Positions 1-59,879 of a stretch of 59,879 nt of DNA are shown piece after piece; within the stretch, counting starts at the first letter, position 1, and every line of letters starts with the position of its first letter. Below the pieces are notes generated by a model. It did not search any database and had not been told where the DNA came from. It saw nothing but the letters and a program-made list of their open reading frames with translations. Origin of the DNA: Erysipelotrichaceae bacterium (GTDB lineage Bacteria; Bacillota_I; Bacilli_A; Erysipelotrichales; Erysipelotrichaceae); NCBI GenBank assembly GCA_017473265.1, contig JAFULQ010000007.1, positions 1-59,879 on the forward strand, in the 5' to 3' direction. Made by a program: the position numbers and the translations under genes.

Positions 1-115
1 AAAGCATTTTTTGTGTGATTGATGGTGTTTCATTAAAAATTGCACTGGCTGTAACAAAGGTAAACATCAACATGGTCAATATTTCAAGATTATATTTTAT
101 AAGAATTTTTTTCAT
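1..115 (-). CDS. Hypothetical protein, N-terminus only (cut by window edge)
   Basis: An open frame starts at an ATG (115-113, minus strand) behind a good GGAGG ribosome site about 11 bases upstream and runs off the left edge after 38 codons. The visible part starts MKKILIKYNLEILTMLMFTF, a lysine-rich start followed by a hydrophobic stretch, so it is probably a signal peptide or first membrane helix. It is divergent from the replication operon and probably lies inside the integrated element. No family is recognisable from this much sequence. Confidence 0.55.
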   Translation of the reverse strand, partial: MKKILIKYNLEILTMLMFTFVTASAIFNETPSITQKML

Positions 116-165
116 ATAGGCAATACCTCCGTAAACTTCAATTTATCTCTTTGTTGTGTATATAA

Positions 166-195
166 ATTATACCATTTTGAATTCATTCATTACAA
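166..195 (-). promoter_or_regulatory. Promoter of the edge-cut left gene
   Basis: Minus-strand TTGTAA (195-190) and TATAAT (171-166) are separated by 18 bases. Transcription would start about 45 bases before the ATG at 115. Confidence 0.5.
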
Positions 196-308
196 GGTAT
201 CAAACAATCGAGCATTTATGAGTATCACTTTTATCAATATATCTTCATACAAAACCTTTTGAAAATTCATAATTATAAACACACTAAAAGTAATACATAT
301 CAATATTG

Positions 309-372
309 TTGCCTAATATACCACGAATGCCACCCGTAGCGAACGGTATAGGCTTGTCTAATACCGTTCGCT
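309..372. other. Candidate replication/transfer origin: 12-bp perfect hairpin plus near-direct repeat
   Basis: AGCGAACGGTAT (338-349) is repeated exactly inverted at 361-372 around an 11-base loop, AGGCTTGTCTA (350-360). The 10-mer TTGYCTAATA occurs at 309-318 and again at 354-363, overlapping the loop and the right stem. The structure lies 33 bases before the start codon of an HUH-type initiator gene. Rolling-circle initiators usually nick in the loop of such a hairpin near their own gene, so this is the best origin candidate. The nick position is not assigned. Confidence 0.5.
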
Positions 373-404
373 GGGTTATTTATAATTGCAACATCGGAGG
401 TACT

Positions 405-1622
405 ATGACACAAGAAAACAAGCAATTGAACCCAGATTTTACCACTTCTCTATGTGAGGTATATTCCACTCATGACTACTTAACAGAAGAGAGAATTATT
501 GAAGTATTAGAAAAATACAAGACAATCGATAAGTATGTTTATATACTTCATGACAAAGATGTTTACACAGAAGAGGAAATCAATAATAATCCTAATAATA
601 CTGGTAAAGTTGGAGAATTTAAGAAACCACATTGGCATGTATATATACATATGACTTCATCCCGAACATTGTATGATATCGGCAAATGGTTTGGTGTTGA
701 ATGGAACTATGTAACACCACCGCGTGATACAAAGAAAAGCGATCAATTTACAAATATGGTCGCCTATGCCGTACACGCTGACAAAAAAGACAAATATCAG
801 TATGACATTAGCGAAGTAAAATCCAAGAATGTTGATGTACAAGCAGTTGTAGATGAATATCTTGAACGAGTAAATAAAAGTAAAGCCAATCAAAAGAAAC
901 AAGATAAGAACACTCAAGAACAACTTCGAATGCGTGCTATCTATACTGATATTGCTCAAGGAGTCATTCGAGAATATAACATCCATGAATATGTTGATGT
1001 GACTACCTTTGCTAAGTTTAGAAGTAAAATCGCTGCAGCCTTTGAGTATAGAAGAAACATAATCAACCAACAGAATCGACAAATGGAAGTATACTATTTC
1101 CAAGGCTTACCAATGACAGGTAAAACCACCTACGCTAAAGAGTTTCTAAAGAACAAAGGCTACTCCTACATGGTTTCTGGTAGTTCTAATGACCCAGTAC
1201 AAAACTACAAAGGAGAAGATGCTATCATCCTTGATGACTTTAGAGCAGAAAATATGACCGTCTCAGACTTACTCAAACTATTAGACAATCATACTAATTC
1301 AGCCGTTAAGAGTCGCTACTTCGATAAAACGATTGAAGTCAAACTCATTATCATCACCTCCGTTAAGACTATCGAAGATTTGTTCTATAACATGAAGAAC
1401 AATGACAATGAACCAATCGAACAATTAAAGCGTAGAATATCAAAATATCTAACATTCACGGACAAAACTATAACCATCCAAACATTCGATGGAGAGAAAA
1501 TGTCTCACATAGAAGTTGGTACAATACCAAATCCAATACCAGAACTTTATCCTCCTAAAGTAGTATCACAAGAAGACAAGGATGTTATTGCTTCAGATTT
1601 TATAATAAACATCGAAAAGTAA
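405..1622 (+). CDS. Replication initiator: HUH (pMV158/Rep_2-like) endonuclease fused to superfamily 3 helicase
   Basis: This 405-residue protein would nick an origin and unwind DNA for rolling-circle replication or transfer. The start at 405 is chosen because GGAGG lies at 396-400; the longer frame from 306 would translate through the upstream hairpin. The HUH domain shows motif I YILHDKD (about 46-52), the metal motif PHWHVYIH (75-82) and motif III YAVHAD followed by K and KYQY, with Y121 as likely nucleophile. A P-loop helicase follows: GLPMTGKTT (Walker A, 234-242), IILDDF (Walker B, 274-279), IIITS (sensor, 315-319) and a double arginine (343-344). This HUH-SF3 layout matches bacterial plasmid relatives of CRESS-DNA virus Reps. 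It heads an operon with the 112-residue protein and the FtsK-like ATPase. It could also act as relaxase, which is inference. Confidence 0.85.
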   Translation: MTQENKQLNPDFTTSLCEVYSTHDYLTEERIIEVLEKYKTIDKYVYILHDKDVYTEEEINNNPNNTGKVGEFKKPHWHVYIHMTSSRTLYDIGKWFGVEWNYVTPPRDTKKSDQFTNMVAYAVHADKKDKYQYDISEVKSKNVDVQAVVDEYLERVNKSKANQKKQDKNTQEQLRMRAIYTDIAQGVIREYNIHEYVDVTTFAKFRSKIAAAFEYRRNIINQQNRQMEVYYFQGLPMTGKTTYAKEFLKNKGYSYMVSGSSNDPVQNYKGEDAIILDDFRAENMTVSDLLKLLDNHTNSAVKSRYFDKTIEVKLIIITSVKTIEDLFYNMKNNDNEPIEQLKRRISKYLTFTDKTITIQTFDGEKMSHIEVGTIPNPIPELYPPKVVSQEDKDVIASDFIINIEK

Positions 1623-1677
1623 TATTTATCATCATTCCATCTATAGTAAATAGACGAATAACTATGGAGGTACCACA

Positions 1678-2016
1678 ATGAAAAAATTAAAGTTATTTGA
1701 ACATTTTGATTACGTATCTTTCTTCAAAGGAAAGAAACTTGTACTTGTGTCTATGACACCGAAGCATACTGACTTCTTTGACGGTGTTGTAGCTGAACTT
1801 GTAATCGTTGAAGACCATACAGACTATGATGGTGAAACTGGTTGCAACAACTACGAGAAATTTACATTTAAAATTCCAAATGTACCAGATGAGTATGTCA
1901 ACGATTTTAAATTGAATCATGTAGTACAAATTTCCGAAGTCCACAAAGCAAAACTTTGGAGTCAAAAAGACAGTTATCAAGTTTCTTTATCCATTGAAGG
2001 AAGATTAGCACAATAG
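1678..2016 (+). CDS. Small hypothetical protein of the integrative element
   Basis: 112 residues, preceded by TATGGAGGTACCACA, a strong ribosome site. It sits between the initiator and the FtsK-like gene with only 3 bases to the latter, so the three are almost certainly co-transcribed. The sequence is soluble, rich in beta-forming and acidic residues, with no signal peptide, membrane segment, cysteine pair or helix-turn-helix visible. In Tn916-like elements a small protein with this kind of composition (DUF961 type) accompanies the FtsK-like gene. I see a similar position but no convincing sequence match, so the function is unassigned. Confidence 0.75.
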   Translation: MKKLKLFEHFDYVSFFKGKKLVLVSMTPKHTDFFDGVVAELVIVEDHTDYDGETGCNNYEKFTFKIPNVPDEYVNDFKLNHVVQISEVHKAKLWSQKDSYQVSLSIEGRLAQ

Positions 2017-2019
2017 GCT

Positions 2020-3300
2020 ATGCGTAAGACAACTGTTACAGAGATTAAGCGAGGGGCACTATTGGGCATTGCCCCTTTTGCTTTGGCGCTTATCTTTATC
2101 GCAAACGATTTACGAAATGTATTACCAGTATTCAATTGGATACGAACATTCGCCTATATCTTGTTATGTCTGTACATCATTTGGGTAATCTACATCATCA
2201 AGAAACATGGTGGTACATATAATCTATTTTTAAAGAACAATATCATCAATTGGCTTGATGACAGTTTAGAATCTGTTGGTGCTTATGTACCGTTATCAGA
2301 CGATATTGTCAAAACACCATCGATTCACGTTGATACTATCAATAGAAGTATCATCATCAATCTTGAAAATCTATACATCAGAAAGAAGGTTGAAGCCTAC
2401 TTTGATGTACTATCTACTGCCCTACCACGCAATCTAAGTGTAGAAAAAGCATGGATAGACAAATCACAAAACAATTTAGTCATAGAGTATCAAGACTTAT
2501 CTAAAGATACTCGTATCATCTATCGTACGGTAAATGACTTTGTTGAACGTACAACCAAGACACTCAAAACCGAACTTATACTGGATAGATATCATTACTT
2601 CGAGCTAAAGAAACTAAACGGACTATTAATCGTTGGTTCTTCTGGCTCTGGTAAAACCTATCTATTACAACAACTCATTCTACAAGCACTTATCAAAAAG
2701 TGGGATGTATCCATCATTGACTATAAGAGAACATACCAAATGTTTGAGGATGTGTGTAACGTTGCTTATAAGGTGGAAGACATCATCCACACATTAGAAC
2801 AAGCCATAGACGAACTACACAAACGTCAAGAGTATATGGATTACTACTTGAGAAGCAATCCCAACGCCTTAGCCGTTGACTGTGGTTACGATGTTAAGTT
2901 CATCGTAATAGAAGAATACTTGGCTCTGGTCAACTCTGGCATTGATAAGAAGACATTAGACAAGATTGAAAAGATGTTACTGGAGTTAGTAACAACTGGA
3001 AGACAAATGAACATCACACTATGCATGTGTATGCAAGTATCTTCCTCTCAAACTCTAAATACTTCTATACGAGCGAATTTACCAGTAAAGATATGTATGG
3101 GTAATGCAAACCGTACAATCCTGGAGACACTATTCGGTATAGGCAATGTGCCGAAGATTCCTACCAAGATGGATATTGGTGAAGGTCTTGCGACTTATGA
3201 CTATGATATCTTCCCAATCAAAGTTCCATCCATTCTATTTGACTATACGGAGTTAATTGCATATATTCAAAACACCAAAGAGGATAGCACATCAGATTGA
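2020..3300 (+). CDS. FtsK/TcpA-type DNA translocase or coupling ATPase
   Basis: 426 residues. Two hydrophobic segments near the N-terminus (about 11-29 and 43-60) anchor it in the membrane. The cytoplasmic part has a Walker A motif GSSGSGKT (206-213) and a Walker B-like IVIEEY (295-300), followed by TTGRQMNITL and a typical FtsK/HerA QxS segment. In integrative conjugative elements such as Tn916 the equivalent protein couples processed DNA to the transfer machinery. No other conjugation genes are visible, so either they lie beyond the left edge or the element is mobilisable only. The ATG is 3 bases after the preceding stop. Confidence 0.8.
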   Translation: MRKTTVTEIKRGALLGIAPFALALIFIANDLRNVLPVFNWIRTFAYILLCLYIIWVIYIIKKHGGTYNLFLKNNIINWLDDSLESVGAYVPLSDDIVKTPSIHVDTINRSIIINLENLYIRKKVEAYFDVLSTALPRNLSVEKAWIDKSQNNLVIEYQDLSKDTRIIYRTVNDFVERTTKTLKTELILDRYHYFELKKLNGLLIVGSSGSGKTYLLQQLILQALIKKWDVSIIDYKRTYQMFEDVCNVAYKVEDIIHTLEQAIDELHKRQEYMDYYLRSNPNALAVDCGYDVKFIVIEEYLALVNSGIDKKTLDKIEKMLLELVTTGRQMNITLCMCMQVSSSQTLNTSIRANLPVKICMGNANRTILETLFGIGNVPKIPTKMDIGEGLATYDYDIFPIKVPSILFDYTELIAYIQNTKEDSTSD

Positions 3301-3304
3301 TGTA

Positions 3305-4711
3305 CTATTCTTTTTTGTTTTCATAATCTTCTAAAGCCACTTTCCATTGGTAATCATAGCTGAAATCATCTTTATTTATCTTTGTAGATGTAATCTTGAA
3401 GCGATCTTCAGCATCACGCGCATCGTAATAGTCTTTAATAATCTTTTCTTCTGTATGACCAATGAACTCTGTAATCTCATCGATTTTATGCCCCTTCTTT
3501 AACATGATAGTGATACGGGAACGTCTAAAGTCATGTTTAGTAAAATGTTCAACTTCACTTTCAATACGTCTATGCCATCTTTTTAATTTCTCATCGACGG
3601 CATGGTCACTCATTTCACCATCTGTTTTTGAAGGGAATAACAATCCATCTTCAATTCCCTTTTGTTCGTAATAGTATTCTAAATCTGTGTAGTATTGGTC
3701 AAAAGCACTTACAAATGGCCCCATAACAAACACTTTGCGAATTGCCGTCTTTGTCTTTGGTGCATCTGCTTCTGCCTCCCTATGTTGTTTACGACGTCCT
3801 GCAGCACATTTACCAGACTTCGCCTTATCAATAGAAATCTTTACTGCCTCTTCACCTTTAACATCTTCAAACTTCACATCACTCATACGCAACGGTCTTG
3901 CCTCGGACATTCTCATTCCCGTGTAGAATAGAACACTAAACAACATATAGTAACGACAATCCATAATGAAATTCTTCTTATACTTTCTCACAAACTCTTC
4001 ATATATGTCTGGCATTGGGTATTGTCCATTTTTGAAGTATTTGCCATCATCAAGCAATCTCAAGAACTGTTCATCATTCACAATGCGTTTTGCTCTGTTA
4101 ATAGAATTATTGTTCTTTCTCACTTTGTGATTACAGAATGTGAATACACTAACCAACTGTACATATCTATCGTAATCTTCAAAACATGAAATACGATTTG
4201 CATAATTGATTAGTTCATTCATAGCACTTCGCATTTTGGTATAGGTTCTACCACTAATGCTCCCTTCATCATAGAAGTTATAGATTCTATTTAACCAACC
4301 ATTGATATCACTTGCTGTAAGTTTTTGTACTTGCTTATTTCGAATATGCACTGGTGTATATTGCTCTAAAGTTCCCTTACACATTACAAGACTACGCATT
4401 GTACTAATACTTGTTTCTCGTGTTGTCTCTTTGATTTTTCTTTTCTTGTTTAACATATCATCAATATAATGATTGGCTACATCTTCAACAGTATACTTCG
4501 AAGTATCACTTGCAATTGCATCACCCATGATGCGGTCAATTTTCAACTGTGCATTTTGTATTGCTTCTTTAGGAGTATCAAATGTATTACTTCTGCCAGT
4601 CTTTCTATCTTTATCAACATAGTATGTAAATTGGCAATAATATTTTATTTTCCCATCCTTAAGATTCTTTACTGTAGGCTTGCAAATTCGTGGGTTTGTA
4701 ATTGTTTTCAT
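3305..4711 (-). CDS. int: Tyrosine recombinase (integrase) of the tmRNA-associated element
   Basis: 468 residues, convergent with the FtsK-like gene (4-base gap) and facing away from ssrA. The N-terminal part resembles the arm-binding domain of Tn916/lambda-type integrases, followed by a SAM-like core-binding domain (about 75-200). The catalytic domain shows the arginine in TGMRMSEAR, HDFRRSR (His-x-x-Arg) and GHTEEKIIKDYY with the nucleophilic tyrosine. It is longer than the usual 380-400 residues because of an insertion containing KCAAGRRKQHREAEAD before the second half of the catalytic domain. The start has GAGG ten bases upstream. It should integrate and excise the element at the 3' end of ssrA, whose CCA end lies 164 bases from its start. 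Confidence 0.93.
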   Translation of the reverse strand: MKTITNPRICKPTVKNLKDGKIKYYCQFTYYVDKDRKTGRSNTFDTPKEAIQNAQLKIDRIMGDAIASDTSKYTVEDVANHYIDDMLNKKRKIKETTRETSISTMRSLVMCKGTLEQYTPVHIRNKQVQKLTASDINGWLNRIYNFYDEGSISGRTYTKMRSAMNELINYANRISCFEDYDRYVQLVSVFTFCNHKVRKNNNSINRAKRIVNDEQFLRLLDDGKYFKNGQYPMPDIYEEFVRKYKKNFIMDCRYYMLFSVLFYTGMRMSEARPLRMSDVKFEDVKGEEAVKISIDKAKSGKCAAGRRKQHREAEADAPKTKTAIRKVFVMGPFVSAFDQYYTDLEYYYEQKGIEDGLLFPSKTDGEMSDHAVDEKLKRWHRRIESEVEHFTKHDFRRSRITIMLKKGHKIDEITEFIGHTEEKIIKDYYDARDAEDRFKITSTKINKDDFSYDYQWKVALEDYENKKE

Positions 4712-4772
4712 GTAAAATACCTCGCTTTCACCTATATTTTACAACAATAAAAATAAAAGTCCACCAATCTGA

Positions 4773-4814
4773 AAAATGGTATACAAAAAATGGTATACAA
4801 TTGTATACCATTTT
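4773..4814. repeat. Three contiguous perfect copies of a 14-bp unit (two direct, one inverted)
   Basis: The unit AAAATGGTATACAA occurs at 4773-4786 and 4787-4800 in direct orientation, then exactly inverted at 4801-4814. The last two form a 28-bp perfect palindrome. The array lies between the integrase start and the tmRNA end. Possible roles are arm-type binding sites of the integrase, an operator for its expression, or a site for an excision factor; the sequence alone does not decide. Confidence 0.85.
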
Positions 4815-4827
4815 ATATATATCAATG

Positions 4828-4863
4828 TATCAAAAACCCTTTATTTATAGGCATTTTTTGATA
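4828..4863. terminator. AT-rich inverted repeat downstream of ssrA
   Basis: TATCAAAAA (4828-4836) and TTTTTGATA (4855-4863) form a 9-bp stem 12 bases past the tmRNA CCA end. On the minus strand no long U-run follows, so termination is only plausible. It may equally be part of the element's attachment region. Confidence 0.35.
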
Positions 4864-4874
4864 TTTTTGACTTA

Positions 4875-5229
4875 TGGTGGAGGTGAGGAGAGTCGAACTC
4901 CTGTCCAAAATGAGTCCCACATTCAGGCGTCTACAGTTTAGTTTATCAAGATAACACATATACTCTGTGACAAACAGCAGAAAATATATGGTCCTTCGTG
5001 AGATTTTCGTCGTGGTATATCCGAAGCCATATAACACGCTTATCCTCAGTATCTTGCGCCTATGATAAGCCCCAAGGCATACCTATCTAGACGACTGCTG
5101 GCTCTTACGGCGAGCTAACTATGCAGCGAAACTTAATGTATTGTTTCCAGTTATTTTTTGTTGACCTTTAGGTAGTCACACCACTGCAGCCCAAATCCAA
5201 CGTCACCCTGTCGAAACCATGACACCCCC
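4875..5229 (-). ncRNA. ssrA: tmRNA (transfer-messenger RNA), one-piece
   Basis: The minus strand reads GGGGGTGTCATGGTTTCGAC at its 5' end (from 5229) and ends with the T-loop GAGTTCGACTC and encoded CCA (4877-4875). The 7-bp acceptor stem GGGGGUG pairs with CACCUCC with one G-U pair. The tag frame ends at a TAG (5121-5119) and reads GQQKITGNNTLSFAA if it resumes at GGT (5166-5164). The FAA end resembles the ALAA/AVAA degradation signals, but the exact resume codon is inferred. It rescues stalled ribosomes with SmpB, encoded 6 kb away. An integrative element abuts its 3' end without breaking it. Confidence 0.95.
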
Positions 5230-5247
5230 AGATTTCTATGCGAACAA

Positions 5248-5276
5248 AGTATATACTAAACAAAACTAATAGTCAA
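5248..5276 (-). promoter_or_regulatory. ssrA promoter
   Basis: Minus-strand TTGACT (5276-5271), 17-base spacer, TATACT (5253-5248). The transcript would start about 12 bases before the mature 5' end, consistent with trimming by RNase P. Confidence 0.75.
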
Positions 5277-5283
5277 ATACTAA

Positions 5284-5757
5284 TTAATCCCTGGTAATTT
5301 TAGTGACCAACGCATTTGTGGAATGAATTAAATCATTTGATGCAATATGCAACTGTAAACCAAGTTTCCCACCGGATACATATACCTTATCTACTTCTTC
5401 AATTGATTGATCAATAATCGTTGGAAATACCTTTTTCATCGCAAAAGGAGAACACCCACCACGAACATAACCTGTTGTAGGTAATAATGTTTTCATAGGT
5501 ATCATTTCAATTGATTTCTCATTCACTGCTTTTGCACACAACTTTAAATCCAATTCCTTATTTGCTGGTAGAATAAACACATAATGATTCTTACTAGGCG
5601 CAATTGTAACCAATGTTTTAAATACACAATTTACATCCGCATTTAATTTCTTCGCCACTTCAATACCATCCATTGCTTCTTTACATGGATATTCAACTAC
5701 ACCATACTCTACCTTTAACTTATCTAATAATCGCATCGCATTTGTTTTTACTGCCAT
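5284..5757 (-). CDS. ybaK: YbaK/EbsC-family aminoacyl-tRNA deacylase (Cys-tRNA(Pro) type)
   Basis: 157 residues, the usual size for YbaK. These cytoplasmic proteins hydrolyse mischarged tRNA, typically Cys-tRNA(Pro), that ProRS makes by mistake. Family hallmarks visible are the early KTLV segment, HYVFILPANKELDLKL, and GGCSPFAMKK with a conserved lysine near the active site. The start at 5757 is chosen because AAAGGTGG lies 8 bases upstream; the longer frame runs into the upstream AT-rich promoter region. It is transcribed alone, towards the ssrA promoter and divergently from lemA. Confidence 0.88.
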   Translation of the reverse strand: MAVKTNAMRLLDKLKVEYGVVEYPCKEAMDGIEVAKKLNADVNCVFKTLVTIAPSKNHYVFILPANKELDLKLCAKAVNEKSIEMIPMKTLLPTTGYVRGGCSPFAMKKVFPTIIDQSIEEVDKVYVSGGKLGLQLHIASNDLIHSTNALVTKITRD

Positions 5758-5851
5758 AATCATCACCACCTTTATTATACAACAGTTATTTTTCTTGCAC
5801 ACATAAGTTATCCATAATAAAATATAATTATAAGGAAAGGAGATGAAACTT

Positions 5852-6400
5852 ATGTTGATTATTCTATTAGTTATCATCGCTGTCGTTGCAATTTGGTTCA
5901 TCGGAACTTACAACGGATTTATTCAATTACGAAATAAAGTAGAGGAAGCATTCTCTACAATGGACGTTTACTTAGTAAAACGTTATGATTTGATTCCAAA
6001 TTTAGTAGAAACTGTAAAAGGTTATGCTAAACATGAATCAGAAACTCTTGAAAATGTTATTAAAGCTAGAAATGCTGCAATGTCAGCTACTACACCAGCA
6101 GAAAAAATGGAATCAGACAACCAATTATCTGGTGTATTAAGTCGTTTCATGGCACTTGCGGAAAGCTATCCAGAGTTGAAAGCAAACACAAACTTCATTG
6201 ATTTACAAAATCAATTACAAAGAATGGAAGACGAAATTGCAAATTCTAGAAAATACTACAATGGAGTTGTTAAACAATTTAATACAAAATGTGAAACGAT
6301 TCCAAGTAATATTGTTGCGAATATTGCAGGATTTGAAAAACAACCATTATTTGTGGTTAATGAAGACAAACAAAGAGAAAACGTTAAAGTTCAATTCTAG
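5852..6400 (+). CDS. lemA: LemA family membrane-anchored protein
   Basis: 182 residues with one N-terminal membrane helix (LIILLVIIAVVAIWFIG) followed by the conserved LemA opening YNGFIQLRNKVEEAFSTMDVYLVKRYDLIPNLVETVKGYAKHE and a long helical body. LemA proteins are widespread and poorly understood; a role in envelope function is usually assumed. The ATG at 5852 has AAAGGAG nine bases before it; the ATG at 5843 directly abuts the ribosome site and is less likely. It is paired with the DUF2207 gene, a common neighbour in Firmicutes. Confidence 0.92.
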   Translation: MLIILLVIIAVVAIWFIGTYNGFIQLRNKVEEAFSTMDVYLVKRYDLIPNLVETVKGYAKHESETLENVIKARNAAMSATTPAEKMESDNQLSGVLSRFMALAESYPELKANTNFIDLQNQLQRMEDEIANSRKYYNGVVKQFNTKCETIPSNIVANIAGFEKQPLFVVNEDKQRENVKVQF

Positions 6401-6427
6401 ACTATTGCTTACGCAATAGTCCTTTTT
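6400..6427 (+). terminator. Terminator/attenuator between lemA and the DUF2207 gene
   Basis: ACTATTGC (6401-6408), TTAC loop, GCAATAGT (6413-6420), then CCTTTTT. It starts at the lemA stop codon and lies 14 bases before the next start, so downstream expression would depend on read-through. Confidence 0.75.
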
Positions 6428-6440
6428 ACAAGGAGGTACT

Positions 6441-8318
6441 ATGAAAATTAAGAAAATATTAATTCTAATATGTATTAGTATTCTTTTATTACTATCCCTT
6501 TTTCAACCATTAAGAGCCTATGAAGAATTCTACTTTGACGAATACTCTATTGAACTCGATGTAAAAGAAAATGGAGAAATCCATGTAAAAGAAACCTTTG
6601 ATACCAATTTCACTGGTGCTTTACATGGTATCTATATTGATATTCCTGCCGCATATGAAATGATGTGGGAAGATGGTAGTATTAAAGACTATTACTTTCC
6701 TATCACTGATGTTAAAGTCAATTCTAATCATGATTATTTAATTGAGAACTATACAGATGGTGTGCAAATTCGTTTAGGTAGTGAATATTATTATGCTTCT
6801 ACTAATGAAGTGTATAGTATTGAATATGTTCTTCACACAAAAGATTTAGATTTAGATGGCAGACAAATGCTCTTCTATAATTTAATTTCAAAGAATTGGG
6901 ATACGTATTTCAATAAAATCAATTTCAGAATTCATTTACCAAAAGAAATTGATGAGAATACTATTGTATTTGATACACCAGAAGGCATTGTTAAAGAAAG
7001 CAATGATATTTTCACATATACCTATAGAGGCAATACTATTGCTGGTTCTTATAATAAACAATTAGCTGAAAATAATGCCATTACTTTATGGATTGAATTA
7101 CCGAATGGTTATTTTAACTTCCCAAATGTGGATATATATAACTATATTGCTTTAGGTATTTCTATCCTATTTACAGCTATTATTGCTCTAATCTTTATTA
7201 AAAAAGGAAAAGATGAACCACTAATTCCAGTTATCGAATTTACTGCCCCAGAAGATTTAAATAGTGCAGAAGTTGGATATGTAATTGATGGAGTTTGTGA
7301 TAATCGTGATGTTGTGTCTTTAATTCTTTATTGGGCACAAAAAGGTTATTTAACGATTGAAGATAATGAACAAACCAATGAACTTATTTTCCATAAATTA
7401 ACCAATATACCAGATACAGAAAACGTGTATGAAAAACACATGTTTACAAAATTATTTGCGACTAGTGATTCTGTCACAACTGATTCTTTAAAAGGAACAT
7501 TCTATCAAACTATTCAGGCAACCATTGAAAAAGTAGGACAAAAATTTAGCACTAAAGATAAACGCATTTATCAATCCAAAGCCTTACAAGTATTTACTTG
7601 TTTAGTTGCTGGCTTCCCACTAGCTCTCGCAACTGCTATACAATTATATGCTCAAATACTTGCTATTGATTTGGCGATGATTGTTTTTGGAATATACGTT
7701 ACAGTAATTGCGACACTAACAGCTATCTTAATTTACTGTTTCAATCGTTGGTATTCTTCAAGTACAGGAAGCAAAATTGCTTCAATTGCGATTGTAAGTA
7801 TTGTTACCATTCTTATTGTATTGATTAGTTACTTTATCTTTAAATCTATGATTCCAGTTCCATTATTAATTGTACAAGTACTGTTATGCGTAGCTATTAT
7901 GTTAATGAGTGCGAACATGAGACAAAGAAGTAAATATGGTAATGAATTACTAGGTCGAGTTGTAGGATTACGTGATTTTATTCTTACAGCTGAAAAAGAT
8001 CGTTTAGACATGTTAGTAAAAGAAAATCCAACCATTTTCTATGATATCTTACCTTATGCTTATGCATTTGGTATTACCGATGTATGGAGTGAACACTTCA
8101 AAGACATAGAATTAGAACCATGTACCTGGTATACCTACTATGGTACAGACTATAATTTCTACCGTCTAACAAGAAGAATGAGCACGTCTATGAACCAATT
8201 CCAAAGCGCTGCTACCTATATACCAGAAACCGAAAAATCCAGTGGGGGATTTAGTGGTGGTTCTGGCGGAGGATTCTCTGGAGGCGGATTTGGTGGCTCT
8301 GGCGGAGGCGGCTGGTAA
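6441..8318 (+). CDS. DUF2207 membrane protein with glycine-rich tail
   Basis: 625 residues. A signal peptide (to about LFQPLRA) is followed by an extracytoplasmic beta-rich DUF2207 domain (EYSIELDVKENGEIHVKETF), a membrane helix near 230-252, a cytoplasmic region, two to three more helices around 385-485, and a C-terminal tail made almost only of Gly, Ser and Phe ending in GGGGW. Such tails are typical of this family. It pairs with LemA and probably works in the same envelope process, the nature of which is unknown. The start has AAGGAGG at the usual distance. Confidence 0.88.
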   Translation: MKIKKILILICISILLLLSLFQPLRAYEEFYFDEYSIELDVKENGEIHVKETFDTNFTGALHGIYIDIPAAYEMMWEDGSIKDYYFPITDVKVNSNHDYLIENYTDGVQIRLGSEYYYASTNEVYSIEYVLHTKDLDLDGRQMLFYNLISKNWDTYFNKINFRIHLPKEIDENTIVFDTPEGIVKESNDIFTYTYRGNTIAGSYNKQLAENNAITLWIELPNGYFNFPNVDIYNYIALGISILFTAIIALIFIKKGKDEPLIPVIEFTAPEDLNSAEVGYVIDGVCDNRDVVSLILYWAQKGYLTIEDNEQTNELIFHKLTNIPDTENVYEKHMFTKLFATSDSVTTDSLKGTFYQTIQATIEKVGQKFSTKDKRIYQSKALQVFTCLVAGFPLALATAIQLYAQILAIDLAMIVFGIYVTVIATLTAILIYCFNRWYSSSTGSKIASIAIVSIVTILIVLISYFIFKSMIPVPLLIVQVLLCVAIMLMSANMRQRSKYGNELLGRVVGLRDFILTAEKDRLDMLVKENPTIFYDILPYAYAFGITDVWSEHFKDIELEPCTWYTYYGTDYNFYRLTRRMSTSMNQFQSAATYIPETEKSSGGFSGGSGGGFSGGGFGGSGGGGW

Positions 8319-8325
8319 AACATAC

Positions 8326-8352
8326 AAAAAGTCACTATTCAGTGACTTTTTT
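8326..8352. terminator. Bidirectional terminator
   Basis: AAAAAGTCACT (8326-8336), ATTC loop, AGTGACTTTTTT. It ends the DUF2207 transcript. Its right part overlaps the stop of the small minus-strand gene, whose transcript it could also end. Confidence 0.85.
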
Positions 8353-8475
8353 CTTTTGACTCATTAAGTCCAATTTTTCTGTTTCGTTTAAATACCCATA
8401 TTTTTCAAACACATTCAAATCATTATCTGAACACCTATTTGATAAATACAAGAAACGAATGGTTTCTTTCATCAT
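8335..8475 (-). CDS. Small hypothetical protein, 46 residues
   Basis: The minus strand has ATG ATG (from 8475) behind AAGGAAG and an open frame of 46 codons ending inside the terminator hairpin. The product starts MMKETIRFLYLSNRC and continues with a short charged helix ending in KKKVTE, which looks like real protein and not random AT-rich translation. It fills a gap of more than 300 bases between convergent and divergent neighbours. No family is recognised. Confidence 0.5.
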   Translation of the reverse strand: MMKETIRFLYLSNRCSDNDLNVFEKYGYLNETEKLDLMSQKKKVTE

Positions 8476-8581
8476 ACTTTCGCTTCCTTTATACCACACT
8501 ACTTATGGATACTTCTATTATATGGGAACACTAACCATAATCCTGTCGCTATTTGTCGAACATATACAATAATATTTCTTG

Positions 8582-8610
8582 TTGTATTTACAAAAGGTAT
8601 TTGCTATAAT
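8582..8610 (+). promoter_or_regulatory. Promoter of secG-rnr-smpB
   Basis: TTGTAT (8582-8587), 17-base spacer, TATAAT (8605-8610) with an upstream TG (8602-8603) giving an extended -10. It is about 30 bases before the secG start. Confidence 0.75.
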
Positions 8611-8645
8611 GTTAGGGCGTATAGAATCAGAGAGGAGTGTATCCC

Positions 8646-8870
8646 ATGTTAGACATTATCTTATTGATCGTGGCTATTCTTATCATTTTACTAACATTAT
8701 TACAAAGTGGTAAATCTGAAGGTATGAGTGGTGCTTTCACAGGTGGAAGTGGACTTAACCTATTTACTAACGTTAAAGAACGTGGACCAGAAAAAATTAT
8801 TGCAAATGCTACTTTAGTTTTAGGTTTCGTATTCTTTGCTTTAGTTATTGCTATTAACTTAGTACACTAG
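8646..8870 (+). CDS. secG: Preprotein translocase subunit SecG
   Basis: 74 residues: two membrane helices (about 2-20 and 53-72) around the conserved loop LLQSGKSEGMSGAFTGGSG. SecG is the small accessory subunit of the SecYEG channel. The ATG at 8646 is preferred because GAGAGGAG lies nine bases before it; an in-frame GTG at 8637 abuts the ribosome site. It leads the conserved secG-rnr-smpB cluster. Confidence 0.93.
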   Translation: MLDIILLIVAILIILLTLLQSGKSEGMSGAFTGGSGLNLFTNVKERGPEKIIANATLVLGFVFFALVIAINLVH

Positions 8871-8888
8871 TAATTCGTAGAAAAAGAT

Positions 8889-8915
8889 AAAAGGTCATGA
8901 TTGACCTTTTTATTT
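8889..8915 (+). terminator. Hairpin between secG and rnr
   Basis: AAAAGGTCA (8889-8897), TGAT loop, TGACCTTTT and a T-rich tail. It probably reduces transcription into rnr, whose ribosome site follows at once. Confidence 0.7.
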
Positions 8916-8936
8916 TTGTGCAAAGGAGGAATTTTT

Positions 8937-11075
8937 ATGAAACAAAAAATTCTAGACATATTAGCGATTCAAAAGAAAGCTGTATCTTACAGTTATTTAA
9001 AAGAAGAACTACATATTGAAACAAAAGAAGACTTTACTCTATTTATGAAAACCATCAACCAATGTATTGATGATTTAGAAATAGTAGAAACAGACCAACA
9101 CGAATTGGTACTTTTAGAATACTCTAACTTACTAAAAGGTATTCTACGCATCAACCGTAAAGGCTTTGGCTTTGTAGATGGAGAAGAACAAAGCGTCTAT
9201 ATTCATGAACGCAACTTACACGGTGCCTTAGATGAAGATGAAGTATTAGCTAAAGTATGGACCAATAAAGACGGTTCTGTAGAAGGTAGCGTATATAAGA
9301 TTGTTAAAAATAAACTAAAGAATATTGTAGGTAATATTCGCAAACGTAACAATCGTTTAACCTTCATTCCAGATAGCGAAACAATTACACATCCAATTAA
9401 GATTACCAATATGAATGACTTACCATTAGTCGATGGTCATAAAGTCATTTGTAAAATCCTAAGTTACGGTTCTGTTTTAACTTGTGAAATTGAACAAATC
9501 ATTGGACATATTAATGATCCAGGTGTAGATATTCAAGGTATCTTATTAGCTCATGATATTCAAGCAGAATTCCCAAGTGAAGTGATTCGCCAAGCAAAAT
9601 CATTAACGAAACAAATTAGTGATGATGAAAGAGCCAAACGCAAAGACTTAACAAGAAGAATTATTATTACTATTGATGGTGATGATGCGAAAGACTTAGA
9701 TGATGCCATTAGTATCAAACGCTTAAAAGATGGTGCCTTTAGATTAGGTGTACACATTGCAGATGTATCTCATTATGTACAAGCCAATACTCCATTAGAC
9801 AAAGAAGCCTATAATCGTTCAACATCTGTCTATGTTGTTGATAGAGTTGTACCAATGTTACCACATATCTTATCTAATGATATTTGTTCATTACAACCAA
9901 AAGAAGAACGTTTAACCATTACTTGTGAGATGGACATTGATAAAGATGGAAATGTTTTTAATTATCAACTATTCCCATCTATCATTCGTTCTACAGAACG
10001 TATGACCTATAACAATGTAAATCGCATCTTAGCAGGTGATTATCGTTTAATTACTAAATATAAACATATTTATGATTCCATCATTGCTATGGCACAATTA
10101 TCAGAAATCATTCGCAATAAACGCGAAGGCAATGGAAGTATTGATTTTGAAAAACCAGAAGCAATTATTGAATTAAATGAACAAGGAAAGATTTCGGATA
10201 TTCGTGTACGCGAACGCCATTATGCTGAAAAAATGATTGAAGACTTCATGGTAACCGCTAATGAATGCGTAGCTAAACATATGAAATGGTTAGAATACCC
10301 ATGCTTATATCGTATCCATGAACAACCATCTCTAAAGAAAATGAGAGAATTTGTTCGCATTGCGAAAATCATGGGCTATACATGGAATGGTGGCATTCAA
10401 AGTGTATATCCAAAACAATTCCAAGAATTATTAAACGAAAGTCGTAATACCGATGCTTATCCTATTTTATCTACAACCATGTTACGTAGTATGTCAAAAG
10501 CAAAATATGATAAAACATGTGTCGGTCACTTTGGTCTTGCATTAAACGAATATTTACACTTTACTTCACCAATTCGTAGATATCCTGACTTAATTGTACA
10601 TAGAATGCTAAGAAAATATGGATTTGAACAATGCATTGACACAGAACAATTAGAACATGATATACTACTACTTGAAGACATGGCTGAACAAACTTCCTAT
10701 CAAGAACGTAATGCCGTTGATGCAGAACGTGAAGTAGAAGATATGAAAAAAGCAGAATACATGGAAACACAAGTTGGTAAAATCTTTAATGGTATCATTA
10801 GTGGAATTACAAACTTTGGTGTATTCGTAGAACTACCAAATACCATTGAAGGATTGGTACATGTTAGTGAAATGCATGATGACCACTACAACTTCTCACA
10901 AGAAGCCTATGCTATGATTGGTCAAAGAACACATAAAATGTATCGCATTGGACAAAAAGTAAAAGTTAAATGTATCAAAGCAAGTCGTTTCACTCAAAGT
11001 GTTGACTTCGCTTTTGTAGAAAAGGAGAGAGGACATGGAAAAGGTTATCGCCGTAAACCGAAAGGCAAGGCATGA
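8937..11075 (+). CDS. rnr: Ribonuclease R (3'-5' exoribonuclease)
   Basis: 712 residues. Order of domains: N-terminal winged-helix-like segment, cold-shock domains with RKGFGFVDGEEQSVYIHERNL, the RNB catalytic domain with DGDDAKDLDDAIS metal-binding aspartates (about 240-252), and a C-terminal S1 domain (GIISGITNFGVFVELPNTIEGLVHV) with a basic end. It degrades structured RNA and, in many bacteria, non-stop mRNA released by trans-translation, which fits the neighbouring smpB and ssrA. The start at 8937 has CAAAGGAGG; the upstream part of the open frame lies in the terminator. Confidence 0.95.
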   Translation: MKQKILDILAIQKKAVSYSYLKEELHIETKEDFTLFMKTINQCIDDLEIVETDQHELVLLEYSNLLKGILRINRKGFGFVDGEEQSVYIHERNLHGALDEDEVLAKVWTNKDGSVEGSVYKIVKNKLKNIVGNIRKRNNRLTFIPDSETITHPIKITNMNDLPLVDGHKVICKILSYGSVLTCEIEQIIGHINDPGVDIQGILLAHDIQAEFPSEVIRQAKSLTKQISDDERAKRKDLTRRIIITIDGDDAKDLDDAISIKRLKDGAFRLGVHIADVSHYVQANTPLDKEAYNRSTSVYVVDRVVPMLPHILSNDICSLQPKEERLTITCEMDIDKDGNVFNYQLFPSIIRSTERMTYNNVNRILAGDYRLITKYKHIYDSIIAMAQLSEIIRNKREGNGSIDFEKPEAIIELNEQGKISDIRVRERHYAEKMIEDFMVTANECVAKHMKWLEYPCLYRIHEQPSLKKMREFVRIAKIMGYTWNGGIQSVYPKQFQELLNESRNTDAYPILSTTMLRSMSKAKYDKTCVGHFGLALNEYLHFTSPIRRYPDLIVHRMLRKYGFEQCIDTEQLEHDILLLEDMAEQTSYQERNAVDAEREVEDMKKAEYMETQVGKIFNGIISGITNFGVFVELPNTIEGLVHVSEMHDDHYNFSQEAYAMIGQRTHKMYRIGQKVKVKCIKASRFTQSVDFAFVEKERGHGKGYRRKPKGKA

Positions 11076-11484
11076 TTATTTCTTAGAAGAATTTATTGAA
11101 GCTGGAATGGTTTTAACAGGAACAGAAATTAAATCCATTCGTAAAGGTAAAGTACAATTCAAAGATGCCTATATTGATTTCATTGATAATGAAGCCTATA
11201 TTCGTGATATGCACATTGCGGCATATGATCATGGAAACATCTTTAACCATGAAGAAACTAGACTTCGTAAATTATTATTACATCGTTTAGAAATTCGTAG
11301 ACTTTCTCAAAAAGTAAAAATTAAAGGTTACACAATTGTACCGACTCGTTTATATTTAAAAGATGGTCGTGCAAAATTGGAAATCGCTCTAGCAAAAGGT
11401 AAAGAATTACACGACAAACGTAATACTTTAAAAGAAAGAGACGCTCAAAGAGAAATCGAAAAAGCAATGAAAGTTAGATACTAA
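11035..11484 (+). CDS. smpB: SsrA-binding protein SmpB
   Basis: 149 residues, full length. Conserved features are NRKARHDYFLEEFIEAGMVLTGTEIKSIR at the start of the OB-fold, the GKELHDKR segment, and a basic C-terminal tail for entry into the ribosomal mRNA channel. SmpB binds tmRNA and delivers it to stalled ribosomes. Its start overlaps the last 41 bases of rnr in another frame and has GAGAGGAC upstream, so translation of the two is probably coupled. Confidence 0.96.
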   Translation: MEKVIAVNRKARHDYFLEEFIEAGMVLTGTEIKSIRKGKVQFKDAYIDFIDNEAYIRDMHIAAYDHGNIFNHEETRLRKLLLHRLEIRRLSQKVKIKGYTIVPTRLYLKDGRAKLEIALAKGKELHDKRNTLKERDAQREIEKAMKVRY

Positions 11485-11516
11485 AAAAGTTGTTGGAACT
11501 ATCTCCAACAACTTTT
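11485..11516. terminator. Bidirectional terminator smpB / M42 peptidase
   Basis: AAAAGTTGTTGGA (11485-11497) and its exact complement TCCAACAACTTTT (11504-11516) with a 6-base loop between convergent genes. Confidence 0.85.
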
Positions 11517-11517
11517 C

Positions 11518-12555
11518 TTATTTATAGGGATTTAAATCAAACTCTTCATCTAAATCAACTAAGAAATTCGCAATCAAATCAACGCAATCCTCAATATCCT
11601 TCAAACTTCCTACTTCACTAGGAGAATGCATATAACGTAAAGGAATCGATACTAATGCAAAAGGAACACCAGCACCTGTTCTATATAAAGAATCACCATC
11701 AGTATATGTATTTCCACCAGTACCTTCCCATTGAATATTGATATTATGCTTCTTAGCTGTTTCTGCTAATAAATCATTTAATTCTCTATTAATTGTAGAA
11801 CCATGACATAATACAGGACCACCATTCAACTTAATATCACCATAAACTTGTCCTGCACCAATACCATCACTAGCATACGTAACATCCACAATAATAGCAC
11901 AATCTGGTTTTTCATTAGCACCAGCATAAAAAGCACCGCGACCACTCGTTTCTTCACCTACTGTTGTTACTGCTACTACATCCACTTTAGCACTCATCTC
12001 TTTAGCTTTTTTCATAGCTTCAATAACAATATACGCACCAATACGATCATCCATAGCACGCGCAGTAATACAATTATTTAATAGTGGACGAGCATCTGTA
12101 TCTAAGATGACGTAATCACCATGAGAAACGATTGACATCGCCTCTTCTTTAGAAGTAGCCCCAATATCAATCCACAAATCGTCACAAGAAACATCTTTAT
12201 TTTTAAGTAAATCATCAGATACACCAACAGCACCATAGACAATACCATTCTTCGTAAGAATACGTACCTTTTGACCAAAATATGTTGGAACACGAACCCC
12301 ACCTGAACGAATCACTTTTAAACAACCTTCACTAGTAAAATTCACAACCATCAATGAAATTTCATCAATATGTCCACATAACATAACTTTTTTATCACCA
12401 GCAGAAACATATTTAGCATAGACATTTCCAGTCACATCTGTATCCACAATATCCGCAAATGTTTGTGTATATTCCATTACTTTCTTTTGTAAAGTAAATT
12501 CATCACCACTTGGAGAAGCAGTACTCAACATATCAAATAAAAACTCTTTATTCAT
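11518..12555 (-). CDS. M42 family metallo-aminopeptidase
   Basis: 345 residues, normal for the M42 glutamyl/deblocking aminopeptidase family (PepA/FrvX/YsdC). Metal and catalytic motifs visible: LCGHIDE, the bridging aspartate in TARAMDDRIG, GEETSGRGA with paired glutamates, and DVTYASDG. These cytosolic dodecameric enzymes trim peptides. The ATG at 12555 has AGGTG upstream; a GTG at 12564 is less likely. It overlaps the end of the acetyltransferase gene by 8 bases and closes that small operon. Confidence 0.9.
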   Translation of the reverse strand: MNKEFLFDMLSTASPSGDEFTLQKKVMEYTQTFADIVDTDVTGNVYAKYVSAGDKKVMLCGHIDEISLMVVNFTSEGCLKVIRSGGVRVPTYFGQKVRILTKNGIVYGAVGVSDDLLKNKDVSCDDLWIDIGATSKEEAMSIVSHGDYVILDTDARPLLNNCITARAMDDRIGAYIVIEAMKKAKEMSAKVDVVAVTTVGEETSGRGAFYAGANEKPDCAIIVDVTYASDGIGAGQVYGDIKLNGGPVLCHGSTINRELNDLLAETAKKHNINIQWEGTGGNTYTDGDSLYRTGAGVPFALVSIPLRYMHSPSEVGSLKDIEDCVDLIANFLVDLDEEFDLNPYK

Positions 12556-13132
12556 TACAATCACCTACTTCAATTTTATCCTTTTCAGTAATCTCTCTAA
12601 CAACCCTACACGGATTCCCATACGCAACTACATTAGCAGGAATATCTTTTGTTACTAAACTTTTAGCCCCAATCACACTACCTTTACCAATGGTAACTCC
12701 AGGTAGTATGGTAACATCCGCACCAATCCAAACATTATCTTCAATAACAATTGGTTTCGCAATCTCATATCCTAGATTACGATCACTAGCTAGCAATGGA
12801 TGATTACCGGTATAAAATCCACAATTAGGACCAATAAAACAATGATTACCAATCGTAATCGTTCCACCATCCATAAAATATGCATTATGATTCACAAAGG
12901 TATCATCACCAATCGAAGTATACATACCATAATCAACATATATCGGAGCTAACAATGTAATGCGTTTTCCTAAATTAGGAAATAACTCCTTTAAAATCTC
13001 ATCTTTTCTTTTATGATCAGATGGTTGGGTATGATTATATGCAAAACACAAATCATCAGCACTTTCACGAAGCTTTACCAATTCCTCATCAAAATTCGCA
13101 TCATACCACTTATTCATTGGAACTTGTTTCAT
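12548..13132 (-). CDS. Maltose/galactoside O-acetyltransferase-like protein (left-handed beta-helix)
   Basis: 194 residues. An N-terminal helical cap (KWYDANFDEELVKLRESADDLCFAYN) matches the Maa domain, followed by hexapeptide repeats ending in VWIGADVTILPGVTIGKGSVIGAKSLVTKDIPANVVAYGNPCRVVREI. Such enzymes use acetyl-CoA to acetylate sugars, classically maltose, glucose or galactosides. The exact sugar cannot be read from sequence. It follows manA by one base and overlaps the peptidase gene. Confidence 0.88.
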   Translation of the reverse strand: MKQVPMNKWYDANFDEELVKLRESADDLCFAYNHTQPSDHKRKDEILKELFPNLGKRITLLAPIYVDYGMYTSIGDDTFVNHNAYFMDGGTITIGNHCFIGPNCGFYTGNHPLLASDRNLGYEIAKPIVIEDNVWIGADVTILPGVTIGKGSVIGAKSLVTKDIPANVVAYGNPCRVVREITEKDKIEVGDCNE

Positions 13133-13133
13133 T

Positions 13134-14090
13134 CTATACTCTACTTACCATTACTTCTACATTACCTAAAACAGTAATTTCACCCTTTTGAGCAGGCACA
13201 AAGTAACTTTCACCTTGTTTAATTTCATACTCAACACCATCTGCAACTAATGTACCATTACCACAAACAGCAATTAAGTTACGGAAACTATCTTCACCTA
13301 AAGGAATAATTGCTTTTTCTTTAACTTCATATAATTCTTGAACAAAATATTTACATTCAGCAATTAATGTTACTACTGCACCATCTTTTTCAACAGGTTC
13401 ACCAGCAGGTTTTGTATTAGGAACCACTTTATTTAAGTTACTAGCTTTTACACTCTTATCAATATGCAATTCACGTGGTTTACCATCCGCACCTACACGA
13501 CCATGGTCATAAATGCGATATGTTGTATTTGAGTTTTGTTGAACTTCGATAATAACTGCACCAGCACATAAAGCATGAATTGTACCCGCACCTACAAACA
13601 AAGTATCACCTTTTTTCACATATACTTTATTTAAATAATCACATAATGTGTTATTTTCAATAGAAGCTCTAAATTCATCTTCAGTCATATCTTGGTTTAA
13701 TCCATAATATAAGAACGCACCTTCATCAGCTTCTAATACATACCAAGCTTCTGTTTTACCATATTCTTTTTCTAATTCCCAGCCTAATTCATCATCTGGA
13801 TGTACTTGAATAGATAAGTGTTGTTTCGCATCCAATAATTTAGTTAAAATAGGGAAACGCTCAAAGCTTTGTGCTCTTGTACCCCATAGTGTTTTATCTT
13901 CTAATACTGTTTTTAATTCTTGACCAGCATATTCACCATTCAAAATTGTATTTGGTCCATCTGGATGACAAGATAATGCCCAAACTTCTCCTACGATTTC
14001 TTTATCTGTTTCCGCATGATATCTTTCCTTTAATTTAGTACCACCCCATACATAGTCTTTAAATGTTGGTTGAATTTTCCAAATTTGCAT
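13134..14090 (-). CDS. manA: Mannose-6-phosphate isomerase, class I
   Basis: 318 residues, the short Firmicutes type. It interconverts mannose 6-phosphate and fructose 6-phosphate in the cytoplasm. The cupin zinc site is visible in LSIQVHPDD and KTEAWYVLEA (Gln, His and Glu ligands) and in the later TIHALCAGAVIIEVQQNSNTTYRIYD with a histidine and the catalytic arginine. Start 14090 is set by GGAGG eight bases upstream; the longer frame reads into the terminator to its right. Confidence 0.94.
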   Translation of the reverse strand: MQIWKIQPTFKDYVWGGTKLKERYHAETDKEIVGEVWALSCHPDGPNTILNGEYAGQELKTVLEDKTLWGTRAQSFERFPILTKLLDAKQHLSIQVHPDDELGWELEKEYGKTEAWYVLEADEGAFLYYGLNQDMTEDEFRASIENNTLCDYLNKVYVKKGDTLFVGAGTIHALCAGAVIIEVQQNSNTTYRIYDHGRVGADGKPRELHIDKSVKASNLNKVVPNTKPAGEPVEKDGAVVTLIAECKYFVQELYEVKEKAIIPLGEDSFRNLIAVCGNGTLVADGVEYEIKQGESYFVPAQKGEITVLGNVEVMVSRV

Positions 14091-14129
14091 ATTAATTTCC
14101 TCCATTATTTTTTTATATTTTACCATATA

Positions 14130-14162
14130 AAAAAACGATATTCATTATGAATATCGTTTTTT
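14130..14162 (-). terminator. Terminator after tpiA
   Basis: CGATATTC (14136-14143), ATTAT loop, GAATATCG (14149-14156), flanked by A6 and T6. It separates pgk-tpiA from manA on the minus strand. Confidence 0.8.
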
Positions 14163-14170
14163 AATGGTAA

Positions 14171-14914
14171 CTATTTAACTGCTTCAATAATAGCTGTGAA
14201 AGAATCAACTTTTAAAGAAGCACCACCGATTAATGCACCGTCGATATCTTCGCAAGCCATGTAATCAGCGATATTTTCAGGTTTAACAGATCCACCATAT
14301 TGAACGCGTACTTTATCAGCAGCTTCATCACCATACATTACACGAATTTGGTCACGTACGATATGACAGCAGTTTTGAGCAATTTCTTTAGTAGCAGATT
14401 TACCTGTACCGATAGCCCAAATTGGTTCATAAGCGATAACCATTTTAGCTACACATTTTGGACATAAGTCTTTTAAACCAGCAGCTAATTGAGTACGGAT
14501 AACGTTTTCTGTTTCACCAGCATCGTATTGAGCTTCAGTTTCACCAATACAGAAGATTGGAGTCATTTCAGCTTCAATTAAACGTTTAACTTTTAAGTTT
14601 AATTCTTCATCATTTTCATTGAACATTTGACGACGTTCAGAATGTCCGATGATAACATGAGTTACACCAAGTTCAGCTAACATAGGAACACTAACTTCAC
14701 CTGTGTAAGCGCCATTATCTTTGTAATGGCAGTTTTCTGCAGCGATTACTAAGTTTTTAGCAGTAGCTGTAGCATCTTTTAATGCTGTAAATGGTGCACC
14801 TACACCAAATGTAGCATTATCATGAAGTACTGGTTCAATTGCTTCAATGAAAGCAACTGTTTCAGCACAAGTTTTATTCATTTTCCAGTTACCAACAATA
14901 ATAGGTTTTCTCAT
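14171..14914 (-). CDS. tpiA: Triosephosphate isomerase
   Basis: 247 residues. Active-site lysine in GNWKMNK (N11/K13), histidine in VIIGHSERRQ, glutamate in VIAYEPIWAIGTGKSAT with the flexible loop. It interconverts dihydroxyacetone phosphate and glyceraldehyde 3-phosphate. It follows pgk by 3 bases, so both are translated from one glycolytic transcript. Confidence 0.98.
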   Translation of the reverse strand: MRKPIIVGNWKMNKTCAETVAFIEAIEPVLHDNATFGVGAPFTALKDATATAKNLVIAAENCHYKDNGAYTGEVSVPMLAELGVTHVIIGHSERRQMFNENDEELNLKVKRLIEAEMTPIFCIGETEAQYDAGETENVIRTQLAAGLKDLCPKCVAKMVIAYEPIWAIGTGKSATKEIAQNCCHIVRDQIRVMYGDEAADKVRVQYGGSVKPENIADYMACEDIDGALIGGASLKVDSFTAIIEAVK

Positions 14915-14917
14915 GAC

Positions 14918-16111
14918 TTATTTCTCCTGAATAATTGCGATACCAGGTAATACTTTACCTTCCATGTATTCTAATGAAGCTCCACCACCTGTAGAAATGT
15001 GAGTGAATTTTTCTTTGTAACCTAATTTAATAGCAGCAGCAGCACTATCACCACCACCGATAACAGTTACAGCTTCAGGAAGTTCAGAAATTGCTTTACA
15101 TACAGATTCTGTACCAACAGCATATTTAGGCATTTCGAATACACCCATTGGTCCATTCCATACAACAGTCTTAGCGCCTTCTAATTCTTTCTTGAATAAT
15201 TCGATAGATTTAGGACCGATATCTAACCCCATCCAACCATCTTCGATATTACCTTCGAATACTTTAGATTCTGTTTCTTCAGAGAATGCAGTAGAAGCTA
15301 CTGTATCAACAGGAAGAATAATCTTACCATTAGCTTTTTCTAAGAATGATTTAGCTAATTCAACTTTATCAGCTTCTAATAAAGAAGTACCGACTGTATA
15401 ACCTTGAGCCACTTTGAATGTGTAAGCCATACCACCACCGATGATTACTTTATCAGCGATCTTTAATAAGTTTTCGATAACAGCAATCTTATCAGAAACT
15501 TTAGCACCACCTAAGATAGCAACCATTGGACGTTTTGGATTGTCGATTGCAGCAGATAAGTTTTCAACTTCTTTTTGTACTAAGAAACCTAAAGCACTTG
15601 GTAAAATACTAGGAATACCAACAGTAGAAGCATGAGCTCTGTGTACTGAACCGAAAGCATCAGATACGAATAATTCACCTAAAGAAGCCCAGTAAGCAGC
15701 TAATTCAGGATCATTTTTACTTTCACCTTTTTCATAACGTGTATTTTGTACTAATACGATTTCGCCATCTTTTAATGCAGCTACTTTTTCTTCTAATTCA
15801 GCACCACGAGTAACTGAACAGAATTCAACTTTAGTATCAACTAATTCAGCTAAACGAGAAGCAACTGGTGCCATGTTGTTTTTCTTCATACCAGCGTCAC
15901 GTTTTTCTGGATCTTTGTGATCAATTTTTCCTAAGTGTGACATTAAAATAATGCGTGCACCATTTTCTACTAAATAATTGATAGTAGGTAATGCTGCTTG
16001 AATACGATTGTCATTCGTAATTACTCCATCCTTCAATGGAACGTTAAAATCTACACGAACGATGACGCGTTTCCCTCTTACGTCAAGGTCCTTAACAGTT
16101 TGTTTTGCCAT
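14918..16111 (-). CDS. pgk: Phosphoglycerate kinase
   Basis: 397 residues, full length. N-terminal signature RVDFNVPL and basic patch, two Rossmann domains joined by a hinge, nucleotide-binding GGAKVSDKI and the C-terminal GGGDSAAAA...[14 protein letters not shown]. It transfers phosphate from 1,3-bisphosphoglycerate to ADP. The start has AGGAGG at the right distance. First gene of pgk-tpiA; the gap gene is separate, 8 kb away. Confidence 0.98.
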
Positions 16112-16138
16112 ATAATTTCCTCCTATATTTGCTTATAT

Positions 16139-16167
16139 ATTATAGCACTGTTAAACTCAATAGTAAA
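16139..16167 (-). promoter_or_regulatory. pgk promoter
   Basis: Minus-strand TATAAT (16144-16139) with TTTACT 17 bases upstream and TG in an extended -10 (GTGCTATAAT). A second TATAAT lies about 30 bases further upstream and may be a weaker tandem promoter. Confidence 0.55.
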
Positions 16168-16297
16168 TTATAGCAATCAATTTTTGTTAGTAATTTCACA
16201 TATATTAGATATTCTAAATAATGATTGCTATTTATAATCTGCAAATGGAATCATTTCCAGATAACAAATCTTTTCATTTAATAATAATTTGTTACCT

Positions 16298-16333
16298 AAA
16301 AAAGGATTATATTCATCCAAGAACATAATCCTC
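16298..16333 (-). terminator. Terminator of the ABC transporter operon
   Basis: On the minus strand GGATTAT (16331-16325) pairs with ATAATCC (16310-16304), followed by TTTTTT. A further inverted repeat TAACAAAT/ATTTGTTA (16262-16269 and 16287-16294) lies just beyond, of unknown role. The rest of the 16112-16345 gap shows nothing more. Confidence 0.7.
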
Positions 16334-16345
16334 TAAATTTGAATA

Positions 16346-17182
16346 CTAACCTTTCAATCCTCCGCGAGCTACTCCATTTACAATTTGTTTTCTTGCAAAT
16401 AAGAATAAGATAATCATTGGAAGAACTACGATAGTTGATGCCGCCATCATTAATTCTGTACGAGATCCACCTTCGTTAACGAATGAATATAACCCGAAAG
16501 GTAATGTTTTGTTAACTTTGTTAAGGATTGCTAATGAAGGCCATAAGAATGAGTTCCAAGAAGCAATCGCATTTAATAAGATAATTGTTACTAAAGAAGG
16601 TTTAGCAATAGGAACCATTACTTTCCATAAATATTTCCAGTTACTGCATCCATCAACTCTAGCTGCTTGGTATAAACTATTTGGAATACTATCAAAGAAT
16701 CCTTTAAGAATATACATATAGAAAATACTAGAAGTAAAAGGAACAATTAACGCCAAAATATTGTCATACAACCCTAAATCAATGATTGTACGGAAGTTAG
16801 TAATAACGATCATTTCAAATGGAACCATCATTAATCCTAATAATAACGCTAATAATACATTCTTAAATGGGAAATCCAATTTAGAGAATGCAAATGCACC
16901 AACAATCGTTGTAAATGAACAAATAGAAACACTACCAACCATTGCTACTACAGAGTTAATGAAATAACTCAAGAAAGGCGCTCTTTCAAATGCTTCAACG
17001 AAGTTCGTTAATGCAAATGAAGTAGGGAACCAAACTGGTGGGAAAGAAATGATTTCTGTACCAGATTTAAATGCACCAGTAATCATCCAATAGAATGGGA
17101 ATACCATGGTAATTGCGCCAACTGTTAAGAATAAATAGATAAGCACTCTACCAAAAGATAAATTTTTAAACAATTTCTTCAT
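16346..17182 (-). CDS. Carbohydrate ABC transporter permease (MalG/UgpE type)
   Basis: 278 residues, six membrane helices. The EAA loop that contacts the ATPase is visible as IPNSLYQAARVDGCSNWKYLWKVMVPIAKP. It forms the channel with the other permease. It is last in the operon, 11 bases after the first permease. The order binding protein, phosphodiesterase, ATPase, permease, permease suggests a Ugp-like sugar-phosphate or glycerophosphodiester system, but permease sequence does not fix the substrate. Confidence 0.92.
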   Translation of the reverse strand: MKKLFKNLSFGRVLIYLFLTVGAITMVFPFYWMITGAFKSGTEIISFPPVWFPTSFALTNFVEAFERAPFLSYFINSVVAMVGSVSICSFTTIVGAFAFSKLDFPFKNVLLALLLGLMMVPFEMIVITNFRTIIDLGLYDNILALIVPFTSSIFYMYILKGFFDSIPNSLYQAARVDGCSNWKYLWKVMVPIAKPSLVTIILLNAIASWNSFLWPSLAILNKVNKTLPFGLYSFVNEGGSRTELMMAASTIVVLPMIILFLFARKQIVNGVARGGLKG

Positions 17183-17193
17183 ATATGTGCCTC

Positions 17194-18111
17194 CTAGTTA
17201 TTGATTTTCTTCTCAACAAAACGTTGGAACATTGTCGCAATAAAGATAATTATAAATAAGATTAATGCCGCAGCAGTTGCATATCCATATTGAGCAGGAA
17301 CCAATACACGGAATTGATAGTAAATATAATAAACTACCGTATACAAGTTATTGGCTACACCAGCACCTTGGAACAATGGGAACAATTCATTGAACACTTT
17401 GAAACAACTAATTGTATTAACCATAATAACCATGAAGATTGTAGGTAATAACAAAGGAATTGTTACTCTAAAGAAAATACGAATTGGACCAGCTCCATCA
17501 ACTTTAGCAGCTGTATAATACATTGGGTCAATATTTTGTAAACCAGATAACAATAAGATAATTGTAAATGGTAAAATCGCCCAAATACCATAAATACATA
17601 ACGCATAGAAGTTATTTGCAGGATCACCTAACCAGTTAATAGGCGCTATATTAAAGAAGCCTAATAAATAGTTGATAATACCATAGTTATGGCTAAACAT
17701 AAATCTCCAAGAGAACCCTACCGCAATAGTAGAAGTAACCATTGGTACGAAATATGCAGTTTGGAATAATCCACTAAGTTTAATTTTTTGATTTAATAAA
17801 GTCGCAATTAAGATTGCCAAACATGTTGAAATAGGAATAACCACAAATACATAACCAAATGTATTTTTCAATGCTTGATGAAAATATGGATCTGACAATA
17901 CATATTTATAGTTATCCAATCCCCAACCACTAAATTCTTTAGTGATATAGTTAAAGTCTACTTTAAATGAAGTTAAGAATACGTTAACAATTGGATAAAG
18001 AGTAAAGATTAATACTCCAATGAAGAATGGTAAGAAATAAACCAACCACTCAGACTTAAGCTTGAATTGTTCAAGCGTCATCTTTTGTTTTTTGACAGGA
18101 GTTGAACTCAT
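17194..18111 (-). CDS. Carbohydrate ABC transporter permease (MalF/UgpA type)
   Basis: 305 residues, six membrane helices after a short basic N-terminus (MSSTPVKKQKMTLEQFKLKS). EAA loop: IDPMYYTAAKVDGAGPIRIFFRVTIPLLLP. It pairs with the downstream permease. Its ATG overlaps the ATPase stop (ATGA), so translation is coupled. Confidence 0.92.
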   Translation of the reverse strand: MSSTPVKKQKMTLEQFKLKSEWLVYFLPFFIGVLIFTLYPIVNVFLTSFKVDFNYITKEFSGWGLDNYKYVLSDPYFHQALKNTFGYVFVVIPISTCLAILIATLLNQKIKLSGLFQTAYFVPMVTSTIAVGFSWRFMFSHNYGIINYLLGFFNIAPINWLGDPANNFYALCIYGIWAILPFTIILLLSGLQNIDPMYYTAAKVDGAGPIRIFFRVTIPLLLPTIFMVIMVNTISCFKVFNELFPLFQGAGVANNLYTVVYYIYYQFRVLVPAQYGYATAAALILFIIIFIATMFQRFVEKKINN

Positions 18112-19166
18112 GCTAAACGTTCTCCAGTTTCCTTATCAAATACAAATACTCCACGTTTCTTCAATCCAATATTAACTGTTTGTCCCTTATCAAATGTCTT
18201 TTCAGCATCAATATATGCTCTAACTTTTGTAGTACCTAAAGAAACATAAGCTAAAACTTCTTTACCCATTACATATACTTCTTCTACAGTACCAACACAA
18301 GCTTTTTCAGCTTCACCAACAATAATTGCTTCAGCACGCATAGATAATGTAACTTCTCTACCTTCAGCAATATTCTTAGCAGCTTCTAATTCAACTTCAC
18401 AATCACCTTCTAATACAATCTTACCATTTTTGATAACACCATTAGCTTTATTAATAGGTGGGTTACCTAAGAAATCAGCAACGAAACAATTAGCAGGTTC
18501 ATCATATAATTCTTGTGGTTTAGCATATTGTTGTAAGAAACCATCTTTCATTAATACGATATGGTCGGAAATACTCATAGCTTCTTCTTGGTCATGAGTA
18601 ACGAAAATAGTTGTTACACCAGTTTCTTGTTGAATACGACGAATTTCTTCACGCATTTCAATACGTAAACGAGCATCTAAGTTACTTAAAGGTTCATCTA
18701 ATAATAAGATTCTAGGTTGTTTTACTAAAGCACGAGCAATCGCAACACGTTGTTGTTGACCACCAGACATTTGACCAGGTTTACGATCCAACATTGTATC
18801 AACATGAACTAACTTAGCCATTTCTTTAGCTCTAGCAATACGTTCTTCCTTAGGAACTTTTTTGATTTCTAATGGGAAACAAATGTTTTCCAATACAGTC
18901 ATATGTGGATATAAAGCATAGTTTTGGAATACTAAACCTACACCACGTTTTTCAGGACTCAAATCAGTAACATCTTCATCATCAAAGAAGATTTTACCTT
19001 CAGTTGGCGCTAAAATACCTGAAATCATGTTAAGCATTGTACTCTTACCACAACCAGATGGCCCTAATAGCGCGATTAGTTCTCCAGATTCGATAACTGC
19101 AGAGAAATCATTTACAGCAGTCATATCAGAGAAACGTTTTGTTAAATTCTTAATTGTAACTTTCAT
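18108..19166 (-). CDS. Sugar ABC transporter ATP-binding protein (UgpC/MsmK/MalK type)
   Basis: 352 residues. Walker A GPSGCGKST (about 35-43), Q-loop VFQNYALYPHMTV, signature MSGGQQQRVAIARAL, Walker B RILLLDEPLSNLDARLR, H-loop TIFVTHDQEEAM, then a C-terminal TOBE domain (TLSMRAEAI). It powers the two downstream permeases. In Firmicutes such ATPases can serve several sugar importers, so it may not be exclusive to this one. Confidence 0.95.
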   Translation of the reverse strand: MKVTIKNLTKRFSDMTAVNDFSAVIESGELIALLGPSGCGKSTMLNMISGILAPTEGKIFFDDEDVTDLSPEKRGVGLVFQNYALYPHMTVLENICFPLEIKKVPKEERIARAKEMAKLVHVDTMLDRKPGQMSGGQQQRVAIARALVKQPRILLLDEPLSNLDARLRIEMREEIRRIQQETGVTTIFVTHDQEEAMSISDHIVLMKDGFLQQYAKPQELYDEPANCFVADFLGNPPINKANGVIKNGKIVLEGDCEVELEAAKNIAEGREVTLSMRAEAIIVGEAEKACVGTVEEVYVMGKEVLAYVSLGTTKVRAYIDAEKTFDKGQTVNIGLKKRGVFVFDKETGERLA

Positions 19167-19178
19167 TTTGGTTTTCTC

Positions 19179-20477
19179 CTATTTAATAATTTCCATCCAA
19201 GGAACTCCTTCAGTTCCTTCCATTTCCAATCCCATCATTTTCGCCATTGTAGAAGCTTCATTCAACATTGTACTTCTTTCTACAACAACACCCTCTTTAA
19301 CATTTTTACCACAAGCAACAAACGCTGTTGTTTCATCTTTATGTGGTAAATAACCATGAGAAGCCTTTGAATAATGCCATCCTGGTTTTAAATATTTTTC
19401 AAATAAATCTTTACCAGCTAATGTAGAATCAAATGCCATTGGGAATCCATCTTCGCCCTCAACAACAAAATCAATTACATCATGACTCAATCCATATTTT
19501 TCTTTAGCTTCTTCTTTAGTAAATACATATCCAATATGATATTCTGGATTTTCTTTAACTTTTAATAAGAAATCATAAACTCTTTGTCTTAATGCTTCAT
19601 CATTAGGATCCTTCAGTTGAATCCAAGCAGACATTACAGCAGAATGACAATAAGCATCCCAATCAACTAACTTATTATTTTCATCTGTTTTAATAAAACC
19701 ATTTTCTTTTAATAATAAGTTGAAGTTAATATTCTTATAAATATCTTGTTGACCATGATCACCTAAAATAACAAAGTTTGTATTTTCAAAATCACCAAAA
19801 CGCTTAACCGCTTCAACAAGCAATCCAAATTGTTCATCATGTTTACGAAGTTGTTTTTTAACCTCTTCATTATCAATGCCATGATTATGTTTAACAGAAT
19901 CTAAATCACACATCTTAACAAGCATTACATCAGGTTGTTTGTAATCTTCAATAATATCTAATGCTAAATGCATTGTGAATTCATCCAAGTTACGATATGT
20001 ACCAGTTAAATAATGACTATATTTCCACCAATATTTATCAATAATTTCTTGTGAAGAATAATTTTCATAGAATTGTAAAGGATTATCACCTTGATAACTA
20101 ATAGGAACAATCATCGGCATATTATAATCAATATTTGCTCCACCAGATACCGGCCATGTTAATGAACAAGTTTTCAATCCAGCTTCTTTAAACACATCCA
20201 TTACTGTTCTAGATTTAATTTGAGAACGCAATGAATACCAAGGTGCATTATCATCTTCAACATCAACAATTTCATTATGTGGAACACCATGAGTTCCAGC
20301 AGTTGTTCCTGTTAAGATAGATACATGACAAGGATAAGTTAAAGATGGATAAACTGGTTCAACATGTTTAATCATACTACCTTTTTCAAACATAAATTTG
20401 AAATTAGGTAACGTCTTCATATACTCTAAATCAAGAGTACACAAAGCATCTAAACAAAATACTAATAGTTTACTCAT
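19179..20477 (-). CDS. Cytoplasmic phosphodiesterase/nucleotide pyrophosphatase-like protein (alkaline phosphatase superfamily)
   Basis: 432 residues. Metal and catalytic residues of the type I phosphodiesterase (ENPP) family are visible: FCLDALC (metal aspartate), PSLTYPCH with the threonine nucleophile, GTTAGTHGVPHN, VKMCDLDSVKHNHG and GDHGQQD, and a late SHGYLPHKDET. There is no signal peptide, so it acts inside the cell. It sits between the binding protein and the ATPase of a Ugp-like importer, with 12 bases to the ATPase gene. I infer that it hydrolyses an imported phosphodiester (or phosphonate), perhaps a glycerophosphodiester, in place of UgpQ. The substrate is not shown. Confidence 0.8.
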   Translation of the reverse strand: MSKLLVFCLDALCTLDLEYMKTLPNFKFMFEKGSMIKHVEPVYPSLTYPCHVSILTGTTAGTHGVPHNEIVDVEDDNAPWYSLRSQIKSRTVMDVFKEAGLKTCSLTWPVSGGANIDYNMPMIVPISYQGDNPLQFYENYSSQEIIDKYWWKYSHYLTGTYRNLDEFTMHLALDIIEDYKQPDVMLVKMCDLDSVKHNHGIDNEEVKKQLRKHDEQFGLLVEAVKRFGDFENTNFVILGDHGQQDIYKNINFNLLLKENGFIKTDENNKLVDWDAYCHSAVMSAWIQLKDPNDEALRQRVYDFLLKVKENPEYHIGYVFTKEEAKEKYGLSHDVIDFVVEGEDGFPMAFDSTLAGKDLFEKYLKPGWHYSKASHGYLPHKDETTAFVACGKNVKEGVVVERSTMLNEASTMAKMMGLEMEGTEGVPWMEIIK

Positions 20478-20587
20478 AGTTTTTCTCTCTTTCCTAGGAT
20501 GGGTATCATAATTATTATGAACCCTCTAATTTACTTTACTATAACTTATTGATAGCACTGTAAATTCGAAGTTTCATAATAGAATTG

Positions 20588-20618
20588 AAAAAGGTTGAAG
20601 GAGAAAACTCCTTCAACC
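20588..20618 (-). terminator. Internal terminator between binding-protein gene and the rest of the ABC operon
   Basis: GGTTGAAGGAG (20593-20603) and CTCCTTCAACC (20608-20618) with a 4-base loop and T5 on the minus strand. It lies 20 bases after the binding-protein stop and should make that gene's transcript more abundant than the downstream genes. A weak minus-strand promoter (TTTACA 20564-20559, TATAGT 20543-20538, 15-base spacer) follows. Confidence 0.8.
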
Positions 20619-20637
20619 CCTTAAAAATTTGAATCAA

Positions 20638-21912
20638 TTAGTTTCCCATTGCTTTATTTACATTGTCAGCAGCAGTTTGTAATGCAGTTGCAGCGTCGTA
20701 ATCTTTACCAGCTACACCTTTCATTAATGTTTCTAATTCTGTACGCATTGTTGTAACACCTGTGAAGTTAGGAGCAGCGAAAGAATAAGGAACTTGAGCA
20801 GCTAATGCAGATAATGCTTTATCGTTAGCAACATGGTTCATGTAAGCTTCTTTTTCAGCAGCAGCTTTATATGGAGTATTACCATTTAATTCGATAACGA
20901 AACGATCGTTTTGTTCAACGAAGAATTTAATGAAATCAGCTGTAGCTTGGTTTTCAGCTTCATCACCTGTGTTGAATCCGATAGCACCACGAGTCCAGAT
21001 AATACCAGCTTCTTTATAAGAACCATCTTTTTCCATCATAGGAACGCGTGTAACTGTTAAGTTTTTAACTTTACCGTTCATGCTAGCATCAACATAAGGC
21101 ATACCAGCACTAGAACCAACGTAAGAAGCGATCATGTTGTTGTTTAAGTCACCAGAGTTGTATCCATCTGGAGATTGAGCACCAACTTGGAAGTAACCTT
21201 CTTTAACGCCTTTTTCCCACCATTGAACCCATTTTAAGAATTCATCATTATTGAAAGCAACTTTATTGTTTTCTAAGTCAACGATTTGACCGTTATTGCA
21301 TTGATAAATTAATAATTGAGCGAAATCTGTTAAAGAGTCGAAAGATAAACCAACAACTTTTTTACCTGATTTTTCATAGATAGTTTTAGCAGCAACTTCC
21401 ATTTCAGCCCAAGTTGTAGGGATAGCTACACCATATTGATCATAGATATCTTGGTTAGAGAATAATAAAGCACCAGCTGTATAAATAGGAACTACATGTA
21501 ATTTACCATCAGCATAAGCTGTACCATCTGTATACATAGCTTCAGATAATAATGTTGATTTGTAATCCCAACCATTCCAGTAATCTTCAACATCTAATAA
21601 GAAATCTGTGCCATCATAGCTCTTAGCATATGAACCATATTCGAAAATTAAGTTTGGTCCAACACCGTTTGCTACAGAGTCAGTAACTTTACCTTGGAAT
21701 TCATTTGGAGCACCAGTATTGATAACGTTAACTGTTACACCTTCATTAGCAGCTTCGAATTCATCAGCTAAAGTATTTAATAATGCTTCTTGGCCTTCAG
21801 TAAATGTATGCCAAATTTCGATTGTTGCTTCTTTAGAAGTTTTGTTTCCGCCGCAAGCAGCTAAACCAAGTACCATTGCTAAAGCAAGCACTAATTTAAA
21901 TAGTTTTTTCAT
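20638..21912 (-). CDS. Extracellular solute-binding lipoprotein (UgpB-like)
   Basis: 424 residues. A lipoprotein signal peptide MKKLFKLVLALAMVLGLAAC ends in the lipobox LAAC with the cysteine at position 20. The mature part is a class B periplasmic-type sugar-binding protein (EIWHTFTEGQEALLNTLADEFEAANEGVTVNV). The WHTF opening resembles UgpB-type glycerol-3-phosphate/glycerophosphodiester binders, a hint and not proof. It is the first transporter gene, with a terminator after it. Confidence 0.9.
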   Translation of the reverse strand: MKKLFKLVLALAMVLGLAACGGNKTSKEATIEIWHTFTEGQEALLNTLADEFEAANEGVTVNVINTGAPNEFQGKVTDSVANGVGPNLIFEYGSYAKSYDGTDFLLDVEDYWNGWDYKSTLLSEAMYTDGTAYADGKLHVVPIYTAGALLFSNQDIYDQYGVAIPTTWAEMEVAAKTIYEKSGKKVVGLSFDSLTDFAQLLIYQCNNGQIVDLENNKVAFNNDEFLKWVQWWEKGVKEGYFQVGAQSPDGYNSGDLNNNMIASYVGSSAGMPYVDASMNGKVKNLTVTRVPMMEKDGSYKEAGIIWTRGAIGFNTGDEAENQATADFIKFFVEQNDRFVIELNGNTPYKAAAEKEAYMNHVANDKALSALAAQVPYSFAAPNFTGVTTMRTELETLMKGVAGKDYDAATALQTAADNVNKAMGN

Positions 21913-21971
21913 ATATTTCCTCCTTCAGTCTTTTAGAAAAAACAATATAGAATAAGCTCAAAAAGCTTTCT

Positions 21972-22781
21972 CTACCTATGATTTTTATTGTAAACGGGGC
22001 CTAAATTCGAATAACGACGAGTAATCCATTTACAAATCCCATCCAATCCAGGATAGATTAGACGTTCTGAAATATTTATGTAATCCAACTTATCACGAAT
22101 TTCCAATTTCACTTCTTTAGGAATAATAATTCTAAAGAAATTCTCTTCATCATCCGTCAATAACTCAGACATCAACATACTAGAATCTGATACCACAGAA
22201 AACAAAGCATATTGATTGGCAATACGATCTAACATACTAGAAGGTTCAAAGAATAAACAATAAGGTTTATCACTCAATGATTTTAACTTCTCAAAATCAT
22301 TCGCATGCTTTTCTAACATATCAATCGTAAAACTATTTGAATTCTGCTTCGACAATTCTTCTTTTAACACATTCGGTAAATTTTCATTCACTTTGGTGAA
22401 ATTAACACACCAAATGACACCATCTTTGTCATATTCAGAAATATCCTCAGTCGCAAAATGAGCCGCAACCAATGGAGAATATGACCAATCCAACAATCTT
22501 GTTGGCAAACCATGATGTTGTGCTAAAGAAAGCATTTGCCAAAAACTGTTATAATTTCCTAAATCTGCATACGCATATTTACGAAAGTTACGAAGTAAGG
22601 ACTGCTCTAAATTTAAGTTGTGATCACACACCCAATTCAACTTTGGAGCCAAACCATATTGTTTATCACTAACACCACGATAAACGAAATTAGAACGATA
22701 ACGCATTAACCTATCATCCCAAACACCTTTAAATATGATTTCCTGTAATTCTTCCCAATTATGAATTGTATACTCTTTCAT
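21972..22781 (-). CDS. FRG-domain protein
   Basis: 269 residues. The FRG domain is clear: NFVYRGVSDKQYGLAPKL near the N-terminus (the F-x-x-R-G core), then LAQHHGLPTRLLDWSYSPLVAAHFA, and a C-terminal ISERLIYPGLDGICKWITRRY. The biochemical activity of this family is not established; members occur as single genes and in accessory or defence islands. Two ATGs lie in tandem; 22781 has the better spacing (7) to AGGAG, 22784 is the alternative. It is 59 bases upstream of the binding-protein gene on the same strand, with no clear terminator between. Confidence 0.8.
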   Translation of the reverse strand: MKEYTIHNWEELQEIIFKGVWDDRLMRYRSNFVYRGVSDKQYGLAPKLNWVCDHNLNLEQSLLRNFRKYAYADLGNYNSFWQMLSLAQHHGLPTRLLDWSYSPLVAAHFATEDISEYDKDGVIWCVNFTKVNENLPNVLKEELSKQNSNSFTIDMLEKHANDFEKLKSLSDKPYCLFFEPSSMLDRIANQYALFSVVSDSSMLMSELLTDDEENFFRIIIPKEVKLEIRDKLDYINISERLIYPGLDGICKWITRRYSNLGPVYNKNHR

Positions 22782-22993
22782 CATCGCACTCCTATTCCTC
22801 AATATTATACTACATATTTGTCATTTTGCATTACGAATTTATTCCTTTAACATAGAATTAACACGATTTTTATCGATATAAATTGTTCAATTTTACGAAT
22901 AATTTTATACATATTCAATACATTTGTTTTATATATAAGCCAAACACCTATAGTACTATTATTTACATTCATACACTATACTAGGTGATAAAA

Positions 22994-23704
22994 ATGAACA
23001 TAAATGGAATTAATGGCATGTTGCCATGTGATAATGGCTATGGATCCAATGCATATTCCTCGTCTCATAAAGCTATTGATATTGGATGGTTAAAGAAATA
23101 TTCTACAAATGGCAAAGATCCCGTAAAAGCTTTTAGAGATGGAATCGTTATACAATCAGGAAAAATACAAGAACGAATTAACGGAAAACTCTATTATCCA
23201 ATTGTTGTTGTATTACAACATGATGTAGGAAACAATCGTTTATTCACTAGATATTGGCATTTAGATAGTGTCAAAGTAAAAAAAGGACAAAAAGTATCCT
23301 TCGGACAAATTATTGGCATTCGTGGTAATACTGGATACGCAAACGGTGTCCATTTGCACTTTGAACTCAAGATATGTCCTAAAAATACCACATATGCACA
23401 AGCATCAAACCCATGGACACGTTACAATGTGAATCCAGTAAATTATACATTTGTACAACCAAATCAAATCTTTACAAATTATGCATATTCCTTAAAGAAG
23501 ATACCACAAATCAAAATACTCGCAACTCAATTAAGAAAACGCAACGGACCTTCTTTATCCAATACGATACTAGGATTTTGTAAACCCAATGATATTTATT
23601 ATGTCTATGACACTATAACAAATGATGGTTATCTCTGGGCTAGAATTGATACCAATGTATGGATAGCCACAAAAGAAGGAAATTGGACAACAATTATCAC
23701 ATAA
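22994..23704 (+). CDS. M23 (LytM) peptidase with C-terminal SH3-like domain, leaderless, endolysin-like
   Basis: 236 residues. The zinc site is visible as SSSHKAIDIG (His and Asp) and NGVHLHFELK (HxH), with GDGI-like beta strands between (FRDGIVIQSGKI, IIGIRGNTGYANG). A second domain from about 175 (LRKRNGPSLSNTILGFCKPNDIYYVYD...GYLWARI) has the pattern of a bacterial SH3 wall-binding domain. There is no signal peptide, which is unusual for a chromosomal wall hydrolase and typical of phage endolysins. The ATG at 22994 is behind TAGGTG. It stands alone between FRG and gap. Confidence 0.82.
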   Translation: MNINGINGMLPCDNGYGSNAYSSSHKAIDIGWLKKYSTNGKDPVKAFRDGIVIQSGKIQERINGKLYYPIVVVLQHDVGNNRLFTRYWHLDSVKVKKGQKVSFGQIIGIRGNTGYANGVHLHFELKICPKNTTYAQASNPWTRYNVNPVNYTFVQPNQIFTNYAYSLKKIPQIKILATQLRKRNGPSLSNTILGFCKPNDIYYVYDTITNDGYLWARIDTNVWIATKEGNWTTIIT

Positions 23705-23705
23705 A

Positions 23706-23731
23706 AAAACGACTCCTAAGAGTCGTTTTCG
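23706..23731. terminator. Bidirectional terminator lysin / gap
   Basis: AAAACGACTC (23706-23715), CTAA loop, GAGTCGTTTT (23720-23729) between convergent genes. Confidence 0.85.
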
Positions 23732-23748
23732 TGTTTATAGCTTTTATC

Positions 23749-24759
23749 TTATAGTTCAGCCATGTATTTGATTGTACGAACCATTTGAGAAGTATAGCTG
23801 TTTTCGTTATCGTACCAAGAAACAACTTGTACTTGATATGTTTCGTCATCAATCTTAGCAACCATAGTTTGAGTAGCATCGAAGATTGAACCATATGTGC
23901 TACCGATGATATCGCTAGAAACGATTGGTTCTTCATTGTAACCATAAGATTCGTTAGAAGCAGCTTTCATAGCAGCGTTGATTCCTTCAACAGTTACATC
24001 TTTACCCTTAACAACTGCAACTAAAATAGTTGTAGAACCTGTAGGAGTAGGAACACGTTGAGCAGAACCGATTAATTTACCGTTCAATTCAGGAATTACT
24101 AAACCGATAGCTTTAGCAGCACCTGTAGAGTTAGGAACGATATTGCAAGCACCAGCGCGAGCACGACGTAAGTCACCTTTACGGTGTGGTCCGTCTAAGA
24201 TCATTTGGTCACCTGTATAAGCATGAACAGTTGTCATGATACCAGATTGGATAGGTGCATAATCATTTAAACCTTTAGCCATAGGAGCTAAGCAGTTTGT
24301 TGTACAAGAAGCAGCAGAAATAATTGTATCTTCAGCTTTTAATGTTTCATGGTTTACATTGTAAACGATTGTTGGTAAGTCATTTCCAGCAGGAGCAGAG
24401 ATAACAACTTTTTTAGCACCAGCAGCGATACGAGCAGCAGCTTTATCTTTCTTTGTATAGAAACCTGTACATTCTAATACAACATCAACATCTAATTCAG
24501 CCCAAGGCAATTTGCTTGCATCTGGTTCTTTATAGATTTTGATTTCTTCTCCATCAACAACGATAGAATCTTCTTTAGCTTCAACTTCATGACCTGCATA
24601 ACGACCTTGAGCAGAGTCATATTTTAATAAGTGAGCTAACATTTTTGGAGCTGTTAAGTCATTGATAGCAACAACATCGTAACCTTCAGCACCAAACATT
24701 TGTCTGAATGCTAGACGTCCAATACGTCCGAATCCATTAATAGCAACTTTTACTGTCAT
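23749..24759 (-). CDS. gap: Glyceraldehyde-3-phosphate dehydrogenase, type I
   Basis: 336 residues, full length. N-terminal NAD-binding [18 protein letters not shown], catalytic cysteine in [12 protein letters not shown], histidine in the HAYTGDQ region, and C-terminal [16 protein letters not shown]. It is the glycolytic enzyme; the proline/leucine pattern that would favour NADP was not assessed. Start 24759 is set by GGGAGG; the longer frame adds residues not found in the family. It is a single gene with its own promoter. Confidence 0.97.
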
Positions 24760-24789
24760 TTGATAAAATCCTCCCTTTGACACATTTTA

Positions 24790-24817
24790 ATTATACAACT
24801 TCCAATATAATTGTCAA
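24790..24817 (-). promoter_or_regulatory. gap promoter
   Basis: Minus-strand TTGACA (24817-24812), 16-base spacer, TATAAT (24795-24790): a consensus sigma-A promoter about 30 bases before the gap start. Confidence 0.8.
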
Positions 24818-24871
24818 TTGTGAAAAACCTAACAATAATATTTTTGTTGTTTAATCCCATTCAATAAATAC

Positions 24872-25783
24872 TTATGCAACTTCATGAATATATAACGGCT
24901 TATTCACATCATGAAATGCATCTTTAAGCGGTTTAGCACTACGATTAAAACACTCTTCAAACAATGCTTCATCATTAATTTTTACCATCATAGTACCAAA
25001 TGTACTAACTTCCGCATTCGGTAATAGTTTACCCATATTTTCATATTCTGATACAATCAACGAAATGAATGGCTTTTGTTTACAAGCATAAGCCAACAAT
25101 CTAGCTAATGCCTCACCATTCGCATAAATAATTTCATCAATCACAATACGATTGGATTCCAAGTAACAAATCATATATCCTTGCAATTCATCATCTTTAT
25201 AATATGTATAAAGATAACCATGTTCCATTTCCAATTGTTTTTCTAATCGCTTATAATAACGTTCATCACGTACCATATATCCATTAAATGATGAACAGAA
25301 CTTACGGTATAAACTTACCATATCCTTATAATTCATATTTTGAGAAATACCCATCGTTTTATACTTTGGAAAATCATCACGATGAAATTGATATTTCTTA
25401 CGAGAATATAACATTTCAAAACCAAAAGGTTTATATAACTCTGGATTATACGCCTGTAAACAAGTAACCAAACATTGACGAGATGCCTCATCTAGTGCCG
25501 CATCCATTAATGCTTTCATATACCCTTGTTTTTGATAACCAGGCAATGTCGCAACACCAACTAACATATAACAAGCAATTGGCTTATCATGTAACATCAT
25601 GATGTGACCTCTTTTTTGTAGGGTACTTACAATTTTATCATCTTTTACATATACCAATGTATCTTTTGCGCGATATAATTCCGCAAAATAATAATCTGTA
25701 TATCCTTGATCATCGAAAGAAAACATCTCTTTCCAAATACGATAAATTGCTGATTTTTCATTTTCTAATGCATTTCTAATCAT
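24872..25783 (-). CDS. GNAT-family N-acetyltransferase (Eis-like architecture)
   Basis: 303 residues. The GNAT fold with acetyl-CoA loop is visible at VGVATLPGYQKQGYMKALMDAALDEA (V-x-x-R/Q-x-x-G-x/A type), preceded by CYMLVGV. The extra C-terminal half matches the two-domain Eis-type acetyltransferases. Start 25783 has AGAGGTG seven bases upstream, and the ATG overlaps the end of the previous gene by 8 bases. Third gene of a tightly overlapping operon. Substrate unknown. Confidence 0.82.
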   Translation of the reverse strand: MIRNALENEKSAIYRIWKEMFSFDDQGYTDYYFAELYRAKDTLVYVKDDKIVSTLQKRGHIMMLHDKPIACYMLVGVATLPGYQKQGYMKALMDAALDEASRQCLVTCLQAYNPELYKPFGFEMLYSRKKYQFHRDDFPKYKTMGISQNMNYKDMVSLYRKFCSSFNGYMVRDERYYKRLEKQLEMEHGYLYTYYKDDELQGYMICYLESNRIVIDEIIYANGEALARLLAYACKQKPFISLIVSEYENMGKLLPNAEVSTFGTMMVKINDEALFEECFNRSAKPLKDAFHDVNKPLYIHEVA

Positions 25784-26687
25784 AAAACACCTCTTTTTGT
25801 AAGCGATACTTACTAACAAATGAACAAGGATTATACGCCATCTTCGCTTGACGCAAACTATCCAATCCCATATCATCTTCACGATTCACATATTCATAAT
25901 GGGATAAACAAGCTTTGATATGCTCAACCATAATCGCTTGATAACAACCACGAATAGCAATATCCGCTTTTTCCACATTCACCTGAACCACTTTATCAAA
26001 CAATGGAGAACTAATAACAAATGCTTTAACTACCCCATCAATTCGCAAAAGGCCTCCTTCACATGGTAATACATCCCACAAACGAAAGACTTCTTTAATA
26101 CCTTTTTTCTCTTCTAATAACATAGAATCTTCTTCATCGTTTTTCCATTGTTCCAAAAAATCTATGCATTCTGAAATGTTAGAATGCGATATTTTTTCAT
26201 ACATATAGCGATTTTCATATTCTTTATAAAACGCATTTAAGTGATTACGTTTCTTTTGCAGTTTTTTACCAGACAATGTTTTCAATTGTTCAATGCTATA
26301 AATATAATCAAACCCATCACGATCTTCAATAATTTGCATATCTGGTATAATTTCTTTTACCATATGCGCTTGATGATATGTAAAACAACTCATAACAAAA
26401 GGAATCTTTGCATTCTCAAAATATTGTTTCGTACACAATACTGCTTGCTTAAAATACTTTTCCTCACATAATGGCATGTACATAAACCATTGATTTTTAT
26501 GCTTACCAATTAAACACAAATACTCTTTTTGCACACAAATCCATAACGGAAAATAAAATCTCCACATAATCATATTCACAATATTATGATTACTTTCAAT
26601 ATACTTAGATTTCTTAAGATATTCCATAACAATAGAAATATCTTCATCTTTAAATCTTCTAAACTCACTACAAGGACAATTACTCAT
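25776..26687 (-). CDS. DUF2156 protein (MprF C-terminal/acyltransferase-like)
   Basis: 303 residues with the pattern of DUF2156: FRRFKDEDISIVMEYL, WRFYFPLWI, the lysine-rich KKLQKKRNHLNAFYKEYENRYMYEKI, and MGLDSLRQAKMAYNPCSFVSKYRL near the end. These are GNAT-like folds related to the lysyl-phosphatidylglycerol transferase domain of MprF but without its membrane part. It is cytosolic and probably transfers an acyl or aminoacyl group. It overlaps both neighbours by 8 bases. Confidence 0.8.
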   Translation of the reverse strand: MSNCPCSEFRRFKDEDISIVMEYLKKSKYIESNHNIVNMIMWRFYFPLWICVQKEYLCLIGKHKNQWFMYMPLCEEKYFKQAVLCTKQYFENAKIPFVMSCFTYHQAHMVKEIIPDMQIIEDRDGFDYIYSIEQLKTLSGKKLQKKRNHLNAFYKEYENRYMYEKISHSNISECIDFLEQWKNDEEDSMLLEEKKGIKEVFRLWDVLPCEGGLLRIDGVVKAFVISSPLFDKVVQVNVEKADIAIRGCYQAIMVEHIKACLSHYEYVNREDDMGLDSLRQAKMAYNPCSFVSKYRLQKEVFYD

Positions 26688-26961
26688 TCGGATGTACTTC
26701 TTTCTCCGTATATTCTACATCAATAATATCTGCACTAGAAATATCTTGATTCTTTCTAGAAGTTTCATACTGGCTAAAATACTTATCTGGATCTTGATTG
26801 ATTTCATCTTTTATTTTAGACGATTTCATCATGATTCTAAGACCTAACACAATCATTACAACCATGGCAATAATCATTAACCAAACCAAAGGTTGCCAAA
26901 AAACCGTTAGAACCATTACAAGCAATAACAATCCAATAATTCGACTAACATCATATTTCAT
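26680..26961 (-). CDS. Small membrane protein
   Basis: 93 residues. One long hydrophobic region (about residues 7-46), probably two helices in hairpin form, is followed by a charged cytoplasmic tail (KSSKIKDEINQDPDKYFSQYE). First gene of the operon with the DUF2156 and GNAT proteins. The ATG at 26961 lies behind AAGGGAT. It may anchor or organise the two transferases at the membrane; that is inference from position only. Confidence 0.7.
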   Translation of the reverse strand: MKYDVSRIIGLLLLVMVLTVFWQPLVWLMIIAMVVMIVLGLRIMMKSSKIKDEINQDPDKYFSQYETSRKNQDISSADIIDVEYTEKEVHPNE

Positions 26962-27011
26962 TCTAATCAATCCCTTCTTTATGTTATTTTACCTCAAAAA
27001 TCATACTATTA

Positions 27012-27479
27012 CTAGTATTTGACCCATCGAGACATCACAACACCTAATACACTCACTACAAAATGTAATAATAATATCCACATCCCCCTTGTTTGATTTG
27101 CTACAATTGGACTTTTCAATGGTACACTAACTTTTTGTATTGGTTTATCTAATTGATACTGATATGTAGGATTTTTACGCACAATAGACGCAACTTCTTC
27201 ATCAATTAGTATTTGTTGCAATAACATATCATCTACAAATACCCAGGCTGAAAATATATCTTCTTGTTGAATATTAGGTTCAAAGGCAATATGTACCGCA
27301 CTAGCATTTTGTAACAATTCACAAGCTCGCTTCATATCTTGTACCTCTACATTAAACAATTCTAATGTTTGCGTACGTTCTTCAAACTTTACTTGAATAT
27401 TTTGATCGCATGAAATAATTTCAACGGGATAATAAGTTAAAAATAAATTCATTGAGAATAAAAAAAACAACCATTTCAT
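27012..27479 (-). CDS. Membrane-anchored protein with degenerate staphylococcal-nuclease-like domain
   Basis: 155 residues: an N-terminal signal/anchor (MKWLFFLFSMNLFLTYYP), a small extracytoplasmic domain (about 25-115), and a C-terminal helix (MWILLLHFVVSVLGVVMS) with a short basic end. The domain has the rhythm of an SNase fold: TQTLELFNVEV, then AFEP, AWVFVDDMLLQQILIDEEVASI. The residue at the YGR arginine position of active nucleases appears to be serine, and other catalytic residues are not evident, so it is probably not a nuclease. It follows whiA by 42 bases. Confidence 0.6.
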   Translation of the reverse strand: MKWLFFLFSMNLFLTYYPVEIISCDQNIQVKFEERTQTLELFNVEVQDMKRACELLQNASAVHIAFEPNIQQEDIFSAWVFVDDMLLQQILIDEEVASIVRKNPTYQYQLDKPIQKVSVPLKSPIVANQTRGMWILLLHFVVSVLGVVMSRWVKY

Positions 27480-27521
27480 AATATCACCATTATTACTTTG
27501 GTCATTTCATTAATATATATA

Positions 27522-28451
27522 CTATAATTTCTCAGCTAATTCTTCCAATTTATTCAAACGATGTTTCATTCCTGATTTACTTAAAATAATTCCTGTTCTA
27601 AGTTCATATTCTTGTGCCAACTCATTAATCGACGCATCAGGGAATTCTAAACGCAAGAAAGCAACTTCACGTAATTTTTCATCAATATTTTCTAAACCAC
27701 GAATATTACTAATTTTCTCAATTGCTAAAATTTGCTTTTCACCAGCTTGAATACTCTTAACATCATTGGCAGTAGCACAATTCTCTAAACGCGTAATGCT
27801 ATTCATATAATCTCTTTGAATTTTAATTTCTGCATACGCAAATAAAGAATCTGTAGCACCAATATGTGCTAAGAAATCCGTAATCAAATCAGATTGTTTA
27901 ATATACACAACATATTTATTACGGCGTTGAATCATCTTTGATGGTAAATTCAACTTTTTCATAACACGTTGAATATACACTGCATGATCTTCGGCATTTG
28001 TCGCAATTTCTAAATGATAATCAGTTTTGATTGGCGAATTAATACTACCTGCAGCCATAAAGCACCCTGCCAAATAAGATTGTGCACAACAATCATTTTT
28101 AATTAATTGATTTGTTGGAGAATTTTGTAAACCATTTTGTGTCCACAACTCCAAGTCTTCTAAAATATGGCGTGTTTCATTTAATACACGAATTACATAA
28201 ATACCATTCTTTTTTAATTTTGCTTTTTTAATAACTGATAATTGTGTATCCACATTATAAATTTTCTTAATTAACTTCCAAATCGTTTTGGCAACTGTTG
28301 GATTTTCACTACGAATCATAAGCTGTAATCCACCATTACCAATTGTTAATGACGAAAGAAGTTGAATCATCGCCGCTAATTGCGCCTTTTGACAACAACT
28401 TTCTCTTTCGATTAATGCTAATTCTGACTTCACTTCTGAAGAAAATGACAT
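27522..28451 (-). CDS. whiA: WhiA, DNA-binding regulator
   Basis: 309 residues: an N-terminal LAGLIDADG-type domain without nuclease activity (MSFSSEVKSELALIE..., SPTNQLIKNDCCAQSYLAGCFMAAGSI) and a C-terminal helix-turn-helix (REVAFLRLEFPDASINELAQEY...LSKSGMKHRLNKLEELAEKL). In Bacillus and Actinobacteria WhiA affects cell division and, in sporulators, development. The order rapZ-yvcK-whiA is the conserved Firmicutes one; its start lies one base after the yvcK stop. Confidence 0.95.
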   Translation of the reverse strand: MSFSSEVKSELALIERESCCQKAQLAAMIQLLSSLTIGNGGLQLMIRSENPTVAKTIWKLIKKIYNVDTQLSVIKKAKLKKNGIYVIRVLNETRHILEDLELWTQNGLQNSPTNQLIKNDCCAQSYLAGCFMAAGSINSPIKTDYHLEIATNAEDHAVYIQRVMKKLNLPSKMIQRRNKYVVYIKQSDLITDFLAHIGATDSLFAYAEIKIQRDYMNSITRLENCATANDVKSIQAGEKQILAIEKISNIRGLENIDEKLREVAFLRLEFPDASINELAQEYELRTGIILSKSGMKHRLNKLEELAEKL

Positions 28452-28452
28452 A

Positions 28453-29388
28453 CTATTCCCCCAATTCTTTTAGGAAAACCTCTTTTACTTTCTTTGCATC
28501 ATGTCGCACCAAACGATTTTCAAATGATAATAGTGAACACAATTCCACCTCATATTCATGTTCTATATCACTTAGTGGAACTTTTGTACTATGTTCAGCC
28601 AAATATGCTTTTAATACTTCATTTGGAATCATATCATTTGCTACAAACACTTTATCTATTTTGTCTTGCACATGACTTTCAATTGCTTTTACATGGTCTT
28701 CTACTGTATAAAACTCTGTTTCACCGGATTGTGTCATCGGATTACAGAAATATATTTTCTTTGCCTTCGATTGTTGAATCGCTAGTTTAATATCATCAAT
28801 AATGATATTCGGCAAGATACTAGTATACAGGCTTCCGGCTCCATATACAATATAATCCGCATCACTAATTGCACGAATTGCTGCATCAGTAGCTTTTACT
28901 TTTTCTTTATAATACACCTTTTGAATATGGTTTCTAACTTTTGGAATATTTGATTCTCCACGAACAATTGTACCATCTTCCATAATCGCATATAACGTAA
29001 TAACTTGTGTTGTACTTGGTACAATATGCCCTTTTACTTTCAACACCTTAGAAATCATTGAAATCGCATCCATGAAACTTCCAGTACTCTTAGTTAATGC
29101 TGTCAAAATAATATTTCCTAAGTTATGTCCGCCCATAGTTTCACTTGATTCATCAAAACGATATTCCATTAATGTACTTAATAGTGTTTCTGATTCTGCT
29201 AAAGCAATCATAACCCCACGAATATCTCCCATCGCCGGAATTTGGAAATCACGACGCAATTTCCCTGTGCTTCCACCATCATCCGCCACAGTAACAATCG
29301 TTGTTAGAGAAATGGAATCAATATCTTTTAATCCACGTAATACCGCTGCTTGACCATGTCCTCCACCAATAACTACAACGTTTTTCAT
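28453..29388 (-). CDS. yvcK: YvcK/GlmR (gluconeogenesis and wall-precursor factor)
   Basis: 311 residues of the CofD-like family. Nucleotide-binding motif VVIGGGHGQAAVLRGL at the N-terminus, then TIVTVADDGGSTGKLRRDF, MGGHNLGNIILTAL, and YGAGSLYTSILPN. In B. subtilis it binds UDP-GlcNAc and stimulates GlmS. Its start overlaps the rapZ stop by 4 bases. Confidence 0.95.
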   Translation of the reverse strand: MKNVVVIGGGHGQAAVLRGLKDIDSISLTTIVTVADDGGSTGKLRRDFQIPAMGDIRGVMIALAESETLLSTLMEYRFDESSETMGGHNLGNIILTALTKSTGSFMDAISMISKVLKVKGHIVPSTTQVITLYAIMEDGTIVRGESNIPKVRNHIQKVYYKEKVKATDAAIRAISDADYIVYGAGSLYTSILPNIIIDDIKLAIQQSKAKKIYFCNPMTQSGETEFYTVEDHVKAIESHVQDKIDKVFVANDMIPNEVLKAYLAEHSTKVPLSDIEHEYEVELCSLLSFENRLVRHDAKKVKEVFLKELGE

Positions 29389-30242
29389 TCGGACTCTCCT
29401 TTTTTATCACGATGGTCTTTATAACACTTCATTTTATCTTTATAGTGATCAAACAAATAATTTACCAAGCTAATAGAACGATGTTGTCCACCTGTACATC
29501 CAATTCCCACAGTTAAATGATTTCTACCTTCTTTTTCATAATTCACAAAAGAATAATTTAAAAATTGAACTAATAATTGTAAATATTCTTGTGTTTCTGG
29601 TTTATCAATTACATAATGATACACTTCCGCATTATCACCATCTAATTCACGCAAATCTTTTTCCCAATATGGATTTGGTAAAAAACGCACATCAAACAAT
29701 AAATCCGCATCCAAAGGAATGCCATGTTTATATCCAAAAGACACAAAAGAAACAGAAAATGTAGGTGCTTCATGTAATGAAAAATAGTTTTCAACACGTT
29801 TCTTTAATTCTAGATAATTCAACTTTGTTGTATCAATAACTAGCATTTTCTCTTCTTTCATACTTTGATACACAACACGTTCCATATCAATCGCTTCGTC
29901 CAATGTATTAGCGCAATTCATTAAAATCATAGGATGTTTATGCTTAGTGAATTTATAACGTAATACTAATTGTTCTGTACTTGTATCTAGAAACAAAGTT
30001 TGAAAATCAATAGAGGCCTCTTTTAGAATTTGATACGTATCCGGGAAATCTACCATTGTCGTAGATAATGCCACATAATCATAACTATAGTCTTCAGTTG
30101 TTTGAATAAGTCTAACAAAGTCACTTAATAATTGTATTGGTAATTGATCAATACAACGATATCCCATATCTTCCATAACACTCATTGCAGTACTTTTTCC
30201 AGCACCAGACATACCTGTTACTAAAACTAATTTCTTATTCAC
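29385..30242 (-). CDS. rapZ: RapZ/YvcJ, P-loop RNase adapter or nucleotide-binding protein
   Basis: 285 residues. Walker A GMSGAGKST at the N-terminus, SFGYKHGIP...LLFDVRFLPNPY in the middle, and GIGCTGGQHRSISLVNYL near the C-terminus. In E. coli RapZ controls GlmZ decay; in Firmicutes YvcJ is an ATPase/GTPase with unclear role. A GTG start at 30242 is preferred (AGAGGTGA upstream, protein begins VNKKLVLVTG); the ATG at 30278 has no ribosome site. Confidence 0.93.
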   Translation of the reverse strand: MNKKLVLVTGMSGAGKSTAMSVMEDMGYRCIDQLPIQLLSDFVRLIQTTEDYSYDYVALSTTMVDFPDTYQILKEASIDFQTLFLDTSTEQLVLRYKFTKHKHPMILMNCANTLDEAIDMERVVYQSMKEEKMLVIDTTKLNYLELKKRVENYFSLHEAPTFSVSFVSFGYKHGIPLDADLLFDVRFLPNPYWEKDLRELDGDNAEVYHYVIDKPETQEYLQLLVQFLNYSFVNYEKEGRNHLTVGIGCTGGQHRSISLVNYLFDHYKDKMKCYKDHRDKKGESE

Positions 30243-30283
30243 AAATATCACCTCTTGCTTTATTTTATCATGCGCCACAAGAT

Positions 30284-30307
30284 AAAAAAAGACGCATCTA
30301 GCGTCTT
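30284..30307 (-). terminator. Terminator of the CaCA antiporter gene
   Basis: AAGACGC and GCGTCTT around a 5-base loop, with T7 following on the minus strand. Confidence 0.8.
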
Positions 30308-31223
30308 ATCGCATAAACAAGAATACCGTATATGCCACATAAATTAGCACACACAAAATACCTTCTTTTTTATCCATCTCACCTTTAGTTTTCGCAAACA
30401 AGAATAATAATGCGCCTGTGGCAACCATAATCATCCCATCAACTAATGACTCACCTAATACCGATAATGGAGAAATCACTGCAGAGAAACCTAAGATAAA
30501 CAAGATATTGAAAATATTAGATCCTACTGCATTCCCTAAAGCCAATGCACTTTCACCTTTTTTAGTAGCTACAATGGAAGTTACTAATTCTGGTAAAGAT
30601 GTACCTACTGCTACAATAGTTAAACCAATAAAGTTTTGACTTAAACCAAACATTGTCGCAATTGCTGTTGCTCCATCCACAACCATATCACCACCAAAGA
30701 TAACCGCAATTAATCCACCAATCATATATACAATACTCATTGGTAAACTTAATGCTTTAATTTCTTCACCTTCTTCACGATTATTTAATGCTGCATGTAC
30801 CATCATACCAATAAAAGCAACCATTCCAATTAATAAAATGATACCTTCCAAACGATTTAATGTGCCATCCATAATCATAAGACATAAAATAATTGAAATG
30901 ATAATATTGATAGGTAAATCACGTTTCGAAATATCTTCATTCACTTTAAACTTTTGTAAGAAAGCACATATCCCTACAACAACCATACCATTAAAAACAT
31001 TGGAACCAATGACATTGCTAATCGCAATATCATTATTACCAGCCAATGCCGCATTGATACTAACAGATGCTTCAGGAGCACTTGTTCCCATAGCCACAAT
31101 CGTTAAACCAATAATCACTGCTGGAATCTTCATGATTTTCGCTAAAGAAGAACTACCTTCTACAAAATAATCCGCCCCTTTAATTAATAATACAAATCCG
31201 ATTAATAAAATTACAAAATCCAT
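30306..31223 (-). CDS. Ca2+/cation antiporter (CaCA family), under Mn2+ riboswitch control
   Basis: 305 residues, ten or so membrane helices in two inverted halves. The two alpha repeats are clear: GLTIVAMGTSAPEASVSINAALAGNNDIAISNVIGSNVFN and GLTIVAVGTSLPELVTSIVATKKGESALALGNAVGSNIFN. Family members exchange Na+ or H+ for Ca2+ (YrbG type). The leader carries a yybP-ykoY riboswitch, which senses Mn2+, so this protein probably exports Mn2+ or Mn2+/Ca2+. That is inference from regulation. Confidence 0.92.
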   Translation of the reverse strand: MDFVILLIGFVLLIKGADYFVEGSSSLAKIMKIPAVIIGLTIVAMGTSAPEASVSINAALAGNNDIAISNVIGSNVFNGMVVVGICAFLQKFKVNEDISKRDLPINIIISIILCLMIMDGTLNRLEGIILLIGMVAFIGMMVHAALNNREEGEEIKALSLPMSIVYMIGGLIAVIFGGDMVVDGATAIATMFGLSQNFIGLTIVAVGTSLPELVTSIVATKKGESALALGNAVGSNIFNILFILGFSAVISPLSVLGESLVDGMIMVATGALLFLFAKTKGEMDKKEGILCVLIYVAYTVFLFMR

Positions 31224-31243
31224 ATATTCTCCCTCCTAGCGAT

Positions 31244-31277
31244 AAAAAAGACCTTTATCGCCCATGCGATAAAAGTC
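31244..31277 (-). terminator. Expression-platform terminator of the first Mn2+ riboswitch
   Basis: A 12-bp stem (31277-31266 with 31261-31250, one G-U pair), ATGG loop, then TTTTTT. Its 5' arm shares the bases that close P1 of the aptamer (31275-31271), so ligand binding and termination exclude each other, giving an ON switch. Confidence 0.85.
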
Positions 31278-31357
31278 TCGTTAATTACAATAGCAACCGG
31301 TGATAATCACGTGATGACGACTACTATTACACAATTGTGGAAACTACTCCCTTTTAC
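31270..31357 (-). promoter_or_regulatory. yybP-ykoY (Mn2+) riboswitch upstream of the CaCA antiporter
   Basis: The minus strand starts TAAAAGGGAGTAG and ends CGAGACTTTTA, the P1-flanking motifs of the yybP-ykoY class, with a 6-bp P1 (UAAAAG/CUUUUA) and an internal CACGTGAT stem region. A promoter TTGTTT (31392-31387) and TATACT (31369-31364) with 17-base spacer stands just upstream. This class binds Mn2+. Confidence 0.85.
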
Positions 31358-31419
31358 AAATTTAGTATAAACGGTAATTATTTCAAAAACAAATATTTAT
31401 ACTTTATTTTACATATATT

Positions 31420-32217
31420 TTACACTTTAATTCGTGGTATAAAATTCTTTACAAAATGATACCGATCTCTATCTAAAATATAGAAATAACCAAATAAACT
31501 AAAACATGAAGCACCAATTAAATTTACTAACATATCTTTCATAGTATCATGAAGCCCAATATCTAAATATCCACCATCCACAACCACATCACCATGTAAT
31601 GTATGAATGGTCACACCGGTAATATCATTGATATATACTGGGTTATTTTCTTGTAAAGGATCCAAATATACCGTTGATATGTTTTCTACAAGTACATCTT
31701 TTTGTGCATCTGTACGTATAAAAATATCTAAAGTATACTCACTAAATTCCCACAATACACCAATGGTCATACTAAAACAAAAACCTACAATAGCCACAAA
31801 TAATGGAGATAAATTCACAATACGATTTCGATTTAATATATCTACCAATGAAAAACCAACACCCGCAGCTAAAAAGCCATTTAGTGTGTGTAAAATAGTA
31901 TCCCAATGAGGAATCATAAAATAGAAGTTATTTATTTCACCCAAAATCTCTGCCGAAAATATAAATACATATACAATGCTTTCTAATACACTTGGCAAAG
32001 TAATATTAAACGTATCTTCTAATAGTGTAGGTATCGTAAATAACAATAAAGATAATGCGCAAAGAAAAGTGCTATTATAATCCTTCCTTATGAAGGTCAG
32101 TATCATACAAAAAATAATTAATGCACGTAACACAAAATAAACAACTAATGACTTCTTTCCTGTATTTTTTAACTTTGTCATTAATCGTTTGTTAATCTTT
32201 CTCATCCAAGTAAACAT
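31420..32217 (-). CDS. Multi-spanning membrane protein, DUF2238/YjdF-like
   Basis: 265 residues with about seven membrane helices. It shows the layout of the DUF2238 group: HWDTILHTLNGFLAAGVGFSL, GVLWEFSEYTLDIFI, and DTMKDMLVNLIGASCFSLFGYFYI, with polar His, Asp and Glu residues at helix starts. Function unknown. Its ribosome site lies directly behind the mntP terminator, so it is probably transcribed by read-through from mntP and thus under the same Mn2+ riboswitch. No separate promoter was found. Confidence 0.7.
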   Translation of the reverse strand: MFTWMRKINKRLMTKLKNTGKKSLVVYFVLRALIIFCMILTFIRKDYNSTFLCALSLLLFTIPTLLEDTFNITLPSVLESIVYVFIFSAEILGEINNFYFMIPHWDTILHTLNGFLAAGVGFSLVDILNRNRIVNLSPLFVAIVGFCFSMTIGVLWEFSEYTLDIFIRTDAQKDVLVENISTVYLDPLQENNPVYINDITGVTIHTLHGDVVVDGGYLDIGLHDTMKDMLVNLIGASCFSLFGYFYILDRDRYHFVKNFIPRIKV

Positions 32218-32239
32218 TATTTCACCTCCGAAATCAAAA

Positions 32240-32262
32240 AAATGATAGCATTGCTATCATTT
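32240..32262 (-). terminator. Terminator between mntP and the DUF2238-like gene
   Basis: AAATGATAGC and GCTATCATTT with a 3-base loop and T7 on the minus strand, 13 bases before the next ribosome site. Confidence 0.75.
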
Positions 32263-32291
32263 CCCTACAATTTACAGATTTTAAAATATGT

Positions 32292-32879
32292 CTATAAAAA
32301 TACACCAGTAATAAAAATCTCTAATCCAATAAAAATTAAGATAATACCACCCATAATTGTGGCTTTATTTGATAATTTTATACCAAATTTCTTACCAATG
32401 ATTAATCCACCAAAACAGATTACATATGTGACTACCATAATGATAATTACACAAATAAGTGCCATTACAAAATTATATTCCGCAATGGTAAATCCTACAG
32501 ATAAGGCATCAATACTGGTTGCGACACCTTGTACCATCAAAGCTTTTAAAGTAATACCACAAGCATCGACAGTTTCAATTTCATTTTTAATTCCATCCAT
32601 TAACATTTTCCCACCAATGTATGCTAATAGAATTAATGCAATCCATGGAATAAACTTTTCAAACACTTCAAATACTTGTAAGATTGTGTGTACACACACC
32701 CAACCAATCATTGGCATTAAACCTTGGAAAAAGGCGAAAATACCTGCAATAAATGTCATTTTTCTTGGCTTCATTTCTGGTTCATTTAAACCATTAGCCA
32801 ATGAAACAGAAAATGCATCCATCGCTAATCCTACACCCAATAAGAAACTAGTTACTAAAAATGTAAAACTTATATTCAT
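32292..32879 (-). CDS. mntP: Manganese efflux pump MntP
   Basis: 195 residues, six membrane helices. The paired conserved aspartate segments of MntP are visible: GLAMDAFSVSLANGL in the first helix and GVATSIDALSVGFTIA in the fourth, which form the metal pathway. It exports Mn2+ and protects against manganese overload. It is preceded by its own yybP-ykoY riboswitch and promoter, which supports the assignment. Start 32879 has TTTTGGAGG upstream. Confidence 0.93.
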   Translation of the reverse strand: MNISFTFLVTSFLLGVGLAMDAFSVSLANGLNEPEMKPRKMTFIAGIFAFFQGLMPMIGWVCVHTILQVFEVFEKFIPWIALILLAYIGGKMLMDGIKNEIETVDACGITLKALMVQGVATSIDALSVGFTIAEYNFVMALICVIIIMVVTYVICFGGLIIGKKFGIKLSNKATIMGGIILIFIGLEIFITGVFL

Positions 32880-32890
32880 AACCTACCTCC

Positions 32891-32920
32891 AAAAGAAAAC
32901 CCAAGCAACTATACTTGGGT
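32891..32920 (-). terminator. Second leader terminator of mntP
   Basis: ACCCAAG (32920-32914) and CTTGGGT (32905-32899), then TTTTCTTTT running straight into the GGAGG ribosome site. Confidence 0.65.
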
Positions 32921-32928
32921 ATTTGTAC

Positions 32929-32966
32929 AAAAAGATACACTCCATGTATAGTCATCCTATACATGA
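32929..32966 (-). terminator. First leader hairpin of mntP
   Basis: CATGTATAG (32965-32957) and CTATACATG (32951-32943) with a 5-base loop; its 5' side shares the CATG that closes aptamer P1. The T-run starts 9 bases after the stem, so termination is less certain than for the second hairpin. Confidence 0.55.
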
Positions 32967-33043
32967 GTCTCGCATATTAAAACAAGCCAGGCTTTATACC
33001 AGTATGTTGACTTGTTGCGCATTGCGCTTGCTACTCCCTCATG
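32962..33043 (-). promoter_or_regulatory. yybP-ykoY (Mn2+) riboswitch upstream of mntP
   Basis: The minus strand reads CATGAGGGAGTAG at the 5' end and CGAGACTCATG at the 3' end, giving a 6-bp P1 with the class consensus on both sides, and a central stem with CTGG and CCTGG. This is the second copy of the class within 1.7 kb. Confidence 0.88.
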
Positions 33044-33059
33044 GGTTCACACAACAATG

Positions 33060-33088
33060 AGAATAATCTTTTTTCCACTTTTTGTCAA
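33060..33088 (-). promoter_or_regulatory. mntP promoter just downstream of copA
   Basis: Minus-strand TTGACA (33088-33083), 17-base spacer, TATTCT (33065-33060). The -35 box starts 4 bases after the copA stop codon. Confidence 0.7.
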
Positions 33089-33091
33089 TGA

Positions 33092-33304
33092 TTATTTAAC
33101 ACCTAAAACTTCGTATCCAGCTTCTTCAACTACTTCTACTAAAGCATCATTTGATACAAACGCTTCTGCAGTCACTGTAGCCGTATTTTCTTCTAAACTA
33201 ACAACTACATCACTCACTCCCATAACACCACGTAACGCCTTATCTACGTGCGCTACACAATGCTTACACATCATTCCCTTAACATCTAATACAACAGTTT
33301 TCAT
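33092..33304 (-). CDS. copZ: CopZ-like copper chaperone from an internal in-frame start
   Basis: Within copA an ATG at 33304-33302 is preceded by AAAGGAG with an 8-base gap, as good as any start in the window. Translation from it gives 70 residues, MKTVVLDVKGMMCKHC..., the full length and motif of free CopZ chaperones that carry Cu+ to CopA. I infer that both the fusion and free CopZ can be made from one frame. The site could be a relic of a former separate copZ gene. Confidence 0.55.
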   Translation of the reverse strand: MKTVVLDVKGMMCKHCVAHVDKALRGVMGVSDVVVSLEENTATVTAEAFVSNDALVEVVEEAGYEVLGVK

Positions 33305-35608
33305 TTTAGTATCTCCTTTTTCTTCTACTTTTATCTCTTTAACAAAACGCAAACGTAATGCGTTAGTAACCACACATAAAGAACTCATACTCATCGCTAA
33401 AGAACCAATCATTGGATTTAACTTTAGACCAAATAACGGATAGAATACACCAGCAGCCACCGGAATACCTAATATATTATAGAAAAATGCCCAGAATAAA
33501 TTCATATAAATATTCTTCATCGTTTTATTACTTAATCCAATCGCATTCACAACATCATACAACGAATTCTTCATTAAAACGATATCCGCACTATCCATTG
33601 CAATATCTGTACCACTACCAATCGCAATACCCACATCCGCACGAACCAAAGCCGGTGCATCATTAATACCATCACCAACCATCGCTACTTTATGACCACT
33701 ATTTTGTAACTCTTGAATAACCGCATCCTTTTCAGTTGGTAACACTTCCGCATAAACGGTTTCAATATCCAATTGCTTACGAATCGCTTCTGCCGTTTTC
33801 TTATGATCACCTGTAAGCATAACTACATGCAATCCCATCTTCTTAAATTCCGCAATTGCATCATGACTACTTTCCTTAATCGTATCCATCAAAGCAATCA
33901 TACCTAAGTACTGTGATTCTCTATAAAACAACAATGGCGTTTTTCCTTCCATCGCAAGCTTATCCATCATTTGCACAATCATCTCATCAATTGGCAAACC
34001 ACTTTCTTGAATATAAGCTAAATTACCTGCATAATATACACTTTCTTCATATTTCGCATATACTCCACGCCCTGATACATTCATAAAATCAGTCATTTCA
34101 ATAACTGCAATTTTTTGTTCTTTCGCCTTTTGGACAATCGCTTGTGCTAAAGGATGTTCACTATGATTCTCTAATGCATAGGCATATTTTAATAATTCTT
34201 TTTTACTGATACCATAAGGCAAAACATCCGTAACTTGAGGTTTACCAGAAGTAATAGTACCTGTTTTATCTAACACAATTGTATCTATACTATGCAACTG
34301 TTCTAAAGCTTGTGCAGACTTCATTAAAATCCCAAACTCAGCTGCCTTACCAGTAGCTACCATAATCGCTACCGGAGTTGCTAAACCTAAAGCACATGGA
34401 CAAGAAATCACTAGTACACTAATCGCATTCGATAAAGCAAACACAAAAGGATGACCTAACAATAACCACACAATCGCTACAACAATACTAATACCAATCA
34501 CCACTGGCACAAAAATGCCACTCACTGTATCCGCAATTCGAGCAATAGGTGCTTTACTATTCCCCGCCTCATCAACTAAACGAATGATTTGTGCAAGTGT
34601 AGTATCATCACCAACTTTTAATGCTTCATATTTAAATGAACCATTTTTATTCGTAGTCGCAGATATCACCATATCACCAATATGCTTTTCAACTGGAAGA
34701 CTTTCACCAGTAATTGCACTTTGGTCAACAGAACCATATCCTTCCACAATCTTTCCGTCTACTGGCAATACTTCCCCAGGATGAATCACAACAATATCAT
34801 GAACCATCACTTCTTGTTGTAAAACCACCATTTCTTGCCCATTACGAATAACAGTAGCCATCTTAGGTGCTAAATTCAACAAGCGATCCAAGGCATCTTT
34901 GGTCTTCGACTTTGACTTTGCCTCCATATATTTACCCACAGTAACCAACGTTAAAATCGTAGCTGCAGATTCAAAATATAATGAATGCGCATATTGATGA
35001 ACGATTTCCATATCTTGATGACCATAACCATAAGCCATCATATATATCGCAAAAATACTATAAACAAATGAAGCACCAGAACCAATCGCAACCAAAGAAT
35101 CCATATTAGGAACTCTATGCAATAATGCCTTAAAGCCAGACACAAAGAAATGTTTATTAATTACCATAATCGTAATCGTAAATAACAATTGGGTAATTGC
35201 CAATATCATTAAATGTTCTTCACCTTCAAATATTGGTAAAGAAGGTAATCCCATCATTGGTCCCATACTGATATACATAAGTGGAACTAATAAAACAATT
35301 GATGTAACTAATCTTTGTTTCATTTGTTTCCATTCTGCTTCAGATTGTTGTTTACGCTTATCCCATTCATTTTTAAATGAAGACTTTTGACTACCCGTTT
35401 CAATCACCATACCATAACCAATATCTTGAATCGCTTTCGCCATCTTTAGTTCTGTTATTCTATTTTCATCATAAGACACTTTCATCGTACCGCTTAACAA
35501 GTTCACATCAACTGTATCCACACCATCTAGTTTGCTAACAGTTTTACTCACATTTGCTTGGCAAGCAGCACAGGTCATACCTGTTACTTGATATTTCTTT
35601 TCCACCAT
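33092..35608 (-). CDS. copA: Copper-exporting P1B ATPase CopA with C-terminally fused CopZ-like domain
   Basis: 838 residues. Order: N-terminal heavy-metal domain with GMTCAAC (Cys13, Cys16), eight membrane helices with CPC (403-405), phosphorylation site DKTGT (447-451), GDGINDAP hinge, then a last domain, residues 769-838, with GMMCKHC (Cys781, Cys784). A C-terminal metal-binding domain is unusual for this type. The ATPase expels Cu+. It follows csoR directly, so it is induced by copper. An internal ribosome site may yield the last domain alone (separate entry). Confidence 0.93.
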   Translation of the reverse strand: MVEKKYQVTGMTCAACQANVSKTVSKLDGVDTVDVNLLSGTMKVSYDENRITELKMAKAIQDIGYGMVIETGSQKSSFKNEWDKRKQQSEAEWKQMKQRLVTSIVLLVPLMYISMGPMMGLPSLPIFEGEEHLMILAITQLLFTITIMVINKHFFVSGFKALLHRVPNMDSLVAIGSGASFVYSIFAIYMMAYGYGHQDMEIVHQYAHSLYFESAATILTLVTVGKYMEAKSKSKTKDALDRLLNLAPKMATVIRNGQEMVVLQQEVMVHDIVVIHPGEVLPVDGKIVEGYGSVDQSAITGESLPVEKHIGDMVISATTNKNGSFKYEALKVGDDTTLAQIIRLVDEAGNSKAPIARIADTVSGIFVPVVIGISIVVAIVWLLLGHPFVFALSNAISVLVISCPCALGLATPVAIMVATGKAAEFGILMKSAQALEQLHSIDTIVLDKTGTITSGKPQVTDVLPYGISKKELLKYAYALENHSEHPLAQAIVQKAKEQKIAVIEMTDFMNVSGRGVYAKYEESVYYAGNLAYIQESGLPIDEMIVQMMDKLAMEGKTPLLFYRESQYLGMIALMDTIKESSHDAIAEFKKMGLHVVMLTGDHKKTAEAIRKQLDIETVYAEVLPTEKDAVIQELQNSGHKVAMVGDGINDAPALVRADVGIAIGSGTDIAMDSADIVLMKNSLYDVVNAIGLSNKTMKNIYMNLFWAFFYNILGIPVAAGVFYPLFGLKLNPMIGSLAMSMSSLCVVTNALRLRFVKEIKVEEKGDTKMKTVVLDVKGMMCKHCVAHVDKALRGVMGVSDVVVSLEENTATVTAEAFVSNDALVEVVEEAGYEVLGVK

Positions 35609-35609
35609 C

Positions 35610-35903
35610 TTATTTCACCTTTTTCATTAAATCCAAGACTTCATCTAAGATTTCTACATTCCCTTTTTCAACAGCACTAAAAACACAAGTATGCATATGT
35701 TCTTGTAAAATTTGATAAGATAAAGCTTCAACTGCTTTTTGAACAGCAGAAATTTGAATTAAGATATCACCACAATATCTTTGTTCATCTATCATTTTTT
35801 CAATACCACCCAATTGTCCATTAATACGATGAATACGATTTTTTAATTGTTTAACCGTCTCTTCATTTCTTTCTACTTCTTTATATCGACAACATTCAGA
35901 CAT
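35610..35903 (-). CDS. csoR: Copper-sensing repressor CsoR
   Basis: 97 residues, all-helical CsoR/RcnR family. The Cu+ ligands Cys-His-Cys are visible: YCGDIL (Cys44) and HMHTC (His and Cys near 69-73), which distinguishes it from Ni/Co-sensing RcnR. Copper binding releases it from DNA. It lies directly before copA (one base gap) behind a G-tract operator, so it represses its own operon. Confidence 0.93.
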   Translation of the reverse strand: MSECCRYKEVERNEETVKQLKNRIHRINGQLGGIEKMIDEQRYCGDILIQISAVQKAVEALSYQILQEHMHTCVFSAVEKGNVEILDEVLDLMKKVK

Positions 35904-35926
35904 GATATCACTCCTACTCTAATGAT

Positions 35927-35954
35927 ATTATATACCCCTGGGGGTATATTGCAA
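35927..35954 (-). promoter_or_regulatory. csoR-copA promoter with CsoR operator in the spacer
   Basis: Minus-strand TTGCAA (35954-35949) and TATAAT (35932-35927) with a 16-base spacer. A near-palindrome ATATACCCC-TG-GGGGTATAT (35930-35949) fills the spacer and matches the GC-tract operators of CsoR. Confidence 0.8.
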
Positions 35955-35965
35955 GAATCATGCAC

Positions 35966-35996
35966 AAAAAAGAATTGTTATTTAAACAATTCTTTA
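35966..35996 (-). terminator. Terminator after the zinc-ribbon membrane protein genes
   Basis: AAAGAATTGTT and AACAATTCTTT pair around a short loop overlapping the stop codon; T6 follows on the minus strand. Confidence 0.75.
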
Positions 35997-37154
35997 TAAA
36001 CCTTCTTTTACTGTAACACCTAAATATTTATCTTCCACTACATACCAAATAGAATCAAAATATCCAACTACAATCAACCATGATTGTGTTCCCATATATC
36101 CTTCATCACCATAATTATCTTCACTTAATTCAAATTCCACAAATTTTATATTTCTAGAACGTAAAGTTGAACCAATGCTACTTCGAGGATTTGAAGGTGA
36201 CATTCCACTAGAGACAAGATCTATATTCAAACATCCACTAGCATGTGGTAAGAAACGATCCAACGAAAACTCATAGGATGTAGGTAACCCATAACTACTT
36301 GGTAATCGATGTGAAATGAATTCACGATACTCAGCATTCGTATAGGTTTCATAATCTGACATTTTTCCATTTTGTTGGTACATTGCCACTTTATCTCTTG
36401 CGCCTTGTTCTGTCGCTTCAAATGACATACCTTGCGCATTCATAGTTTCTACAATATACCAATCATTCACATCTTTTACCAATGTAAATAGATAATAGCC
36501 CAACCTATTATATGTATCAACCGATATATCCACAAACACTTGTGCGTAATTTACATTCCCCTTGCTCAAATCATTCGCAAGTTTACCAATTGGTCTTGCA
36601 GCATTAATTTTCGGCGTTTCACAAGCAATTTGAACATTTGCTGGTATATTTCCTAAAGAACTTAAATTCAAGTTTTTATCATACAAGCTAGACGCTTCTA
36701 AACTTTTAATTTTTGCAACATTACTATCATAGTCTGTAAAACACTCTACGTAGCTCATTACTACATCAATAACTTTATCTGTATCTGTTTTTATACTAAT
36801 AGATTCCTTTTGTTCTTCTTGACTAATTTCTTCCACCTTTACAATCGGTTGATCAACATAAATGATATGCTTCTTACGATTATCAGCTAAAACATCAACT
36901 CCAGTTGCCACAACTGCATACGACACAATAGACACAGTCATAACCGTACCATATAGATGTGATAATAAGAAATTCTTTACTGCATCATATATCGTATCTT
37001 GTATATTTCCTTTTAATTCATCTTTAACTCTTTCAACAAGGAAATCTTTTAACAAACTCTCTTTTGGATGCAAATCTTTTTCACAATGAACACAGGTTTC
37101 AGCAGCAACACTATTTTCAGCGCCACAATAAATACAATATTTCTTATCTGCCAT
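35994..37154 (-). CDS. Zinc-ribbon membrane protein, large partner
   Basis: 386 residues. An N-terminal zinc ribbon (YCIYCGAEN...TCVHCEKDL, four cysteines in residues 7-24) is followed by a helical segment, a membrane helix (about 69-90) and a large extracytoplasmic part of about 290 residues without recognised domain. It is second in a two-gene operon with a shorter zinc-ribbon protein, 2 bases apart. A role in sensing or envelope assembly is conceivable; no function is assigned. Confidence 0.75.
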   Translation of the reverse strand: MADKKYCIYCGAENSVAAETCVHCEKDLHPKESLLKDFLVERVKDELKGNIQDTIYDAVKNFLLSHLYGTVMTVSIVSYAVVATGVDVLADNRKKHIIYVDQPIVKVEEISQEEQKESISIKTDTDKVIDVVMSYVECFTDYDSNVAKIKSLEASSLYDKNLNLSSLGNIPANVQIACETPKINAARPIGKLANDLSKGNVNYAQVFVDISVDTYNRLGYYLFTLVKDVNDWYIVETMNAQGMSFEATEQGARDKVAMYQQNGKMSDYETYTNAEYREFISHRLPSSYGLPTSYEFSLDRFLPHASGCLNIDLVSSGMSPSNPRSSIGSTLRSRNIKFVEFELSEDNYGDEGYMGTQSWLIVVGYFDSIWYVVEDKYLGVTVKEGL

Positions 37155-37156
37155 AA

Positions 37157-37699
37157 TTACTCACCCCAATAAACAAACACTGTAAGATTATCGCTAGCAT
37201 TTTCATAATTTGCTTGAATATTATAGTATCTATCTTGTTCATTTAATAAAGTTATTGCATCCTCAACTGTATAAGTAGTTGAATTCGTTAAAGTATGTTC
37301 CATATCATATTCATTTACGATAAGATTTTCTACTTTCTTTGGTATATATAAAGCTAAGTTTACTTCATATTCTTTAGAAACAATGTAATATTCATCTTTT
37401 GTTTGATTGTATTGAACAAAGTATCCTTTTTCATCTTTAATAATAAATTCATTTCCATTCTCACTCACTTTATTTCCAACCGCAAATAAAAGACTTACTA
37501 ATAAAAAGATTTTCACAAACTTATTACCTAAAATCACATCCAATGTTAACCAACTATAGATTTCTTCAACTTTATTTATAATTCCAAATATCGTTTTGCC
37601 ATATGCTTTTTCCTTATACTCATCATCAAAAGCACTTCCGCACTTTTCGCAAAAGTTTGCTTGATATAAATTTTTATATCCACACTTACTACATTTCAT
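37157..37699 (-). CDS. Zinc-ribbon membrane protein, small partner
   Basis: 180 residues. Zinc ribbon at the N-terminus (MKCSKCGYKN...FCEKCGSAF), then a cytoplasmic linker, a membrane helix (KFVKIFLLVSLLFAVG) and an extracytoplasmic part of about 105 residues. Start 37699 has GAAGGA at good spacing; a TTG at 37714 is less likely. It is the first gene of the pair. No family name can be given. Confidence 0.72.
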   Translation of the reverse strand: MKCSKCGYKNLYQANFCEKCGSAFDDEYKEKAYGKTIFGIINKVEEIYSWLTLDVILGNKFVKIFLLVSLLFAVGNKVSENGNEFIIKDEKGYFVQYNQTKDEYYIVSKEYEVNLALYIPKKVENLIVNEYDMEHTLTNSTTYTVEDAITLLNEQDRYYNIQANYENASDNLTVFVYWGE

Positions 37700-37763
37700 A
37701 CGATTATCCTTCAACCTATTATTTCTAAATAAATTATATCGTTTAGATATGTAGAAATAAAGT

Positions 37764-37788
37764 AAAAAAAGACTAGTTTCCTAGTCTT
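37764..37788 (-). terminator. Terminator after trxB
   Basis: AAGACTAG (37769-37776) and CTAGTCTT (37781-37788) with a 4-base loop and T7 on the minus strand. Confidence 0.8.
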
Positions 37789-38704
37789 CCATCATTGTAT
37801 GAAAAATATGTTGTGCAGCGATAGCACCATCACTAACAGCAGTAACCACTTGACGTAATTGTTTCTTACGAATATCACCACATGCATAGATACCTTTAAT
37901 ATTCGTTTCCATGTTTTCATCAACTAACAAATATCCTTTATCCGCATCAATTGGTAAATTCTTTAAGAAACCAATAGCAGGATCAGAACCAATATAAGGG
38001 AAAATACCAGCTGTTTCTAACAACATTCTTTCATGTGTTTCCACATTTTCAATCCATAATCCACTTACATGCTGATCAGCTACTACAATTTCTTTTGGTA
38101 CATGTTTTGTAATTACTTGAATCTTTGGTTCTTTTTCAATATCTTTTTGAATCTTTTCTTCAGCTCTAAAGACATCTCTACGAATCACAATATATAACTT
38201 CTCAACAAATTGTGTTAAGTATAACGCTTCTTCTAATGCCGCATTTCCTCCACCAATAACAGTCACCACTTTATCTTTGAAGAATGCTCCATCACAAACC
38301 GCACAATAAGAAACACCTCTACCAATCATTTCTTCTTCATGTGGAATTTGTAACATACGTTCTACCGTACCTGTAGCCACAATAATAGCTTTCGCAGTGT
38401 ATTCTGTACCATCTTCACAAATGACACGTTTATACTCTTTTTCATCCACTACATCAACAACATCTCCATAAAGATATTCTGCACCAAATGTCGTCGCATG
38501 ATCATACATTTGATATGCCAAATCGGCACCACCAATGCTATTGATTCCTGGATAGTTTTGAATTTGGTGTGTTTTTACTAATTTCCCACCAGGTGCTGAT
38601 TTTTCAATAATCGCAACTTTCATTCCAGCTCTTGATGCATATAGCGCAGCTGTTAATCCAGCAGGCCCAGCACCAATAATAATTACCTCATATTGTAACT
38701 CCAT
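37781..38704 (-). CDS. trxB: Thioredoxin reductase
   Basis: 307 residues. FAD-binding IIGAGPAGLTAALYASRAG, redox-active CAVCDG (Cys-x-x-Cys), NADPH-binding VIGGGNAALEEALYL, and the C-terminal FAD motif GIYACGDIRKKQLRQVVTAVSDGAIAA. It reduces thioredoxin with NADPH in the cytoplasm. Its start overlaps the end of the lgt-ppaX fusion by 22 bases; it closes the uvrA-hprK-lgt/ppaX-trxB run. Confidence 0.96.
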   Translation of the reverse strand: MELQYEVIIIGAGPAGLTAALYASRAGMKVAIIEKSAPGGKLVKTHQIQNYPGINSIGGADLAYQMYDHATTFGAEYLYGDVVDVVDEKEYKRVICEDGTEYTAKAIIVATGTVERMLQIPHEEEMIGRGVSYCAVCDGAFFKDKVVTVIGGGNAALEEALYLTQFVEKLYIVIRRDVFRAEEKIQKDIEKEPKIQVITKHVPKEIVVADQHVSGLWIENVETHERMLLETAGIFPYIGSDPAIGFLKNLPIDADKGYLLVDENMETNIKGIYACGDIRKKQLRQVVTAVSDGAIAAQHIFHTMMED

Positions 38705-40143
38705 GCATGATCCTCCTTAAGAATATCATCAAGCTCTGCTAAATCGGTAATCAAACGATTTGGCTTCACTTTTGTTAATTCATCTTCGCGTTTAGGATTT
38801 GACATATACGCGACTGCATAAGCTCCAGCATGAATAGCAGCCAATACATCCGTATGTGTATCTCCTACATATATACAATCATCATGAGAAACATTCATCA
38901 ACTGACATGCTCGAATAATTCCTTGTTTATCTGGTTTCGGCTTATCATATTCATTTCCACCTAATACCAATTCCACATCATCACGCATACCACACACGTT
39001 TAATCCTAATTCCACAACATCACGATATTTCGTAGAAACAATACCAATACGATATCCTTCACTTTTCCACTTTTTCAACAATTCCTTCGCATGAGGCAAT
39101 GGTTTTACCCACTCTTCATGGTGTGAAATATTATATTCACGATAACACTTAACTAATTCATCAACCATACTTTCATCAAAGAAACGTCTAAAACTCGCTT
39201 CTAATGGAGGTCCCATAAAACTCAACAATTCCTCTTCACTCAACTCATATTCTGGCTTATATTGCTTAAATACATGTTTAAATGAAGCTTTAATTAACGG
39301 TTCAGTATCTAATAATGTACCATCTAAATCAAATAATAAAACAGGTTTTTTAGCTTTTATCATCTTTCTAAAGACACCCAATAACCCTAAAGCACCTACA
39401 ACAATAAATACTAAAGAAATTAACTGCGCCATCTTTAATCCCATAAACATCAAACTATCAGAACGTCTTGCCTCAATCCAAAAACGAATAAAGCCATACC
39501 ACAATAAATAACAACTAGCTAAATCACCACGCTTTGGATGACTAAACTTCTTATAAAGCATAATCAAAGCAAAGCCTAATAAACATCCCATACTTTCATA
39601 AAAGAACATCGGCTCACGATACGAACCACCAATAAACATACCCTCTTTAATGAAATTTAAGAAACTAGGCCAATGCTCAAAATACGCTTCCGTAACCTTT
39701 TGTCCGAATGCTTCTTGGTTAATAAAATTACCCCAACGACCACATGCTTGTCCAATTAATACATACGGAAACAACGCATCCGCAACACGGAAAAAATTCA
39801 TCTTCTTTTTCTTAGTATATAAATAAACAAATAAACATCCAGCAAACAAACCACCTTGAATCGCTAAACCACCTTCCCACACTTGGAAGATACTAATTGG
39901 ATCTTGCAAATATGCTTGCAAATCTGAAAATAATACATACCAAATACGAGCACCAAGTACCCCTAAAATCATAATGCCCATAAAAATATTATCTGTATCA
40001 TCATCTTCATATCCCATTTTACGCATTTCTCTACTTACCAAGATATATGCAATAAAAGCCCCTGTTAAGATGCATACAGCATACCATTGAATACTCAATG
40101 GTCCAATTTCTACAAATGTTGTAGGATTTGGAAAAAACTTCAT
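38683..40143 (-). CDS. lgt: Fusion of prolipoprotein diacylglyceryl transferase (Lgt) and PpaX-like HAD phosphatase
   Basis: 486 residues. Residues 1-260 are Lgt: multi-pass membrane protein with WEGGLAIQGGLFAG, GRWGNFINQEAFG (135-147) and FIRFWIEARRSD; it attaches diacylglyceryl to lipobox cysteines. Residues 266-486 are a HAD phosphatase: LLFDLDGTLLDTEP (269-282), VSTKYR, KPKPDKQGI and IYVGDTHTDV, the PpaX pyrophosphatase type. In Bacillus lgt and ppaX are separate genes after hprK; here they form one frame with no stop between. The phosphatase half faces the cytoplasm if Lgt topology is standard. Confidence 0.92.
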   Translation of the reverse strand: MKFFPNPTTFVEIGPLSIQWYAVCILTGAFIAYILVSREMRKMGYEDDDTDNIFMGIMILGVLGARIWYVLFSDLQAYLQDPISIFQVWEGGLAIQGGLFAGCLFVYLYTKKKKMNFFRVADALFPYVLIGQACGRWGNFINQEAFGQKVTEAYFEHWPSFLNFIKEGMFIGGSYREPMFFYESMGCLLGFALIMLYKKFSHPKRGDLASCYLLWYGFIRFWIEARRSDSLMFMGLKMAQLISLVFIVVGALGLLGVFRKMIKAKKPVLLFDLDGTLLDTEPLIKASFKHVFKQYKPEYELSEEELLSFMGPPLEASFRRFFDESMVDELVKCYREYNISHHEEWVKPLPHAKELLKKWKSEGYRIGIVSTKYRDVVELGLNVCGMRDDVELVLGGNEYDKPKPDKQGIIRACQLMNVSHDDCIYVGDTHTDVLAAIHAGAYAVAYMSNPKREDELTKVKPNRLITDLAELDDILKEDHAWSYNMR

Positions 40144-40146
40144 CTT

Positions 40147-41088
40147 CTATTCCTCTTTTCTATTTTGTGCAACAATATAATTGTAAACTCGATCATCAAA
40201 TTCCTTTGAACAATCAATTCCTCTTTCTTTTAAAATATAGTTAGTTACAGCTGCTTCAATTAATTCAGCCATAGAACGACCTTCTCGCACTGGGAAAACA
40301 ATCTTTGGAATATCAATACCAAATATCGTTTCAAAGAATACATCATCATTGGCTGCACGCCTATACTCTTTATCAAAATCCCAACGTTCCAAATCAATGA
40401 CCAACTTCAATTCACAACGAGGAGCACTAGCAGTTATACCAAACATTTGAGTAACATTAATAATACCCAACCCACGAATTTCTAACATATCCTTCAATAA
40501 ATCTGGACATTCTCCAACAATCTTATTATGAATTCTAGCCAAATCTACGCGATCATCCGCTATTAAAATATGTCCCTTTTTGATTAATTCCAAAGCAATT
40601 TCACTTTTACCCATACCACTTTGTGCACGAATCAAAACACCAACACCAAAGATATTCATTAAAACACCATGAACACTATCAAATACTGCTAGATTTTCTT
40701 CTAAAAAAGAAGCCACTTCAATCATCAAACTTCTTGTAGGTGCATATGACACAAAAATTGGAAAGTTTTTCTTTTTCGCAATTTCAAATAAAACCGGTGG
40801 ACACTCATGATCCTCAGAAATCAAAATCATAGGTGTTGGATCATTCGTCAAATATTCAAACCCTTCTCTTTGTTTTTCTTCTGGAATTGTATTAATATAA
40901 CTTAACTCTTTACCACCTAAAAGTACCACACGACGTGGTTGTGAATATTCAAAATATCCTGTTAATTCAAGTCCTGGACGATTGATATCCGCTACTTCAA
41001 TTTTACGATTTAATGACTCTTCATCACCACAAATTTGACGATACTTAAAATACTTTAATACATCCTTTACTAATAAAACTTTATCCAT
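40147..41088 (-). CDS. hprK: HPr kinase/phosphorylase
   Basis: 313 residues. N-terminal MurF-like domain, then the P-loop AQSGMGKSEIALELIKKGH and catalytic aspartate DDR, and the signature IFGIDIPKIVFPVREGRSMAELIEAAVTNY. It phosphorylates HPr on serine and removes the phosphate, setting carbon catabolite repression. It lies directly between uvrA and the lgt-ppaX fusion; PpaX degrades the pyrophosphate released by its phosphorylase activity. Confidence 0.96.
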   Translation of the reverse strand: MDKVLLVKDVLKYFKYRQICGDEESLNRKIEVADINRPGLELTGYFEYSQPRRVVLLGGKELSYINTIPEEKQREGFEYLTNDPTPMILISEDHECPPVLFEIAKKKNFPIFVSYAPTRSLMIEVASFLEENLAVFDSVHGVLMNIFGVGVLIRAQSGMGKSEIALELIKKGHILIADDRVDLARIHNKIVGECPDLLKDMLEIRGLGIINVTQMFGITASAPRCELKLVIDLERWDFDKEYRRAANDDVFFETIFGIDIPKIVFPVREGRSMAELIEAAVTNYILKERGIDCSKEFDDRVYNYIVAQNRKEE

Positions 41089-43914
41089 CTACTTGACCTC
41101 CAAAGCTCTCTTTAAATACTTACCAGTATAACTCTTTTCTTCTTTCGCAACTTCTTCAGGTGTACCACAGGCCACAATACTTCCACCTTCATCTCCACCT
41201 TCAGGACCTAAATCAATAATATAGTCTGCATTTTTAATCACATCTAAATTATGTTCAATCACTATTACAGTATCTCCATTTTGCACTAAACGTTGAATAA
41301 CCGTCAATAATTTATTTACATCATAACTATGTAATCCAGTTGTAGGTTCATCTAAAATAAAGACCGTTTTCCCTGTAGCTTTTCTTTGCAATTCACTCGC
41401 AAGTTTAACGCGTTGTGCTTCACCACCACTTAAAGTAGTCGCAGGTTGCCCTAATTTAATATAACCTAAACCTACATCCATTAAAGTTTGCAAACGATGT
41501 TTAATTTTATGAATAGATGAGAAGAAGGTTAATGCTTCTTCCACTGTCATTTCTAATACATCATAAATCGATTTACCTTTAAATGTAACTTGTAATGTTT
41601 CATCATTATAACGTTTACCTCCACATTCTTCACATGGAACATAAACATCTGGTAAAAAGTGCATAGAAATACGTTTTACTCCATCCCCTCTACATTCTTC
41701 ACAACGTCCTCCTTTCACATTAAAAGAGAAACGTCCTTTATCATAACCTCTAGCCTTTGCTTCCACACTCATCGCAAACAAATCACGAATATCATCAAAT
41801 ACCCCTGTATAAGTAGCTGGATTAGAACGTGGTGTTCTACCAATTGGATCTTGATCAATTTCAATAACCTTATCAATATGTTCAATACCAACCACTTCTT
41901 TACACTTACCAGGTTTCACTCTTTGTTTACCTAAATGTTGCTGCAAAGTCTTACAAATAATTTCATTTACTAATGTACTCTTACCACTTCCACTAACACC
42001 AGTAACTACAGTTAAAGTTCCTAATGGAATTTGTACATTAATATTCTTTAGGTTGTTTTCACTCGCTTTTTTCACTTTTAGGAACTTCCCATTCCCTTTT
42101 CTTCTTTCACTAGGATAAGAAATCACCTTCTTACCAGACAAGAATTGACCAGTAATCGATGCTTCGCAATCCATAATCTCTTTCGTTGGACCATTAAAGA
42201 TAATTTCACCACCATGCACACCTGCACCAGGACCTACATCCACAATCCAATCAGACTCCATCATCGTTTCTTCATCATGTTCAACTACGATTACTGTATT
42301 ACCCAAATCACGCATATTCTTCAATGTTTGAATCAAACGCGCATTATCCCTTTGATGTAAACCAATAGAAGGTTCATCTAATACATATAAAACACCCGTT
42401 AAATGTGAACCTATTTGGGTAGCCAAACGAATACGTTGTGCTTCACCACCACTTAAAGTTCCTGCCATACGATCCAATGTTAAATACTCTAAACCAACAT
42501 CTTTTAAGAAAGTTAAACGCTCTCTAATTTCTTTTACAATCAAACGAGAAATTTCTTTTTGCGTATTGGTTAACTCTAAATTATCCATAAATTCCAATGC
42601 TTGCTTAACAGACATTTCTGTCCATTCATGAATATTTTTACCACCAACACGAACACACAATGCCATAGGATTTAAACGTTTACCACCACAAGTAGGACAT
42701 ACAGCTTCTTCCATAAAAGAACCATACCATTCTCTACTAAATGATGAACTTGTTTCCATAAAACGACGTTCAATTAACGTAATCGCTCCTTCAATAAAGC
42801 CATTTTTAGAATAAGAATTTCCAGATCTTGCTTCAATCTTATAAGAAATCGGCTCATAAGAACCATATAAGACAATTTCCATTTCTCTTTTACTAAATTG
42901 ATTCAATGGCTTATCTAAATCTATCTTATAGTATTTACATAAAGCATTAAAATTTTGCCACTCAATATTCTCAGAATCTACAATATTCTTATAATAACGA
43001 ATACCACCTTGACGAATTGATAATGTATCATCTGGAATTAATAAATCAATACTAACCTTTTGTTTAAAACCTAATCCTTTACAATCATCACAAGCACCTA
43101 ATGGTGAGTTAAATGAGAACAATCTAGGTTCCAATCTAGGCAATGAAAAACCACAATATTTACATGCATAGTTTGCAGAAAATAAGACCATTTCCGTATC
43201 AATTAACACTTCTACTAAACCATCTGTCATTTTTAACGCTGTTTCAATAGAATCATGCATACGGCTACGGTTTTCTTCACGATTCATAATACGGTCTACC
43301 ACTACACTAATATCATGATTCTTATTCTTTTCTAAAGTGATATCATCTTCTAACAAATGCATATCACCATCTACAATCACACGCATATATCCATCTTTGC
43401 GTAATTTCTCAAACAAATCTTTATGTGTACCTTTTTGACGTTTGACAATTGGCGCAAGAATCTGTAAACGCGCTTCATCCTTACTTGCACGAATTTGTTC
43501 AACCATTTGTTTTACTGTTTGAGATGAAATTGGTTCATTATGTTCAGGACAATATGGAGTACCAACTCTTGCATACAACAAACGCAAATAATCATAAATT
43601 TCCGTAACAGTACCTACTGTAGAACGTGGATTGTTACTTGTTGTTTTTTGGTCAATTGAAATAGAAGGAGACAATCCTTCAATTAAATCCACATCAGGTT
43701 TTTCCATATTCCCTAAAAACTGTCTAGCATACGCACTTAAAGATTCAACATAACGACGTTGACCTTCTGCATAAATCGTATCAAATGCTAATGACGTTTT
43801 ACCAGAACCTGAAACTCCAGTCATAATAACCAACTGATTTCTTGGAATTTCTAAATCTATATTTTTAAGATTATTTTCTCTAGCACCTTTAATGATAATC
43901 TTTTCTTCTTTCAT
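41089..43914 (-). CDS. uvrA: Excinuclease ABC subunit A
   Basis: 941 residues, full length. Two ABC modules: first Walker A GVSGSGKTSLAFDT, second GVSGSGKSTLVNEI; signatures TLSGGEAQRIRLA and TLSGGEAQRVKLA; zinc fingers CKYC...CDDCKG, CPTCGG and CEECRGDG...CEECGGKR. It finds bulky DNA damage with UvrB (encoded 1.7 kb upstream on the same strand). It heads the run to hprK and lgt-ppaX; the hprK start follows its stop immediately. Confidence 0.98.
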   Translation of the reverse strand: MKEEKIIIKGARENNLKNIDLEIPRNQLVIMTGVSGSGKTSLAFDTIYAEGQRRYVESLSAYARQFLGNMEKPDVDLIEGLSPSISIDQKTTSNNPRSTVGTVTEIYDYLRLLYARVGTPYCPEHNEPISSQTVKQMVEQIRASKDEARLQILAPIVKRQKGTHKDLFEKLRKDGYMRVIVDGDMHLLEDDITLEKNKNHDISVVVDRIMNREENRSRMHDSIETALKMTDGLVEVLIDTEMVLFSANYACKYCGFSLPRLEPRLFSFNSPLGACDDCKGLGFKQKVSIDLLIPDDTLSIRQGGIRYYKNIVDSENIEWQNFNALCKYYKIDLDKPLNQFSKREMEIVLYGSYEPISYKIEARSGNSYSKNGFIEGAITLIERRFMETSSSFSREWYGSFMEEAVCPTCGGKRLNPMALCVRVGGKNIHEWTEMSVKQALEFMDNLELTNTQKEISRLIVKEIRERLTFLKDVGLEYLTLDRMAGTLSGGEAQRIRLATQIGSHLTGVLYVLDEPSIGLHQRDNARLIQTLKNMRDLGNTVIVVEHDEETMMESDWIVDVGPGAGVHGGEIIFNGPTKEIMDCEASITGQFLSGKKVISYPSERRKGNGKFLKVKKASENNLKNINVQIPLGTLTVVTGVSGSGKSTLVNEIICKTLQQHLGKQRVKPGKCKEVVGIEHIDKVIEIDQDPIGRTPRSNPATYTGVFDDIRDLFAMSVEAKARGYDKGRFSFNVKGGRCEECRGDGVKRISMHFLPDVYVPCEECGGKRYNDETLQVTFKGKSIYDVLEMTVEEALTFFSSIHKIKHRLQTLMDVGLGYIKLGQPATTLSGGEAQRVKLASELQRKATGKTVFILDEPTTGLHSYDVNKLLTVIQRLVQNGDTVIVIEHNLDVIKNADYIIDLGPEGGDEGGSIVACGTPEEVAKEEKSYTGKYLKRALEVK

Positions 43915-44000
43915 ATAGTACCTCTTTCATGCACACTTATTATACAACAAGTAGCCTAGAATTTCATCGTTATTGACTATTATACCCATATCTAACATAC

Positions 44001-44029
44001 TTAACAATTGTATCATTTTACACTATAAT
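44001..44029 (+). promoter_or_regulatory. Promoter of the HAD hydrolase gene
   Basis: TTAACA (44001-44006), 17-base spacer, TATAAT (44024-44029), 26 bases before the ATG. The divergent uvrA side shows only a TATAAT (43944-43939) without clear -35. Confidence 0.7.
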
Positions 44030-44054
44030 AAATCTGTAATAATGAGGTAGAACT

Positions 44055-44858
44055 ATGAAAAAATACGTATTCTTAGATGTAGATGGAACGCTTTTAGATA
44101 CCAATACCAAAGAGATTCCAGCTAGCGCAATTGAAGCAATCAAACTGGCACAAAATAATGGTCATAAAGTCTATTTATGTTCTGGTAGAACCATTCTAGA
44201 AATGAAGCCATTTTTACATTTAGAACTAGATGGATATATTTGTGCAGCAGGTGGACAAATTCATCAAGATAATCAGATTATTTTTGATTATACGTTTGCT
44301 GAAGAAGATGTAGATGCATTAATGAAATTTGCGAATGAATATAATATGAATTTAAAAATAGAAACTGATCATGGTTCTTATTTAGATCCAATAACATATG
44401 ATATTTTTATGCGCTATTTAAACTTTACAACTACACAAGAAATGGATGACTATCATTTCTATCCATTAACACAAAAAGTAGATAGAGTTGGTAAAATGTC
44501 TATTTTCTATCAAAATGAAAAAGATGTAGATATATTAGAACAACAATTCCCAGAATATTCTTTCCCTAAAATCCCAGTAAAAAAGGAAGGCATGTACTAT
44601 CCAGCAGTAGAATGTTCTAATAAAACCGTGAATAAAGGTAAAGCCGTAGAAAAGGTAATGGCTTATAACAACGCCTCTATGGAACATAGTATCGGAATTG
44701 GAGATTCATTAAATGATACGGAGCTAATCAAAACAGCTGCAGTTGGTATTGCTATGGGAAATGCATCAAAAGAAATTAAAGAACTTGCAGATTATATAAC
44801 AACCGATGTAGATAAAGATGGTATCTACAATGCCTTTAAAAAATATAACGTAATTTAA
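44055..44858 (+). CDS. HAD hydrolase, Cof family
   Basis: 267 residues. Motif I FLDVDGTLLD (nucleophilic and acid aspartates near 8 and 10), motif II SGRT, a large C2 cap domain, motif III lysine in NKGKAVEKV, motif IV IGIGDSLNDTELI and AVGIAMGNASKEIKELADYIT. Cof-type enzymes dephosphorylate sugar phosphates and related metabolites (for example flavin mononucleotide or pyridoxal phosphate); the substrate here cannot be read. It is a single gene. Confidence 0.93.
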   Translation: MKKYVFLDVDGTLLDTNTKEIPASAIEAIKLAQNNGHKVYLCSGRTILEMKPFLHLELDGYICAAGGQIHQDNQIIFDYTFAEEDVDALMKFANEYNMNLKIETDHGSYLDPITYDIFMRYLNFTTTQEMDDYHFYPLTQKVDRVGKMSIFYQNEKDVDILEQQFPEYSFPKIPVKKEGMYYPAVECSNKTVNKGKAVEKVMAYNNASMEHSIGIGDSLNDTELIKTAAVGIAMGNASKEIKELADYITTDVDKDGIYNAFKKYNVI

Positions 44859-44885
44859 AAAGCAGAAATCAATGATTTCTGCTTT
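44859..44885. terminator. Bidirectional terminator
   Basis: AAAGCAGAAATC (44859-44870) and GATTTCTGCTTT (44874-44885) with a 3-base loop between convergent genes. Confidence 0.85.
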
Positions 44886-45051
44886 ATTTTGGAAACTTTT
44901 CTCTATCAATAATTGTTGTGCAATTAGGATGCAACCACAAGAAAGAAGCAGGTGTACGAGTAGATACCTTACGACTCATAAAGTATTTATACGCTTCATC
45001 TTTACGACCAATTGACATTTCTTCATAGTTTTTCGCATTCAATATTTCCAT
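44884..45051 (-). CDS. Small hypothetical protein, 55 residues
   Basis: The start at 45051 has AAAGGTG upstream; the protein begins MEILNAKNYEEMSIGRKDEA and ends TTIIDREKFPK. It is soluble and charged with no recognised motif. Its longer open frame reads into the terminator of the preceding gene, so the short form is preferred. The codon choice and ribosome site make it believable. Confidence 0.6.
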   Translation of the reverse strand: MEILNAKNYEEMSIGRKDEAYKYFMSRKVSTRTPASFLWLHPNCTTIIDREKFPK

Positions 45052-45082
45052 AAATAGCACACCTTTACTTTTTAAAGTATAA

Positions 45083-45115
45083 CAAAAAAAACCAAGAAAT
45101 CTAAAGATTCCTCGG
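45083..45115 (-). terminator. Terminator after the 157-residue gene
   Basis: CCGAGGAATC pairs with GATTTCTTGG (two or three G-U pairs) around a 4-base loop, then a run of T on the minus strand. Confidence 0.65.
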
Positions 45116-45124
45116 CTTCTGTTT

Positions 45125-45598
45125 TTATACATGAGCAGCAAACGCTAATAATTCTAATACATTCGCAATAGATTGTGGTAACAATGGTAATGAGAAAGTA
45201 ACACCTACATATGTTTCATTACTTTCTAAAATCTTTTGCGCTACATCATCAAATGCATCACCAGATTCATAGAATGTTACATTCATATCTTCCATACCAT
45301 GAATATCAAATAACATTGGTAAGAAAGATTGGAAGCGGAAACGATATGCCATTTCTCTATGCATAGGCAATGTTAAAGCGATATGTGTAGGATGTACAAG
45401 AATCTTAAATACATCATTAACTGTAATTACAGGAATTGGGAAACGTTCTTCTAACCATTCACCATTTTCTTTAACTGTGTTAAAGATTGAAAATTCCATG
45501 TCACATTCATAACCATAGTCCGCTAACGTAATAAACATTTGTTGAGCCACATCCCAAATTGGTGCATACTCTAAATTCATTTCTCTTACAAAACTCAT
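45125..45598 (-). CDS. Hypothetical protein following uvrB
   Basis: 157 residues, soluble, acidic, starting MSFVREMNLEYAPIWDVAQQ behind AAGGAGG. It lies 15 bases after uvrB and is probably in the same transcript. The alternating beta/alpha look (IPVITVNDVFKILVHPTHIALTLPMHREMAYRFRFQSFLPML) suggests a compact single domain. I do not recognise the family. Confidence 0.7.
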   Translation of the reverse strand: MSFVREMNLEYAPIWDVAQQMFITLADYGYECDMEFSIFNTVKENGEWLEERFPIPVITVNDVFKILVHPTHIALTLPMHREMAYRFRFQSFLPMLFDIHGMEDMNVTFYESGDAFDDVAQKILESNETYVGVTFSLPLLPQSIANVLELLAFAAHV

Positions 45599-45613
45599 CT
45601 TGCCTTATCCTCC

Positions 45614-47578
45614 TTATTCAACTTTTAATTCAGCAATCATATCTCGAAGTTCAGCTGCTCTTTCAAAATCTAATACTCTAGCAGCTTCTTTCATTTCTTT
45701 TTCTAACTGTTCAATCAACGTCGTTTTCGCTTTCTTATTGTTCTTCAATTTCTTTTGCATATACTTCGTAGCCATTTCTTGGGTTTCTTTACCATGAATC
45801 GCATCACGAATTTCTTTTTTAATCGTTTTAGGAACAATACCATGCTCTTTATTAAACGCTTCTTGAATACTTCTACGACGATAGGTTTCATCAATCGCCT
45901 TCTGCATGCTATCTGTAATTTTATCAGCATACATAATGACTTGTCCATTCTCATTACGAGCTGCACGTCCAATCGTTTGAATTAAAGAACGTTCTGAACG
46001 CAAGAAACCTTCTTTATCTGCATCCATTATAGCAATTAAACTAACTTCTGGTATATCTAAACCTTCTCTTAATAAGTTAATTCCTACTAAAATATCATAT
46101 TTACCTTTACGCAAGTCACGAATAATCTCTGTTCTCTCCAAAGTTTTCGTTTCATGATGCAAATATGCCACCTTTAAATCCAACTTTTGTAAATAACCAG
46201 TTAAATCCTCTGCCATCTTTACCGTTAAAGTTGTAATTAATGTACGCTCCTTTTTCGCAATTCTTTCTTTGATTTCATCGACCAAATCATCAATTTGCCC
46301 CTTTGTAGGACGTACAAATATTTCAGGATCAAGTAAACCTGTAGGACGAATAATTTGTTCAATAACCTCATGATGTGTTTGCTCTAATTCATAGTTACCA
46401 GGCGTCGCTGATACAAACACCACTTGATTAATTAAAGTTTCAAACTCCTCAAAGCGCAATGGACGATTATCCAAAGCACTAGGTAAACGGAAACCATATT
46501 CAACTAAAACTTCTTTTCTAGCACGATCCCCATTGTACATACCTCTTACTTGTGGAACTGATACATGAGATTCATCAATAATCAATAAATAATCATCAGG
46601 GAAATAATCAAATAAAGTATAAGGTCTAGATCCTGGTTCTCTTCCCTCAATCATTCGAGAATAGTTCTCAATCCCTGAACAAATACCAAATTCCCTTAAT
46701 GCTTCTATATCATATGTACAACGCTGTTCAAGACGTTGCTTCTCTAATAGTTTACCCTCTTTTTCAAAATATGTTAAGCGCTCTTTTAATTCTTCTTCAA
46801 TTTCTACACACGCTTGTAACATTTGTTCCTTAGGTTTTGCATAACCATTGGCAGGATAAATGTTATACACTTGATACGCCTGTAACATTTGACCAGTCAA
46901 AGGATTTACTTCACAAATTCTTTCAATCTCATCATCAAACATCTCAATACGAATAATAAACGTATCTGCATGACCTGGTGCAATCTCAATCACATCTCCA
47001 CGAACTCTAAACGTTCCACGAGTTAAATCCATGTCATTTCGAGAATATTGACGAGCCACCAATTTACGAATCAATTCTTGACGATCAATAATTTCTCCTC
47101 GTTTAATTGAAAAGAACATATCACGATATTGCTCAGGATTACTCGATGCATAAATACAAGCAACCGAAGCTACAATAATCGTATCTCTTCTTTCTAAGAT
47201 TGAATTATACGCAGCCATTCTAAGCATATCCAATTCTTCATTTGTCATTGAATTCTTTTCAATATACGTATCCGTTTTTGGAAGATACGCTTCCGGTTGA
47301 TAATAATCGAAATTTGATACAAAATATTCAACATTATTGTTTGGAAACAATTCTTTAAATTCAGAATACAATTGACCAGCTAATGTTTTATTATGAACAA
47401 ACACCAAAGTTGGTTTATTCACTTGCGCAATCACATTAGAAATAGTAAAGGTTTTACCAGTACCTGTTGCACCTAACAATACTTGATGTTTTTTACCAGA
47501 TTGAATACCCTCAACCAATTTTTGAATGGCTTGCGGTTGATCACCACTAGGAGTAAATTTAGAAACCAATTCAAACAT
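45614..47578 (-). CDS. uvrB: Excinuclease ABC subunit B
   Basis: 654 residues, full length. Walker [11 protein letters not shown], beta-hairpin region [20 protein letters not shown], helicase motifs including [17 protein letters not shown] and [10 protein letters not shown], and the C-terminal UVR motif ([22 protein letters not shown]) that binds UvrC. Start 47578 is set by AAGGTGAGCTTG; the longer frame is not conserved. It follows the ctpA-like gene by 16 bases. Confidence 0.98.
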
Positions 47579-47594
47579 CAAGCTCACCTTCTTT

Positions 47595-49067
47595 CTATTT
47601 AAACAATGCAATCGCAGCTTTTAATTGTGTATCCACTTCATCTTTTTGCGTATTCCATTTAACCAATACTGCACGATTTAATGCATTAGCAGTATCATCA
47701 TCTAAAACACCTGTAACTTCCAAAGCATTATCCGCTTGGAACTCTTTCAAACTAGAAACCGTAACCTTATCAAAATATCCATCTACTCGTTTCATAGTAT
47801 ATCCTAAAAATTTCAAAATCTTTTGCATACTAACAACTTCTTCAGCTACTACATCATATTGATACTTTTCATCATCTTCTAAAGCTAATGCTGTTAAATA
47901 TAAAGCATCATCTAAGAATACTTCTACATCCGGATGAATTCCTTCACCATTAATAGAAACACCATTTGGTGTTAACCAAGCAGCTGTTGTATATTTTAAT
48001 GCACTACCATTGCTGAAAGCTTGTACTACTTGTACAGTACCCTTACCATACGTTGTTGTACCAACAATTTTTACACCATTATGTTCACGTAACGCCGCCG
48101 CAAATACTTCTGAACAACTCGCACTATTTTCATTTACTAATAACACAACATTGAAATCATATGGATTTCCCTTAGTCTTTGTTAATTCAATAGAACCATC
48201 CGCATGTTCTTGTTGTAAAACCACAGAACCATTATCTAAGAAATAAGAAGACATAGCCTGTAAAGTTGTTAAATAGCCACCACCATTATCACGCAAATCA
48301 ATAATGACATCTTTAATATTTTTAACTTGTAAATTATCTAAATGCATTTTTAATTCAGGTGCAGTTTTATCACCAAATGTAGTAATTTGCACATAGCCAA
48401 TTTGATTTTCTAATACTTTGCTATCTACAGATGTATGTACTGTATGACGTGTAATTTCAACATCAAATACTTCTTGACCACGTTGTAAAGTAATAATTAC
48501 TTTACTGCCTTCTTTACCACGAACACGATTTTGTACATCATCATCAGATAATGGTGCCAATTCCACACCATCTGCTTTTAGAATTAAATCACCCGCTTGC
48601 ACTCCAGCTTTCTCAGCAGGCGAATCCAAAATAACACCTTGCACCAACAAATTACCATCTAAACGATTATAACGAATACCAATACCTACAAATGATGTTT
48701 CTAAAGAAGTAGAGAACTCACTCATTTCTTCTCTAGACATATATTGTGTATGAATATCACCTTGATCATCAACCATTCCACGAATTGCGGAATCTAATAA
48801 ATCTTGATTAATATTTTCATTATCCTTGGCAAAATACCAACGATTCCCCATCAAATGATAAACAGATTCTAATACCGCTAAATCTGAATTTCCTTGATAT
48901 ACAACTGGTCGACTAAATAAGCCACCAAACAAAGACCCCATAATAAATGCAGTAATAATTGCACAAATAAAGATGATCTTTCTTCTTCTATTCTTTTTTT
49001 CTATTTCAATTTCGTCAGCCCATTTATGACGGACTAAACGAACATGTACCTTTTTTTCTTCTGACAT
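47595..49067 (-). CDS. C-terminal processing protease (S41, CtpA/CtpB type)
   Basis: 490 residues. One N-terminal membrane helix (about 30-50), a PDZ domain ([40 protein letters not shown]), the S41 core with ENSASCSE (serine) and YGKGTVQ (lysine) as catalytic pair, and a C-terminal peptidoglycan-binding domain. It cleaves extracytoplasmic proteins. It follows the ftsE-ftsX-hydrolase genes and may process envelope hydrolases; that is inference from position. Confidence 0.94.
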
Positions 49068-49157
49068 AATCCACCTCTAATATTATTATATTTTACCACA
49101 TTTTATATAAATTAACACAAATCCGACTAAACAATATAAAAGACATGCATAGCATGT

Positions 49158-50555
49158 CTAATTATATGAATATCCAACTTTTACGTTATAAATATTTTGA
49201 GGATTCATTCTACATGGAGTTCCTCTACGATCACAAGTTGTTGTTAAAGTATTCCAACCTGTACCAAAAGTAACACCATAGCTCTTATAGCGATTTAACG
49301 CTTGTTGTAAAGACATTGTTCCCAAATCATAGATTTCTTGATGTAAGTGTGCACCAGAAGAGTTTCCAGTACTTCCTACATTACCTAAAATTGTACCTTG
49401 TTCAACAATATCACCAGTTTTAACATCTAAACCTTTAGACATATGACAGTTCAAAATACCATATGTACGATTACCAACTTGTACAATTAATAATACTTGG
49501 TTTCCTCCACCCCAAGGGATTCCACAACCATTACCTAAGCCACCACTCGTACACTTATCATATGTATAGGCCACAATACCATTTGCAGGCGCAACTACAT
49601 GTTTATTCTTACTAGCCGCAAAATCGACACCTAAATGCAATCCACCACCAAAACTCTTTGGATAATACCAAGCACCAGCCGAAATATAGAAAGATTCTTT
49701 AATTGGATAAATCCATCCACTACTTGGCGGAATATAGTTAATATTATTTGCAATATCTTGCATTTGGTTTTTAATCTCATTCAACTCAGTTTGTAAATTA
49801 CGATTATCTGCTTCAATTTTAGCTTGTTTAGCTAAATATACAGCACGCAATTCAATTTGCGTCTTACGAGCACTTTCGTATGTTTTTCTAGTTGTTTCAT
49901 ACAATGCTTTTTGTTCTTCCAAAGCAACCTTTTGTTCTTCTAAAGAAAGAACATCTGCTTCTAATTTAGCCTTTTCTTCTTCCAATAATTTAATTTGATC
50001 AATGTCATAATTCATCAATTGGTTTAAAGAACTTGTTCTACGAATCAAGTCCGCAAAATCACTAGCACCCATTAAGTATTCAATATACTTATTCATAGAT
50101 AACATACCTTGCATATTGTATAATCGCAATTTCAATTGCTCATCAATTTCTTGAATACGATTTTGTCTTTCTTCAATCTCTAATTCTAATAACTTAATGT
50201 TATTTTCAATTTCTTTGATTTGAGTTTCTAAAGCTGCTTGTTGCTTTTCAATTGATTCAATCAATTCATCAAATTCTTCTATTTTTTTAAGAACTTTATT
50301 TAAATCATTTTTTATAGATGCTAACTCTTTATTTGCCGCATTTACCGCCTCTTGACGATCACTAACTTTTTCATTCAAATACGTTTGAAATAATTTACAA
50401 ACAGCTTTTTCGTCATTTGTTAAACCGGGTTTAGAACACAATTGATAATATGTATCTTCATTGTTTTCAAAATCATAATCATTCGCAAAAACATTTGTAA
50501 CAAACATTCCCATAAACAAACAACTAACAAGGAAATAAACGAATAGCTTTCTCAT
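49158..50555 (-). CDS. FtsEX-associated peptidoglycan hydrolase, EnvC/PcsB/CwlO-like with M23 domain
   Basis: 465 residues. Signal peptide MRKLFVYFLVSCLFMGMFVTNVFA, a long coiled coil (about 50-270) rich in KNDLNKVLKKIEEF-type repeats, and a C-terminal LytM domain with GGLHLGVDFA (His and Asp) and SGAHLHQEI (HxH) zinc ligands. In many bacteria FtsEX gates such a coiled-coil hydrolase at division; here ftsX lies directly upstream, overlapping by 4 bases. Start 50555 has GAGGTGG upstream; the GTG nine bases earlier is less likely. Confidence 0.93.
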   Translation of the reverse strand: MRKLFVYFLVSCLFMGMFVTNVFANDYDFENNEDTYYQLCSKPGLTNDEKAVCKLFQTYLNEKVSDRQEAVNAANKELASIKNDLNKVLKKIEEFDELIESIEKQQAALETQIKEIENNIKLLELEIEERQNRIQEIDEQLKLRLYNMQGMLSMNKYIEYLMGASDFADLIRRTSSLNQLMNYDIDQIKLLEEEKAKLEADVLSLEEQKVALEEQKALYETTRKTYESARKTQIELRAVYLAKQAKIEADNRNLQTELNEIKNQMQDIANNINYIPPSSGWIYPIKESFYISAGAWYYPKSFGGGLHLGVDFAASKNKHVVAPANGIVAYTYDKCTSGGLGNGCGIPWGGGNQVLLIVQVGNRTYGILNCHMSKGLDVKTGDIVEQGTILGNVGSTGNSSGAHLHQEIYDLGTMSLQQALNRYKSYGVTFGTGWNTLTTTCDRRGTPCRMNPQNIYNVKVGYSYN

Positions 50556-51451
50556 CGTTTCCACCTCAAGTTCTTAGTTACACTAATCCAACTACCAAAT
50601 AGTCCTACAAAAATACTAGTAACAACTAATATTCCTGATACATATAGTGTAAATGGGAACACTGGCAACAACGTTAACATACCCGTAATAATCTTGCCAC
50701 CCATAGCTTCAAACAAGAAATCATATCCAATGATAGTAAATAAAACAGGAATAATAGAACCTAAAATGCCAATAACCATACCTTCTAATACAAACGGTGT
50801 ACGAATATAACCGTTTGTAGCACCAACATGTCTCATAATAACAATTTCATCTTGTCTAGCAAAAATCGTAATTTTGATAGTATTTGAGATTAAGAATACT
50901 GCCAATAAACCCAAAGCTACTACAATACCAAAACCACCAAGACGTACAACATTTAATGATTCAATGAACTGCTCAGTTGTATTTCCTCCAAACAACGCTT
51001 CTTCAATACCATTGATACGACCTACTGCATCAGATACTGTAGAAATTTTATATCCAGATTCAATTTCAACAACAAAAGAACGACTTAATGGATTATTTTC
51101 TCCACGATAGGTTTCTAACAAATAACCATCATCACCAAATTCATCAATTAACTTATCTAATTCTGCATCTTTATCAGAATAGGTTACAAAGCTTACGCCA
51201 TCAACTGCTTCAACTCTAGATTTCAAACTTACAATTTCTGACTCCAATACTTCTTCTTGAATACGAACAAAGATTGTTACATTATCTTGTAAGTTCATTG
51301 TAATTTGATTTACATTACCTAAAGCAAGCACCATGATACTCATTAATAATAAAGTAACTGTTACTGCACTTGCAGCAGATAAAGACATTGCTAAATGTCG
51401 AGTAATACCAAAATACGCTTCTTTAATATGTCTACCTAACGCTCTAAACAT
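50552..51451 (-). CDS. ftsX: Cell division protein FtsX
   Basis: 299 residues, four membrane helices with a large extracytoplasmic loop after the first. The N-terminus MFRALGRHIKEAYFGITRHLAMSLSAASAVTVTLLLMS is typical. It forms an ABC-type complex with FtsE that activates the adjacent hydrolase. Start 51451 has GGGGGG ten bases upstream, and the gene overlaps ftsE by 8 bases. Confidence 0.94.
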   Translation of the reverse strand: MFRALGRHIKEAYFGITRHLAMSLSAASAVTVTLLLMSIMVLALGNVNQITMNLQDNVTIFVRIQEEVLESEIVSLKSRVEAVDGVSFVTYSDKDAELDKLIDEFGDDGYLLETYRGENNPLSRSFVVEIESGYKISTVSDAVGRINGIEEALFGGNTTEQFIESLNVVRLGGFGIVVALGLLAVFLISNTIKITIFARQDEIVIMRHVGATNGYIRTPFVLEGMVIGILGSIIPVLFTIIGYDFLFEAMGGKIITGMLTLLPVFPFTLYVSGILVVTSIFVGLFGSWISVTKNLRWKR

Positions 51452-52133
51452 GGTGGATATACCCCCCATCTTTAAAATCAGCCACAACATAACCAGCTTC
51501 TAACTTAATGGTACGATGACGATGTTGATCAACAATATTACGATCATGTGTAACCATTAATACTGTAGTTTGTTGTTCACGATTAATTAATTCTAATAAA
51601 TCCATAATACCTTTAGCTGTATCTGGGTCTAAATTACCTGTTGGTTCATCCGCAATTAATACTTTTGGCTGATTGGCAATTGCTCTAGCAATCGCAACAC
51701 GTTGCTTTTGACCACCAGATAACTGATGAGGGAAAGCATTTACTTTATCTTCCAAACCTACTAATTCTAATACCTGACGAACACGTCTACGAATTTCTAG
51801 GCGTGGCAGATTAATAACTTCTAATGCAAAAGCTACATTTTCAAATACTGTTTTTGAAGGCAATAAACGATAATCTTGGAATACCACCCCAATATTACGA
51901 CGATACATTGGCACCTTGCGATGTTTTAGTTTTCCAACATCAATCCCAGCCACCTCAACTGTACCTGTAGTAGGTATTTCTTCACCATCTATTAACATAA
52001 TTAATGAGCTCTTCCCTGAACCGGTAGCTCCAATAATATACACGAATTCTCCTTGATCAATTTTTAAATTGACATCATGTAATGCTTTTACACCAGTTTT
52101 ATATGTTTTTGATACATTTTGTAATAATAACAT
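51444..52133 (-). CDS. ftsE: Cell division ATP-binding protein FtsE
   Basis: 229 residues. Walker A GATGSGKSS, Q-loop VVFQDYRLLPSKTV, signature LSGGQKQRVAIARA, Walker B KVLIADEPTGNLDPDT, H-loop VMVTHDRNIVDQHRHR. Start 52133 (MLLLQNVSKTY) is chosen because GGAG lies 8 bases upstream; a GTG at 52139 is the alternative. First gene of ftsE-ftsX-hydrolase-protease-uvrB. Confidence 0.95.
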   Translation of the reverse strand: MLLLQNVSKTYKTGVKALHDVNLKIDQGEFVYIIGATGSGKSSLIMLIDGEEIPTTGTVEVAGIDVGKLKHRKVPMYRRNIGVVFQDYRLLPSKTVFENVAFALEVINLPRLEIRRRVRQVLELVGLEDKVNAFPHQLSGGQKQRVAIARAIANQPKVLIADEPTGNLDPDTAKGIMDLLELINREQQTTVLMVTHDRNIVDQHRHRTIKLEAGYVVADFKDGGYIHHV

Positions 52134-52214
52134 TTCCACAACTCCAATCTATGTAGATTGTAACATGATTTTTTTCATAAAAAAATATTTATGCATTATT
52201 TTTTACAATTTACA

Positions 52215-52248
52215 TAAAAAATCCTATAGATGTATCACTATAGGATTT
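52215..52248 (-). terminator. Terminator after the ROK kinase gene
   Basis: AAATCCTATAG (52219-52229) and CTATAGGATTT (52238-52248) with an 8-base loop and a T-run on the minus strand. Confidence 0.8.
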
Positions 52249-52255
52249 CATTAAA

Positions 52256-53158
52256 TTATTTTACATTTGTGCGACTAAATGCTAAGTAACCAGCACCTAA
52301 TAAACCACTATTTTCATCTAAAGTAGATTTCTTAATATTTACATATGGTTTAACAACATCAAAGACTCTACCTCTAACTAATTCTTCAACTTCTTCAACA
52401 AAACCTTCTGTTTTTAATGCAACACTACCACCTAAAATAATGATTTCAGGATCTGTAATCGCAATTAAAGCTGCACAGAAATTTGCTAAATATTGTTTTG
52501 CATCATCCATAATTTGTTTCGCAACTTCATTACCAGCTTTCGCTAAATCATTTACTTCACCCGCATGTTTAACAACCAAACCTGCTTTTTCAGCACGAGA
52601 AGTAATCGCTGTACCAGAACAAATTGCTTCAACTCCACCTGGATAGATCATTCCATGAGTTGGTCCATCTTTCCATAAACATACATTCGCAACTTCATGC
52701 GCAAAGCCATGAGAACCAATATAAATCTTTTTATCAATTACTTGTCCACTTCCTAAACCAGTAGATACAGTTAAGAATTGTACATAACGATAATCTTTTC
52801 CTTCACCAACTACTGCTTCAGCTAAGCCTGCTAAGTTCGCATCATTTTCCAAGAATACTGGATATCCACAATAACTACTTAATTCATTAGAAATACTAAA
52901 ATTATGCCATTTCTTATTTAAGTTAGTTGTTTCTAAAATCTTTCCATTAATTAAATCCAATGGTCCTGGACAAGATAAACCAATACCACAAATATCCTTA
53001 TCAAAACCTTTTACAGTTTCAGCAATTTGCTTTAAAGTAACACTAGGTTCATCTACATCTGTAGAAAATTGTACTCTTTCTACTAAGTTCAAATCCTCAT
53101 CAAATAAAGCGACACGAGTATTTGTCCCACCAATATCTACACCAATTGCATATTTCAT
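52256..53158 (-). CDS. ROK-family glucokinase/sugar kinase
   Basis: 300 residues. ATP/phosphate motif VDIGGTNTRVALF at the N-terminus, catalytic ENDANLAGLAEAVVGEGKD, the glycine-rich LTVSTGLGSGQVIDKKIYIGSHGFAHEV, and ILGGSVALK near the C-terminus. The usual ROK zinc motif CxCGxxGCxE is replaced by NVCLWKDGPTH...GGVEAICSG, so the zinc ligands are incomplete. It phosphorylates a hexose, probably glucose or an aminosugar. A single gene between ftsE and prfB. Confidence 0.88.
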   Translation of the reverse strand: MKYAIGVDIGGTNTRVALFDEDLNLVERVQFSTDVDEPSVTLKQIAETVKGFDKDICGIGLSCPGPLDLINGKILETTNLNKKWHNFSISNELSSYCGYPVFLENDANLAGLAEAVVGEGKDYRYVQFLTVSTGLGSGQVIDKKIYIGSHGFAHEVANVCLWKDGPTHGMIYPGGVEAICSGTAITSRAEKAGLVVKHAGEVNDLAKAGNEVAKQIMDDAKQYLANFCAALIAITDPEIIILGGSVALKTEGFVEEVEELVRGRVFDVVKPYVNIKKSTLDENSGLLGAGYLAFSRTNVK

Positions 53159-53199
53159 ATTTTTTCTCCTTTAGTACTAATTACATTAAGTATAACAAA

Positions 53200-53228
53200 A
53201 AAATGGTTGATATTACACCAACCATTTT
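53200..53228 (-). terminator. Terminator after prfB
   Basis: AAAATGGTTG (53200-53209) and CAACCATTTT (53219-53228) with a 9-base loop and T-run on the minus strand; it overlaps the prfB stop. Confidence 0.8.
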
Positions 53229-54311
53229 AAATACGCATAAATAAATTCATCAATTTCGCCATCTAAGACTTTATCCACATTACCTTCTTCATATCCAGTA
53301 CGAACATCTTTAACTAAAGTATATGGACACATTACATAAGAACGAATTTGAGAACCCCATTCATTGGCTTTCACTTCGCCTTTGATCTCTTTCATCTTTG
53401 CTTCTTGTTCTTCAATCAATCGTTGATACAAACGAGACTTCAACATATTCATCGCACGTTCTCTATTTTGAATTTGTGAACGTTCAGATTGACAGTTCGC
53501 TACAATACCTGTTGGTTTATGAATAATACGAACTGCAGAATCTGTTTTATTGATATGTTGTCCTCCAGCACCACTTGCACGATGAGTTTCAATCACCAAA
53601 TCATTTGGATCAATTACAATTTCAACCTCTTCATTAAATTGAGGCATAACTTCTACTGATGCAAATGATGTATGACGTCTTCCACCAGAATCAAATGGAG
53701 AAATACGCACCAAACGATGTACCCCGCGCTCTGCCTTTAAATAACCATACGCACGATTCCCTTCAACTAAGAAAGTTACAGATTTAATACCTGCTTCTTC
53801 ACCATCTAGGTAATCCAATACCGTTACTTTATAACCACGTTTACTAGCCCAACGAGTATACATACGATACAACATTTGAACCCAATCCTGTGATTCTGTT
53901 CCACCAGCACCAGGATGCATTTCCACAATCGCCGCATTACGATCATATGGATGCGATAACAAGATACGAATCTCAAATTCTTCAAATTTATTTGCCATTT
54001 CCAAATATTCTTCTTCAAACATCGCAAACAAATCTTCATCAAATTCTTCTTTTAATAATTGCGAATCATCTAACATTTGTGCCACTTTTTGTTTAAACCA
54101 CGCATAACCTTCAATTGTATCTTTTTTCTCATTCATTTCATCAATTAAAGCTTGTGCTTTTTTACGGTCATTCCAAAAATTGTCATCTAACATTTTTCTT
54201 TGAATATCTTCTACTTTTTCTTGCATCAATAACAAGTCAAAGTGAATCACCCAACTGCTTTAACTTCACAGTTGTATTCTCCAAATTTTGTCTAATTTCA
54301 TATAATTCCAT
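53213..54311 (-). CDS. prfB: Peptide chain release factor 2, with programmed +1 frameshift
   Basis: Frame 1 starts at ATG 54311 (GAAAGGAAGTAG upstream) and encodes MELYEIRQNLENTTVKLKQL and four more residues up to an in-frame TGA (54239-54237). The site CTTTGAC lets the ribosome slip by +1 and continue at GAC in the frame that ends at 53213, giving about 365 residues. GGGTGAT, complementary to the 16S 3' end, lies 3 bases before CTT as stimulator. The protein has the stop-codon motif region SPFDSGGRRHTSFASVEV and the GGQ motif (GAGGQHINK). It ends translation at UGA and UAA. It follows secA by 5 bases. Confidence 0.97.
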
Positions 54312-54316
54312 AGACA

Positions 54317-56719
54317 CTACTTCCTTTCAACACGGATACGTAATGCCATACAGAAGTTTACAACATCTCTTGAAATATTACCCATCATTGTTTCAAACAT
54401 ATCATATCCTTCAGATACATATGCTTTTAATGGATTTTCTGACGCATAAGAACGCAAATGAATACCATTTCTTAATTTATCCATTTGGTCAATATGATTG
54501 ATCCAGTTACGGTCAATAGAACGTAATACCATCGTTTTTTCATAATCACGATAATAATCCATATATTCAGCTACTTTAGCTTCATAATGCGCCCATAAAC
54601 GATCTGCAACCAAACGTTCAACTTCTTCCACAGATTTTCCTAAGATATCCTCTTCACTAAATTCAGATTCTAATAAACCTAATTTTTGAATAGAATCAGC
54701 TAAACCTTCTTCATCAATAGTTTCGTTTTTAGTTGTGAAATCTGTATAAGCGCGAACTTTGTTCACAGCTTCACGTTCAAACATTTCATGAACAATTGAA
54801 TGTACATCATCATTTTCTAATACAATATTTCTTTGATCATACATGATTTCACGTTGTTGACGTAATACATCATCATAATCCAATAATGTTTTACGAATAT
54901 CAAAGTTATGACCTTCAACGCGTTTTTGTGCACTACTAATTGATTTTGTTACAACTTTACTTTCAATAGCCATATCATCTAATTGCGCAAACATACTACT
55001 CATACGTTCACCACCGAAACGAATCATTAAATCATCTTCTAATGATACATAGAAACGAGATAATCCTGGGTCACCTTGACGTCCACTACGACCACGTAAT
55101 TGGTTATCAATACGTCTAGATTCATGACGTTCAGAACCTAATACTACTAAACCACCAAGTTCACGAACACCTTCACCGAGCTTAATATCAGTACCACGAC
55201 CAGCCATATTAGTTGCGATTGTTACAGCACCTTTACGCCCTGCTTTTTCAATAATATGCGCTTCACGTTCATGGTTTTTCGCATTTAATACTTCATGCTT
55301 AATACGACGTTGTGTAAATACTTTAGATAAGAATTCAGATGTTTCTACAGAAATTGTACCAACTAAAACAGGACGACCTGTTCTTTGACATTCTTCAACT
55401 TCCGCAATTAACGCATTGAATTTTGCTTTCTTTGTACCATAAACTGCATCTGGCATATCTTGACGAGCTACAGGACGGTTTGTAGGAATTTCAATAACAC
55501 GCATGTTATAGATTGAAGTAAATTCTTCTTCCTCAGTCTTTGCAGTACCAGTCATACCACTTAATTTCTTATATAAACGGAAGAAATTTTGATATGTAAT
55601 AGTCGCTAATGTTGTTGTTTCTTGTTTGATACGTACATTTTCTTTAGCTTCTAACGCTTGATGCAATCCATCAGAGAATACACGCCCTTCCATTAAACGA
55701 CCTGTATTTTGGTCAATAATGACAACAGTATCATTCTTAACCATATATTCTACATCTTTAGCCATTGTATAGTTAGCCTTCAATGCTTGGTTAATATGAT
55801 GCACTAATTGTGTATGTTCTACATCAAATAGATTTGTGATATTAAATGCTTTTTCCGCTTTCGCAACACCACGTTCAGTTAAAACAACAGTCTTGCTCTT
55901 AATATCAATTTCATAATCTCCATCCTTTTCTTCAGGATGCATAGCATAATAGTCTTCTTCTTTTTCATCAACTGGTTTAAATTCTTTACAACTCTTCGCA
56001 AAACGGTCAGCCGCTTTATATAAGTTAGCAGTTTGTTTTTCACCACCAGAAATAATTAATGGAGTTCTAGATTCATCGATTAAGATAGAATCGACTTCAT
56101 CGACTAATGCATAATTTAAACCACGTTGTACACGATCATTTACATTAGTTACCATATTATCACGAAGATAATCGAAACCTAATTCAGAGTTCGTTGTATA
56201 CATAATGTCACATGCATAAGCAGCACGTTTTTCTCTAGGAGTTAATTTGCGTAAGTTTAAACCTACAGTTAAACCTAAGAAACGGTGAATTTGTCCCATC
56301 CAATTGGCATCACGTTCTGCTAAATATTCATTGACAGTTACAACGTGTACACCTTCACCAGTTAAGGCATTTAAATATACAGGTAAAATAGAAGTTAATG
56401 TTTTCCCTTCCCCTGTTTTCATTTCCGCAATATCACCTTGATGCAATGCTACACCACCAAGTAATTGTACAAAATATGGATATTCACCAATTACACGTTT
56501 CGCAGCTTCACGAACTGTCGCAAACGCTTCTGGTAATAAATCATCTAAAGTTTCACCTTTCACAAGACGATCTTTAAATTCTGTCGTTTTCCCTTTTAAT
56601 TCTTCATCTGACAAATTGGCCATTTGTTCAGCATATGTTTCTACAGGACGAGCTTTTTTAATTACTTCATCCAATCTTTTTTTATCAACATTAAATAATT
56701 TATCGATAAAACTTGCCAC
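54317..56719 (-). CDS. secA: Preprotein translocase ATPase SecA
   Basis: 800 residues. Walker A MKTGEGKTL, Walker B LVDEVDSILIDESRTPL, MAGRGTDIKLG, GLVVLGSERHESRRIDNQLRGRSGRQGDPG, C-terminal helical domain. It ends at RIRVERK without the cysteine-rich zinc linker found in many SecAs. A GTG start at 56719 (VASFIDKLF) is preferred, with AAGGAAAGG upstream. It drives proteins through SecYEG (secG is in the window). Order secA-prfB is the common one. Confidence 0.97.
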   Translation of the reverse strand: MASFIDKLFNVDKKRLDEVIKKARPVETYAEQMANLSDEELKGKTTEFKDRLVKGETLDDLLPEAFATVREAAKRVIGEYPYFVQLLGGVALHQGDIAEMKTGEGKTLTSILPVYLNALTGEGVHVVTVNEYLAERDANWMGQIHRFLGLTVGLNLRKLTPREKRAAYACDIMYTTNSELGFDYLRDNMVTNVNDRVQRGLNYALVDEVDSILIDESRTPLIISGGEKQTANLYKAADRFAKSCKEFKPVDEKEEDYYAMHPEEKDGDYEIDIKSKTVVLTERGVAKAEKAFNITNLFDVEHTQLVHHINQALKANYTMAKDVEYMVKNDTVVIIDQNTGRLMEGRVFSDGLHQALEAKENVRIKQETTTLATITYQNFFRLYKKLSGMTGTAKTEEEEFTSIYNMRVIEIPTNRPVARQDMPDAVYGTKKAKFNALIAEVEECQRTGRPVLVGTISVETSEFLSKVFTQRRIKHEVLNAKNHEREAHIIEKAGRKGAVTIATNMAGRGTDIKLGEGVRELGGLVVLGSERHESRRIDNQLRGRSGRQGDPGLSRFYVSLEDDLMIRFGGERMSSMFAQLDDMAIESKVVTKSISSAQKRVEGHNFDIRKTLLDYDDVLRQQREIMYDQRNIVLENDDVHSIVHEMFEREAVNKVRAYTDFTTKNETIDEEGLADSIQKLGLLESEFSEEDILGKSVEEVERLVADRLWAHYEAKVAEYMDYYRDYEKTMVLRSIDRNWINHIDQMDKLRNGIHLRSYASENPLKAYVSEGYDMFETMMGNISRDVVNFCMALRIRVERK

Positions 56720-56794
56720 AATATCATCCTTTCCTTGCAACACGCGGTATATTATAACACACATTTATGAATAACGTGTGAAGATTATCATTTC

Positions 56795-56810
56795 ATGTAA
56801 AATTTTACAT
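56795..56810. repeat. 16-bp perfect palindrome upstream of secA
   Basis: ATGTAAAATTTTACAT reads the same on both strands and lies about 40 bases upstream of a TATAAT (minus strand, near 56755) that should serve secA. It could be an operator or part of the terminator region of the cold-shock gene. Confidence 0.4.
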
Positions 56811-56818
56811 ATTCTTAA

Positions 56819-56844
56819 AAAAGGGTTGATTCCTCAACCCTTTT
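56819..56844 (-). terminator. Terminator after the first cold-shock gene
   Basis: AAAAGGGTTGA (56819-56829) and TCAACCCTTTT (56834-56844) with a 4-base loop. Confidence 0.8.
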
Positions 56845-56857
56845 CGTTACGTCCCAA

Positions 56858-57055
56858 TTATAGTTTAACTACATTATGAGCTTGAGGCCCACGATCTGTT
56901 TCTACGATTTCGAACTCAACTTCTGCACCTTCATCAATAGTTTTGAAACCTTCCATAACTAATTGAGAATAGTGGAAGAATACATCTTTACCATCAGCTA
57001 ATGTGATAAATCCGAATCCTTTTTCCTTGTTAAACTTTTTTACTTTTCCTTGCAT
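56858..57055 (-). CDS. Cold shock protein with Trp replaced in RNP1 region
   Basis: 65 residues, full length for the Csp family. RNA-binding motifs KGFGFI and VFFHYS are present. The otherwise conserved KWFN is KKFN, so the stacking tryptophan near position 8 is missing. It ends QAHNVVKL. Start 57055 keeps family length; the ribosome site is weak, and a longer form from 57109 is possible. It follows the second csp by 82 bases. Confidence 0.88.
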
Positions 57056-57137
57056 ACCGAATAAAACCCTTATACCTTTCTTTTTGACGATCTTATCGTA
57101 CTTTTTCATTATAAATCCAATTAATTATTATTGCAAT

Positions 57138-57335
57138 TTATATTTTCTCAACATTGTGCGCCTGAAAACCCTTATCAACCTTCACCTCATCAAAGCGAAC
57201 AAGCTGACCCTCTTCAAGCGTTTTAAACCCATTCTCATGGATTTGTGAGTAATGTACAAACACATCCTTACCATCTTCTTTATTGATGAAACCAAATCCC
57301 TTTTCTGCATTAAACCACTTAACTTTACCTTGCAC
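57138..57335 (-). CDS. Cold shock protein
   Basis: 65 residues with a GTG start at 57335 behind GGAGG (7 bases). Motifs KWFN, KGFGFI and VFVHYS are all intact, then ALNVEKI-like end QAHNVEKI. Nucleic-acid chaperone of the CspA/CspB family. Its ribosome site lies in the last codons of comFC, so it may be expressed with it or from its own promoter. Confidence 0.93.
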
Positions 57336-57351
57336 GTTATTACCTCCTTCC

Positions 57352-58056
57352 TTATACAACTTGAGTATAAATCCACCAAAGCCAAACTACAAACTTTTTC
57401 CATCGCCTTATTTCGACATATTTCGCATGGCAACAACACACCAATGCTTTAACAGGATAGGGATGATTTTGCACTTGATGATACATAGCTAACAATGTAC
57501 TTCCAGTTGTACATACATCATCTATCAACAGCAAAGGAGTATTTGGTAATGTACCTACTAAATGAATATGATTTTCGATTTCTTTTCTTTCTATCTGCGA
57601 CTTATGCTTTTGTTCTACTTCATCTTTAACAAAACAAGATATCATTTTCATATCCATAATACCAAACATCTTTTCTACATGCGAAAAACCTCGTTTGGAT
57701 AATGCACTATTACTACTAGGTACAATAACCAATGTATATCCTTTATATTTTTTACGAATATACGTTATAAACGGATATAGAAATACTGGAAATAACGCTT
57801 CATCCATTAATTCTTTATATTGCACAAGCATGTCTTTCATAATACCATCATAAACATATACACTTTCACATGATAAAGTTTCCAACTTAAATGAATGACC
57901 AACAATACTCATTTTTTCTCTACACACATCACAAATTACATCTTTAGTAATGAACATATGTAAAAGACCTTGATCAAACTTCAAATCTTTTCCACACCAA
58001 AGGCAATATTGTTGTTTAAACGAATGTAATCCATACAATTTTCTATTTTTAGACAT
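57352..58056 (-). CDS. comFC: ComFC-like phosphoribosyltransferase-fold protein
   Basis: 234 residues. Zinc-finger-like cysteines at CLWCG and VICDVC in the N-terminal part, then the phosphoribosyltransferase fold with [22 protein letters not shown] and [13 protein letters not shown]. It takes part in DNA uptake in competent bacteria. Its start lies 76 bases inside comFA in another frame; the ribosome site is poor, so a re-initiation mechanism or a different start is possible. Confidence 0.88.
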
Positions 58057-59153
58057 TTTTTCTTAGAAATAAACACTCCTTCTCCAGAGGGATCCTTAAC
58101 TCCACGAGCAACTCTACCCATAATTTGAATCAACGAAGATTCAGTAAATACTCGATGTTCACATTCCATTACCACTACATCAATTCCTTCAAAAGTAATT
58201 CCTCTTTCTAAAATGGTTGTACATAACAACACTTGTATTTGTTTAACTTCAAACATATGTAATATCTCTTCTTTATTAATAGTTTTAGATGTTATAGCCT
58301 CCACCTCAAACCACTTCTTTAATAACCATTTCCACAACATTACTTTACGTATTGTAGGTAAAAACACAAAGCATTGACGCTTTTTCTGTACACATTTATA
58401 TATCCAATTCACTAGATACATATAGCCAATAACACTAGGCAAATATATACATGTAGGCATAGCTAATGGCCGCTTACTTGGACGAATACACAACTTAACT
58501 TCGTACAATTTTTGTTGTTTGACTTGTTGTAGTAAACTATCATCCGGTGTGGCACTTAAATATACCACCTCACCTTTGCAACTATTTAATGCAATTGCTT
58601 GTAAAACATCATTCCCTACATAAGGATACGCATCCGGTTCATCAATAATTAATAAATCAAAACTTTGAATATACCGATATAACTGATGCGTTGTACACAC
58701 GATTAAGTCTCCATCTACTATTTGTGTATATCCCTCACATACAGGAATTACTTTTAAATTTGGAAAATCTCTTTGTAATCGTTTCGCCACCTGTAAAACA
58801 ACTTGTCTACGACTAATCGCAAAAGCTACACGCTTTCTTTGTTTTAAATACATAGCCATAGCCGCATATACTAGTTCTGTTTTTCCAGCACCACAGATAG
58901 CAGATACTAGAATATTCTTTTTCTCTAATAACAGTTTTACTATCTGTTTACTTACAGCTACTTGTTCTTTGGTTAAAGAAAAACCTAATTGATATTCACT
59001 ATCTACATAAGGTAATTCAGTTAATTGTGTGTTCAAAACATCTTCAACAAGCACTCTACGAAACGATACACATTTTCTACAATACCACCCCTTACTACCA
59101 TGATAAAACATATGAACATCTTCATTATTACATCTTGGACATTTATACCTCAC
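57981..59153 (-). CDS. comFA: ComFA-like DNA helicase
   Basis: About 390 residues. N-terminal zinc ribbon KCPRCNNED...WYCRKC, Walker A ICGAGKTE, LIIDEPDAYPY in the Walker B position, YLSATPD, and GRVARGVKDPSGEG near the end. It is a superfamily 2 ATPase that pulls transforming DNA through ComEC. The start is uncertain: GTG at 59153 is preferred because the residues before it look like AT-rich leader and a TATAAT (59178-59173) lies there; a TTG at 59192 is the alternative. Confidence 0.88.
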   Translation of the reverse strand: MRYKCPRCNNEDVHMFYHGSKGWYCRKCVSFRRVLVEDVLNTQLTELPYVDSEYQLGFSLTKEQVAVSKQIVKLLLEKKNILVSAICGAGKTELVYAAMAMYLKQRKRVAFAISRRQVVLQVAKRLQRDFPNLKVIPVCEGYTQIVDGDLIVCTTHQLYRYIQSFDLLIIDEPDAYPYVGNDVLQAIALNSCKGEVVYLSATPDDSLLQQVKQQKLYEVKLCIRPSKRPLAMPTCIYLPSVIGYMYLVNWIYKCVQKKRQCFVFLPTIRKVMLWKWLLKKWFEVEAITSKTINKEEILHMFEVKQIQVLLCTTILERGITFEGIDVVVMECEHRVFTESSLIQIMGRVARGVKDPSGEGVFISKKKCLKIENCMDYIRLNNNIAFGVEKI

Positions 59154-59235
59154 ACTTATAAATACGCCAAATATTATAAAAATTCCTACCAATTTTAGAA
59201 AATATTTTTTATACTTTTGATAAGAGGTGAATTAC

Positions 59236-59712
59236 ATGATTTATATTTACAATGCTGGTCCATTATTCACAGAAGCAGATATTAAACAAAGAAAGTATGA
59301 AGGAGCTAAATTTGTAGAAATACTAGAAAGAAATAATAAAGAATATTTCCTAGCCAATCCAATTGATTTACCCTTTGATAATACAAAAATTTTAACATCA
59401 AAAGAAATCTTTCTAGGCGATTATGAACATGTAAACAAAGCGAACGTCTTTTTCTTTGAATTAGCCAGCGGCGATGCAGGTACATATGTAGAACTAGGAA
59501 ATACCATTGAAAAATACATGAACGGTAAAGATTTAAAAATATATCCAATCTTTACAGACCTTCGTTTACAACGTAATGGTGCAAGTGGAGTAGAATGTCC
59601 AATTGGATTTAATTCTTATTTAGTTGGTTGTTTAACTGCTAATAACATTACAATTTATCGTAGTTTTGAAGAAGCATTTACATCTTTCACAAAAGACTTT
59701 AATTTACAATAA
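59236..59712 (+). CDS. Nucleoside 2-deoxyribosyltransferase-family protein
   Basis: 158 residues. Family pattern: IYNAGPLFTEADI at the N-terminus, catalytic-type acidic residue in NVFFFELASGDAGTYVELGNTIEK, and KIYPIFTDLR. It exchanges bases between deoxynucleosides or hydrolyses dNMP-type substrates. The ATG at 59236 has AGAGGTG six bases upstream. It is divergent from comFA. Confidence 0.88.
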   Translation: MIYIYNAGPLFTEADIKQRKYEGAKFVEILERNNKEYFLANPIDLPFDNTKILTSKEIFLGDYEHVNKANVFFFELASGDAGTYVELGNTIEKYMNGKDLKIYPIFTDLRLQRNGASGVECPIGFNSYLVGCLTANNITIYRSFEEAFTSFTKDFNLQ

Positions 59713-59735
59713 CGTTCCTAAAAGGAACGTTTTTC
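59711..59735 (+). terminator. Terminator of the deoxyribosyltransferase gene
   Basis: AACGTTCCT (59711-59719), AAA loop, AGGAACGTT (59723-59731), then T-run. Confidence 0.85.
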
Positions 59736-59769
59736 ATAAAAATTGGATAATAGAAATCAAGCCTTTTTT

Positions 59770-59787
59770 AGAAAATCTAGATTTTCT
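59770..59787. repeat. 18-bp perfect palindrome AGAAAATCTAGATTTTCT
   Basis: It lies 40 bases after the terminator of the last gene and is followed by a T-rich tract. It may be a second terminator or an operator for the next gene beyond the window. Confidence 0.45.
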
Positions 59788-59818
59788 TTTGTTTTCAAAA
59801 ATTGTTCACGACAAAAAT

Positions 59819-59855
59819 CCTGAAAACTATGATTTTCAGGTAAATTTGTGATAAT
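59819..59855 (+). promoter_or_regulatory. Operator-like inverted repeat and extended -10 for a gene beyond the window
   Basis: CCTGAAAA (59819-59826) and TTTTCAGG (59833-59840) with a 6-base spacer, then TGTGATAAT (59847-59855), an extended -10. The repeat covers the -35 position, the place of a repressor or activator site. Confidence 0.4.
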
Positions 59856-59879
59856 ATCTATATGTGAATTGTTTATTGG

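What the first reader, a model, noticed from the sequence alone, without database searches (positions are those of the whole stretch)
1..4875. Integrative element at tmRNA carrying an HUH-SF3 initiator and an FtsK-type ATPase
A tyrosine integrase, an FtsK/TcpA-type ATPase, a 112-residue unknown protein and a pMV158-like HUH nuclease joined to an SF3 helicase lie together next to the ssrA 3' end. The initiator combines the nuclease of small plasmids with the helicase of CRESS-DNA viruses. With the ATPase in the same operon, the initiator may serve both to replicate the excised circle and to start transfer. The small gene between them has no known role. This is the best candidate for a little-described system in the window.
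Basis: partly seen in the sequence, partly recalled or inferred. Interest (0 to 1): 0.78.

Follow-up and report, generated by a model that had tools for sequence, protein, structure and literature searches.

The report
Mobilizable element with virus-like replication starter
A gut bacterium carries, right behind its tmRNA gene, a DNA element of a known kind that probably copies itself and starts its transfer with one virus-like protein; the work here adds a recurring hairpin that is probably the cutting site and a small protein that recurs next to the DNA pump.

Summary
Window 405-4711 carries a Rep (PF01719 nuclease + PF00910 SF3 helicase), a 112-aa protein, a membrane-anchored TcpA/FtsK ATPase and, convergent, a tyrosine integrase abutting ssrA. 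A congener with about 95% DNA identity lacks the element exactly from the ssrA 3' end outward (window 4871), so it is an insertion. The far end is not in the contig.

The kind is known: putative IMEs with Rel_PF01719-PF00910 relaxases (IME_Class_4, Coluzzi 2017) and integrated pCRESS plasmids (Kazlauskas 2019). Three things go beyond the finding. (1) A perfect 12-bp hairpin 32 nt before rep has loop GGCTTGT. The same loop in unrelated stems occurs in 16 loci with related Reps (phytoplasma, Staphylococcus, Lactococcus, Leptotrichia plasmids; Erysipelotrichaceae IMEs) and in 0 of 405 kb of loci lacking this Rep: probable nick site. (2) The 112-aa family recurs next to TcpA in all 8 loci found, with three HUH families, one on a plasmid that has its own Rep3 initiator; it therefore belongs to transfer. 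(3) Its predicted fold is OB/SSB-like (moderate confidence), as in HelP/OrfM relaxosome proteins, without detectable sequence homology. Replication plus transfer by one initiator is likely but untested.

The parts
338..372 (+). hairpin: 12-bp perfect arms (338-349, 361-372) with loop AGGCTTGTCTA; candidate Rep nick site (double-strand origin and perhaps oriT)
   Evidence: 0 of 300 base shuffles of 120-404 gave such arms
405..1622 (+). rep: PF01719 nuclease (about 519-824) joined to PF00910/SF3 helicase (about 1095-1361), 405 aa
   Evidence: RBS
1678..2016 (+). orf112: small protein of a family that accompanies tcpA; predicted OB-like fold
2020..3300 (+). tcpA: FtsK/SpoIIIE-domain coupling-type ATPase with two N-terminal membrane segments
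3305..4711 (-). tyrosine integrase gene, 468 aa
4772..4824 (.). direct and inverted repeats AAAAATGGTATACA between int and ssrA; possible integrase arm sites or operator (inference)
4871..5229 (-). ssrA (tmRNA 4875-5229) and the junction to the element at its 3' end (homology to the empty site ends at 4871)

Best explanation
A putative integrative and mobilizable element of the Rel_PF01719-PF00910 type in an Erysipelotrichaceae genome, inserted by its tyrosine integrase at the 3' end of ssrA. Shown: the genes, the insertion point, the shared hairpin loop, and the recurring orf112-tcpA pair. Inferred: after excision, Rep recognises the hairpin at 338-372, its active tyrosine cuts in the GGCTTGT loop and its SF3 domain unwinds, giving rolling-circle replication of the circle as expected for the related phytoplasma and Staphylococcus plasmids. 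The same nick also starts transfer: ORF112, an OB-fold-like single-strand-binding or relaxosome accessory, and TcpA, the membrane-anchored coupling ATPase, hand the Rep-bound strand to the mating pore of a resident conjugative element.
For: Domains; conserved HxH, Tyr, Walker A and B residues; empty site in a congener. The same hairpin loop lies in free plasmids whose Rep must replicate them, including pQA504, which has its own MOBP relaxase. Orf112-tcpA accompanies three HUH families, one of them on a Rep3 plasmid that does not need the HUH protein to replicate. TcpA has two membrane segments. ORF112's predicted fold has SSB and PriB as best hits, with ICESt3 OrfM at rank 21. Literature: IME_Class_4 (PMC5357655), dual role of NicK with HelP (PMC3542172), essential OB-fold relaxosome proteins OrfL/OrfM (PMC12614216).
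Against: No nicking, replication or transfer data. Distal end, cargo and attR are missing, so excision is unproven. No excisionase gene lies in the visible part. DUF961, a mark of Tn916-type helpers, was not found in this genome. The ORF112 model has pLDDT 64 and a second family member failed to fold.
Confidence: 0.7

Rival explanations
1. Integrated rolling-circle plasmid: Rep and hairpin only replicate and stabilise the excised circle; TcpA and ORF112 serve another purpose (for example double-stranded DNA movement or segregation), and the element is not mobilised by conjugation through Rep.
For: Closest Reps are on free plasmids without tcpA (phytoplasma); many integrated Rep-int pairs lack tcpA; small Staphylococcus plasmids carry rep, a small ORF and an FtsK-like gene without known transfer.
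Against: orf112-tcpA recurs with unrelated HUH proteins, even beside an independent Rep3 initiator, and resembles the helP-conQ-nicK arrangement (PMC3542172).
Confidence: 0.18
2. Decayed remnant: the visible genes are what is left of an IME that can no longer excise or transfer.
For: No xis and no second att site seen; the related G047 copy has a frameshifted tcpA.
Against: All four window genes are intact, catalytic residues are conserved, and the contig ends inside the region, so absence proves nothing.
Confidence: 0.12
3. The hairpin at 338-372 is an ordinary transcription terminator or operator of rep, not an origin.
For: It folds stably (-25 kcal/mol for the 56-nt stretch around it, RNA parameters) and lies just before rep.
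Against: The loop, not the stem, is conserved, at varying distance before rep in plasmids of several bacterial phyla; no T tract follows the stem in the window.
Confidence: 0.07

Closest known systems
IME_Class_4 elements of streptococci (Rel_PF01719-PF00910, TcpA or none, tyrosine integrase; PMC5357655)
   Same: relaxase domain content, tyrosine integrase, TcpA coupling protein, site-specific integration
   Different: here rep comes first and tcpA last, int is convergent, no xis next to int, target is ssrA, and an orf112 is present; streptococcal order is tcpA-relaxase-xis-int
pCRESS integrated and free plasmids, YLxH supergroup (pCPa-like; PMC6668415)
   Same: nuclease-helicase Rep, closest sequence relatives among phytoplasma plasmids, same hairpin loop
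   Different: phytoplasma plasmids are free and lack int, tcpA and orf112; the window Rep has YAVH instead of YLxH
ICEBs1/Tn916/ICESt3 helP-conQ-nicK modules (PMC3542172, PMC12614216)
   Same: small (predicted) OB-fold protein next to a TcpA-type coupling protein and a rolling-circle-type HUH relaxase
   Different: relaxase is PF01719-SF3 rather than MobT/Rep_trans; ORF112 is not detectably homologous to DUF961; no conjugation pore genes visible
Plasmid pRGI00142 (HG796265) and small Staphylococcus plasmids (MK024372, CP038247)
   Same: pRGI00142 has orf112 and tcpA homologues beside an HUH gene; the Staphylococcus plasmids have the order rep, small ORF, FtsK-like gene and the same hairpin loop
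   Different: pRGI00142 has a PF23343 HUH protein and a Rep3 initiator; the Staphylococcus small ORF (82-90 aa) shows no evident resemblance to ORF112, and the FtsK-like protein checked has no clear N-terminal membrane segment

Membership tests
IME_Class_4 (Rel_PF01719-PF00910) | relaxase with PF01719 + PF00910 (the class is defined by relaxase content) | tested here: met
   both above Pfam cut-off
IME_Class_4 (Rel_PF01719-PF00910) | tyrosine integrase | tested here: met
IME_Class_4 (Rel_PF01719-PF00910) | specific integration with two att boundaries | tested here: inconclusive
   ssrA side shown by empty site; far side outside the contig
IME_Class_4 (Rel_PF01719-PF00910) | usual compact order tcpA-relaxase-xis-int (described as typical, not as the definition) | tested here: not met
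   order here is rep-orf112-tcpA with convergent int
IME_Class_4 (Rel_PF01719-PF00910) | mobilisation in trans by a conjugative element | not testable with these tools
   needs mating experiments
pCRESS, YLxH supergroup | nuclease-helicase Rep grouping with pCPa-like Reps | tested here: met
   (9-row clade, support 100/100; inner order unresolved)
pCRESS, YLxH supergroup | YLxH in motif III | tested here: not met
   YAVH in the window; YLTH and YLIH in the G047 and G318 relatives; YMIH in several phytoplasma Reps
pMV158/pE194 plasmids | Rep without helicase domain | tested here: not met
   PF00910 present
pMV158/pE194 plasmids | nick site TACTAC(C)G/A | tested here: not met
   the hairpin loop is AGGCTTGTCTA
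HelP/DUF961 (for ORF112) | DUF961 (PF06125) sequence profile | tested here: not met
   no Pfam match, no PF06125 hit in G000, hhalign probability 6%
HelP/DUF961 (for ORF112) | OB fold | tested here: inconclusive
   model pLDDT 64 with OB strand order and SSB/PriB hits, none below E 0.001; second member not folded
HelP/DUF961 (for ORF112) | gene next to coupling protein and HUH relaxase | tested here: met
   all 8 loci
TcpA coupling proteins | single FtsK/SpoIIIE domain with N-terminal membrane segments | tested here: met
   CONJscan profile not available here

The most novel reading that the evidence does not exclude
Nuclease-helicase Reps of this group, on plasmids from phytoplasmas to fusobacteria and on chromosomal IMEs, share one nick site: a hairpin with loop GGGCTTGTY, different from the pMV158 site. 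A mobile orf112-tcpA cassette turns replicons with different HUH initiators (PF01719-SF3, PF02407, PF23343) into mobilizable elements, with ORF112 a new OB-fold relaxosome family in the place of HelP.
Probability: 0.5. Interest if true: 0.65.

Novelty: new variant of a known kind. Interest (0 to 1): 0.52.

Why it matters
IMEs with initiator-type relaxases are abundant, but in the papers read here their nick sites and accessory proteins are inferred or not named. A concrete 35-bp candidate origin and a named accessory protein make the question 'is the replication initiator also the relaxase?' directly testable with purified Rep and short oligonucleotides. The shared loop ties phytoplasma, staphylococcal and other plasmids and chromosomal IMEs into one origin group, which bears on the proposed origin of CRESS-DNA virus replication from such plasmids.

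Tried and rejected
attR sought as a copy of the ssrA 3' end in the own genome: only two other matches, both in tRNA-Gly 3' ends. The G003 downstream flank sought in G000: only two short matches. Collection scans: viral contigs with Rep, TcpA and ORF112 gave no relatives; genome contigs with TcpA gave one locus, the G318 element. ORF112 as a DUF961 member: rejected on sequence. ORF112 as a partner of one Rep family: rejected because it accompanies three HUH families. Genome-wide hairpin model: 11 matches in 356 genomes, 6 of them in genomes or contigs with such Reps, 5 in or beside unrelated genes at E 0.02-0.09, as chance would give; the model alone is too weak for annotation. No hairpin with this loop was found for pCPa (L107), pRGI00478 (L123, Rep cut) or pRGI00490 (L125). 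Stem covariation is partly by construction, since arms were chosen for pairing; the argument rests on the loop. One hairpin count left out the window by a naming error and was repeated correctly; one script ran into its time limit. Paper searches for the loop sequence were uninformative, so that it is undescribed cannot be asserted.

Full report
OBSERVATION. The window is the whole of contig C29 (59,879 bp) of a 1.80-Mb, 29-contig genome; a relative in the same family (G318) is the MAG CALUVF01, an uncultured Erysipelotrichaceae bacterium. On the + strand lie rep (405-1622), orf112 (1678-2016) and tcpA (2020-3300), with gaps of 55 and 3 nt; a tyrosine integrase gene (3305-4711) converges on them and abuts ssrA (4875-5229, - strand).

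INSERTION. Three congeners carry ssrA without this Rep. G003 is 94.9% identical over window 4871-9000, and homology stops 4 nt beyond the tmRNA 3' end. Beyond it G003 has a MATE transporter region. The insertion is therefore at the 3' end of ssrA and leaves it intact. The distal end is not in the contig: its first 141 bases are shared exactly with contig C26 and then diverge, the signature of an assembly branch point. Apart from two imperfect tRNA-Gly matches, no second copy of the ssrA end was found in the assembly.

REP. Pfam gives PF01719 and PF00910, both above cut-off. The HxH pair, the motif III tyrosine (YAVH) and Walker A and B align with phytoplasma, Lactococcus and IME Reps. Best hits are phytoplasma plasmid Reps (36% over 96%) and, more weakly, Staphylococcus, Lactococcus and Leptotrichia plasmids. 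In a 14-row tree it lies in a fully supported clade with these, apart from the group that holds the PF02407-type Rep of G054; its place inside the clade is unresolved.

HAIRPIN. A 12-bp perfect stem with loop AGGCTTGTCTA ends 32 nt before rep. The two other Erysipelotrichaceae elements of this type (G047, G318) have a hairpin between tcpA and rep, with unrelated stems and loop GGGCTTGTCT. In 629 kb of fetched loci, GGCTTGT in a hairpin (arm of 7 or more) occurs 16 times, each time in a locus with a PF01719 Rep: phytoplasma, Staphylococcus, Lactiplantibacillus, Lactococcus and Leptotrichia plasmids, and chromosomal elements. It does not occur in 405 kb of loci without such a Rep, PF02407 and PF23343 elements included; the 139 permutations of the motif average 0.33 hits (the best permutation overlaps the motif itself). 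In most cases it lies upstream of rep; in G497 it is upstream of the first gene of the putative operon, and in G466 it is downstream of a Rep without helicase. A covariance model from 12 hairpins picked up one not used to build it, with loop GGGCTCGT, on S. haemolyticus p4. Across 356 genomes the model is only moderately specific. The loop differs from the pMV158-type nick TACTAC(C)G/A (PMC3541243). That it is the nick site is inference; no cleavage data exist.

ORF112 AND TCPA. ORF112 has no Pfam match above cut-off and no NCBIfam match. Homologues occur in 7 of 316 genomes of the order (window's own included), all in one family, and on plasmid pRGI00142. In all 8 loci it adjoins tcpA or lies in the same short gene run (in G207 the contig ends in the start of a tcpA-like ORF, judged by eye). 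The HUH protein differs: PF01719-PF00910 in the window and G047, PF01719 in G318 (cut by the contig end), PF02407 in G054, PF23343 in pRGI00142, G270 and G218; in G207 it is not seen. pRGI00142 also has a Rep3 initiator, which argues that its HUH-TcpA-ORF112 set is for transfer. The AlphaFold model of ORF112 (pLDDT 64) has the strand and helix order of an OB fold; Foldseek's first hits are SSB and PriB proteins, with ICESt3 OrfM (9hnj) at rank 21, none below E 0.001; VIA-align Z reaches 7.3, a level that can reflect a common arrangement. A second member did not fold confidently. By profile comparison it is not DUF961. HelP is needed for ICEBs1 replication and transfer and its gene usually precedes those of the coupling protein and relaxase (PMC3542172); OrfL and OrfM are essential OB-fold relaxosome proteins (PMC12614216). 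ORF112 is proposed as a functional counterpart, not as a member of that family. TcpA has two N-terminal membrane segments, as do its relatives in G318, pRGI00142, G054 and G218.

KNOWN OR NEW. Coluzzi 2017 (PMC5357655) lists 15 streptococcal IMEs with Rel_PF01719-PF00910, 4 of them with TcpA, all with tyrosine integrases; Kazlauskas 2019 (PMC6668415) describes integrated pCRESS plasmids. So the kind is known. The order rep-orf112-tcpA with convergent int, the ssrA target, the ORF112 family and the family-wide loop are the additions; whether the loop is described in papers outside the held library could not be checked.

CONFIDENCE (my estimates). Gene content and insertion: near certain. Hairpin as Rep origin: about 0.85. 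Transfer role of Rep with TcpA and ORF112: about 0.7. OB fold of ORF112: about 0.65.

Noticed in passing
L037 (G270 contig C53), 8910-11378: The orf112, tcpA and HUH genes of this relative contain in-frame TGA (1, 4 and 1) and no TGG, where tryptophan would fit, while its integrase (8 TGG), its neighbours and the sampled host genes follow the standard code with TGA as a stop: a mobilisation module that looks imported from a TGA=Trp organism, or dead in this host.
   Followed up: partly
window 1-141 and G000:C26:1-141 (L033): Two contigs start with the same 141 bases (the beginning of a short minus-strand ORF, MKKILIKYNLEILTMLMF...) and then diverge; C26 continues into another element with a PemK-like gene and two tyrosine integrases.
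   Followed up: partly
L066 (G218) 6981-11745: An orf112-tcpA-PF23343 module lies beside a gene that looks like a large serine recombinase, so the module is not tied to tyrosine integrases.
   Followed up: no
L121 1-2403 and L124 69-2554: Small Staphylococcus plasmids carry rep, an 82-90-aa ORF and an FtsK-like gene in the same order as the window, with hairpin loop TGGGCTTGTT before rep; their small ORFs resemble each other and form another unnamed family.
   Followed up: partly
L115 (G466) 4306-4337 and 8118-8690: A GGCTTGT hairpin with 13-bp arms lies about 4 kb downstream of a 190-aa Rep without helicase, near an ORF that looks like a Zot-type ATPase; possibly a filamentous-phage-like element.
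   Followed up: no
L019 (G047) 4231-5414: tcpA of this otherwise similar element is split by an apparent frameshift near residue 279.
   Followed up: no
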